Shown here piece after piece: positions 1 to 37,633 of a DNA stretch of 37,633 bases; position 1 is the first letter of the stretch; each line of letters starts with the position of its first letter. The notes under the pieces are model-generated. The model ran no database searches and was not told the origin of the DNA. It saw only the letters and a list, made by a program, of their open reading frames with translations. The position numbers and the translations under genes were made by a program. The stretch spans positions 23,148 to 60,780 of the forward strand of contig VBJK01000070.1 in assembly GCA_005879655.1 (NCBI GenBank), written 5' to 3'. This DNA is from Chloroflexota bacterium (GTDB lineage Bacteria; Chloroflexota; Ktedonobacteria; Ktedonobacterales; Ktedonobacteraceae).

Positions 1-1667
1 ATCGGGATACGCAAGATCTGTCCAATCTTGACTGCGACTTCGCGGGCATGATAGGTCGGTTTAAATTCGCCCTGTTTATAGGCCGGTTCATGTTCCTCGT
101 CTACGATGATGATGCCAAGCTCTGGTACAGGTGCGAAGAGTGCGGAGCGCGAGCCAATCACAATATCCACCTCACCAGCGCGAATCCGTCGCCACTCATC
201 ATAGCGTTCACCCATGCTCAGCTCGCTGTGAATGATCGCCACACGTCCAGGAAAGCGGCCAGCAACACGCTGGATAGCCTGAGTGGTAAGAGCAATCTCT
301 GGTACTAACATAATGCCGCGCTTACCCTGTGCAATGAGCGCCGCTAATGCTTGTAGATAGACCTCAGTCTTACCACTACCCGTGACACCGTGCAACAAAA
401 TAGGATCAGGTGCATGCGCCCCCGCTACTGCACAACACGCCAGGATACGCTCAAGCGCTCGTTGCTGATCGGCAGTCAGTTGCAACGGCTGACTTGCGAC
501 TAGAGTACGTCCTGCGAGCGGATCACGTCGTACTTCCAGAGTTTCGATAGCGATAATATTCTCATGCACAAGTTGGTGCAACTGAACAGCGGTGAGTCCA
601 CTGGCCTTACAGAGCGCATTAGGAGTCCAGGGTGCATTGCGGTTAATACTACACTCTAACAAGTCTACTGCCGCCAGTTGCCGCCTCGCCAGGATACTCG
701 CCTGATCTTCCTCTGGCAACGTGAGTGTGGCCGTCGCTCCTGATAAGGCCCAGGGATTATAGTGAGGACGATCTCCTCGGCTATGTATACCTCGCCTGTT
801 CGTACTAGTGCGTAATCCCAAAACCTTTTGAGGAATGGCAGCATTTGGGGACACCCCAAACCCCGCCAGGGTGGCTTCGCTCCCCGGACCCACAAGCCCT
901 ACTACCTCTCTTGTTTCTGCACTTGGGGATATCCCAAACCCCGCCAGGGTGGCTTCGCCCCCTGGAACCACAATTCTTATTGGTTCTTCTGGTTTTGCGC
1001 ACGGCTGGAGCTGCTGTTCCATACGCGCACGCCATTCCTGAAGAGCTTCGCCCTGTGCCAGCAGACGAACAATACGCTGCACACGCGGTCGGGCCTTGGG
1101 CAACGAAAGCTGCGGCGTCTGTACAATCAGATTACTCTGTTGCAACTCTTGCAAAACCTCTTTCGCCTGCTTCTGTCCTAGCATCTTTTTGAGACGCTCA
1201 ACATTTACTTCGCCGTCTGCTTGCAGGAGTCCCAGCAATGCACGTAAACGCAATGACAGGCCCTGAGTTGTCTCCTCATCTGCGGCCTCGTATTCTTCCG
1301 CCAAGCGTAACACCAATTGTGAACGCTGCATTAAGCCTGGTGCTAACATCACTAAAGCACAGTGTGCCAGCGCGGTGACATAATACTCGGCCATCCACTC
1401 CGCCAGTATACGTTGATGAGGCAACAGAGCGGGCACCGGATCGAGAATAGCATGCAATGGGCGTACAACGACATCCTCACCAAGCTCCTGCAAATACTCA
1501 TCTGCTTGCAGTTCCCAGACAATACCCTCAACAAGCCGTTCCCCATAGGGAACCGCCACCAGTTGGCCAAGACGGAGCTGGTCCTGTAGCTCTTCAGGTA
1601 CTGAGTACGTGAGCAATGGCTGCTCGACATTCCAGCGCGCCGCTGATGTTAATACTGCCACAAGCAT
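1..1667 (-). CDS. priA: Primosomal helicase PriA, N-terminal part (runs off the left edge)
   Basis: PriA is the 3'-5' helicase that reloads the replisome at stalled forks. The minus-strand frame is open from an ATG at 1667 to base 1, giving about 555 codons with no stop. The helicase core is clear: LLHGVTGSGKTEVY (Walker A, about residue 430) and DEEHEPAYKQGEF (DEAH-type Walker B, about residue 522), both followed by PriA-typical sequence. The zinc-binding Cys cluster and last helicase motifs would lie beyond the edge. The start is 4 nt after the mutL stop, with a GGGAGG Shine-Dalgarno inside the mutL end, so the two are probably cotranscribed. Oddity: residues of about 234-274, between the N-terminal DNA-binding part and the helicase, are encoded by two copies of an interspersed repeat (GEATLAGFG motif twice). 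Identity is very secure; the start is likely. Confidence 0.95.
   Translation of the reverse strand, partial: MLVAVLTSAARWNVEQPLLTYSVPEELQDQLRLGQLVAVPYGERLVEGIVWELQADEYLQELGEDVVVRPLHAILDPVPALLPHQRILAEWMAEYYVTALAHCALVMLAPGLMQRSQLVLRLAEEYEAADEETTQGLSLRLRALLGLLQADGEVNVERLKKMLGQKQAKEVLQELQQSNLIVQTPQLSLPKARPRVQRIVRLLAQGEALQEWRARMEQQLQPCAKPEEPIRIVVPGGEATLAGFGISPSAETREVVGLVGPGSEATLAGFGVSPNAAIPQKVLGLRTSTNRRGIHSRGDRPHYNPWALSGATATLTLPEEDQASILARRQLAAVDLLECSINRNAPWTPNALCKASGLTAVQLHQLVHENIIAIETLEVRRDPLAGRTLVASQPLQLTADQQRALERILACCAVAGAHAPDPILLHGVTGSGKTEVYLQALAALIAQGKRGIMLVPEIALTTQAIQRVAGRFPGRVAIIHSELSMGERYDEWRRIRAGEVDIVIGSRSALFAPVPELGIIIVDEEHEPAYKQGEFKPTYHAREVAVKIGQILRIP
844..965. repeat. Family C repeat, two copies inside priA
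   Basis: Two near-identical units of about 43 bp lie at 844-887 and 923-965. Each starts with a small palindrome (TTGGGG-aca-CCCCAA, or TTGGGGATATCCCAA) followed by ACCCCGCCAGGGTGGCTTCG. On the minus strand both are read through without stops as part of PriA. Spacing between equivalent bases is about 77-78 bp. The element looks like a mobile palindromic repeat tolerated in an interdomain linker. Confidence 0.8.
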
Positions 1668-1671
1668 ACTG

Positions 1672-3876
1672 TTAGCGCCTCCCGAACTCGTGCGCTAGCG
1701 CAGATAAGCTAAAATGGACCATGGTGGGACGGCCATGACAGCAGCTATACGGCGCTCTGGTCTGTTCCAACTGCTCGATCATTTCACGCATCTCACTCAC
1801 CGTCAAGAAATAGTTTTGTTTAATGGCCGCCTTGCAAGCCACATTTGCCAGGGCGCGCTCTTCCCACGTCTCGGTATGACCGAGTTGTGTAGGGGCCGTC
1901 AGATCTACTAGCAATTCATGCAGTGAGCGCACATTCATATGCTTGACTAGCACATTGGGCACTGCTCGCACCTCAACCGTCTTGCCATCAGTAATCTCCA
2001 GCTGAAAACCAATGTGCGCTAATTGCTGCTGATGCTCATCAACCGTTTCTAGCTCATTAGGTGATAGTGTAAGTTGCATAGGTGAGAGTAAGAGTTGTGA
2101 GAGTGGTGCACACGCTTTTAATGCTACAACCATCCGTTCCAACAAAATACGCTCATGGGCGGCGTGCTGATCAATTAAGTACATGCCATCCTCACCCTCA
2201 GTGACAATATAGCTCTGCGAGAGCTGACCAACGACGCGCAAACGTGGTAAGCGTCGTGTTTGCTGGGGATCAATCGTCTCAGGGCAACCACCAGGGATTG
2301 CCCCTACAATGGACGACGGATCGGCCACCGAGGTATCTTCGTTCCATTGTGGGGGCAATCCCTGGTGGTTGCCCTGGGGGGGTGGGGGGCTGATTTGAAC
2401 GGTATTGGAGGGCATTTGCCAAGCTTCATTGTCCTCATCAGCCTGTGCAGGCAGAGCGGGATTGGCCCCAGGGCAACCACCAGGGATTGCCCCTACAATG
2501 GACGACGGATCGGCCACCGAGGTATCTTCGTTCCATTGTGGGGGCAATCCCTGGTGGTTGCCCTGGGGGGATGGGGAACGTGTCGTATCTTTTTGCTCAG
2601 ACGGGCGTATATGGCTCTGCCACAGACGCGAGCTTGGCGGTGGTTTTGTACCGGTCTCCTCTTCCGTCACCGTTAGCCAGGGATTATCTGGCGGCAGTGG
2701 ATGATGAGGGCGCGTTGTCTTGGTCTCTATACTAGCAGTCTCTGCTGTGAGTTCCTCGGTTATTGTCTCGCCTACAGCTTCATCAAGCTCGTCTAGCGCC
2801 GAAAATTGATTATCCGGCGGACTAGCCGTCACCGCAGATGATGTGCTTTTGCGCGGCTTCCACTGCGGCATCTCTGGCTCTTGCAAAAGCGTCTGGCGTA
2901 CAGCACGAAGCACTGCCGCGAAGACCCGCCGCTCCTTGAGAAAACGAATCTCCGTTTTGGCCGGGTGGACATTGACATCGAGCAGGGTCGGATCGACCTG
3001 GATATTAATTACTGCAATTGGGTGACGGCCCGTCAATAACAACGAGCGATAGGCCCCCTCAACGGCCTCCGTCAACATACGACTTAATACCCAACGTCGG
3101 TTCACAAAGAAAGAGATGTGTTGGCGCGTACTTTTATAACAAACAGGCCGACTGGTATAGCCGTTGACAACAGGATGCTCTGTATCCCCCGCTCGCTCCT
3201 CAGCGACGACGGCGACCATCTGTTCCGCTATCTGTAAACCATATACCTCGACGAGCACGCTTGCCAGCCGTCCATCACCGGGCGTTGCGAAAATTTGTCG
3301 TGTCTCGCTAAAGATGGTAAAGCGAATCTCAGGATAAGCTAGCGCGTACTGCTCCAGTAAGTGGTGGCAGTGCCCGACCTCCGTATTGCGGCTCTTGAGA
3401 AACTTCAGACGGGCAGGCACCGCACTGAAGAGGTTCCGCACGGTAATAGTAGTTCCTTCGGGCGAAGCTGCGGTGCTTACTTCTGAGAGTTGTCCATTCG
3501 TTGCACTGATCTGCGCCCCCTGCTCTGAGCCACGTAGCCGACTGAGTAGCGTCACTTCCGCGACCGCCGCAATGCTCGCCAATGCCTCGCCGCGAAAACC
3601 AAGCGAACGAATATGCTCAAGGTCATCAATCTGAGTCACCTTACTGGTGGCATGGCGCGCGAGTGCCAGCGGCAATTCATCAGTAGCAATCCCAGAACCA
3701 TTGTCAGTGATACGGATCAGTTGTAGTCCCCCACCCATCAGATCAACACGGATCTGGGTGGCTCCGGCATCGATGCTATTCTCTATCAGTTCCTTCACGA
3801 CGGAAGCAGGCCGCTCTACCACTTCTCCGGCAGCGATTTTGGCAGCCACATCAGGTGCGAGTTGTCTTATGGGCAT
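1672..3876 (-). CDS. mutL: DNA mismatch repair protein MutL (endonuclease type)
   Basis: MutL couples mismatch recognition by MutS to strand incision. The GHKL ATPase domain has ENSIDAG (about residue 33), DNGSGI (about 60) and GFRGEAL (about 94). The C-terminal domain has the metal-binding endonuclease motif DQHAAHERILLE (about 569-580), ACKAAIKQN (about 680) and CCHGRP (about 712, usually CPHGRP), so this is a nicking MutL rather than the E. coli type. I chose the ATG at 3876 (protein of about 734 residues), which has an AGAGGA ribosome site 8 nt upstream; a longer frame from 3936 adds 20 residues absent from the family. The proline-rich linker holds two copies of a hairpin repeat that encode an identical 32-residue stretch beginning QGNHQGLPPQWN. 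priA follows after 4 nt. Confidence 0.96.
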   Translation of the reverse strand: MPIRQLAPDVAAKIAAGEVVERPASVVKELIENSIDAGATQIRVDLMGGGLQLIRITDNGSGIATDELPLALARHATSKVTQIDDLEHIRSLGFRGEALASIAAVAEVTLLSRLRGSEQGAQISATNGQLSEVSTAASPEGTTITVRNLFSAVPARLKFLKSRNTEVGHCHHLLEQYALAYPEIRFTIFSETRQIFATPGDGRLASVLVEVYGLQIAEQMVAVVAEERAGDTEHPVVNGYTSRPVCYKSTRQHISFFVNRRWVLSRMLTEAVEGAYRSLLLTGRHPIAVINIQVDPTLLDVNVHPAKTEIRFLKERRVFAAVLRAVRQTLLQEPEMPQWKPRKSTSSAVTASPPDNQFSALDELDEAVGETITEELTAETASIETKTTRPHHPLPPDNPWLTVTEEETGTKPPPSSRLWQSHIRPSEQKDTTRSPSPQGNHQGLPPQWNEDTSVADPSSIVGAIPGGCPGANPALPAQADEDNEAWQMPSNTVQISPPPPQGNHQGLPPQWNEDTSVADPSSIVGAIPGGCPETIDPQQTRRLPRLRVVGQLSQSYIVTEGEDGMYLIDQHAAHERILLERMVVALKACAPLSQLLLSPMQLTLSPNELETVDEHQQQLAHIGFQLEITDGKTVEVRAVPNVLVKHMNVRSLHELLVDLTAPTQLGHTETWEERALANVACKAAIKQNYFLTVSEMREMIEQLEQTRAPYSCCHGRPTMVHFSLSALAHEFGRR
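2281..2375. repeat. Family B hairpin repeat in mutL, copy 1
   Basis: Inverted repeat with 32-bp arms at 2281-2312 and 2344-2375 (AGGGCAACCACCAGGGATTG... against its complement; one mismatch) around a 31-bp centre. It is read in frame as part of the MutL linker. Copy 2 lies 189 bp away, which is 63 codons. Confidence 0.9.
2470..2564. repeat. Family B hairpin repeat in mutL, copy 2
   Basis: Same 95-bp unit as 2281-2375, with arms at 2470-2501 and 2533-2564 and the same centre sequence. The near identity of both arms and centre suggests recent duplication of one inserted element rather than two independent insertions. Confidence 0.9.
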
Positions 3877-3988
3877 AGTATAGTCCTCTGGCAAAGTTTT
3901 TTGTGGTACGTTTAAGAACGAGTGTTCATAGGGCATAATAACATAGATGTGGTGCCGGGTACAAGAAGCAGTCTCATTGGGGGATGAC

Positions 3989-4155
3989 CGCGCAATTCAT
4001 TGCGCTCTGCGTGCACAACCAACCGTAGCCGCGCAATTCATCGCGCTCTGTGCGCACAACCAAGCGTAACCGCGCAATTCATCACGCTCTGCGTGCACAA
4101 CCAAGCGTAACCGCGCAATTCATTGCACTCTGCTCACTGCGCAATGAATTGCGCG
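3989..4155. repeat. Family A palindrome array, 41-bp tandem period
   Basis: Four units spaced exactly 41 bp apart (cores at 3990, 4031, 4072 and 4113) carry the palindrome GCGCAAT-TC-ATTGCGC or close variants, joined by CTCTGCGTGCACAACCAAGC-like spacers. A fifth core in inverted orientation at 4139-4154 closes the array, so the whole can fold into a long stem. It fills the gap between the start of mutL and the end of the phosphatase gene and may end transcription of the latter. Confidence 0.9.
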
Positions 4156-4156
4156 A

Positions 4157-4954
4157 CTATGGCTTTGCATGTATATCTAGAAATTCCATCAATTCGTGAT
4201 GGATAAAGCCATTACTTGCTACAATATGCACATCAGAAAGATTATGAGAATCTACTACCACATTAGTGACCATACCTCCTGCCTCAGTCACAAGCAACGC
4301 GCCAGCTGCAACATCCCAGGGCATCAGTCCCAATTCCCAATAGCTCTCATAGGCTCCTCTGGCCACATCACACAAGCCTAACGCCGCACTGCCCGGCTCT
4401 CTGATGGCTGCACAGACCTGCAAAACTTTCGCAAAACCAGCCAGTTGTTTTTCTCTCATGGACAGCGAAGCACTGAACCCAGTTCCTACAAGACTTTGAT
4501 CAAGCGTGTAGATCTGTGAAACACGCAGTCCGACGACATTCAGAAAGGCTCCATGCCCAATCATCGCAGTATACATCTCTTGCACTAAAGGTTGGTAAAC
4601 AACACCAATGATAGTTGTCGCATGATATTGTAAAGCAATAGAGACCCCAAATTGGGCAATGCCGTGGATATAATTCATCGTGCCGTCAAGCGGATCAATA
4701 ATCCACTCAAACGGTGCTGTACCAGAAGCTCTATTTGCAGTCTCTTCCGCAAGGAAACGATGGTCAGGAAAATGCTGTTTTAAAATTTGTAGGATGCATT
4801 GTTCTGCATTGTAGTCGCTCTGTGTTATAGGATCACGGCGACCTTTTTCGCGTATATTTCTTACGCGCCCAAAGTCGATTTGTAACTGGTGTCCACCTGC
4901 TAAGGCGGCTTCTTGAGCAGCATTGAGGTACTTTTGTAGGACATTACGGTCCAT
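4157..4954 (-). CDS. Inositol monophosphatase family protein
   Basis: A Mg-dependent, Li-sensitive-type phosphatase of the IMPase/SuhB/CysQ fold, 265 residues, which is normal for the family. Metal-site motifs are visible: AEETA (the Glu ligand), IDPLDGTMNYIHG (DPxDGT) and MPWDVAAGALLVTEAGG (WDxAAG). The ATG at 4954 has an AGGGAGC ribosome site 9 nt upstream. The gene follows a class III aminotransferase by 37 nt on the same strand, so they form an operon; a sugar/cyclitol dehydrogenase diverges on the other side. That setting fits dephosphorylation of inositol phosphate or another sugar phosphate, but the sequence does not fix the substrate. The stop codon touches the family A repeat array. 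Confidence 0.9.
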   Translation of the reverse strand: MDRNVLQKYLNAAQEAALAGGHQLQIDFGRVRNIREKGRRDPITQSDYNAEQCILQILKQHFPDHRFLAEETANRASGTAPFEWIIDPLDGTMNYIHGIAQFGVSIALQYHATTIIGVVYQPLVQEMYTAMIGHGAFLNVVGLRVSQIYTLDQSLVGTGFSASLSMREKQLAGFAKVLQVCAAIREPGSAALGLCDVARGAYESYWELGLMPWDVAAGALLVTEAGGMVTNVVVDSHNLSDVHIVASNGFIHHELMEFLDIHAKP

Positions 4955-4991
4955 AGAAGTGCTCCCTTTTTAGAAAAACGCTGGACGAAGA

Positions 4992-6350
4992 TTACACAGC
5001 AAACATTGGAGCTTGTTTACGTAACGTATTGCTAATAACTATAGCCGCCTGCCCAAGAACTTCTGGCCCAACAGACAGCGGCGGATAGAGACGCAGGTTA
5101 TTGCCACCAACCATCACCAGCAGACCTGCTTGTAACAAAGCGAGATAGAGCTGCTGCATCGCATCCCCAGAAAGAGGACGTTTACTCTCTTTACTCTCTA
5201 CTAACTCTATGCCAACCATCATACCTCTTCCCCGTATTTCACCAACAATAGCTATATCACTTGCCAATTGCTGTATGTGTTGCAGAAACTCCTGTCCTTG
5301 GAGCAAAGCCCGCGCAACCAGATTCTCTGCAAGCATGATTTGGATAGTCGTATCTACTGCTTTACAGGCTAACGGAAAACCGCCATAACTGGAGGAGCTG
5401 GCACTCAGGTCGGAATATGGTGATGCGGCCATAATTGTTGAGCTGGAGATAATGCCCGTAACTGGAAAGCCATTGCCCATGCCTTTGCCAACAATCATTA
5501 CATCGGGTACCACCTCATCATATGCTGAGGCAAACATCGTTCCAGTCCGTCCAAAACCGGTAATACTTTCATCTGCAACAAGTAGCGCATCAAATTCCTG
5601 AGCAACAGACTGGAGGGCTTTCATATACCCCGGTGGAGGAACAATGTTGCCTGCGCGACCCTGGACAGGTTCAACCACAATGCCTGCCAGGGTATCCTTG
5701 GCTTGGTGGCGAATAACCTCACGTACAAGTTCGATACAGGCAAAACCACAGGTCGGAAACTTTAAGTTGAGTGGGCAACGATAACAGTAAGCGTAAGGGG
5801 CACGATGAAAACCGCTTGGAGCGGGTCCTAGTCCTCGCCTGCTGGCATCGGTCAGAGCAAAGCTTCCTAGCGTCTTGCCATGGAATGCATTCCAAAACCC
5901 TAAAAATTCAAACTTCCCTGTATAAGACTTCACAAGACGTAAAGCTGCCTCAACTGCTTCAGCGCCACTGCTGTACAGTTGGATGCGCTCTAGCCCTGGT
6001 GGAAGAATCTGTTTAATAGTTTTGAGCATATCCACGCGAGCTTGAGACGTAAAACTGCTCACCACTAAAGATGAAAGTTGCTCTGCGAGCGCGGCAACAA
6101 ATAGAGGATGGTTATGGCCAATACTATTAACTCCGCTACCACACATAAAGTCAATGTAGCGATTTTGATCAACATCTTCGAGAAAAGCGCCCTCACCCTT
6201 AGAAAAGGCTAACTTGGCCCAGTGAACCACTGCCTGGAGGCCTGGTCCTATGAGCGCTTGCTCTTGTTCCCAGAGTACCTGCGATCTTGGACCTGGAAGA
6301 GAGAGAGCACCTTTTAACTGATCTAGTGATGATTGAGAAAAAGAATCCAT
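4992..6350 (-). CDS. Class III PLP-dependent aminotransferase
   Basis: Fold-type I aminotransferase of the class III (omega) group, which includes GABA, ornithine and 2-deoxystreptamine-side-chain aminotransferases. The protein has about 452 residues. Visible signature: VADESITGFGRTG (Asp of about 260 contacts the PLP ring nitrogen), then IVGKGMGNGFPVTG with the PLP-binding Lys of about 289, and YSSGAEAVEAA upstream. A Cys pair-of-pairs (CYRC and CGFAC, about 189-205) is also seen in some relatives. I prefer the ATG at 6350 (GGAG 8 nt upstream) over 6416, because the likely promoter at 6428-6457 would start transcription near 6421. It is followed by the IMPase-family gene. The amino acceptor cannot be told from sequence. 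Confidence 0.9.
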   Translation of the reverse strand: MDSFSQSSLDQLKGALSLPGPRSQVLWEQEQALIGPGLQAVVHWAKLAFSKGEGAFLEDVDQNRYIDFMCGSGVNSIGHNHPLFVAALAEQLSSLVVSSFTSQARVDMLKTIKQILPPGLERIQLYSSGAEAVEAALRLVKSYTGKFEFLGFWNAFHGKTLGSFALTDASRRGLGPAPSGFHRAPYAYCYRCPLNLKFPTCGFACIELVREVIRHQAKDTLAGIVVEPVQGRAGNIVPPPGYMKALQSVAQEFDALLVADESITGFGRTGTMFASAYDEVVPDVMIVGKGMGNGFPVTGIISSSTIMAASPYSDLSASSSSYGGFPLACKAVDTTIQIMLAENLVARALLQGQEFLQHIQQLASDIAIVGEIRGRGMMVGIELVESKESKRPLSGDAMQQLYLALLQAGLLVMVGGNNLRLYPPLSVGPEVLGQAAIVISNTLRKQAPMFAV

Positions 6351-6427
6351 GCTTTTTACTCCAGATGTATAATAATGGCATAAGTAAGACGGTGACAAAG
6401 AAATTCTTCCATCCATCCTAAGATTCT

Positions 6428-6457
6428 TTTATAATCCAAAAAATAGATAAATGTCAA
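6428..6457 (-). promoter_or_regulatory. Sigma-70-type promoter of the aminotransferase operon
   Basis: On the minus strand TTGACA (6457-6452), 18-bp spacer, TATAAA (6433-6428). It is a near-consensus match and gives an untranslated leader of roughly 70 nt before the chosen ATG at 6350. Confidence 0.65.
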
Positions 6458-6772
6458 GTGATACCCATTACTAGCAGAATATGATAGTGAGATGATCCAT
6501 GCCTCTGTCTCTAATGAGCGAAGCAAATAACCCAGTTACCCTTTCACATCTTCATCTTTCCTTGCTTTTAGTGACAATAGAGATTATTATATTATTTAGT
6601 AGCTTGTTAGTGCTGATCACAAATGAAGAACATTTTGCAGTGTTTTTATTCATATATCTGAGCTGCTCTCACTCAGTAGAAGAGTTTGCAAAAACATTGC
6701 AAGATGATTATTCTTTATATAAAGAGCAAGTAGAAAATTGTTTGTATTATATAGTAAATCAAAGGGGATCAG
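6458..6772. other. Divergent AT-rich intergenic region
   Basis: AT-rich stretch between the divergent aminotransferase and Gfo/Idh/MocA genes. A plus-strand frame from 6499 stays open into the downstream gene, but it has no ribosome site and its hydrophobic, low-complexity translation resembles no family I know. The region must hold the promoter of the dehydrogenase, but I do not see a convincing pair of hexamers for it. Confidence 0.5.
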
Positions 6773-7828
6773 ATGTTAAAAATTGGTATTGTTGGTTTTG
6801 GATATATCGCGCAACATGGCCATACGCCTTTTTATAAGCGGGGAGAGTCTGTCCAGGTAGTAGGGGTCGCTGATTGTTGTGAAGCTAGGCTAAGCCTTGC
6901 AAAAGAATACTTCCCAGACGCAAAGTTTTTTTTATCAGCGCAGGAAATGTTTCAAGAACTTGGACCAGCTCTTGATGTGGTGGATATCTGTACCCCACCA
7001 TCCCATCACTATAGCCTCATCGCTGAAGCTCTTAGCTCTGGCTATCACACAATTTGTGAAAAACCCCTGGTTACTGACCTTGGCCAAATGTCAGAGCTTT
7101 TTCGCCTCTCCCAGACCAGCGCACGCCTGATTTATCCATGTCATAACTACCAATTCTCACCAGCGGTGCGTATGATCAAAAGCTTTATAGCACAAGACTA
7201 CATTGGAACACCACAACGTGTAGTCATTCGTACTTGTCGGCCAACTCACGCCAAAGGAGTCGCTGAGTGGCGACCCGATTGGCGCAGACAGAGGGAACAC
7301 GCTGTTGGTGGTATCTTAATGGACCATGGTCCACATAGTTTGTACTTAGCTCAACATTTTCTGAACCATCTGCCATTAGAGAAGGTTTCTTGTAACATAG
7401 GCTCTTTTGGCGGCAATGACTTCAACACAGAAGACACAGCACAGCTTGAAGTGATGTATGAGCAAGGAGCACAAGCTATGATTTACCTCTCCTGGGCTTC
7501 AACGTATCGGACGACCAAGTACTTAATCGTAGGCACACATGGATACATTGAGTTTACTGATGACATGCTTATCGTCTCCAATGCTGATCAGCGCTTTATG
7601 CTAGATAGCAAGGCTGAGGTCAATGACCCATCCCATCATAACTGGTATAAATCCATGTTCATCGATTTTCAAGAGAAGCTTGCTCATTTCAACGATCCGG
7701 TAGCTCTTTTACCATTATTGGAGGCGCACTCTGTAGTAGCAGCAATTAGTGCTGCCTATGCCTCAGCAACCCGCATGGGCGAGTGGACTACCGTAGAACG
7801 TCCCGCCGCAAAAGCACAACAGAGTTGA
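6773..7828 (+). CDS. Gfo/Idh/MocA family oxidoreductase
   Basis: NAD(P)-dependent dehydrogenase of the glucose-fructose oxidoreductase/inositol dehydrogenase family, 351 residues, usual length. The N-terminal Rossmann motif is IGIVGFGYIAQHGH; the CEKPLVTD motif (about residue 100) carries the conserved Lys; GGILMDHGPHSLYLAQH (about 180-195) carries the catalytic Asp and His. The ATG has an AAAGGGG ribosome site. It diverges from an aminotransferase-phosphatase operon. Members oxidise sugars, inositols or their nucleotides, so its partners suggest oxidation of a cyclitol or sugar hydroxyl before transamination (inference). It ends 1 nt from the converging receiver gene. Confidence 0.92.
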   Translation: MLKIGIVGFGYIAQHGHTPFYKRGESVQVVGVADCCEARLSLAKEYFPDAKFFLSAQEMFQELGPALDVVDICTPPSHHYSLIAEALSSGYHTICEKPLVTDLGQMSELFRLSQTSARLIYPCHNYQFSPAVRMIKSFIAQDYIGTPQRVVIRTCRPTHAKGVAEWRPDWRRQREHAVGGILMDHGPHSLYLAQHFLNHLPLEKVSCNIGSFGGNDFNTEDTAQLEVMYEQGAQAMIYLSWASTYRTTKYLIVGTHGYIEFTDDMLIVSNADQRFMLDSKAEVNDPSHHNWYKSMFIDFQEKLAHFNDPVALLPLLEAHSVVAAISAAYASATRMGEWTTVERPAAKAQQS

Positions 7829-7829
7829 T

Positions 7830-8213
7830 CTAACCAATGTGAGACAACAACCTATCAATCGTCTCCAACAACTCGTCCAGATCGAACGGCTTCTTTATTA
7901 GTGGCAGCTTGCGTTTATCCAGCTCCTTTTGCGGTGCGCTCGCGCTCATCATCAGTATTGGAACCTGTTGCAGAGCTTCCATTTGACGAAGCTTGTCATA
8001 GACTTCGATCCCATTCATGCGAGGCAAGAGATAGTCGAGTAGTACTAGCGCTGGTTTAGTAGCTCTTACGAAATCCAATGCGCGTATGCCATCATCTACC
8101 AGCACCCCTAAATAAGCGGTTTCGGAGAGGATCACCTTCAAGAGTATAGGACCAATATCGGCGTCGTCTTCCACAATGAGAATGGTTTTTGTCTCAAGCT
8201 GCTTCTGGCTCAT
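7830..8213 (-). CDS. Single-domain response regulator (receiver only)
   Basis: CheY-like receiver of 127 residues with no output domain. The acidic pair lies in VEDDAD (about 16-18), the phospho-acceptor is Asp60 in LLDYLLP, the switch Ser is in MMSASA (about 90), and the conserved Lys is in LIKKPF (about 107). An AGGGG ribosome site precedes the ATG. No histidine kinase lies nearby, so the partner is encoded elsewhere; stand-alone receivers usually relay phosphate or act by protein contact. Confidence 0.93.
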   Translation of the reverse strand: MSQKQLETKTILIVEDDADIGPILLKVILSETAYLGVLVDDGIRALDFVRATKPALVLLDYLLPRMNGIEVYDKLRQMEALQQVPILMMSASAPQKELDKRKLPLIKKPFDLDELLETIDRLLSHIG

Positions 8214-8596
8214 GCTATTCCCCTGAGTTAAAATATTTTACCTAGAACACGCAACAGAGCCGGAAGATGTTTCAAGGGGTGACTGGCAAGCTCTCGTCTT
8301 GCACACCTACGCGTGCCAATCACGTGTATTGTGCACTATGCCCAAAATATAGCTCTTCTTTTTTTGCGATTTAGCCCTATCTACCGCATAGTCTCGATCA
8401 CTATACTATATAGTAGGCAGTTTACGATGAAAAATAGCATTGCTCCTGGCTTGTCTATGAACTGTTGACAAATCACAATCCACAACATATCGGCAAGGAC
8501 CCTGCCGATTTCGTCTCTGGTGGTTCGGCGTCTTGTATGATATACTAGATGCACGGGACTTTGTTGTCTAAACAAGTTGAAAGGCAACTAGAGCAG
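8214..8596. other. Intergenic region between receiver gene and kinase
   Basis: It holds the shared upstream region of two divergent genes. A TTGACA at 8465-8470 lacks a good -10 at the right distance. The best plus-strand signal is the extended -10 at 8538-8546. A short hairpin (CGGCA...TGCCG, 8491-8507) lies between them. I see no gene here. Confidence 0.5.
8538..8546 (+). promoter_or_regulatory. Extended -10 promoter of the kinase gene
   Basis: TGA-TATACT (8538-8546) matches an extended -10 element; no clear -35 is present. It would start transcription near 8553, which makes the ATG at 8549 unusable and supports the ATG at 8597 as the kinase start. Confidence 0.4.
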
Positions 8597-9184
8597 ATGA
8601 CCACGACGTATACATCAGGTACGAGAGTCGATCATTACGAGATTATTCGTATGTTGGGTCATGGTGGCATGAGTTATGTCTACCTGGCATATGATGCCAC
8701 CAATCAGCAAAAAGTGGTTTTGAAATTCCCCAACGCGGAGCTTCTCGGTGATATTGCCGTCTTTGAGCGCTATAGGCGCGAAGCAGAGATTGGGAATCGG
8801 GTCCGCCACCCCAATGTACAGCAGGTACTCAACGCAGACGAAAAGCGCACTGCTGACTACCTGGTTGTCGAATATATCCAGGGACGTACCTTGCGCTCCG
8901 TGCTTGAAGATTATGCGCCTGGCCCTCTCCCAGTGACAGATGCTATCAATATTACTATACAAATCTGTGAAGCTCTGGCATGTTGTCATGAAAAAGGCGT
9001 CGTTCATCGTGACATTAAACCAGAGAATATCATGATCCGGGACGATGGCACAATCAAGATTATTGATTTTGGGATTGCCTTATTAGAAGGGGCGCGGCGC
9101 GTTACCTGGCGCGGCCTCTCTGGTACTATGGGCACACCCGACTATATGTCACGTGAGCAACTCAAAATATATTTGCAATTATGA
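8597..9184 (+). pseudogene. Ser/Thr protein kinase, 5' part (broken by internal deletion)
   Basis: Hanks-type kinase lobe with the glycine loop LGHGGMSYVYLA, ATP-binding Lys43 in VVLKFP, catalytic loop HRDIKPENIM, DFG in IIDFGIALL, and GTPDYMSREQ (an APE-region variant). The frame then stops at 9182-9184. The homologous sequence resumes at about 9166 in another frame as NIFAIMNQHVSQDPP. Roughly 30 residues of the C-lobe (the DxYxLG and LTGxxPF segments) are missing at the junction, so a deletion of non-multiple-of-three length joined the two parts. The start at 8597 is preferred (see promoter). A truncated product lacking helices F-G is unlikely to be an active kinase. A metallophosphatase gene follows. 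Confidence 0.85.
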
Positions 9185-9492
9185 ATCAGCACGTCTCACA
9201 AGATCCCCCCTCGATTGTGCGTGCAAATGCCAACATTTCGCCAGAGCTAGCCACCGTCGTGATGCGCGCCATTCGACGCGATCATGATAAACGTTATAAA
9301 TCAATGAAAGAGTTCCTCCACGATCTGCGCAACCTGGAAGAGGTCAAGCCGGTCCCCTACGAGCCAGATGCACCTACCTTAAATCGCACTGGCAGGACCG
9401 TGCTTAGCGCCTCACTGATCATTATTGCTATTTGTTTAGTGATTATCACCCTGGGCTTCCTCGTACAGTTTATTCACCATGCCATACGCTAG
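9181..9492 (+). pseudogene. Ser/Thr protein kinase, 3' part with C-terminal membrane segment
   Basis: Continuation of the kinase in a shifted frame. The end of the C-lobe is recognisable (ISPELATVVMRAIRRDHDKR and the following YKSMKEFLHDL helix), then a short linker and one transmembrane helix (LSASLIIIAICLVIITLGFL). In the parent protein this tail would anchor the kinase in the membrane with almost nothing outside. The ATG at 9181 is simply the Met of the conserved MNQHVS motif and has no ribosome site, so separate expression is doubtful. Homology actually begins at about 9166. Confidence 0.8.
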
Positions 9493-9570
9493 TTGTCTTC
9501 TGCCAGGACATTTGGGCAGTTTTACTAATCTTATGGTTAAAATGTCTCTGGCATTTGGGCAAATAATGCC

Positions 9571-9600
9571 TTGCGATCTCTGTAAGTAAGCTGCTATTAT
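9571..9600 (+). promoter_or_regulatory. Promoter of the phosphatase gene
   Basis: TTGCGA (9571-9576), 18-bp spacer, TATTAT (9595-9600). This is a plausible sigma-70-type promoter about 60 bp before the phosphatase start and independent of the broken kinase. Confidence 0.5.
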
Positions 9601-9662
9601 ATAAGGATAAGCAGAACATTGCCCAACACTCAGTAGAGACTTTTTTTAACCGATGGGAGAAG

Positions 9663-10481
9663 ATGAATGTGTCTGTACAAATAGCACCTCCGCAATTTTT
9701 CTACGCTATTGGTGACGTTCATGGTCAACTCAAGAAGCTCACCAAGCTCCTGCGTCACGCAGGATTGGTAGATGAGCACCTCTCATGGCGCGCAGGTAGT
9801 ACCACGTTGTGGTTTATAGGCGACCTTGTGGATCGTGGTCCCGACGGTATCGCTGTGCTCAATCTGGTGATGCGTTTGCAAAACGAGGCCACCGCTGTTG
9901 GGGGTTGTGTAGGGTCTCTGCTCGGTAATCACGAAATGATGATGCTTGCAGCTTATCGTTTTGGCCGACGTTCGACAGGGCTGGGCAGTAATTTTCTGTC
10001 CAAGTGGAAGCAAAACGGCGGCAATCGCAAAGACCTGGCAGGACTGCATCAGCAACATCTCGACTGGATGGCTCAATTGCCTGCCATGGCGCTGGTTGGT
10101 GATTATCTCTTGATGCATGCCGATGCGCCCTTTTACATCAAGTGCGGACACACAATCGATGGCGTGAATGCCACGTTTCGTACGCTGATGAAGCACAGTG
10201 ATGCATTGGCTTGGGAAGAGATGCTTGACGACTTTGCACGGCGCGGAGCCTTTCTGCATACGCTACATGGCGAAGACTTTGCACGCCGTTTCCTCAATAT
10301 CTTCGGTGGTTGCCAGTTGATGCACGGGCACACCCCCATCAGCGCGATACGCAATTGTTCGCCAAAGAAAGTTGATGCCCCATGGATTTACGCAGGTGGA
10401 CAATGTGTCAATATCGATGGCGGCATGTTCTTGGGTGGCTCTGGCTTTGTCCATCAATTCCCTTTATCCATACCAGTGTAA
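9663..10481 (+). CDS. PPP-family metallophosphoesterase (Ser/Thr phosphatase / Ap4A hydrolase-like)
   Basis: Binuclear metal phosphoesterase of 272 residues. All core motifs are seen in order: AIGDVHGQ (about 16), FIGDLVDRGPD (about 51), LLGNHEMM (about 87), then LLMHADAP and LMHGHTPI with the later metal-binding His residues. This is the PPP arrangement shared by bacterial protein phosphatases and symmetrical diadenosine tetraphosphatases; sequence alone does not separate the two. The ATG at 9663 is only 2-3 nt from GGGAGA, while the GTG at 9669 (two codons on) has better spacing and could be the true start. The neighbour kinase suggests protein dephosphorylation, but that kinase is broken. 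Confidence 0.9.
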   Translation: MNVSVQIAPPQFFYAIGDVHGQLKKLTKLLRHAGLVDEHLSWRAGSTTLWFIGDLVDRGPDGIAVLNLVMRLQNEATAVGGCVGSLLGNHEMMMLAAYRFGRRSTGLGSNFLSKWKQNGGNRKDLAGLHQQHLDWMAQLPAMALVGDYLLMHADAPFYIKCGHTIDGVNATFRTLMKHSDALAWEEMLDDFARRGAFLHTLHGEDFARRFLNIFGGCQLMHGHTPISAIRNCSPKKVDAPWIYAGGQCVNIDGGMFLGGSGFVHQFPLSIPV

Positions 10482-10832
10482 GCACCACGTATAGCTGGAA
10501 ATATGTCTCACTTCAGCCTCTTGCACTTATACGTTTTACATAGTTTTCCCGATATTTTATAGAGAAACTATAACAAAAGGCTCGCACAAGCTCAAGAATC
10601 GCTCAAGAAAGACAGTTTTTTGTACAATTTGCACAAATTTCGCTGAGTATATTTTACTATTTTGTAACTAGTACCTCGGACCAAAACGTCATATACTTTG
10701 CTCTATAGAGGACGAATGGGCCGTGCAATGATTGCACCTCATCCCCTTAAATGCAAAGACTGCTCCCCTTGGTAAAGATGCCTCCGATGTTTATCCATGG
10801 TGTTTCACGCACACACATGAAGGGAGTACTAC
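10482..10832. other. Intergenic region upstream of the permease
   Basis: AT-rich, no gene. A TATACT hexamer (10692-10697) lacks a good -35. A perfect small palindrome GTGCAA-TGA-TTGCAC at 10723-10737 lies about 100 bp before the permease start and could be an operator or an RNA stem. Neither is certain. Confidence 0.4.
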
Positions 10833-12398
10833 ATGGCGACTCAAGATCCGAACGAAGTCAAAATGGTTCCCACCCTCGGCCTTACCGGTGTGACAATTAA
10901 CGCAATGGCACTTATTGCACCCGGTGCTTTCCTTTGGACCACATATCAATTGCAGGCAGCTCCAGCCTCAGCGATGAATATGTGGGCCTCAGTTTTCATT
11001 GCTACTGCAATTGCAATGCTGACTGCCGTTGCTTACGCTTCACTCGCTAATCGTTATCCTGAAGCTGGCGCTGGTAGTTCGTACTATTTTGCAGAAGCTT
11101 CTGTCTTGCACCAAGAAGAGCATCGTCACTTTAAGTTTGCCCGCCTCAGTAAGTTTATTGTGGGCTGGGCATCACACCTCTACTATTGGATTTATCCTGG
11201 TGTGATGGTAGCCTTCATGGGCCTGCTCATCACCTACATTATTCAGACATTTGTGCCCAGTTTTGGCGCTCCCTGGCAGGAAGTGCTAGTCTGTGTCATC
11301 TTTGCTTTTCTCGTAGGCGGCATTGCTTATATCGGTGTGACCGGTTCAACACTGGCAAATATTGTCATTAACGTTATCCAGATCCTCGCACTCGTTGTTT
11401 TCTCCATCCTCGCTATTGCCTATCGTGTCCAACATCCCAATGTTCATTATCTCCATCCCAGTGCATTGAGCGTGATCTTGCCTCATGATATGAGCGGACT
11501 CATCTTCCAATCAACGATTGCAATCCTGCTCGTGGTGGGTTTCGAGTCGGCTACTGCATTGGCTGCGGAATCGAAGAACCCTGGGCGTGATATCCCTCGT
11601 GGTGTATTGCTCTCGTTGGTGATCCAGGCTGTTGTTTTCTACTTTATAGAATACTTTGCAGCCAACTTCTTCATTAACAGTGAGTATAGCAGTGGTAGTG
11701 GAAAGACTCTGGTGACGGGTTTTGCTGCCGCCAATGCTTCTGGTGCTCCTATCGGCGACATGGCGAAGATTATTGGTGACGCGATGCTTGGTAACAACGG
11801 TTTAGCATTTGCGATTATCATGGCTGCTACTGTCGTCATTGCTCTGATTGGTACCGCGCTTTCCTGTCTCAACACTGGTGTGCGCGTGACCTATGCGATG
11901 GGTAAAGATACCGAGCTACCAGCGGTCTTCGGTTTCTTGCACGGTAAATATCGTACACCGCATATGGGTGTGATCGTTCTGAGCGTCATCTCTGCCATCA
12001 TTGGTGGGTATGGCGTATTGAGTATCGATAACCTGACTCAGGTCACTTTGATCTCGAACATTGGAACTTTCCTACTGTATGGTATGACCTGCCTCATCTG
12101 CATCATTGCCTTTGCAGGCGTAGCAGCGCGCAACGTGCTCACTACAGCCATTCTCCCGGCTATCGGTGGAATACTGAACGTTCTGATGCTTATTGGTGTA
12201 TTGTACTTCGCCATTACTGGTGGTGGTTCTGCTCAGGTTGATACCATTATCGCTGGTGTCTTCGCTCTCGCATGGCTAGTTATCGGCTTTGGCTACCTGT
12301 ACTTCCGTAAGCTGACCCAGGGTATTCCTATCCTGCACCCCGAAGATCATAAAGAGACCAAGGGTGAAGGCGAAATCTCTATCGCTAGTGGCGAATAA
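10833..12398 (+). CDS. APC-superfamily amino acid permease
   Basis: Integral membrane transporter of 521 residues with about 12 hydrophobic helices, typical of the amino acid-polyamine-organocation group. The first helix contains the family's unwound segment (INAMALIAPGAFLW), and the sequence FESATALAAESKNPGRDIPR is the well-conserved loop after helix 6. It probably imports an amino acid or amine with H+ or by exchange; the substrate is not readable. The ATG follows GAAGGGAG by 8 nt. The C-terminus is short, charged and cytoplasmic. It stands alone between two long gaps, so it is probably a single-gene unit. Confidence 0.93.
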   Translation: MATQDPNEVKMVPTLGLTGVTINAMALIAPGAFLWTTYQLQAAPASAMNMWASVFIATAIAMLTAVAYASLANRYPEAGAGSSYYFAEASVLHQEEHRHFKFARLSKFIVGWASHLYYWIYPGVMVAFMGLLITYIIQTFVPSFGAPWQEVLVCVIFAFLVGGIAYIGVTGSTLANIVINVIQILALVVFSILAIAYRVQHPNVHYLHPSALSVILPHDMSGLIFQSTIAILLVVGFESATALAAESKNPGRDIPRGVLLSLVIQAVVFYFIEYFAANFFINSEYSSGSGKTLVTGFAAANASGAPIGDMAKIIGDAMLGNNGLAFAIIMAATVVIALIGTALSCLNTGVRVTYAMGKDTELPAVFGFLHGKYRTPHMGVIVLSVISAIIGGYGVLSIDNLTQVTLISNIGTFLLYGMTCLICIIAFAGVAARNVLTTAILPAIGGILNVLMLIGVLYFAITGGGSAQVDTIIAGVFALAWLVIGFGYLYFRKLTQGIPILHPEDHKETKGEGEISIASGE

Positions 12399-12714
12399 GT
12401 TACTCTTTCTGGAAAATACTCAACGGCGAGTACTTTCCACGAATACAGGCGATAAGCAAAAGCCTTGTATCATCTTGAAACGATCATTGCAACTAGCCGA
12501 TGAATGACCATTTCAGTGACCATTGCCCCAACGTTCCTTTGACGAAGATATGTAGAAGGAACTCTTGTTGACGGCAAGATGCCATCTGGCAGGTCACTGT
12601 ATCTCTCTGTCTGGAACAAAGAAGATGCAAGTAGTAGCGTTCCTGTAAGGATTACGTATCGAGTATTTCCCTCCTTATATCTGTGACAAGAGGATAGACT
12701 GAGGAAGAGACTCT
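12399..12714. other. Intergenic region with a weak hairpin after the permease
   Basis: Shortly after the permease stop lies GGAAAATACTC-aacgg-cGAGTACTTTCC (about 12412-12439), an 11-bp stem with one mismatch and no U-run, perhaps a weak terminator. Beyond it I see no gene and no convincing promoter for the HNH-ACT gene. Confidence 0.35.
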
Positions 12715-13536
12715 ATGAGACCAGAAGACCAACAGGTCTTGTTGTATGCAGCTCAGTGGGTCATGGAGAATAAACGCAAGCATGTACAAACGATTCGTAG
12801 GCTTGCCGGAAGCGAAGAAAATTATTTACTACTCATCCGAGAGATCAATAGGGTCGAGGCGCAGTTGTTCAAGGCACGCTCGTTGCGCGTAGCCGCTACC
12901 CTTACCATTGTTGATTGGCTCATCATATTGAATACTTGTGAGTGGCATTGTGCTTATTGCGAGTTAAAACCCTTTCAAGTCATGAGCCATGTATTGCCTT
13001 TACTATGTGGAGGAACAACAATTGAGAATTGCGTTCCCGCTTGTTATAGCTGCGGACGATCAGGAAGGAGTAAGAAGGAGAAGTTACGGCTTCAACACAG
13101 GCTTACGCTACTCATCAATAAACAGACTGGAATAAAGGAGCAATGCTTTCCAATGAGACAACTCACTCTGTCACTATTAACTTACAAATATGCGGTTTGT
13201 CAGCTCCACCCTGACAAACATATTCCCTATTGGGCGCTGTTAGGCGAATTTGTTTCTTTGACGCGCACGCACGAAGAACTCTCTATCATCTGCCAGGAAG
13301 ACAATGTACCAGAGGACGTTGAGGCTGAAAGAGGCTGGTGCTGTGTGAAAGTTCACGGTGCTTTCGATTTCGCCACACCTGGCATCAATGCCTCGCTCGC
13401 CGTGCCATTGGCGCAGGCCGAGATCAGTACTCTGGCCATTGCCACTTTTACCACAGAGTATCTCCTGGTCAAAGAAGAGTATGTCGAGCGTGCTTTAGAA
13501 GTGCTTACCCAGGCTGGTCATCATTTAGAGCACTAG
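12715..13536 (+). CDS. HNH-type zinc domain fused to a complete ACT domain (ACT_7/CASTOR-like)
   Basis: A 273-residue two-part protein. Residues 75-121 show an HNH-endonuclease pattern: CAYC (79-82), HVLPLLCGGTTIENCVPACY (92-111) and CYSCGRSGRSKK (110-121), so a Cys4 zinc site with the first His at 92. Residues 147-273 match stand-alone bacterial ACT_7 proteins over their full length (YAVCQLHPDKHIPYWALLG, then SLTRTHEELSIICQ, GWCCVKVHGAFDF, YLLVKEEYVERAL); such domains usually bind amino acids. Met147 (13153) is where an unfused ACT protein would begin and has AAGGAG 12 nt upstream, so a separate ACT product is possible. I know no described HNH-ACT protein. The amino acid permease upstream may be a functional hint, but the gap is long. 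Confidence 0.8.
   Translation: MRPEDQQVLLYAAQWVMENKRKHVQTIRRLAGSEENYLLLIREINRVEAQLFKARSLRVAATLTIVDWLIILNTCEWHCAYCELKPFQVMSHVLPLLCGGTTIENCVPACYSCGRSGRSKKEKLRLQHRLTLLINKQTGIKEQCFPMRQLTLSLLTYKYAVCQLHPDKHIPYWALLGEFVSLTRTHEELSIICQEDNVPEDVEAERGWCCVKVHGAFDFATPGINASLAVPLAQAEISTLAIATFTTEYLLVKEEYVERALEVLTQAGHHLEH
13135..13155 (+). promoter_or_regulatory. Possible internal ribosome site and start for the ACT part
   Basis: AAGGAG at 13135-13140 followed 12 nt later by ATG at 13153, in frame with the HNH-ACT gene and exactly where free-standing ACT_7 proteins start. Spacing is longer than ideal. It could yield a second, 127-residue product. Confidence 0.4.
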
Positions 13537-13561
13537 CATCTTTTGCAGCAGATAGTCTAGT

Positions 13562-13654
13562 GCCATTTCCACTTGACTCATGAAGATTTGGTGTGTATAC
13601 TTCCCTTCTGGGGAGGTAGGGGGAGCCAATGTCCTTTCTCGGTGGGTATTGAAA
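13562..13654. repeat. Family D repeat, copy 1
   Basis: Intergenic unit starting TTGACTCATGAAGATTTGG, containing GTGTGTATACTTCCC, TCTGGGGAGG and GCCAATGT, and ending ATTGAAA. It is clearly similar along its length to 16619-16713, with scattered differences. It lies just before the small membrane protein gene. Confidence 0.75.
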
Positions 13655-13712
13655 TATGATTAACTGGCAATCATCGCGTATCAGGGTTTGTTTCTTAAGG
13701 AGTCCATAGCTC

Positions 13713-14177
13713 ATGCATTTTGACTTATATCACTGGCTCTTCGATGATCCGATTACAGCGGCTTCTAATGCAGGTCAGAGCACGCCAGAGGTGTTCCATT
13801 ACCTATGGCCCTGGCTGATTTTCTGCTGTGTAGGACTGTTGCTTACTTTTTATTATTCCGTTGAGGGGCGTAAGCGCTTCGTCAAGAGTAAGCTTCTTGC
13901 TAAGCGTATGCTGGACCAATACCTCGGTTGGTTTGCCGTCATTTGTTTCGTTGGACTGCCGATACTCTTCTCGCGTGTCTACCTGGAAGGCTATTTCTTT
14001 GCTTGGCGCGTGTGGCGTTACCTCTGGCTGGTAGCATTGATCTGCTGGGCTATTACCTGGATCGTCTATCTTGTGAGAAAATACCCACAAGAGCGAGCCA
14101 GTCTTCAGGCATATCAGAAGCGTCAACAATACATTTCCAAGGGTAGCAAACGTAAAGCAAAAGCTGCTTCCCGCTAG
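13713..14177 (+). CDS. Small membrane protein of unknown function
   Basis: I do not recognise a family. The 154-residue protein has three hydrophobic helices: PWLIFCCVGLLLTFYY (about 33-49), WFAVICFVGLPILFS (about 73-88) and YLWLVALICWAITWIVYLV (about 103-121). It ends in a strongly basic tail (KRKAKAASR), so the C-terminus is probably cytoplasmic. AAGGAG lies about 11 nt before the ATG. mobA starts 16 nt after its stop on the same strand, so the two are likely cotranscribed. A link to the molybdoenzyme on the opposite strand is only positional. Confidence 0.75.
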   Translation: MHFDLYHWLFDDPITAASNAGQSTPEVFHYLWPWLIFCCVGLLLTFYYSVEGRKRFVKSKLLAKRMLDQYLGWFAVICFVGLPILFSRVYLEGYFFAWRVWRYLWLVALICWAITWIVYLVRKYPQERASLQAYQKRQQYISKGSKRKAKAASR

Positions 14178-14193
14178 GAAACAGAGTCAATAC

Positions 14194-14811
14194 ATGATGA
14201 AACGTACCGCAGCAGGAATTATTCTCGCTGGCGGACAAAGCAAGCGTATGGGCTGTGATAAAGCTTGCTTGCCCTTGCCTGGTGCAGAGCACATGACCTT
14301 TCTGCAACACCTGACCGAGATGCTTCTATCCTTGTGCTCTGAAGTTGTAGTGGTTGTACGCGATACGGCTCAGTTTGCAGAAACGGGGGTCCATCAGCTG
14401 CCCGCTGTGCGTATGATTGCCGACGATATTCCCAACTATGGCCCTTTGATGGGTCTGCATAGTGGTTTACGCACAATCACTACTTCTCATGCGCTAGTCA
14501 TGGCTGTAGATATGCCTGATGTCCAGCCCGTTGTTGTTTCATTGCTCCTTACGCCGCCTCTCTCGGAGGCGATACGGGTCCCGCTCGTGGGTGATATTCC
14601 GCAAGTGTTGCTCTCCGTTTATCCTCGCTCTGTTCTCCCATTGATCGCAGCGTGTTTGCAAGCTGGTAGACGTGATCTGCGCTGTCTCTTGCGCGTTGCC
14701 CAGGTTGAATATATCGCAGAGACGCAATTGCGCGCGCTCGATCCTGCGTTACGCTCGTTTGTGAATGTGAATAGACCACATGATTTATCGCTATTGCATA
14801 ATCCCCTGTGA
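14194..14811 (+). CDS. mobA: Molybdenum cofactor guanylyltransferase MobA
   Basis: MobA attaches GMP to Mo-molybdopterin to make the MGD form. The nucleotide-binding loop ILAGGQSKRMGCDKA is at about residues 8-23, followed by the family's IADDIPNYGPLMGLHSGL and a metal-binding Asp in MAVDMPDV (about 108-111); length 205 is normal. An adjacent ATG codon at 14197 could also start; the AGGAAACAG upstream is rather distant. It converges on a sulfite-oxidase-like molybdoenzyme, separated by a repeat hairpin. Sulfite-oxidase-family enzymes normally carry unmodified Mo-molybdopterin and do not need MobA, so the two need not be one pathway. A related nucleotidyltransferase (MocA-like) is the main alternative. 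Confidence 0.87.
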   Translation: MMKRTAAGIILAGGQSKRMGCDKACLPLPGAEHMTFLQHLTEMLLSLCSEVVVVVRDTAQFAETGVHQLPAVRMIADDIPNYGPLMGLHSGLRTITTSHALVMAVDMPDVQPVVVSLLLTPPLSEAIRVPLVGDIPQVLLSVYPRSVLPLIAACLQAGRRDLRCLLRVAQVEYIAETQLRALDPALRSFVNVNRPHDLSLLHNPL

Positions 14812-14828
14812 TAGTGCATGCGTAGCAT

Positions 14829-14958
14829 GTACAGATCGTAGTTGCGCAATTTATTGCGCCATGCTCCATGAAAAAACCCCTGTAGTTGCGCAATTTATTG
14901 CGCCCGTTTTATTGGTTAATATCCCTGGCGCAATAAATTGCGCAACTACGATCTGTAC
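14829..14958. repeat. Family A repeat: 32-bp perfect inverted repeat between convergent genes
   Basis: Arms 14829-14860 and 14927-14958 are perfectly complementary over 32 bp (GTACAGATCGTAGTTGCGCA... then the palindrome core). A third copy of the core with TAGTT flank lies in the loop (14883-14904). Placed between the ends of mobA and the molybdoenzyme gene, it could act as a bidirectional terminator. Confidence 0.9.
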
Positions 14959-14972
14959 GCAAATTGCATATT

Positions 14973-16580
14973 TTACTCAACATTCACTATAATTTGATGG
15001 TAGCCAGTCGCACCGTTAGGGACGGTCCCTTGTTGCTGGTTCGTCTGAGTTTCTCCCGTGCCATCGGTTGCTCTGGCAACCAGCGTATACTTACCGGGCT
15101 GGGTGGGATGCCAGGGCAAGCGCCAGAACCGCCAGCTATCCGGCGAAAGGGGTTGGTCCAGATTAGCCTGTTGCCAGCTTCCTCCGCCATCCGTGCTCAC
15201 CTCAACGCGTTGAATGCCACGATTCCCAGCGAAAGCTATGCCGCCGATCTCAACCGTCTGCCCTGAGATCAACTGGCCTCGCGGATGATCGATACGACTG
15301 ATTGTGTGTAACGGGCCGTTATACCAGCCCTGACTGGAATAGAGACCCTGCACAAAGTGGTCGGTCAAATGCACACGCGTCACCCACTTGGGATTCTCTT
15401 CACCATAGCGCCCTGGCACGAGTACGCGCAAGGGATAACCATGGCGTGCAGGCAGTTCCGCGCCATTCATACGCCAAGCCAGCAAGGCATCAACTGCCAG
15501 TACTTCGTCCAGTGGGAGGCTGATAACATAGCCATCAACGCTAGAGAAGGCGACAAAGCGGGCTGTCTTTTGCGCCCCACCGTGGCGTTCCAGCACAGTA
15601 CGCAGCAAGACGCCTTGCCAGATGGCCGTGCTGATCAGATGATCACCAATGCCGTTAGCAATACATTCCAAGGTAATCGCCCGCGAGATCGAGGGCAGCT
15701 TTTGCACTTCTTCGTAGGTATATGTACCAGGAGTGTGTACCAAACCTCCGATCTCCAGCCGCCACAGGGCAAGATTGGGCGTTGGGTCCACGGTATTTTG
15801 CGTCACGACATAGTGTTGATCATTTGGGGTAATGGGAGCCACCATGTCGTTATGAGGCCACGTCTTCGTGCCATCATAGCTCGTATAGTCCTGCAAATAA
15901 CGTTGTATCAGTCCGAATGAAGCTGCACCCGCCCCTAAAGCCAGGGTGGCCACGCCACTTCGCGCCAGTAATTGCCGTCGTTTCTGGGCAACGGTTGGTC
16001 TATCAGGCTGGCTTTGTCGGGGTAGCAGTAATCGATAGGCCAGACAAAGCGTCAGGCCATAGAGACTAAAGTCTATCAACAGACTAAGGATGGTGATCAG
16101 TACTGCCCAACCGAATGGCAGACCAAACTGGTTGCGAGCGAGTTCATTCCAGAACAGCAGGGTGGCGATCAACGTCATGCCCACCGCGAAGCCCAGTGCG
16201 GTAAGCCCTTCCCGTTTGCCCGGTCGCACGCTACTCGCAGGCAGTGGTACACGTACGAGTGCAGCGTACAGCCAGCTTAGTGCTGTACCAACGGCGATCA
16301 TGCCCAGCAATGCTAACCCTAGAGGCGTTTTTTTTGCATTAACACCAAAGGTAATCAGCAAGCGCACGAAGGTATCTACATCAAGGTGTTTGAGTACATA
16401 GTCACCAAAGAGTGTTATTGGCGCGGGTGCTCCTAACGCAAAGTAGAGTACGCCCATAATCATGACTGCGACCAGACTGGCAACCAGACCTGCTCCTGGT
16501 GCCAGCAGAGCCGCGATCAGTAGAGCCTTGCGCCTACTATAACTTTGAGGAAGTGCGGGAGATGGTACTGCCTTGTCCAT
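14973..16580 (-). CDS. Membrane-anchored sulfite oxidase-like molybdopterin oxidoreductase
   Basis: Protein of 535 residues in three parts. Residues of about 20-185 form about five transmembrane helices; an RRQLL stretch and hydrophobic segment follow (about 201-225), resembling a Tat-type anchor. Residues of about 260-410 form the sulfite-oxidase molybdopterin fold, with the Mo-ligand Cys306 in LECIANGIGDHL and the HGYPLRVLVPGRYG segment. The C-terminal 110 residues match the Mo-co dimerisation domain (VEIGGIAFAGNRGIQRVEVS, STDGGGSW). The catalytic domain should face the outside. ATG at 16580 with GAAAGGGAA upstream; the longer frame begins with TTG. Last gene of a five-gene same-strand block, 33 nt after the GT-C gene. 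The substrate is unknown. Confidence 0.9.
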   Translation of the reverse strand: MDKAVPSPALPQSYSRRKALLIAALLAPGAGLVASLVAVMIMGVLYFALGAPAPITLFGDYVLKHLDVDTFVRLLITFGVNAKKTPLGLALLGMIAVGTALSWLYAALVRVPLPASSVRPGKREGLTALGFAVGMTLIATLLFWNELARNQFGLPFGWAVLITILSLLIDFSLYGLTLCLAYRLLLPRQSQPDRPTVAQKRRQLLARSGVATLALGAGAASFGLIQRYLQDYTSYDGTKTWPHNDMVAPITPNDQHYVVTQNTVDPTPNLALWRLEIGGLVHTPGTYTYEEVQKLPSISRAITLECIANGIGDHLISTAIWQGVLLRTVLERHGGAQKTARFVAFSSVDGYVISLPLDEVLAVDALLAWRMNGAELPARHGYPLRVLVPGRYGEENPKWVTRVHLTDHFVQGLYSSQGWYNGPLHTISRIDHPRGQLISGQTVEIGGIAFAGNRGIQRVEVSTDGGGSWQQANLDQPLSPDSWRFWRLPWHPTQPGKYTLVARATDGTGETQTNQQQGTVPNGATGYHQIIVNVE

Positions 16581-16613
16581 GATGTTCCCTTTCAAATGTT
16601 GGGGTTATTGTAT

Positions 16614-18251
16614 CTATGCATTTCTATTTGACTCATTGGTATTTGATGTGTATACTTTCCCTCTGGGGAGGCAGAAGGAGGCCAATGTTCTTTTTCGACC
16701 CGTTCGGGATTGAAACGCCAGTCCCAGAGCTAGCAGCGAGAGGTCGTAAGCCAAAAGGTAGTAGAGACTCCAATCGACCTTCCCATCGAAGAGATAACCC
16801 AAGATGGAAGCGCTACTGAAATACCAAGCAGTGCATACAGCCAAGCATGCGGGGCAATACCATTCAAGGGCACCCACAAGGGATGCCCCTACAATGGTAC
16901 GCGCACGTCCTATGATGCGCGTTCGTACCATTGTAGGGGCATCCCTTGTGGGTGCCCTGTAAGGGCGAACGCCCGTTCTGTAAGGCTTATTTGACTGGTA
17001 TTGTCCCTTGTGCGCCCCTTGGATGGCCTCATTTGACTGGTATTGTCCCTTGTGCGCGCTTTGCTGGTGCGTGTACAAAGCCACCCATGGCAATAGCGCT
17101 GCGGTGTACCAGGGGAAAATGTGCGAAGCAGCGGCAAAAATGGCTCCGATGAGCACAAGGATTCCAGCTTCGACGCTGATGCGCTCGCCCTGGCGCAGAC
17201 GCAAAACGATTAACGCAGCGCTACCGACGAGTGCGAGATCGAGCACGTAGATGAGTATCATGGTCAGTACTATATCCAGATGCATAGTCATGGCAAGCCA
17301 ATTGATCACCTGCATGATTATGCCAGCATTGGAAGTGCGCTCACTCGCGTAGGTTGCGAAAAAGCCAAGAATCTGGCCGTGGCCCAGCACGATGTAAGGA
17401 ACGTATGCCAGCAGGATGGTCGTGATGCACGAGGCCAGCAAGGCCCAATCGCGCTTCCGCAAGAATACAGCCAGCAATAACACAGGATAGATTTTGGTGA
17501 GCGCCGCTAATGCCAGCAAAACCCCGGTAAGCACACGCGACCCACGTCGCGTACTTTGTGCACAGACCACAGTGAGCAGCATTAGCATTATCGTCAGCGC
17601 ATCGATATGGCCCTGAATAGCGAACTCAATGATCGGCAGTGGTGCCCAAGCGTAGATCACGCAACGGGCGGGATCACTACCACGCTTCTTCAGCAACCAG
17701 GCCAGTGCACAACAGGAGACGATTTCACAAATGGTAAGCAGGACTTTGAAGACCACAAGGTTCGCGGGGGCCAACAGGTAGCTCAACAGATAGAACCCCT
17801 GTGCCACGGGCGGGTAGAGCGTTGGCACATTGCGGAAACGGATAATCCCATAGAGGAAATCGTCGCGTAGTGGCAACAATTGAGGATCGCCGGGCGCATA
17901 GACATAGGGACTGTAGCCGTGTAGCGTCACCCGTGCATCCCACAGATAACGCCAGGAATCGTGCGACAGGTCCGGCTCAATGGGCAGGAGTATCCCGCGC
18001 AACAGCAACGCTCCCCCCAGCACAACAAGCAACTCTACCCACTGACGATACCCACTGCTTGCTCGTGTGCAGAGGATGAGCAAGCAAGCAGCGAGATAGG
18101 GCAGAAATGCCAGCAACCAGAGCACAATGAAAGCAGAAACATCCGTGTCCACAGGCGGAGCCATATGCCCCAGCACCAAGTTATAGGCCACAGACAACAA
18201 CAATAACGTGCACAGCAAGGGCAGTCGCCAGCGTTGCAAGAATGTGCCCAC
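16614..18251 (-). CDS. Polytopic GT-C glycosyltransferase (mannosyltransferase-like) with repeat-derived insert
   Basis: A 545-residue membrane protein with about ten helices. The N-terminal loop DLSHDSWRYLWDARVTLHGY matches the acidic loop of polyprenyl-phosphate-dependent GT-C enzymes (GT87/mannosyltransferase type), followed by NVPTLYPPVAQGF. It would transfer a sugar from a lipid carrier on the outer face. The GTG start at 18251 sits 1 nt after the natural stop of the upstream radical SAM reading frame (18253), showing tight coupling. Oddities: about residues 398-462 (from AHKGQYQSN, present twice, to IVGASLVGALEW) are encoded by a tandem 42-bp repeat and a 35-bp-arm hairpin, and the C-terminal tail (CLPRGKVYTSN) is family D repeat. 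The exact sugar is unknown. Confidence 0.85.
   Translation of the reverse strand: MGTFLQRWRLPLLCTLLLLSVAYNLVLGHMAPPVDTDVSAFIVLWLLAFLPYLAACLLILCTRASSGYRQWVELLVVLGGALLLRGILLPIEPDLSHDSWRYLWDARVTLHGYSPYVYAPGDPQLLPLRDDFLYGIIRFRNVPTLYPPVAQGFYLLSYLLAPANLVVFKVLLTICEIVSCCALAWLLKKRGSDPARCVIYAWAPLPIIEFAIQGHIDALTIMLMLLTVVCAQSTRRGSRVLTGVLLALAALTKIYPVLLLAVFLRKRDWALLASCITTILLAYVPYIVLGHGQILGFFATYASERTSNAGIIMQVINWLAMTMHLDIVLTMILIYVLDLALVGSAALIVLRLRQGERISVEAGILVLIGAIFAAASHIFPWYTAALLPWVALYTHQQSAHKGQYQSNEAIQGAHKGQYQSNKPYRTGVRPYRAPTRDAPTMVRTRIIGRARTIVGASLVGALEWYCPACLAVCTAWYFSSASILGYLFDGKVDWSLYYLLAYDLSLLALGLAFQSRTGRKRTLASFCLPRGKVYTSNTNESNRNA
16619..16713. repeat. Family D repeat, copy 2, supplying the end of the GT-C gene
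   Basis: Similar to 13562-13654: TTGACTCATTGGTATTTGAT, GTGTATACTTTCCC, CTCTGGGGAGG, GCCAATGT, ending GGGATTGAAA. On the minus strand it encodes the last residues of the GT-C protein, so the original C-terminus was probably replaced or extended by the element. Confidence 0.75.
16867..16958. repeat. Family B-like hairpin inside the GT-C gene
   Basis: Perfect 35-bp inverted repeat, arms 16867-16901 and 16924-16958 (AGGGCACCCACAAGGGATGC... to GGTACG), 22-bp loop. It is related to the mutL and 33694-33799 elements through AAGGGAT-GCCCCTACAATGG, and is translated in frame as RDAPTMVRTRIIGRARTIVG. Confidence 0.9.
16989..17057. repeat. 42-bp tandem duplication inside the GT-C gene
   Basis: Two copies of ATTTGACTGGTATTGTCCCT plus TGTGCGC at 16989-17015 and 17031-17057, 42 bp (14 codons) apart. 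They encode the repeated peptide AHKGQYQSN next to the hairpin insert, on a loop following a transmembrane helix. Confidence 0.85.
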
Positions 18252-18252
18252 G

Positions 18253-18471
18253 TTAGTAGCTCCAATTCAGGCCGCATTGGGCACAATGTCGAGCAGGCGT
18301 CTCGCTCTCAAAGGCACGCCGAAAAGCCTGGTAGCGTTCCCCTTGCCAGATAGCGGCAATCGGCTCCTGAAAGACGTTTCCCAGCACACGCTCTTCGTAG
18401 TATTCGCGTGCGCTACGGTGCCCAAAGGGTGCAAAGCAGCAGGAGAGTACATTGCCGCTGGATGTAATATA
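18253..18471 (-). pseudogene. Detached C-terminal (SPASM-like) segment of the radical SAM protein
   Basis: In a frame shifted from the radical SAM gene, 72 codons read YITSSGNVLSCCFAPFG, then GNVFQEPIAAIWQGERYQAF and HCAQCGLNWSY before a TAA at 18253-18255. This is the Cys-rich auxiliary-cluster tail expected of radical SAM/SPASM enzymes. It has no start of its own (a TGA at 18472-18474 precedes it). Its stop lies 1 nt before the GT-C start, so this was the original end of the gene. Confidence 0.85.
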
Positions 18472-19208
18472 TCACGCGTGATACTCTCCAATGGGGAGGC
18501 GGCACCGGCAGCTCTGAAGCGGATACCTCGCTCCTTACTCATCCGCTCACAGCGGTGCACAATCTCCATCTCTTCAGCGGTGGCGCGATGGAACAGAGCC
18601 TGCTGCTCAGTTGCCAGACCTTTTTCAAAGTACACAAAGCGCTGCATATAGACCTCGCCCACCCCATACTGACCCGCTAACTCGACGAGAGCAGGTAATT
18701 CGTGCAGGTTGGTACGCATGGCCGTAAACCAGAGTGAGACTGCTGGCTTTTCTGCTTGGCGCTCCTTTTGTAAGGCGACAAAGGCTTGCACATTGCGCCA
18801 GATCTTGTCAAACGCGTCAACTCCGCGTACCCTGGCATAGGTCTCGCGTGTAGCGCCATCCATTGAGAGACGATATTCGTCGAGTCCAGCGTCAATCAGC
18901 TCCTGACCCTTGCGGTCCGTGAGGACGATACCATTAGAATTGAAGAGTACATAAGTGCCACGCTCCTTTAAATAACGAATCATGAGCGGTAACTCGCTAT
19001 TGAGTAGTGGCTCGCCCAGACCATGTAGCACTACGCGTTCCAGGATCGGAAACTGATCGACGATCTCACGAAACTTCTCAAAACTGAGGTCGCGGTCGTC
19101 CTCACGCGAGAGGAGTGTACGCGGACACTGTTGGCAGAACTCGTTGCAACGACTGGTCGGTTCGATATAGATCGAACGGGGCAGCGTGACGAGCGTAGTG
19201 GTAGTCAT
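18267..19208 (-). CDS. Radical SAM protein with frameshifted C-terminus
   Basis: The radical SAM core is intact: IEPTSRCNEFCQQCPR with Cys21, Cys25 and Cys28 (the CxxxCxxC [4Fe-4S] site), VVLHGLGEPLLN (GGE-like motif), and RLSMDGATRETYARVRG (SAM-binding region). After about residue 248 (LESITR) the frame departs from homology; the expected WRxCxWPW segment is missing and the SPASM-like tail continues in another frame at 18471-18253. So a deletion of about 15-20 codons plus frameshift removed at least one auxiliary cluster ligand. Start: ATG at 19208 overlaps the upstream TGA by 4 nt (ATGA), with AGGGGG upstream. The substrate is unknown; neighbours are glycosyltransferases. Likely a pseudogene unless this is an assembly error. 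Confidence 0.85.
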   Translation of the reverse strand: MTTTTLVTLPRSIYIEPTSRCNEFCQQCPRTLLSREDDRDLSFEKFREIVDQFPILERVVLHGLGEPLLNSELPLMIRYLKERGTYVLFNSNGIVLTDRKGQELIDAGLDEYRLSMDGATRETYARVRGVDAFDKIWRNVQAFVALQKERQAEKPAVSLWFTAMRTNLHELPALVELAGQYGVGEVYMQRFVYFEKGLATEQQALFHRATAEEMEIVHRCERMSKERGIRFRAAGAASPLESITRDILHPAAMYSPAALHPLGTVAHANTTKSVCWETSFRSRLPLSGKGNATRLFGVPLRARRLLDIVPNAA

Positions 19209-19891
19209 AGCAAACCCCCTGACAAAGAGCAAATTACCGCTGCACTGAGGGGCGCTAACTCCGGCTGAACTGTTAGTAGCGCTTTCAACCTCAGCAGCTC
19301 CGGCAATTCATCAATATCGAAGAGCGGCTCTAACAGGTGGACGCTGAGGCCCAACCTGTGTGCCCGCTCCATAGTCATCTGTAGGACCTGTGGTGTACTC
19401 ATCGGTATCTTACTGAAGAGGTCATATGGCTTGCGCATGGCAATGAGATAGTAACCGCCATCTTCTGCTGGACCGAGTACCACATCAGCCCCTTCTAGGG
19501 CCTGGCAAGCCTGAGTGATCATCTCACGACCAAGCTGTGGCGCATCAGAGCCGATGAGAATAGTTTGCTGGAAACCAAAGGCGGCAGTCGTGTGAAAGGC
19601 ATGGCGCAAGCTACTGCCGAGATCTGGACCACACTGCGCAAAGTAGCGACTCGCCCTGGCAGACGGTACCAGAGCTGTCACATTCAGCGCGAAATCGGCC
19701 TCGCTGGGCGTATAGGCCCAATACATAGTATATGCCTCCTCTTGCCAGCCCGCGAAACGTTGCGCGAGATCACTCAGAAAGGCTTTATAGATACGTAGCG
19801 TTTCAGACGTGCCGATAGTCACCGCCAGGCGCGTCTTCACCTTCCCCTCTTCCGGGTTGCGCGCCATTACCACCAGCGCGGTTTTAGCCAT
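19205..19891 (-). CDS. TIGR04282/DUF2064-type transferase
   Basis: Nucleotidyltransferase/glycosyltransferase-like GT-A fold protein of 229 residues. The N-terminus MAKTALVVMARNPEEGKVKT with the following RLA is the family hallmark, and ILIGSDAPQLG and VVLGPAEDGGYYLIAM match the conserved Asp-containing and DGGYxLIG motifs. The family was named for association with radical SAM/seleno-domain genes and is now often labelled arsenosugar biosynthesis glycosyltransferase; no arsenic genes are visible here. The ATG at 19891 overlaps the end of the GT2 gene by 8 nt, and its TGA overlaps the radical SAM ATG by 4 nt, so translation is coupled. A longer frame from 20041 would run through the GT2 gene and is rejected. 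Confidence 0.87.
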   Translation of the reverse strand: MAKTALVVMARNPEEGKVKTRLAVTIGTSETLRIYKAFLSDLAQRFAGWQEEAYTMYWAYTPSEADFALNVTALVPSARASRYFAQCGPDLGSSLRHAFHTTAAFGFQQTILIGSDAPQLGREMITQACQALEGADVVLGPAEDGGYYLIAMRKPYDLFSKIPMSTPQVLQMTMERAHRLGLSVHLLEPLFDIDELPELLRLKALLTVQPELAPLSAAVICSLSGGLL

Positions 19892-20237
19892 GGCTCTGCC
19901 TTGCGCTCGCGTAACGCAGGGTGGTGCTAAGCATACTGTACGCCGCTTTGATGCTGCCCCGCAAGGTTCCAGCCACTTTCGAGCGACCCGCCATGCGACG
20001 GCGATAGCGCAGATCGACCTCCTCAATGCGATAGCCCGCACGAGCCGCCTTCAGGAGCATCTCTACCGGCCAGCCAAAAGTCATCTCCTGCATGTGGAGC
20101 GCAGCTAATTCGCTAGCCCGTATCACCCGAAACGACCCAATATCATGAAGATGCACGCTGTACATCATATTGAGTAGACGACTCACCAGCCAGTTTCCCA
20201 GCCTTGCCTGAGGGGGCACTGCGCCCTTCTCGGCATG
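19884..20237 (-). pseudogene. Family 2 glycosyltransferase, 3' part
   Basis: C-terminal half of a GT2 (DPM/DPG synthase-like) enzyme: HAEKGAVPPQARLGNWLVSR, DIGSFRVIRASELAAL, EMTFGWPVEMLLKAARAGY, then EEVDLRYRRRMAGRSKVAGT with the conserved arginine-rich and GxSK motifs. It is out of frame with the 5' part at 20143-20556, and about 20 residues between PADL and HAEKGA (the region ending GSR) are missing. The frame opens at 20339, but sequence upstream of 20238 is out-of-frame with the homologous part. The end overlaps the next gene by 8 nt. Confidence 0.85.
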
Positions 20238-20556
20238 TAAGATCAGCGGGATTGTCGCTACCATCTCCATCCATAAAAACGATGATCTCAGCTCCTTGCG
20301 CCACAGCTTTTTGAAAACCTTGCCAGCAGGCACGTCCATAGCCCCGTTGTAGCTCCTCTATAACCAATGCACCTGCCGCACGCGCCACAGCAGCAGTCGC
20401 ATCACTACTCCCATTATCCACCACAATTACCTGCTGCCCCACAAGCTCTGGCAACAAGCTACGCAGGCTCTCCTCCTCATTCAATGCGGGAATGACAATG
20501 GCAATATTTTTCTGGGCATCCATAACGTCAATCTTTGCTCCTCTCGACTTTAGCAT
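20143..20556 (-). pseudogene. Family 2 glycosyltransferase, 5' part
   Basis: The GT-A nucleotide-sugar domain begins normally: IAIVIPALNEEESLRSLLPE, IVVDNGSSDATAAVARAAGA, and the metal-binding DxD in FMDGDGSDNPADL. At about 20240 homology leaves this frame and continues in the other (19884-20237), so residues after PADL here are missense. ATG at 20556 has AAAGGA 5 nt upstream; the ATG at 20523 is an alternative. It is the first gene of the five-gene block. The intact enzyme would make polyprenyl-phosphate-linked sugar or extend a glycan. Confidence 0.85.
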
Positions 20557-20584
20557 TCTATCCTTTGTGCCTCATCTATAAACT

Positions 20585-20634
20585 CTTCTCCCGACCTTAC
20601 TGGTAGTATAACAGGAAAGGTCTTCAGGGAGAAG
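20585..20634. other. Hairpin between the antiporter and GT2 genes
   Basis: CTTCTCCC-GACCTT (20585-20598) pairs with AAGGTC-ttca-GGGAGAAG (20617-20634), a 14-bp stem with a 4-nt bulge. No U-run follows on the minus strand. It lies 28 nt before the GT2 start, so it may be a leader structure rather than a terminator. Confidence 0.4.
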
Positions 20635-20726
20635 ATGGCAGGAAATGATCCTATTTTGACCAATGGCCCATACATGTGCTATGCTCAAAGAGAAGATGCA
20701 TATCCCAGCCTGCGCTTCCCTCTTCA

Positions 20727-21968
20727 TCATTGCGAGACACCAGGAAGCCGCTTGAGTATCCCGCGCAGACTAAACCCCTGGATGAGCAAGGTAAATAAGA
20801 TAACAGCATACGTAGAAACCACTAGCACAGAACGATTGGGAACCTCCAATGGAATAGCCAGCACAAGCGCCAGAGAAAGCGCTCCACGCAAGCCACTCCA
20901 GAAAATGATCAGGCTCCACGCATGGGGAATGGGAGCTGGAAAGAGACGCACTCGTGATTGTGCCGAGAGTAGGAGTACTAAGACCAATCGCGCGAGCAAG
21001 ACCACACCAACGGCAAGCGCGGCAATAAGGAGCGTCGGTCCACTCGTTGCCGGATTAGAGATGAGGGAGAGGGGATTAAGTTGGATACCCACTAACAGAA
21101 AAATGAGCGCATTCGCCACAAACGCAATAGTGCTCCAGAATGAATCTACAGCGGCGAGTGTCTGCTCAGACATGCCCACAGAACGACCATAGTTGCCTAC
21201 AACCAGTCCGGCAACGATGACGGCCATGATCGCCGAGAGATGCAGTGTATCAGCCAGGAGATAGACGCCATAGGCGACAATAATGGTGATAGTGGTTTCA
21301 ACTAAGGGATCATCAATGTACTTCACCAACACGCTCACGCCCCAACCACAGCAGAGACCCAGCACAATCCCGCCGCCTGCCTCAACGATAAAGAGGCCCG
21401 CTCCTGCTAGCCATCCTTGTAGCCCCGATGGCGTCTCCCCATGCAGTGAGAGCAGCACCAACGAGAGAAAAGTCTGATAAAGGGAGCCTGCCACCCCATC
21501 ATTGAAGAGGCTCTCGCCCTCGATGATCGTAGAGAGCCGTTCATTTACGCGCAATTGGCGAAATAAACCGAGCACTGCGACCGGATCGGTTGGGGAGAGA
21601 ATAGCTGCGAGCAGAAATGCAGTACTCCATGCCAGTCCATCGGCAACGTGGAGGATTGTTGCAATCATAACCAGCGAGAGCAGAAGACCTGGACCAGCGA
21701 GTAAGAAGATTGCGAGCCAATTTTCGCGCAAGCGGGAAAATTGCATCGTCCATGTCCCCTCAAACAGCAGCGCAGGCAGAAACACAAAGAGTACAAGTGG
21801 AGGCGTGAGTCGTGCTTCCGGCAGAATCCCAAAGAGGCTGAAGAGTAAGCCAACAACCACTAAGCCCAAGGTATAAGGTACAGCGAGACGACGTGTCACC
21901 AGAATTACGCCCAGTGCAGTCAGGAGGAAAAAGACAAGACTACGTACAATAAAAGTAATATCTATCAT
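20727..21968 (-). CDS. Na+/H+ antiporter, CPA1 (NhaP) type
   Basis: Cation/proton antiporter of about 413 residues with about 12 helices. Diagnostic CPA1 sequences are present: LLFEGTWTMQFSRLREN, AAILSPTDPVAVLGLF (unwound helix with TDP) and IIEGESLFNDGVAG (the ND ion site), plus FWSGLRGALSLALVLAIP near the end. It exports Na+ or K+ in exchange for H+. I chose the ATG at 21968 (AAGGG 6 nt upstream); an ATG at 21998 is possible but crowds its ribosome site. A 39-codon frame with a hydrophobic product ends 20 nt upstream of this start. Confidence 0.92.
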   Translation of the reverse strand: MIDITFIVRSLVFFLLTALGVILVTRRLAVPYTLGLVVVGLLFSLFGILPEARLTPPLVLFVFLPALLFEGTWTMQFSRLRENWLAIFLLAGPGLLLSLVMIATILHVADGLAWSTAFLLAAILSPTDPVAVLGLFRQLRVNERLSTIIEGESLFNDGVAGSLYQTFLSLVLLSLHGETPSGLQGWLAGAGLFIVEAGGGIVLGLCCGWGVSVLVKYIDDPLVETTITIIVAYGVYLLADTLHLSAIMAVIVAGLVVGNYGRSVGMSEQTLAAVDSFWSTIAFVANALIFLLVGIQLNPLSLISNPATSGPTLLIAALAVGVVLLARLVLVLLLSAQSRVRLFPAPIPHAWSLIIFWSGLRGALSLALVLAIPLEVPNRSVLVVSTYAVILFTLLIQGFSLRGILKRLPGVSQ

Positions 21969-21988
21969 AGCATGCCCTTCGGTCAGTT

Positions 21989-22108
21989 CTATTGCCATCG
22001 CTCCTCTTCTAGAGAAGAGTAGAAATTGTAGCACAGAAGCCACATAAGAATATTGCCGACCAGACTTCCCGGCACGCCCATGATCAATAAGATCGCTTCC
22101 TCAGCCAT
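21989..22108 (-). CDS. Possible 39-residue single-helix membrane peptide
   Basis: ATG at 22108 to TAG at 21989-21991. The product begins MAEEAILLIMGVPGSLVGNI and continues with a hydrophobic run, then a charged tail (LEEERWQ). It resembles a small one-helix membrane subunit and sits directly upstream of the antiporter in the same direction. No good ribosome site is visible, so expression is uncertain. It may also be the remnant of a longer gene. Confidence 0.35.
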   Translation of the reverse strand: MAEEAILLIMGVPGSLVGNILMWLLCYNFYSSLEEERWQ

Positions 22109-22275
22109 TGTAGCATGGGATCAGTAAGAGAAGCAAGGGCATCAGTCTTGAACGACCTTTAGCATAAGTCTCCTCCCGAAGGCATCAAGACTAGAAAGGT
22201 AATCGTGTAGCTCAGTAGAGTGCTCTACATTCAGGGCAAAACCAGGGAAGGTAGTCCAGAGCGATCTAGATATGT

Positions 22276-23904
22276 TCAATTTGACGTTGCTTGATTACTC
22301 CGTCTGTCATAATGGTGACTGATCCTTTCACTATATTGATGCCTCACTGTAGCAACAATGAAGTAGAGAATGGGCAGACCGAAGATGAGTCCCGCCTGAT
22401 ACATGACCATCGGTGCACGACTGAAACCTACAAACGGGTAAATAAAGAGGGCTGTGCCCGAAAGCAGTAGCAGCGTAATGGTGAAGGCGTCCAGACGACG
22501 TAGCACGGTGACAGCTGGCAACCACAGGACATACCAGGGCCAGAACCAGCCAGAAACAAGCACTAGATACCAGAATATAGCACAAGCCCAGCCCGTCAGG
22601 AGTACCTCAAAGCCCGGTATACGCATATACGCATCGCCTTCTGAGCTATCCTGCGGGTTCGTCCAGCTGGTAGGAACATCTCGTACTTGTGCAAAAAGAT
22701 GCATATAGATAAGAATGAAGATAAAGATAGCTGAAGCGCGTACTGTAATATCTGCCGCTGATACAGGTTGCAGAAAGGCAGGAAAATGTGCCCACCGTGC
22801 GAAACCCTGGAATAGAGCGCGTATAGGAAAGGTCAACGTACTGATCGGCGCATGAATGAAGTGTTCCATATCAATGGCAGACGTGATGGCAAAGAAGGTG
22901 GTAGCACCACGCCAGAATGGCAATAAGATGAGTACAACGGGCAAAAACATGAGTAACAAACGCCAACAGAAGCCCCAAGTTGCCCGCGCCATATTACGCT
23001 CAGTGCGCATATCAAACCATGCGAACAGAGGTGCCAGCAAGAGCGTGACAAAGTTTATGCTTATCGCCAAGCCAAGCAGCAGCAGGCTACCAACTACCAA
23101 TACGCGCTTTTGGCCCTGTACATAGAGCCAGAGTGCCAACAAAATGAACATGGTGAGTAGCCCTACATTGTGTCCTCCCCCGGCTAGCTCGATCAGCGCA
23201 AGAGGATTCCATGCGTAGAGCAGTGCTCCAGTCACTTGACGAGCAGGCGCGATCTTGCCCAGAATCACCCAGATCAGTAAACAGTTTATAAGATGTGCAA
23301 TCAGCGCGCAACCTTTGAAGAGCAATAATGAGATTGCAGGATCATTGCTTATCCAGGACAATAACGCGGTAATACAGAGCCACAAAGGACCAAAGATATT
23401 CGGACTATTGCGCCCCGAAAAGACCCAGACTAAGTATGGATCATGGGGAAATTGTATGGGAGCTGTATTGAGCGGATCAGTCCCATAGACTGTCATGAGG
23501 CGTCCTGAAAACATATACGTGAAAACGTCATCCGAAAATAGCAAGGGCTGAAAGAGGATTGTTACTCCGAAGAGCAGTGCCCCCGCCAATAACAGGTAGA
23601 GATAGCGTTGTTGAGCACGTATGCACGATCGATGTGTAACTCTGATAGCATAGGCATAAGCTGCTAACAAGCCTGTAAAAGTAAGACCAAGTAACAGCGA
23701 AGGTAGCCCTGTATGGTTGGATGTTATAGCAGGAGAATAATTATACAAGATCACGAGAATATGCGAAGGGAATAACGTCCATGACCATACATTAGGTAAT
23801 GGTGTGCTACTGAGATGTAATGCGGGCAGTGGCGCAAGAGCCACAATGAGTAAACAGAACAGTTCACTAATACAAGCAAGCGCTAATAAGCAGAAGAGAG
23901 TCAT
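22276..23904 (-). CDS. Polytopic GT-C glycosyltransferase, second copy type
   Basis: Membrane protein of about 542 residues with 11-13 helices. The loop LLFSDDVFTYMFSGRLMTVY followed by GTDPLNTAPIQFP, and NIFGPLWLCITAL, correspond to the acidic catalytic loop and periplasmic motifs of mannosyltransferase-like GT-C enzymes. WNPLALIELAGGGHNVGLL is the other conserved stretch. The start is unclear: the open frame reaches 24012 with TTG, but residues up to there (WRNKLRNYG) are encoded by family A repeats. ATG at 23904 opens just before the first helix but has AAGG directly against it; a TTG nearby at about 23937 is an alternative. It is not adjacent to the 16614-18251 homologue, but the two may act on one glycan. 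Confidence 0.85.
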   Translation of the reverse strand: MTLFCLLALACISELFCLLIVALAPLPALHLSSTPLPNVWSWTLFPSHILVILYNYSPAITSNHTGLPSLLLGLTFTGLLAAYAYAIRVTHRSCIRAQQRYLYLLLAGALLFGVTILFQPLLFSDDVFTYMFSGRLMTVYGTDPLNTAPIQFPHDPYLVWVFSGRNSPNIFGPLWLCITALLSWISNDPAISLLLFKGCALIAHLINCLLIWVILGKIAPARQVTGALLYAWNPLALIELAGGGHNVGLLTMFILLALWLYVQGQKRVLVVGSLLLLGLAISINFVTLLLAPLFAWFDMRTERNMARATWGFCWRLLLMFLPVVLILLPFWRGATTFFAITSAIDMEHFIHAPISTLTFPIRALFQGFARWAHFPAFLQPVSAADITVRASAIFIFILIYMHLFAQVRDVPTSWTNPQDSSEGDAYMRIPGFEVLLTGWACAIFWYLVLVSGWFWPWYVLWLPAVTVLRRLDAFTITLLLLSGTALFIYPFVGFSRAPMVMYQAGLIFGLPILYFIVATVRHQYSERISHHYDRRSNQATSN

Positions 23905-23964
23905 CCTTCTACGGTGAATCTGTTGATATGTTCTCAAAAAGGTGTCATCCTTCTTCCCATAATT

Positions 23965-24153
23965 GCGCAATTTATTGCGCCATGCCCGCCACAAATACCC
24001 GTAGCTGCGCAATTTATTGCGCCTGGTTTTCTTTATTATTATCCCTGGCGCAATAAATTGCGCAGCTACCCTTTTCTCTCTTTTTATCCTTGGTGCAATT
24101 TATTGCGCAGCTACCCTTCTATCTCTTTTTATCCTTGGTGCAATTTATTGCGC
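23965..24153. repeat. Family A repeat array, 45-bp period plus inverted pair
   Basis: Five cores GCGCAAT-TT-ATTGCGC or close variants at 23965, 24007, 24048 (inverted), 24093 and 24138. Cores at 24007 and 24048 with flanks form a 23-bp perfect inverted repeat (GTAGCTGCGCAATTTATTGC...). From 24060 the unit GCGCAGCTACCC + pyrimidine-rich spacer repeats with 45-bp period. It lies between the purB stop and the GT-C start. Confidence 0.9.
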
Positions 24154-24168
24154 GGCTACCCTTTTCTT

Positions 24169-25482
24169 TTACTCTAAGCCCACACGCTTAAAAGCGGTAT
24201 CGATATACTTAACATAGTAGTCGGTATTAGTCAACTCTGCTAGCTCTTCATGCGAGAGGTAGCCAGCCACTTCAGGATCGTTGCTCAGCTCTGTCACCAG
24301 CGCCGGACCTTGAATAGGGCCATTACTCGTCATGCTCCAGACCTGCTTAGCATTGCGCTGCACCATCTTATAGGCTTCCTGGCGTCCAACGCCCTTGTCG
24401 ATCAAGGCCAGGAGGATACGCTGCGAGAAGACCAGCCCTCCCGTCATGTTCAAGTTTGCTAACATGCGTGCGGCATCAACTTCAAGGCCCTGTATGACAG
24501 CAGTAAAAATGTGCAGCATGTAATGCAGTAGAGTACAAGCATCAGGAATAATAATACGTTCGGCTGATGAATGGCTGATATCGCGTTCGTGCCAGAGGGC
24601 GACATTCTCCATAGCCGTCAATGCGAAACCACGCAAGACACGAGCAAGACCACAGATACGCTCGCACAATTCAGGATTGCGCTTGTGAGGCATCGCGGAA
24701 GAACCTTGCTGGCCCGCTCCGAAAGGCTCGAATGCTTCAGCAAGCTCTGTACGCTGCAAGTGGCGAATCTCCTGCGCCATCTTTTCTAGCGAGCTGCCCA
24801 GTAGTGCGAGTGTGGTGATAAAGTGGGCGTGGCGGTCGCGCTGTACAATCTGACTAGAGATAGGAGCAACACCTAAGCCCATCTGTTCACAGACAAATTC
24901 CTCGATCTGTGGGGGAATCGTCGCGTGTGTACCGACGGCACCAGAGATTTTGCCTACCGTCACTTGTGCCAGCGCAGCTGCCAGCCGCTGCTGGTGGCGT
25001 TTGAGTTCATCCATCCAGAGCGCCAGCTTGAGACCAAAGGTCAGCGGTTCCGCATGAATACCATGGCTACGGCCTACCATCAAGGTATATTTATACTGCT
25101 CAGCCGCCACACCTACCGCTGTCACCAGTCCGTCCAGTTTGCTGGTGAGCAGCTGCCCCGCCTCTTTGATTTGTGCTGCCAATGCGGTATCGAGTACATC
25201 AGAGGAGGTCATACCCAGGTGTATAAAGCGACCCTCTGGGCCGAGTTGTTCCTGAACGGAACGCAGGAAGGAGATCACATCATGATGCGTCTCTTTTTCT
25301 ATTTCCTGCATGCGTTGCGTGTCATAGCTGGCCCGCCGTATCTTCTCCAGCACGTCCTGCGGAATTACGCCTTCGCGTGCCCACCCTTCGCAGGCAAGCA
25401 ATTCTACTTGTAACCAAGTATCGGTTTTACGTTGGGCGGACCAGATAGCAGCCATCTCTGGCAAGGAGTAGCGTTCGATCAT
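24169..25482 (-). CDS. purB: Adenylosuccinate lyase
   Basis: PurB catalyses two fumarate-releasing steps of purine synthesis, from SAICAR and from adenylosuccinate. The 437-residue length fits the bacterial short form. The superfamily signature GSSAMPHKRNPE (about residue 262) is present, with the catalytic Ser loop; TSSDVLDTA and RSHGIHAEPLTFG (active-site His) are the other conserved parts. ATG at 25482 is preceded by GAGG. The GMC oxidoreductase ends 48 nt upstream on the same strand. No other purine gene is in the window. Confidence 0.96.
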   Translation of the reverse strand: MIERYSLPEMAAIWSAQRKTDTWLQVELLACEGWAREGVIPQDVLEKIRRASYDTQRMQEIEKETHHDVISFLRSVQEQLGPEGRFIHLGMTSSDVLDTALAAQIKEAGQLLTSKLDGLVTAVGVAAEQYKYTLMVGRSHGIHAEPLTFGLKLALWMDELKRHQQRLAAALAQVTVGKISGAVGTHATIPPQIEEFVCEQMGLGVAPISSQIVQRDRHAHFITTLALLGSSLEKMAQEIRHLQRTELAEAFEPFGAGQQGSSAMPHKRNPELCERICGLARVLRGFALTAMENVALWHERDISHSSAERIIIPDACTLLHYMLHIFTAVIQGLEVDAARMLANLNMTGGLVFSQRILLALIDKGVGRQEAYKMVQRNAKQVWSMTSNGPIQGPALVTELSNDPEVAGYLSHEELAELTNTDYYVKYIDTAFKRVGLE

Positions 25483-25530
25483 AATACATGTTCCTCGAAA
25501 ATACTAACCATGGTGAGTTTGCTTCTGGTC

Positions 25531-27105
25531 TTAGTGTATCACAGACTTTTTCACCAAGTCTGCGGCCTTCTCGCCAATCATAATCGCAGGGGCATTAGTA
25601 TGACCGCGAATGAGCGTTGGCATAATCGATGCATCGGCAACGCGCAGTCCAGTAATGCCGTGTACACGCAATTCATGATCCACCACCGCCATAGCATCGT
25701 TACCCATCTTACAGGTACCGACCGGATGAAAGATCGTATCAGCCCTTGCCCTAATTGCTTCAGCGATCTGCTCATCGCTCTGCACATCTTCCCCCGGAGT
25801 AATCTCCTCCCCACGGAAAGGCGCAAGTGCCCGCGTCTGCGCCCAGCGACGGCAAAGCTTCACACCATCAATCATCACCTGGAGATCGGCATCGCACGCC
25901 AGATAATTGGGCTGGATACGCGGAGGATCGAGTGGATTATTACTACACAATGTGATTTCACCAGAGCTTTGGGGACGCAGCAATGCACAGACAAAGGTAA
26001 AGCTGTGTTCTGGTGCAGGAGAAATGGGCTGGTTGCTAAGGTAGAGCGGCACCAACAAGATTTCTACATCGGGCAGCTGTAGTTCTGGCCTTGTCCTGAC
26101 GAAGGCGGCAGCTTCTGCGAGATTAGAGGCTAAGGGACCTTTCTTCCAGAACATGTATTGCAGCTTATTCCAAAATGTATCTATTTGCAAAAGCGTAATC
26201 GGCTTGCTACAGTGATAGGCCACAGCCATGCCAAGATGATCCTGTAAATTTTGGCCAACGCCAGGCAGATCGACGATTACAGGAAGTTCCAGCGCCTTGA
26301 GCTGATCAGCGGGTCCAATGCCTGAGAGTAAGAGCAGTTGAGGCGAGTTAATAGCTCCCCCGCACAAGATAATCTCGCGCCCAGCTCTCGCTTCATGCAG
26401 CTGTCCGTTCTGCTGATAAGTGACGCCAATGGCACGCTTCTCTTCAACCAGTATCCGTGTCGCATGGGCATGAGTGAGCACACTGAGGTTCGGGCGACCG
26501 AGGATCGGCTTCAGATAGGCGGTTGCGCTACTATGGCGTTGTCCTCGTTTCTGTGTAAGCTGCACAAGCCCTACGCCCTCTTGTTTGGTGCCGTTGAAGT
26601 CGTCATTGCGTGCGATAGCTAGCTGTTGCCCTGCTGCGATAAACGCGTATGCGAGCGCATTAGGTGAGCGTGGATCGGCAACATTTAATGGGCCATCACT
26701 CCCATGATACTTTGAGGCACCGCGTTCCTGGTGTTGAGCCTTCTTGAAATAGGGCAAGACATCCTTGTCACCCCAACCCTCATTACCCAGATTGCGCCAC
26801 TCGTCATAGTCCAGATGATCGCCACGAATATACACCATAGCATTGAGCGAGCTAGAGCCGCCCAGCATTTTTCCGCGTGGCCAGTACAGTTTACGATTGT
26901 GCAAATGTGGTTGCTCTTCTGTAGAGTAAGCCCAATCCAGTGGGGTCCTCAACAGGTTGGGAAAGGCGGCAGGAGTTTGCACCTCCGGTCTCTGATCCGA
27001 TCCGCCAGCCTCCAGCAAAAGTACTGTGCAATTGGGATCTGCCGTCAAGCGATTGGCCAGGACACAGCCTGCGGAGCCAGCACCGACAATGATGTAATCG
27101 TACAA
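25531..27105 (-). CDS. GMC-family FAD oxidoreductase (choline dehydrogenase-like)
   Basis: FAD-dependent oxidoreductase of 524 residues. The ADP-binding fold DYIIVGAGSAGCVLANRL opens the protein; WPRGKMLGGSSSLNAMVYIR and GGAINSPQLLLLSGIGP are GMC signatures 1 and 2. The C-terminal HPVGTCKMG and GHTNAPAIMIGEKAAD hold the catalytic His and Asn. It oxidises an alcohol, as in choline or polyethylene glycol dehydrogenases and aminoglycoside-pathway enzymes; the substrate is not readable. The start is TTG at 27105 with a strong AAGGAG 7-8 nt upstream. It is on the same strand as purB, but a shared function is not implied. Confidence 0.93.
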   Translation of the reverse strand: MYDYIIVGAGSAGCVLANRLTADPNCTVLLLEAGGSDQRPEVQTPAAFPNLLRTPLDWAYSTEEQPHLHNRKLYWPRGKMLGGSSSLNAMVYIRGDHLDYDEWRNLGNEGWGDKDVLPYFKKAQHQERGASKYHGSDGPLNVADPRSPNALAYAFIAAGQQLAIARNDDFNGTKQEGVGLVQLTQKRGQRHSSATAYLKPILGRPNLSVLTHAHATRILVEEKRAIGVTYQQNGQLHEARAGREIILCGGAINSPQLLLLSGIGPADQLKALELPVIVDLPGVGQNLQDHLGMAVAYHCSKPITLLQIDTFWNKLQYMFWKKGPLASNLAEAAAFVRTRPELQLPDVEILLVPLYLSNQPISPAPEHSFTFVCALLRPQSSGEITLCSNNPLDPPRIQPNYLACDADLQVMIDGVKLCRRWAQTRALAPFRGEEITPGEDVQSDEQIAEAIRARADTIFHPVGTCKMGNDAMAVVDHELRVHGITGLRVADASIMPTLIRGHTNAPAIMIGEKAADLVKKSVIH

Positions 27106-27149
27106 GGGGTATCTCCTTCTTTATAGCATAAGAAAGAAAATTTACATAT

Positions 27150-27370
27150 TTATGATGCCACTTGATAAATATAAGGTTTGTAGCGAGATAGCGGTATCGG
27201 CTTTCCTTCAGCGTGTGCAGCTTCGAGGCAGACTGCCTTTGCCTGCAAAACTTCCTTCAGTGCTTCTTCAGGCGTTTCCCCGAATGCAGAGCAGAACTTG
27301 AGGCAGGAATATCTGCAATATATCCTTCATCTTCTTCACTATAGAAAATATTTATGAGGTAATCCTTCAT
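27150..27370 (-). pseudogene. hicB: HicB-like antitoxin, frameshifted
   Basis: ATG at 27370 opens MKDYLINIFYSEEDEGYIAD, the HicB beta-strand start. After ADIP the frame goes wrong and hits a stop, while the other frame continues LKFCSAFGETPEEALKEVLQ and AHAEGKPIPLSRY, the HicB hallmark, to a stop at 27150-27152. The expected text is ADIPDLKFCSAF, so one base (an A in CCTGACCTC) is missing. The total span of 221 bases fits a single-base loss. ATG lies 3 nt after the hicA-like stop. Confidence 0.8.
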
Positions 27371-27373
27371 GAC

Positions 27374-27535
27374 TTAATCTCCTAGTTCAAGATCATATTG
27401 CTCAACTAACTGTAAAAATTGGCGAACTTGGTAGGCTTTTGCTTTTCCATTTTTTTCCTGCACATTGATAAGCTCTGGTATGCGTGGATGAACAAAAAAG
27501 CAGTGTTTGCCCAACTCACCCCAACGAAAACGCAT
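27374..27535 (-). pseudogene. hicA: HicA-like toxin, 5'-truncated
   Basis: Open frame of 53 codons, ATG 27535 to TAA 27374-27376. It reads HCFFVHPRIPELINVQEKNG and KAKAYQVRQFLQLVEQYDLE, matching the second half of HicA-type RNA-binding toxins, including the region after the catalytic His. The N-terminal first strand and helix seem missing. The 5' end overlaps the last 20 nt of the propeller reading frame, and a recombination there may have removed the start. Order (toxin then antitoxin) and direction match hicAB. Confidence 0.6.
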
Positions 27536-28601
27536 AGCATATATGATCATCAGAGCCTACATAAACGACGCCATTGACCACAACCGGCGAAGAATAGATA
27601 CTATTCCCTGTATGGGCGGTCCACTTGCGCTGTCCAGTAGTAGCGTCAAAGGCATAGAGATTATCGTCAAGGGAACCTATATAAACGACGCCATTGGCTA
27701 CCGTAGGCGATGCATTAATCATGCCATTGGTAGCAGCAATCCACCTCTGTTGTCCACTAAAGGCATCAAAGGCGTAGAGCTTAAAGTCTTGCGAGCCTAC
27801 ATAAACAAGGCCATTGGCCACCGCTGGCGAGGAGTTGATGATAGCGCGCGTAGCTGTCACCCACTTTTGCACCCCACTAAAGGCATCCAAGGCATACAAC
27901 ATGTTATTCTCGGAACCCACGTAAATCAGACCATTGGCCACCGCTGGCGAGGAGCCGTTTATGGCACCTCCTGTTGTCGCGGCCCACTTTTGCACTCCAC
28001 TAAAGGCATCCAAGGCATACAGCTTACCATTCATGGCACCCACATAAACCAGACCATTGGCAATGGCTGGTGAAGAAGTGATGATATCGCCGATAGAAGT
28101 GACCCACCTTTGCTGCCCACTAGTAGCATCAAAAGCATACAGCTTATAGTCAAAGGAGCCGATGTACACCAGGCCATTGACTACTGCTGGTGAGGAATGG
28201 ATGAAGTAAGCAGCAATAGCGACGGAGCTACCTCCCAGAGAAACAACCCATTTCTGCTGTCCACTAGCGGCATCAAAGGCATACAGCTTGTTGTCAGCAC
28301 CGATATAGATAAGACCATTGGCCACCGCTGGCGAGGAGCGAATGTCTCCTTTTACCACAGTGACCCACTTGGGTTGTCCACTAGCGGCATCAAAGGCATA
28401 CAGCTTGTTATCATCAGAACCTACATAGATGATGCCATTGGCTACTACTGGCGAGGAGAAGATAATAGCCCCGGTAGAAGCTGCCCATTTCTGATGTAAC
28501 TGCAAGACATTGTCTGCGTTCAAGATACGCTCATAGGGAAGGAGCAGCGGCACTCGCCGTTGCCGTGAGTGCCGCCTTTGCTGTCGCAGTAGCAGCCACA
28601 T
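27516..28601 (-). pseudogene. Eight-repeat PQQ-type beta-propeller, detached from the kinase
   Basis: Eight repeats of about 40 residues of the type KWxxxxG..SSPAVANGLVYVGS followed by DxKLYAFDAxSGQ, enough for a complete eight-bladed PQQ-like propeller. In full-length relatives this extracellular sensor follows a kinase and one membrane helix. Here true homology starts near 28543 (LPYERILNADNVLQLHQKW); upstream residues to 28601 are antiparallel-frame noise overlapping the kinase. The kinase frame ends in the same spot in another frame (junction at about 28535-28545, in a TTCCC stretch). Removing one C would nearly join them. No ribosome site fits a separate start, so the propeller is probably untranslated. 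Confidence 0.75.
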
Positions 28602-29961
28602 CCACGTTTGCTGTAGGAGTTACCCCTACTGTCGCATTGATCATTCCCTGACTTATAACGGTATAATCCCTAGAAGAGGGCTTCATGGACGAGTAGGCGT
28701 AGCTGCCTACAGCGCCGCTTATTAAGAGCAAGATCAGCACGACCAGTAGTGCTCTATATACTCCTGGCACGCCCGGCTTGCGTACAGGTGAAGTAATACT
28801 GAACTGCTTTGCTGGAGCAAACGCCGCAACATCAGCCGCTTCAGGGAATACCGCCCCGTCTGAAGCAAAAGCCTGCTTTACACCCTGATTATATTTCATG
28901 GCCGACGGCTCTCTGAGTTGAGATGGCATCACCCTATGCCCCTCAGAAGAAGCAAACATCTCGCCATTCTCTAGTGCAAGTGAGAGCAGAGGTTCAGAGG
29001 TCAGGGATGAGGCTGTGCGCGTAACGGATGGTACTGCGAGCCGTGAGGGAGGCAAGGAGGGAGGTAAGGTATTGGCAAATAATGTAGCAGGAGGCACCTC
29101 CACTGGCCCACTGGGCACAGGTTGGTATAACCCTGGGGCAGCGCTGGTCTGGCGCAAGGCATCGGCAAAGGCTTGCACCGAAGGGAAGCGCTCTTTAGGA
29201 TTTTTAGCCAGCGCTTTGAAGAGTACCTCTTCTACTCCAGATGGTAAGTTTTGGACTAGCCCGCGCAACGGGGGCGGCAACTTAGTAGTATGCTGCACTA
29301 CTACCTCGACGGCGGTACCCACAAAGGGACAACGACCTGCGAGCCACTCGTAGGTGACAACCGCCAGCGCATATTGATCGCTGGCAGGACGCGGCTTACC
29401 ATCCATTTGCTCAGGAGCCATATAGGGCACCGTACCACCTACTCCCGCACTCATATTGATTGAGTGCGTACTATATGCAGCGGTAGCGATACCAAAATCC
29501 GAGAGCAACACCACGTCATCGGACTTCAGTAACATATTTTCCGGCTTGACATCGCGGTGTACCACATGCTGCTCATGGGCATACTGCAAGGCAGAGGCCA
29601 TTTGCGTCACATAGTCAATAACAGCTGGTAGTGGCACACAGCAGCCTTTGGGGTGACGATCACGCAAAGTCCCTTTGGGTGCATAGTCCATTACCAGGAA
29701 TAGCTCGTCTTGCTGACTCAGCCCGAAGTTGAGCAATGGCATAATATGGGGATGACGCAGACGGAACATACTGGCCTCGTTCAGAAAGAAGCGTAAGTGA
29801 GTAGCATCCGTCAGGCGCATCTGCAAGACCTTGATGGCAGCTTGATCATGATCGCGTATATGTTCAGCTAGGTAGACGTTGCCAAAGCCTCCGCCGCCGA
29901 GCCACTTGAGCAAGCGATAGTCGCCAACAAGTTGGCCAATGCGTTGCTGATATTCTTCCAT
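28531..29961 (-). CDS. Membrane-anchored Ser/Thr protein kinase (propeller lost by frameshift)
   Basis: PknB-like receptor kinase of 476 residues. Catalytic parts are all present: glycine loop LGGGGFGNVYLA, Lys44 in AAIKVLQ, HRDVKPENML, SDFGIATA, YMAPEQMDGKPRPASDQYAL and the C-lobe KNPKERFPSVQAFADAL. A proline- and serine-rich juxtamembrane stretch of about 120 residues leads to one transmembrane helix (YRALLVVLILLLISGAVGSY, about 408-427). Then comes an Ala/Thr-rich stalk (ATATAKAALTATAS) that ends abruptly in PSL. The stalk normally joins a sensor, here the eight-repeat propeller in the shifted frame. ATG at 29961 follows GGGG by 9 nt. The kinase itself may be active but lacks its sensor. 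Confidence 0.92.
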   Translation of the reverse strand: MEEYQQRIGQLVGDYRLLKWLGGGGFGNVYLAEHIRDHDQAAIKVLQMRLTDATHLRFFLNEASMFRLRHPHIMPLLNFGLSQQDELFLVMDYAPKGTLRDRHPKGCCVPLPAVIDYVTQMASALQYAHEQHVVHRDVKPENMLLKSDDVVLLSDFGIATAAYSTHSINMSAGVGGTVPYMAPEQMDGKPRPASDQYALAVVTYEWLAGRCPFVGTAVEVVVQHTTKLPPPLRGLVQNLPSGVEEVLFKALAKNPKERFPSVQAFADALRQTSAAPGLYQPVPSGPVEVPPATLFANTLPPSLPPSRLAVPSVTRTASSLTSEPLLSLALENGEMFASSEGHRVMPSQLREPSAMKYNQGVKQAFASDGAVFPEAADVAAFAPAKQFSITSPVRKPGVPGVYRALLVVLILLLISGAVGSYAYSSMKPSSRDYTVISQGMINATVGVTPTANVDVAATATAKAALTATASAAAPSL

Positions 29962-30013
29962 TACAGGTTTCCCCGTTTATCTCATTAAATTCATTTGCTC
30001 TGCATTTTTACCT

Positions 30014-30042
30014 AGTGTAAGCAAATTGTCCTTTCTTGTCAA
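30014..30042 (-). promoter_or_regulatory. Promoter of the receptor kinase gene
   Basis: On the minus strand TTGACA (30042-30037), 17-bp spacer, TACACT (30019-30014), a strong sigma-70-type match; transcript start near 30007, 46 nt before the kinase ATG. The rest of 29962-30268 holds the divergent promoter at 30158-30187 and no gene. Confidence 0.7.
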
Positions 30043-30157
30043 GCAAATAGTTCGTAACCAGATACTGAAGCATGAATAAGTCATAAGCATCTGCGACCAT
30101 TGTGCAAATCAACAGAAGGAAGTAGGCTAAAACTGGTTAAAACTCACAAAATTTTTC

Positions 30158-30187
30158 TTGAAAAAAAGCAGGTCAATATCGTATGAT
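30158..30187 (+). promoter_or_regulatory. Promoter of the small 78-residue protein gene
   Basis: TTGAAA (30158-30163), 18-bp spacer, TATGAT (30182-30187), ending about 80 bp before the ATG at 30269. Good hexamers, divergent from the kinase promoter. Confidence 0.6.
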
Positions 30188-30268
30188 TGGTTATAAGGAT
30201 AAAGAAAATGTTCATCTCTACCAAGCATAGTTGCCAAGTGACCTAGTGGTCTCAAAGGAGAAAACATA

Positions 30269-30505
30269 ATGATCCATCAAGAACATTTACAGATCGGTCG
30301 CTATCAATCATCATTTGAAGAAAGTACGTTAACACTCACCAGCCAGGAGGCAGGTACCGAAAGTAGTGTCACCTGCTACCTGAATACGGACGAGACGAAT
30401 AAACTATTAGAACTGCTCTCACGCCATCGCGAAGATATTCAACACGCTATAATGATCAAAGAAGAGATGCTCGCCAATCAAGATTATACCGGGGGCTGGC
30501 TCTAA
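30269..30505 (+). CDS. Small soluble protein of unknown function
   Basis: 78 residues, not recognised. The start is well supported: CAAAGGAG 8 nt before the ATG and a promoter at 30158-30187. The N-terminal half is strand-like with Ser/Thr (YQSSFEESTLTLTSQEAG), the C-terminal half predicts an amphipathic helix (NKLLELLSRHREDIQHAIMI). No Cys pairs, signal or membrane segment. It has its own promoter and is followed by a repeat hairpin, so it looks like a single-gene unit. Confidence 0.75.
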   Translation: MIHQEHLQIGRYQSSFEESTLTLTSQEAGTESSVTCYLNTDETNKLLELLSRHREDIQHAIMIKEEMLANQDYTGGWL

Positions 30506-30542
30506 GTCTACATGCTTCACTTTATTGCGTCATATCATTAAA

Positions 30543-30656
30543 CAATGGTAGCCGCGCAATTCATTGCGCCGATTTTCTCTGTTGAGAATCTGGCACAATG
30601 AATTGCGCGGCTACCATTGTTTATGGCGAGCATGGCGCAACAAATTGCGCAGCTAC
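30543..30656. repeat. Family A repeat hairpin, three cores
   Basis: Arms 30543-30570 and 30592-30619 are complementary over 28 bp with one mismatch (CAATGGTAGCCGCGCAATTC...). A third core (GCGCAACAAATTGCGC, 30635-30650) with AGCTAC flank follows. It lies between the small gene and rpmE and probably ends transcription of the former. Sequence beyond it to 30708 shows nothing else. Confidence 0.88.
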
Positions 30657-30708
30657 GGAGGCGCACAAAAATGACGTCCCCATCCATCCCGCTAAATACC
30701 CAGACATC

Positions 30709-30738
30709 TTGACTGTAATGGTACTATACAGGTACAAT
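30709..30738 (+). promoter_or_regulatory. rpmE promoter
   Basis: TTGACT (30709-30714), 18-bp spacer, TACAAT (30733-30738). It gives a leader of about 80 nt before the rpmE ATG at 30824. Confidence 0.65.
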
Positions 30739-30823
30739 CATGCAGCAGTAAGGGAGGTTGCGGCGAACAGAAAGCACAGCCTTCCCAGTAACTAAGCCAA
30801 AAAGGTTTGTGATAGGAAGTAAC

Positions 30824-31030
30824 ATGAAACAAGGAATACATCCAAATTATAAGGAAGCCACAGTGAGCTGTGCCTGTGGGAGTACCTTCCAGACACTCAG
30901 TGTTAAACCAGTATTAAAGGTTGATGTCTGTTCTAAATGCCATCCATTCTTCACTGGACAACAGCGTATTCTTGACTCAGCAGGTCGTGTGGAGCGCTTC
31001 CGCAAACGCTTCAACCTCAAAGAAGATTAG
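30824..31030 (+). CDS. rpmE: 50S ribosomal protein L31 (zinc-binding form)
   Basis: Ribosomal protein of the 50S central protuberance, 68 residues. It begins [20 protein letters not shown] and has CACG then [20 protein letters not shown], the Cys pairs of the zinc-containing (C+) form and the L31 signature. The frame is open further upstream, but the ATG at 30824, preceded by AGGAAGTAAC, matches the family start. It has its own promoter and a strong terminator, so it is a single-gene unit. Confidence 0.97.
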
Positions 31031-31048
31031 GCGTTATGTAGATGTATA

Positions 31049-31088
31049 GGGATAAAGGTGTGTAGAATTTCCTCCTTTATCCCTTTTT
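31049..31088 (+). terminator. Rho-independent terminator after rpmE
   Basis: Perfect 10-bp stem GGGATAAAGG (31049-31058) / CCTTTATCCC (31074-31083) with a 15-nt loop, followed by TTTTT. It starts 19 nt after the rpmE stop. Confidence 0.9.
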
Positions 31089-31125
31089 CGTTTGGGGTCT
31101 CTTACAGACAGAGGGGTAAGTTTTG

Positions 31126-32604
31126 GTGAATGCAACGCAACGGACTCTATTGTTTTTGATTGCTGACACAGGAGCTGGCCATCGCAGTGCTGCTAATGCC
31201 ATTAGCAATGCCATCAGAAACATTTCTCAACGGGAGCAGGAAGAGTGGTTGGCACACAATGCACACGTCGCGGCTCTCCAGAGTGCACAGGAAGCGCGTA
31301 CCGGTCAATCAACGCCAGGAGTTGCCACTACTACGTCCATTTTGCCTACCCCTACATATCGTATTGAAATTGTTGATGTCTTTGAAGAATATTCGCGTTT
31401 CCCTTTGCGTGAACCGCTAAAGCTTTACGGCCCAACGATCCGCTACAATCCCAGACTCTACGGCGAGGTTTTTCATATCAGCAATCGCGAGCAGACAGTG
31501 CTGGCTGGAAACGCTCTGACAGCGCCTCTTATTCTCAATGGTTTATTACGCCTGATTACGACTATTCAGCCAGATGTAATCATTTCTATTCACCCATTGC
31601 TCAATCACGTGACTGTGCGCGCTTTACGTGAGCTAGGGCTGTGTATTCCTTTCTTGACGGTAGTCACTGACCTGGTAAGTATTCATCAATCATGGTTTGC
31701 CGAGGGTGTTACTGGTTATGCAGTACCAACGGAACAGGCAAAAGAGCTGTATCTGAAACGTGGCCTGGACCCGGCACGCGTAAAAGTTCTGGGGATGCCG
31801 ATAGATCCCAAGTATACCTTGCCTACCGACAGTAAAGAAGCGCTCCGCCGCAAATTTGATCTGGAACTAGACCTGCCTGTGGTCTTGTTAGTTGGTGGCG
31901 GCGATGGGGCAGGCGGGTTACAAACCAGTGTACGCGCGATCTCGCAGGCTCGTTTGCCTGTACAGCTGCTGGTTGTCACCGGGCGCAATCGACGTTTATA
32001 CGCGCATTTGCAGCGTACTCGCTCGTCTCTGTATGTCCCAACGAAGATTTTTGGTTTTGTACAGAACATGCCAGAACTTATGCGAGCCTCCGATGTGATT
32101 GTGACAAAGGCTGGTCCTGGCACGATCTGCGAGGCGTTAGCCTGCGACTTACCCATCATCTTGAGCGGCTATATCCCCGGACAGGAAGAAGGCAACGTTG
32201 ATTTTGTCACGAAGAATAATGTCGGTATATTGGCACTGCATCCGACAATGCTAGTCAATGAGCTACGACGTTTGCTCAAACCTGGCTCATTAGAGCTTCA
32301 TGAGCGCTTGCAGAACGCTAGTAAGCTGAGCCGTGCAGAGGCATCATTTGATATTGCCAATTACATCTTGAGTTATTTACCAGTCAGAGGGCAAGCGGGT
32401 CTGTGGCAATCTGTGTCATGGCAACAGCGGCAACGTAGAATGACCGGTCGTTTACGCTCGGCCATTCGCATTCGTCGCTTGCGTGCTCGCTTACCCAAAC
32501 CTATTTTGAGAAGTCCTGTTATGCGCGGCCTGCGCCGTTTGCGCTTGCGGGACATCTCCAATGAAGAACATACCACACGTCCTGTAGATAAAAAACATCT
32601 GTAA
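31126..32604 (+). CDS. MGDG synthase-like glycosyltransferase (GT28)
   Basis: Diacylglycerol glycosyltransferase-like protein of 492 residues. The N-terminal half has FLIADTGAGHRSAANAI, matching MGDG-synthase/UgtP N-domains (GxGH motif), and ISIHPLLNHVTVRALREL. The C-terminal half has the GT-B donor-site pattern: VLLVGGGDGAGGL, then FGFVQNMPELMRASDVIVTK and AGPGTICEALACDLPIIL. Probably transfers a hexose from UDP-sugar to diacylglycerol at the inner membrane face. The basic tail may bind membrane. Start: GTG at 31126, GAGGGG upstream; the frame reaches TTG one codon earlier. The DUF1385 gene follows after 49 nt in the same direction. Confidence 0.87.
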   Translation: MNATQRTLLFLIADTGAGHRSAANAISNAIRNISQREQEEWLAHNAHVAALQSAQEARTGQSTPGVATTTSILPTPTYRIEIVDVFEEYSRFPLREPLKLYGPTIRYNPRLYGEVFHISNREQTVLAGNALTAPLILNGLLRLITTIQPDVIISIHPLLNHVTVRALRELGLCIPFLTVVTDLVSIHQSWFAEGVTGYAVPTEQAKELYLKRGLDPARVKVLGMPIDPKYTLPTDSKEALRRKFDLELDLPVVLLVGGGDGAGGLQTSVRAISQARLPVQLLVVTGRNRRLYAHLQRTRSSLYVPTKIFGFVQNMPELMRASDVIVTKAGPGTICEALACDLPIILSGYIPGQEEGNVDFVTKNNVGILALHPTMLVNELRRLLKPGSLELHERLQNASKLSRAEASFDIANYILSYLPVRGQAGLWQSVSWQQRQRRMTGRLRSAIRIRRLRARLPKPILRSPVMRGLRRLRLRDISNEEHTTRPVDKKHL

Positions 32605-32653
32605 TTGCTGCATTTCTAAGCTCTGGAAGCAACATTAAGGAGTACGCCCGATT

Positions 32654-33661
32654 ATGGCGAAGTTTTATTATGGTGGTCAGGCAGTCATCGAAGGTGTTAT
32701 GATGCGTGGCCGCTCATCTGCTGCGGTAGCGATACGCAAGCCAGATCACAGCATCTATCTGTATGAGGAGCCGCTCAATCCGCGTCTCTACCAGAATAAA
32801 ATCTTTCGCCTGCCATTTTTACGTGGCATCTTGCTCTTGTGGGAGATGCTGGTGCTAGGAACACGTTTGATGACGCTAGCGGCGAATGTTGCGGCAGGCG
32901 CGCTCGATCCCGATACAGATGCGGCGATAACGGGGCATGACACATCATCTGCCAGTAAGGCGAGCACGCTTCCATCTGTACAAAAACCGCCAGAGATTGG
33001 CGGTATGGCATTAGTGAGTACACTGCTCATCTCGTTGACCCTTGCCATCGCAATCTTCTTTGTGGGACCGCTACTTGTCACCAGTCTGTTCGGTCGTGTT
33101 ATCGGTGAGGGCTGGCTCAACCTCTTGCTTGAAGGGGTTATTCGGCTGGCTCTGCTCATTGGTTATCTGCTACTGATTGGACGTGTCCCGGATATCCAGC
33201 GTGTTTTCGGCTACCATGGTGCAGAACACAAAGCCATCAATGCACTGGAACACGGAGATCCTCTTGATGTATTGCATGTACAACGCGCATCTCGTGTACA
33301 TACGCGCTGTGGAACTGGTTTCTTGCTTATTGTCATGGTGCTCTCCATCTTTGTCTTTGCATTAGTCGGCTCACCCGTGTTACCGCTGAAGATCCTTTCT
33401 CGTATTGTGCTAGTGCCCGTCGTTGCTGGCATTGCTTATGAGTTGATGCGTCTGGGAGCGGCCAACTATCGTTTTCGTGTTGTGCGCTGGTTACTGGCTC
33501 CCGGCTTAGCTTTACAGGGGTTAACGACGCGGGAGCCGGATGAGAGTATGATTGAGTGCGCCATTGCAGCGCTCAAACGCGTGTTGCAACGTGACCAAGT
33601 AGAGCATCCTAGTGATGAGCCGGGCGACAAGTCTTTGCCACCACTCGTCAAATTGTCATAA
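32654..33661 (+). CDS. DUF1385 (YqhQ-like) membrane protein
   Basis: Member of the DUF1385 family, 335 residues. The start FYYGGQAVIEGVMMRGR and the central RVFGYHGAEHKAINALEHGD (with HxxEHK) and RVHTRCGTGFLLIVM are diagnostic. Four to five hydrophobic segments follow a central Ser/Ala-rich insert of about 40 residues. Function is not established; the family is widespread in Gram-positive and Chloroflexota genomes, often near rpmE, as here (two genes away). AAGGAG lies 12 nt before the ATG. Confidence 0.9.
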   Translation: MAKFYYGGQAVIEGVMMRGRSSAAVAIRKPDHSIYLYEEPLNPRLYQNKIFRLPFLRGILLLWEMLVLGTRLMTLAANVAAGALDPDTDAAITGHDTSSASKASTLPSVQKPPEIGGMALVSTLLISLTLAIAIFFVGPLLVTSLFGRVIGEGWLNLLLEGVIRLALLIGYLLLIGRVPDIQRVFGYHGAEHKAINALEHGDPLDVLHVQRASRVHTRCGTGFLLIVMVLSIFVFALVGSPVLPLKILSRIVLVPVVAGIAYELMRLGAANYRFRVVRWLLAPGLALQGLTTREPDESMIECAIAALKRVLQRDQVEHPSDEPGDKSLPPLVKLS

Positions 33662-33693
33662 AGGCATCAGCTAGCCGTCAATTTTTTATGCCA

Positions 33694-33799
33694 GGGAGTA
33701 GGGCAACCACAAGGGATTGCCCCTACAATGGACGGCTCTCAGCCTGCAAGGTACTCTCGTACCATTGTAGGGGCAATCCCTTGTCGTTGCCCTGCTCCC
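33694..33799. repeat. Family B hairpin repeat, intergenic copy
   Basis: Inverted repeat with 38-bp arms at 33694-33731 and 33762-33799 with two mismatches (GGGAGTAGGGCAACCACAAG... and complement), 30-bp centre. It is the same family as the mutL copies but with CACAAGG for CACCAGG and a different centre. It lies between the DUF1385 and phosphatase genes, and ends about 7 nt before the phosphatase ribosome site. Confidence 0.9.
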
Positions 33800-33818
33800 C
33801 GCAAGGAAGGATATCCCC

Positions 33819-34511
33819 ATGTCATCTGAACCGACTACTCCTCCACTGGCCAAAGAGCAAGAGAAGCCAGTTGCTACGCCTGTTGCTACTGATGTTACGG
33901 TAGTTCCGCCACGTGTGCGTTTCTCGATACTGCGTTGGGCAGTGACGGGTGTCATAAGGCTCTCCTATCGTTGCTGGACACGGGTGGCAGCAGCGCTCTG
34001 CCCCGAAGATTCGCTCGGTGAACGAATTGCAGAATCTCTGCATATTCCGTTGCCCGACCGGTTGAATATGAGCTGGGTGACAGATAACTTGGCCGTTGGG
34101 GGACGCGTGCGCCCTGGCGATATAAAAGCACTGGCACTCGCTGGCGTAACGCACGTAGTAGATACCCGCTCTGAATACTGCGATGACCGCGCAGCCTTAG
34201 CACAGGAACATATTACACTGCTACACCTACCAGCACCTGATACCTATCCATTAACCGTTGAGCAGTTGACGGAAGGAGCAAGCTGGGTACAGCAGCAGCT
34301 TCAGCAAGGTGGACGTGTACTGATCCATTGCGAGCACGGTGTTGGGCGTAGCGTTTTGCTCACGTGTGCAGCCTTGGTCTATAACGGTATGCATGCGCAT
34401 GATGCATTGCAATTAGTACAACAAAAACGTTGGCAAGCAGCGCCTAATCATCGACAGGTAGGACGCTTAGAAGAGTTCGAGCAGTATTGTCGGTCGCACG
34501 CTAAGGCATAG
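33819..34511 (+). CDS. Dual-specificity-type protein phosphatase
   Basis: Cysteine-based phosphatase of 230 residues. The P-loop LIHCEHGVGRS carries nucleophile Cys171 and Arg177 (CX5R), and Asp141 in LPAPDTYP is the likely general acid. VTDNLAVGGRVRPGD marks the start of the DSP fold (about 88). The N-terminal 80 residues hold a hydrophobic/basic stretch (FSILRWAVTGVIRLSYRCW) that may tether the protein to the membrane. It could reverse Ser/Thr/Tyr phosphorylation or act on a phospholipid such as phosphatidylglycerophosphate (PTPMT1-like). AAGGAAGG lies 8 nt before the ATG. The 3' end overlaps the converging HAD gene by 64 nt. Confidence 0.87.
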   Translation: MSSEPTTPPLAKEQEKPVATPVATDVTVVPPRVRFSILRWAVTGVIRLSYRCWTRVAAALCPEDSLGERIAESLHIPLPDRLNMSWVTDNLAVGGRVRPGDIKALALAGVTHVVDTRSEYCDDRAALAQEHITLLHLPAPDTYPLTVEQLTEGASWVQQQLQQGGRVLIHCEHGVGRSVLLTCAALVYNGMHAHDALQLVQQKRWQAAPNHRQVGRLEEFEQYCRSHAKA

Positions 34512-35338
34512 CGTTCGATTGCCAGAGCAACGCCATCTTCAGTATTGCTGGCAGTGGTAGCATGAGCCATGGCTTTTACTTGCGCTGATGCCTGCCCCAT
34601 GGCCACTCCCCAGCCGACGCTTTGCAACATCTCGATATCATTGTTGTTATCGCCAATCGCCATCACCTGGCTCAATGGGATCTGTAAGTGGCGAGCCAGC
34701 GCCTCTACGCCGCTGGCCTTGGAACACATTTTGTGCATAATCGCCATCTCTGCCGTACCGTAGTTGCCACTGCTAATAATATTCCATGAACAATCAAGCG
34801 TAGAAATTGCGGGGATCAGGGTGTGCGTAATCTCCTCTGACGCAAAAGCCAGGACACGCAAAGGGTCCGCTTGTCCAACACAGCAGTTGTCATAGTGAAC
34901 GCGCTGTAAATTGTGTGGGGTGAAGGAAAAATAGGTGGAGACCCAATCGTTATCAAACTCGGCATGTCCAGTCCATGTCTCCTCAATGTTATCGCGCATA
35001 TGATGAACCACCGGTTGAATTTTGTACTCAACCAATATTTCCACTACTTCTTGTGCAATATGCGCCTGAAGTTGATGGCTATGAAGCACGGTGCCTTGTG
35101 GGTGTTCTACAATCAATGCCCCATCATAAAGAATGATAGGAATATCAATGCCCAACTCTTCCGCAAAGATGAGGCTATTATGATAGCGCCTGCCCGTGGC
35201 TAGGGTGACAATAATGCCTGCTTCTCGTGCCGCCTGGATAGCATCACGCGTGCGAGGTGTAATGTGTTTTTGTGGTGTTAGTAGCGTTCCGTCGATATCT
35301 ATGGCAATTAATTTAATTGGTGCTTGTGGCGTAGACAC
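34448..35338 (-). CDS. Cof-type HAD-IIB phosphatase
   Basis: Haloacid-dehalogenase-superfamily sugar-phosphate/FMN-type hydrolase of 296 residues. Motif I is IAIDIDGTLLT (nucleophile Asp), motif II VTLATGRRY, and motif III/IV MAIGDNNNDIEMLQ; the C2B cap between is as in Cof/YidA proteins. The start is GTG at 35338 with GAGGA upstream; the frame stays open to 35512, but that part lies across a promoter and terminator-like hairpin. The C-terminus (about 20 residues past the normal end) is encoded over the end of the converging phosphatase gene. Specificity cannot be read. Confidence 0.9.
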   Translation of the reverse strand: MSTPQAPIKLIAIDIDGTLLTPQKHITPRTRDAIQAAREAGIIVTLATGRRYHNSLIFAEELGIDIPIILYDGALIVEHPQGTVLHSHQLQAHIAQEVVEILVEYKIQPVVHHMRDNIEETWTGHAEFDNDWVSTYFSFTPHNLQRVHYDNCCVGQADPLRVLAFASEEITHTLIPAISTLDCSWNIISSGNYGTAEMAIMHKMCSKASGVEALARHLQIPLSQVMAIGDNNNDIEMLQSVGWGVAMGQASAQVKAMAHATTASNTEDGVALAIERYALACDRQYCSNSSKRPTCR

Positions 35339-35358
35339 TATGCTAACATCCTCATCAT

Positions 35359-35404
35359 AAAAAAGTAATAAGGATGCGACGGCCAATAAAGGTGCCGTCG
35401 CATC
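35359..35404 (-). terminator. Terminator-like hairpin in the HAD gene leader (or end of TPR gene)
   Basis: Minus strand: GATGCGACGGC (35404-35394), 10-nt loop, GCCGTCGCATC (35383-35373), a perfect 11-bp stem, followed by CTTATTACTTTTTT with six T at 35364-35359. It lies after a promoter (35449-35421) and just before the HAD start at 35338, so it is either an attenuator for the HAD gene or a terminator of the upstream TPR gene. Confidence 0.7.
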
Positions 35405-35420
35405 TGCTTGACTATAGCTT

Positions 35421-35449
35421 ATTATACTACAAGGATCGTTTTTATCCAA
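35421..35449 (-). promoter_or_regulatory. Promoter of the HAD phosphatase gene
   Basis: Minus strand TTGGAT (35449-35444), 17-bp spacer, TATAAT (35426-35421): consensus -10 and correct spacing. The transcript would start near 35414, giving a 76-nt leader that contains the hairpin at 35404-35373. Confidence 0.7.
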
Positions 35450-35483
35450 ATGCAGTATGGAGGAACAATACTCCGCCGGGCAA

Positions 35484-36530
35484 TCACAACGGATCGCCCG
35501 GCGAACCAGCATCTTCTTGCACTAATTTAGGACGGGCCACCTTCTTCTCTTTTTTCTGATACATCATACGCACAGCTTTTTCATGAATACGACGAGCAGG
35601 CGGGTATTCTGCATTGAGACGAACCGCCTGTTCAGCTACGCTGGCAGCCTCCCTATAGCGGTCGAGGCGATAGAGCGTATCGGCTTTTAGCGTCCAGAAG
35701 CGCACATCGCGTGGTGCCAATTCGATAACTTGCTCGATGGCCTTGCGGGCTTCTTCATATTGTCCCAGACCACGACAGGCCCGCATATAGGACTCTCTGC
35801 CCAAAAGACTGGTGGGGGTCAGTTCGAGTAACTTCGCCGCAGTATTCTTTAGTGCATCATACATTTCAAGCGAGCGCAATGCCTGAGCGGCCTGGGTCAA
35901 GAGAGGAATGTTGTTGGGGTCAAGCGTCAATGCATGGCGCGTAACCTCTACGACCTCTTGCATACGTCCGACTTTGCACAGAATGTCACCCTTCATTTGT
36001 AGCGCGAAGAGATGATCGGGATCTTGCTTGAGACTCTGGTCAAGTGCTTCCAGTGCTTCCATGATACGCTGGACATTAAATAGGGCAACGCCTTTATTGG
36101 CCCAAGCACGTGCATCCTGTGGAGCTAGCTCGATGGCACGCTGTGCGCTACGTAGCGCTTCAGGTAGTTTCTGTTGTAAAAGTTGCAGTCCGCTCCGATT
36201 GAGCCAAGCGAGCGGCAAATTAGTATCGAGCAGCAATGCCTGATCATTGGCAATCGTCGCTTCAGAGAGCCGCTCTAGTTTTTGTAGCGCACGCGCTTTG
36301 AAGGCCAACCCTTGCGCCGAGTTGGGATAAAAGTGTAAGATGCGCTCTGCGAGAGTGTGGAGCGATTCATAGCAACCCAGCGCATCGAGTGAGGCAGCAA
36401 TACCTATGAGAGCATCTTCATCTTGCTCGTCATGTTCAATGAGTTTTAGAAATGTTTCGTTCGCCTGCGGCCAATGGCGAGCTTTCAGATACTCATGTGC
36501 GCGTTGCCGTAGTTCGTTAAGATCACTCAC
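35484..36530 (-). CDS. Tetratricopeptide repeat protein
   Basis: 348 residues made almost wholly of 34-residue TPR-type helix pairs (for example ARAWANKGVALFNVQRIMEA and VRFWTLKADTLYRLDRYREA, with A-x-P-x-D/N hinges such as ELAPQD and ELAPRD); about eight to nine repeats. No enzyme domain, signal or membrane segment, so it is a cytoplasmic scaffold or assembly protein; the partner is unknown. The start is GTG at 36530, with AGGA only 3 nt upstream, so initiation may be weak. The basic C-terminus (QKKEKKVARPK) ends in a short acidic tail. A hairpin lies 80 nt after its stop. Confidence 0.9.
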   Translation of the reverse strand: MSDLNELRQRAHEYLKARHWPQANETFLKLIEHDEQDEDALIGIAASLDALGCYESLHTLAERILHFYPNSAQGLAFKARALQKLERLSEATIANDQALLLDTNLPLAWLNRSGLQLLQQKLPEALRSAQRAIELAPQDARAWANKGVALFNVQRIMEALEALDQSLKQDPDHLFALQMKGDILCKVGRMQEVVEVTRHALTLDPNNIPLLTQAAQALRSLEMYDALKNTAAKLLELTPTSLLGRESYMRACRGLGQYEEARKAIEQVIELAPRDVRFWTLKADTLYRLDRYREAASVAEQAVRLNAEYPPARRIHEKAVRMMYQKKEKKVARPKLVQEDAGSPGDPL

Positions 36531-36684
36531 AGTTCCTGTTTTTTCCTTAATGATTGCTCACCTACCTTTTGGAGTTCCTTGATAGCGTCCCTATTATCTC
36601 ATGATAGTTTACTTTTGGCTATACCCTCGCTCCATTCTAGGGTTTACACTCGTATAGAACAGGTTTGACACCTTTATTGACACC

Positions 36685-37371
36685 CTATGACGTCAAATCT
36701 GGGAGATTTCTTCTCATTGAGAGAGATTCTGGAAAGAGTATTCTTGACGGTATTGGTTGAGAGAGAACCTGCTCAGTCGTCTCATCATGAAGTGAGAGGC
36801 CACGAGATCTCCCTTTGAGAATGTGCCAGATTTCTAGCTCAGGCCAAGCCACCTGGTGGAGAAATGTGCTAAAGTTTCGTCCTTCTTGCAATGCGTGTCG
36901 AATACGTTCTTCACGCATATGGGTCTGCTTTTGAGCATCATCGTAACGGTGTGACAATTTGATAGAAAGATCAACATCACCCAAGGTTGGACTATCGCTG
37001 AGATAACTGCCAAAGATGATGACTTGCGCGATCCGATAGGCGTAATCGTTACATGCATTGATTGTCTGAACACGTTCAAGGAACTCTTTAATTAATCGAT
37101 CTGCCGTGCGTCGTGTTATTGGTTTTTCTGCTTTTGCGTTCGCAAGGGCATTTCCTTGCGTGGTTGTATACCATATTTCTTGCGATTCCTCGGCAGGCTC
37201 AATATATCCCTCGGTAACAAGGTTCTGCAATATTTGCTTGGCTGTGGCAATATCAACATCCAAGCAAGTTGCAATGGCGTCCACGGTAATGCTTGTTCTA
37301 TGATTGCGTAGAAAGTCCCGTATTGTTAGGACTGGTTGGCCAGCGATCACATCATTCGACTGAATACGCAT
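36685..37371 (-). CDS. Winged-helix plus nucleotidyltransferase-domain protein
   Basis: 228 residues. Residues of about 15-75 read as a winged helix (SITVDAIATCLDVDIATAKQ, then NLVTEGYIEP). Residues of about 105-165 hold a Pol-beta-like nucleotidyltransferase core, VIIFGSYLSDSPTLGDVDLS (GS...DxD), without the third acidic residue evident. The DNA-binding part suggests a stand-alone regulator or an AMP/UMP-transferring enzyme of the MNT type; no HEPN toxin partner is next to it. ATG at 37371 has a weak ribosome site. The gene lies alone at the window's right, with no gene seen from 37372 to 37633. Confidence 0.8.
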   Translation of the reverse strand: MRIQSNDVIAGQPVLTIRDFLRNHRTSITVDAIATCLDVDIATAKQILQNLVTEGYIEPAEESQEIWYTTTQGNALANAKAEKPITRRTADRLIKEFLERVQTINACNDYAYRIAQVIIFGSYLSDSPTLGDVDLSIKLSHRYDDAQKQTHMREERIRHALQEGRNFSTFLHQVAWPELEIWHILKGRSRGLSLHDETTEQVLSQPIPSRILFPESLSMRRNLPDLTS

Positions 37372-37633
37372 ACGTTTCTTCTCACTTTATACACCAACTA
37401 GTTCTTTTCAGGAAGAAAAACTTCTATCTCATAAGGTAGTATATCTCAAAACTCACACAAAAGCAGAGTCAATGCGCCCAGGTTATCTACTGCTAAGTGT
37501 GTGGTCAAAAACATTTATGAAACCAGCGCTTACCCATCGAGCGCAAGAAGAATGACTGACAGAATTGCGCTGTCATGGCGATGTTCTCATGTATTCTATT
37601 GTAGAGTAGTGCTAGGGCCAGTAGAAATGTACT

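What the first reader, a model, noticed from the sequence alone, without database searches (positions are those of the whole stretch)
14973..20556. Compact five-gene block: GT2, TIGR04282 transferase, radical SAM/SPASM, GT-C and membrane molybdoenzyme
Five same-strand genes are joined by overlaps or very small gaps: 8-nt overlap, 4-nt ATGA overlap, 1 nt between the ancestral radical SAM stop and the GT-C GTG, and 33 nt to the molybdoenzyme. Such coupling argues for one pathway, and I know no characterised pathway with this set. A radical SAM modification of a lipid-linked sugar made by GT2/TIGR04282, exported or transferred by GT-C, then oxidised by the outer-face molybdoenzyme, would be consistent (inference). 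The arsenosugar label used for TIGR04282 does not fit, as no arsM or arsS is present.
Basis: partly seen in the sequence, partly recalled or inferred. Interest (0 to 1): 0.7.

Follow-up and report, generated by a model that had tools for sequence, protein, structure and literature searches.

The report
Lipid-linked modified-sugar pathway with molybdoenzyme
Five neighbouring bacterial genes, two of them broken in this copy, belong to a gene set that recurs in distant bacteria and probably builds an unusual sugar on a lipid carrier, puts it on the outside of the cell and adjusts it there with a molybdenum enzyme.

Summary
In this copy GT2 (65 nt missing) and the radical SAM gene (49 nt missing, auxiliary-cluster half lost) are frameshifted; TIGR04282/DUF2064, GT87 and the molybdoenzyme are open. 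Of 47 Ktedonobacteria genomes 26 have the radical SAM; 25 of these 26 and 0 of the other 21 have the block-type molybdoenzyme, even where it lies 57 kb to 3.4 Mb away. DUF2064-radical SAM (21 of 25) and GT-C-molybdoenzyme (20 of 24) are close pairs, joined in several orders. Relatives recur in other Chloroflexota, where DUF2079 or YfhO replaces GT87, and as a compact operon on two Methylobacterium plasmids; fusions tie GT2-DUF2064, GT87-GT2 and aminotransferase-DUF2064. Best reading: a prenyl-phosphate-sugar synthase plus GT-C pathway that places a radical-SAM-tailored sugar outside, with an exported molybdoenzyme acting there. That enzyme resembles the five-helix Sec/Tat Sco3746 family but lacks its haem histidines and the sulfite-site Arg/His. 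Substrate, product and redox step are inferred. Known kind (lipid-linked extracytoplasmic glycosylation), new variant; six literature searches showed no title on it.

The parts
20143..20556 (-). GT2, N-terminal piece (prenyl-phosphate-sugar-synthase-like); gene broken by a 65-nt deletion
   Evidence: PF00535; deletion against five relatives
19884..20339 (-). GT2, C-terminal piece in the other frame (the listed ORF runs upstream in that frame; the family part begins near 20230)
   Evidence: TIGR04182 AglJ partial match below cut-off
19205..19891 (-). DUF2064 / TIGR04282, CofC-like GT-A-fold protein, open
   Evidence: PF09837, TIGR04282 173 bits against cut-off 134
18267..19208 (-). Radical SAM gene as an ORF: core kept, C-terminus out of frame after a 49-nt deletion
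   Evidence: PF04055; alignment A1
18253..18473 (-). Remnant of the radical SAM auxiliary-cluster end in the ancestral frame (reads to NWSY, stop 18253-18255)
   Evidence: frame 1; compared with P0002
16614..18251 (-). GT-C membrane protein, GT87, open
   Evidence: PF09594; 45 to 60% identical to Dictyobacter members
16860..17063 (.). Palindromic and direct repeats lying in frame inside the GT-C gene
14973..16580 (-). Molybdoenzyme: five predicted helices, RRxLL before the fifth, then a sulfite-oxidase-family Mo domain; open
   Evidence: PF00174, PF03404

Best explanation
The block is one copy, broken in two genes, of a conserved pathway for extracytoplasmic glycosylation with an unusual sugar. 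Proposed order (inferred): DUF2064/TIGR04282 activates a sugar phosphate with a nucleotide; the twitch-type radical SAM enzyme changes the sugar (epimerisation, oxidation or similar); GT2 moves it to a polyprenyl phosphate; GT-C (GT87; elsewhere DUF2079 or YfhO) uses this lipid-linked donor on the outer face; the molybdoenzyme, exported by Sec plus Tat, does a redox step there. An aminotransferase is a sometime member. Shown: families, linkage, co-occurrence, fusions, topology signals. Inferred: substrate, order, product, direction of the redox step. In the window's organism the route is probably lost or being lost, unless the two deletions are assembly faults.
For: Ktedonobacteria, 47 genomes: radical SAM in 26; TIGR04282 over cut-off in 25 of 26 and 2 of 21 others; block-type molybdoenzyme in 25 of 26 and 0 of 21; GT-C in 25 of 26 and 8 of 21; pairs within 5 kb: DUF2064-rSAM 21 of 25, GT-C-molybdoenzyme 20 of 24, rSAM-GT-C 13 of 25, rSAM-molybdoenzyme 12 of 25. 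All five families in one neighbourhood in 9 of the 26, in several orders. Other Chloroflexota: GT2 or DUF2064 near the radical SAM in 8 of 10 loci. Methylobacterium plasmids: one-strand operon. Fusions GT2-DUF2064, GT87-GT2, aminotransferase-DUF2064, DUF2064-NUDIX. GT2 relatives DPM synthase and ArnC. Radical SAM near BtrN and BlsE by sequence, BlsE and DesII by fold. Molybdoenzyme topology.
Against: No flippase and no acceptor gene found in the block. In 8 of 21 radical-SAM-free genomes a GT-C relative exists without the rest, so GT-C alone is not specific. Only 4 of 10 loci outside the class show a molybdoenzyme, one of them a very long branch; Miltoncostaea shows none in the stretch read. 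The Methylobacterium molybdoenzyme is another subfamily with relatives in 384 plasmid records, and the two of these that I opened have no sugar genes nearby. The wider phylum profile of the molybdoenzyme did not complete. Genomes share ancestry, so the Fisher values overstate. The radical SAM's best NCBIfam matches, far below cut-off, are metalloenzyme-maturase models.
Confidence: 0.55

Rival explanations
1. Special case of the best reading: the sugar carries a thioether, made from an S-adenosylmethionine-derived 5-deoxy-pentose as in mycobacterial methylthioxylose, and the molybdoenzyme reduces (or makes) its sulfoxide on the outer face, giving a renewable surface redox shield.
For: Methylthioxylose uses a prenyl-phosphate donor, a GT2-type synthase MtxS and a GT-C MtxT, and starts from methylthioadenosine (passages in PMC11127046 and PMC8780516); its sulfoxide is found on the glycan (passage in PMC8531672) and anti-oxidative properties are proposed (passage in PMC10503756). 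The Methylobacterium molybdoenzyme is nearest, below cut-off, to the methionine-sulfoxide reductase MsrP (80 bits against 207), and one relative sits beside msrA and msrB.
Against: No thio-sugar gene identified; MtxS and MtxT sequences were not compared; MsrP is a weak match for the window enzyme (48 bits), behind SoxC, SorA and SorT.
Confidence: 0.12
2. The radical SAM protein (perhaps with DUF2064) is a maturation factor for the molybdoenzyme, and the glycosyltransferases are a separate matter.
For: Strongest co-occurrence of all pairs is rSAM-molybdoenzyme (25, 1, 0, 21); best NCBIfam matches are maturase models TIGR04311 and TIGR04317; DUF2064 is CofC-like, an NTP-transferase fold.
Against: All these NCBIfam matches are far below cut-off; rSAM is nearer to GT2-DUF2064 than to the molybdoenzyme (21 of 25 against 12 of 25 within 5 kb); fusions tie DUF2064 to GT2; two different molybdoenzyme subfamilies go with it; Miltoncostaea has rSAM, GT2, GT87 and DUF2064 without a molybdoenzyme in the stretch.
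Confidence: 0.12
3. Two separate systems that are often neighbours: a GT2-DUF2064-rSAM module and a GT-C-molybdoenzyme module with unrelated jobs.
For: In many class genomes the two modules lie apart; a GT-C relative exists in 8 rSAM-free genomes.
Against: Co-retention even when apart, interleaved orders such as GT-C-rSAM-molybdoenzyme (L048, L050, L051), recurrence in Methylobacterium, GT87-GT2 fusion.
Confidence: 0.1
4. Biosynthesis of a redox cofactor of the F420 or mycofactocin sort, used by the molybdoenzyme.
For: CofC-like DUF2064, a GT2 with weak MftF similarity and a radical SAM with a weak mycofactocin-maturase match.
Against: No precursor-peptide gene was identified; the GT-C partner and the outer-face Mo domain point outside the cell.
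Confidence: 0.05
5. Arsenosugar biosynthesis, as the TIGR04282 label says.
For: TIGR04282 over cut-off; the label is carried by the M. aquaticum gene.
Against: GT2 misses TIGR04283 (41 bits for the window piece, 37 for an intact relative, against 182); no ArsM- or ArsS-like hit among the 28 window ORFs scanned, none annotated in L098-L100.
Confidence: 0.02

Closest known systems
Three-component extracytoplasmic glycosylation with a prenyl-phosphate donor (Gtr systems; Citrobacter ribofuranose system, PMC11127046, passages)
   Same: GT2 of the prenyl-phosphate-sugar-synthase sort with a GT-C enzyme; tailoring of the sugar by extra enzymes
   Different: no flippase gene seen in the block; adds a radical SAM enzyme, DUF2064 and a molybdoenzyme; GT-C family is GT87, DUF2079 or YfhO, not GT136
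Mycobacterial methylthioxylose pathway (MtxS, MtxT; passages in PMC8780516 and PMC11127046)
   Same: prenyl-phosphate donor made by a synthase and used by a GT-C enzyme; modified pentose
   Different: not compared by sequence here; no radical SAM or molybdoenzyme is mentioned in the passages I saw
Sec/Tat dual-targeted MoCo membrane proteins (Sco3746, PMC5449189, passages)
   Same: five helices, twin arginine directly before the fifth, Mo domain at the C-terminus
   Different: no conserved histidines in helices 2-4, so no predicted b haems
Arsenosugar cluster (arsS, TIGR04282, TIGR04283; make-up recalled)
   Same: TIGR04282 beside a GT2 and a radical SAM gene
   Different: GT2 fails TIGR04283; no arsM or arsS found; another radical SAM
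MsrPQ / YedYZ sulfoxide reductase
   Same: sulfite-oxidase-fold Mo domain outside; the Methylobacterium version has a separate cytochrome b
   Different: window enzyme scores 48 bits against a cut-off of 207 and carries its own, haem-free membrane part

Membership tests
Prenyl-phosphate-donor GT2/GT-C glycosylation | GT2 related to prenyl-phosphate-sugar synthases | tested here: met
   intact relative L002: DPM synthase 5mlz E 4e-14, ArnC E 5e-6; AglJ 131 bits, below the cut-off of 325; glucosyl-3-phosphoglycerate synthases also match
Prenyl-phosphate-donor GT2/GT-C glycosylation | GT-C enzyme | tested here: met
   GT87 PF09594, 55 bits against cut-off 25
Prenyl-phosphate-donor GT2/GT-C glycosylation | flippase gene in the cluster | tested here: not met
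   no such gene among the five; may be elsewhere in the genome
Prenyl-phosphate-donor GT2/GT-C glycosylation | lipid-linked product and acceptor | not testable with these tools
   needs chemistry
Arsenosugar cluster | TIGR04282 | tested here: met
   173 bits, cut-off 134
Arsenosugar cluster | TIGR04283 GT2 | tested here: not met
   41 and 37 bits against 182
Arsenosugar cluster | arsM and arsS nearby | tested here: not met
   no such hit among 28 of 53 listed window ORFs of 100 aa or more
Sec/Tat MoCo proteins (Sco3746) | five helices with twin arginine before the fifth | tested here: met
   five long helices in the model, pLDDT 69; four strong helices by hydropathy, the fifth weak; R206 R207 invariant in 20 of 20
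Sec/Tat MoCo proteins (Sco3746) | conserved haem histidines in helices 2-4 | tested here: not met
   the only column with His in 6 or more of 20 rows is 70 (16 of 20), in the loop after helix 1
Sulfite dehydrogenase (SorA/SorT/SoxC) | curated score cut-offs | tested here: not met
   SoxC 147 of 420, SorA 133 of 600, SorT 116 of 570 bits
Sulfite dehydrogenase (SorA/SorT/SoxC) | Mo-ligand Cys (role recalled) | tested here: met
   C311 invariant, aligned to the SorA Cys
Sulfite dehydrogenase (SorA/SorT/SoxC) | substrate-site Arg55 and His57 of SorA (role recalled) | tested here: not met
   Val264 and Gln266 in the alignment, invariant in 20 of 20; more distant members have Lys for Gln266
Radical SAM with twitch/SPASM auxiliary cluster | CX3CX2C | tested here: met
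   17 of 17 in A5; present in the window
Radical SAM with twitch/SPASM auxiliary cluster | C-X12-G-X4-C ... C-X2-C at the end (motif reading recalled) | tested here: met
   17 of 17 relatives in A5; NOT in the window's own ORF, where the end is out of frame
Mycobacterial methylthioxylose pathway | orthology to MtxS and MtxT and a 5-methylthio-pentose product | not tested
   sequences not fetched; the key paper is not held

The most novel reading that the evidence does not exclude
A cross-phylum pathway that puts a radical-SAM-made thioether sugar on the cell surface as a renewable oxidant sink: oxidants turn it into the sulfoxide and the outer-face molybdoenzyme turns it back, with a cytochrome-b-linked version in Methylobacterium and a haem-free one-protein version in Chloroflexota.
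Probability: 0.1. Interest if true: 0.88.

Novelty: new variant of a known kind. Interest (0 to 1): 0.66.

Why it matters
DUF2064/TIGR04282 and this radical SAM family had no assigned chemistry in what my paper searches listed. A gene set that recurs in Chloroflexota and, as a compact operon, on plasmids of cultivated Methylobacterium makes both testable by gene removal and mass spectrometry of lipids and glycans. It would add a molybdoenzyme step to extracytoplasmic glycosylation and a haem-free branch of Sec/Tat-inserted molybdoproteins.

Tried and rejected
Arsenosugar reading: rejected (TIGR04283, arsM, arsS not met). Sulfite dehydrogenase: rejected as membership (cut-offs, Arg/His pair). 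Programmed frameshift in the radical SAM gene: other copies are also broken or split (P0008 and P0073; G026, G036 and G045), but at different places, so independent loss or sequence error is likelier. Neighbours of the GT-C-molybdoenzyme pair in Ktedonobacter-type genomes (a betaine-type transporter and an oxidase-like gene by eye, not scanned): looked lineage-local, dropped. Aminotransferases of L049 and L098: BLASTP shows no real similarity (best E 0.04), so 'aminotransferase' is the same Pfam family, not shown to be one orthologue. Both structure models are of modest confidence (pLDDT 66 and 69); the Foldseek TM-scores of the best hits are about 0.4 to 0.5 and 0.25 by query length. A profile of the molybdoenzyme over 400 Chloroflexota genomes was wanted and never obtained.

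Rows used: only the best 120 of 2217, 699 and 7975 hits were listed; 20 of the 120 went into A2 and 19 of the 120, plus the window, into A3. One search drew 400 of the phylum's genomes; 35 had the radical SAM, 26 of them the class genomes. The line between the two molybdoenzyme subfamilies was set after seeing the gap between 1.9e-118 and 2.6e-89.
Full report
Observation. Two are not intact: against intact relatives the window lacks 65 nt in GT2 and 49 nt in the radical SAM gene. The radical SAM ORF keeps its core and loses the C-terminal auxiliary-cluster domain. The GT-C gene is open despite an in-frame patch of palindromic and direct repeats. DUF2064 and the molybdoenzyme are open; a 98% identical molybdoenzyme is in the protein collection (P0121). 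I cannot say whether the deletions are real or assembly faults.

Where it comes from. The nearest named relatives are Ktedonobacteria (Chloroflexota). The one genome-collection scan confirmed 19 loci, 18 with a Ktedonobacteria name in the title and one Tengunoibacter (placed there from recall). No genome is held for the window itself.

Co-occurrence in the class. In 47 genomes the radical SAM occurs in 26 at E below 1e-50. TIGR04282 over its cut-off occurs in 25 of these 26 and in 2 of the other 21; the missing one, G006, has a DUF2064 piece cut by a contig end. The molybdoenzyme falls into two subfamilies: the block type (E 1.9e-118 or better) in 25 of 26 and 0 of 21, and a second, widespread one that aligns mainly over the catalytic domain. 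GT-C occurs in 25 of 26 and in 8 of 21. Fisher values are (rSAM-molybdoenzyme 1.8e-12); genomes share ancestry, so they are too strong as probabilities. Within 5 kb lie DUF2064-rSAM in 21 of 25, GT-C-molybdoenzyme in 20 of 24, rSAM-GT-C in 13 of 25 and rSAM-molybdoenzyme in 12 of 25; some misses are contig ends. So there are two tight modules, GT2-DUF2064-rSAM and GT-C-molybdoenzyme, kept in one genome even when apart: 57, 59 and 66 kb in G035, G036 and G003, 0.84 Mb in G037, 3.4 Mb in G004.

Order. All five families in one neighbourhood were seen in 9 of the 26 genomes: four Dictyobacter (G001, G027, G028, G029), G002, G017, G021, G022 and G024, in several orders. A histidine kinase and response regulator stand near the block in L048, L049, L051 and L052 by clustering, three of them checked in part with Pfam. 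A PLP aminotransferase follows the molybdoenzyme in L048, L049 and L050 by clustering (the L049 one checked). G022 and G014 fuse GT2 with DUF2064 (L048, L091).

Other Chloroflexota. A draw of 400 genomes of the phylum added nine genomes with ten loci. GT2 or DUF2064 lies near the radical SAM in 8 of 10 (not in L068, nor in L073, whose gene is at a contig end). The membrane protein is DUF2079 in L064, L066 and L071 and, by clustering, L065; YfhO in L069 and L070 and, by clustering, L068. A molybdoenzyme is seen in 4 of 10: L064, L067, L069, L070. L064 reads GT2-DUF2064-rSAM-DUF2079-molybdoenzyme, the window's order, though its molybdoenzyme is a very long branch of unsure place. Those of L069 and L070 group with the block type with moderate support (83/82). 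L067, whose radical SAM is listed as from a Dehalococcoidia MAG (P0243), has an aminotransferase-DUF2064 fusion, a molybdoenzyme, the radical SAM and a GT2.

Other phyla. tblastn of the Dictyobacter radical SAM against 72,556 plasmid records hit 3. On Methylobacterium radiotolerans pNYY1_1 and M. aquaticum pMaq22A_2p the genes run cytochrome b561, molybdoenzyme, hypothetical, DUF2064, GT87, radical SAM, GT2, aminotransferase on one strand, with 4-nt overlaps or gaps of at most about 20 nt. Radical SAM, GT2, DUF2064 and GT87 are 47, 48, 42 and 38% identical to their best Chloroflexota match. The molybdoenzyme there is a 257-aa protein with a twin-arginine and lipobox-like start, 36% identical over 154 columns to the window's Mo domain. 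It is another subfamily: 384 plasmid records hold relatives, and the two that I opened lack sugar genes nearby. So either a second Mo protein was recruited to the same job or it is a chance neighbour. In Miltoncostaea oceani (Actinomycetota) GT87 is fused to GT2 and DUF2064 to a NUDIX domain, 4 to 6 kb from the radical SAM, which has a kinase/regulator pair beside it; no molybdoenzyme is annotated in that stretch.

Part by part. GT2: dolichyl-phosphate mannose synthase, ArnC and glucosyl-3-phosphoglycerate synthases are solved relatives; AglJ and PpgS models match below cut-off. DUF2064: one solved relative, 3cgx, a putative nucleotide-sugar transferase; also CofC-like. Radical SAM: CX3CX2C and C255-X12-G-X4-C273 ... 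C325-X2-C328, kept in 17 of 17 rows, which I read as a twitch-like set (recall); sequence relatives BtrN, MoaA, PqqE, GDGT-MAS and cytosylglucuronate decarboxylase; first fold neighbours BlsE and DesII (model pLDDT 66). That BtrN and DesII act on cyclitols or sugars is recalled. GT-C: no solved relative by profile. Molybdoenzyme: a model with five long helices and then the Mo domain (pLDDT 69); basic loops on one side by eye, so the Mo domain is outside; R206-R207 invariant in 20 of 20 before a weak fifth helix. This is the Sco3746 plan (passages of PMC5449189) but without histidines in helices 2-4. SorA Arg55 and His57 align to Val264 and Gln266, both invariant in 20 of 20, with Lys for Gln in more distant members, so it is not a standard sulfite dehydrogenase.

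Mechanism. Most likely a sugar phosphate is activated by DUF2064, changed by the radical SAM enzyme, loaded on polyprenyl phosphate by GT2, transferred outside by GT-C, and oxidised or reduced by the molybdoenzyme. The bold reading, a methylthio-type sugar kept reduced by the molybdoenzyme, rests on the methylthioxylose precedent (passages in PMC11127046, PMC8531672, PMC8780516, PMC10503756) and on the Methylobacterium enzyme's nearness to MsrP (below cut-off). I give it about 0.1.

Literature. Searches found 0, 2, 0, 7, 1 and 1 papers; I saw only the listings, and no title is on this gene set. The library lacks most subscription journals; the key methylthioxylose paper is not held.

Verdict. 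Real, conserved in the class and found again in another phylum; broken in the window; a new variant of lipid-linked extracytoplasmic glycosylation with product and redox step unproven.

Noticed in passing
window 2300-2356, 2489-2545, 16885-16940, 33719-33774: A palindromic repeat (core CCATTGTAGGGGC in inverted pairs) occurs four times in the window, eight core matches against 0.84 expected; two pairs lie inside the mutL ORF (1672-3936) and one inside the GT-C ORF, in frame.
   Followed up: partly
window 13713-14811: A mobA-like NTP transferase gene and a small membrane-protein gene (plus strand) stand beside the molybdoenzyme; relatives of both follow the molybdoenzyme on its own strand in Dictyobacter L001, L002 and L004, and the small one in L003.
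   Followed up: partly
window 8549-9492: A protein-kinase ORF ends after position 169 of 263 of the Pkinase profile and is followed by an overlapping 103-aa ORF; it may be another broken gene.
   Followed up: no
window 22276-24012: A second membrane protein upstream of the block has a weak MptB match (34 bits against a cut-off of 40) and no Pfam hit: possibly another GT-C mannosyltransferase.
   Followed up: no
G026, G036, G045; P0008, P0073: Other Ktedonobacteria radical SAM copies of this family are also frameshifted or split, at different places.
   Followed up: partly
L066 485-4993; L100 5711-6895: Further fusions: DUF2079 with a GH31 glycosidase, and DUF2064 with a NUDIX domain.
   Followed up: no
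L102 3022-6131; L101 3307-5944: Relatives of the Methylobacterium molybdoenzyme sit with cytochrome b, an MXKDX-repeat protein and a sigma factor, in Kozakia also with msrA and msrB, which recalls a periplasmic sulfoxide-repair module (recall; paper not held).
   Followed up: partly
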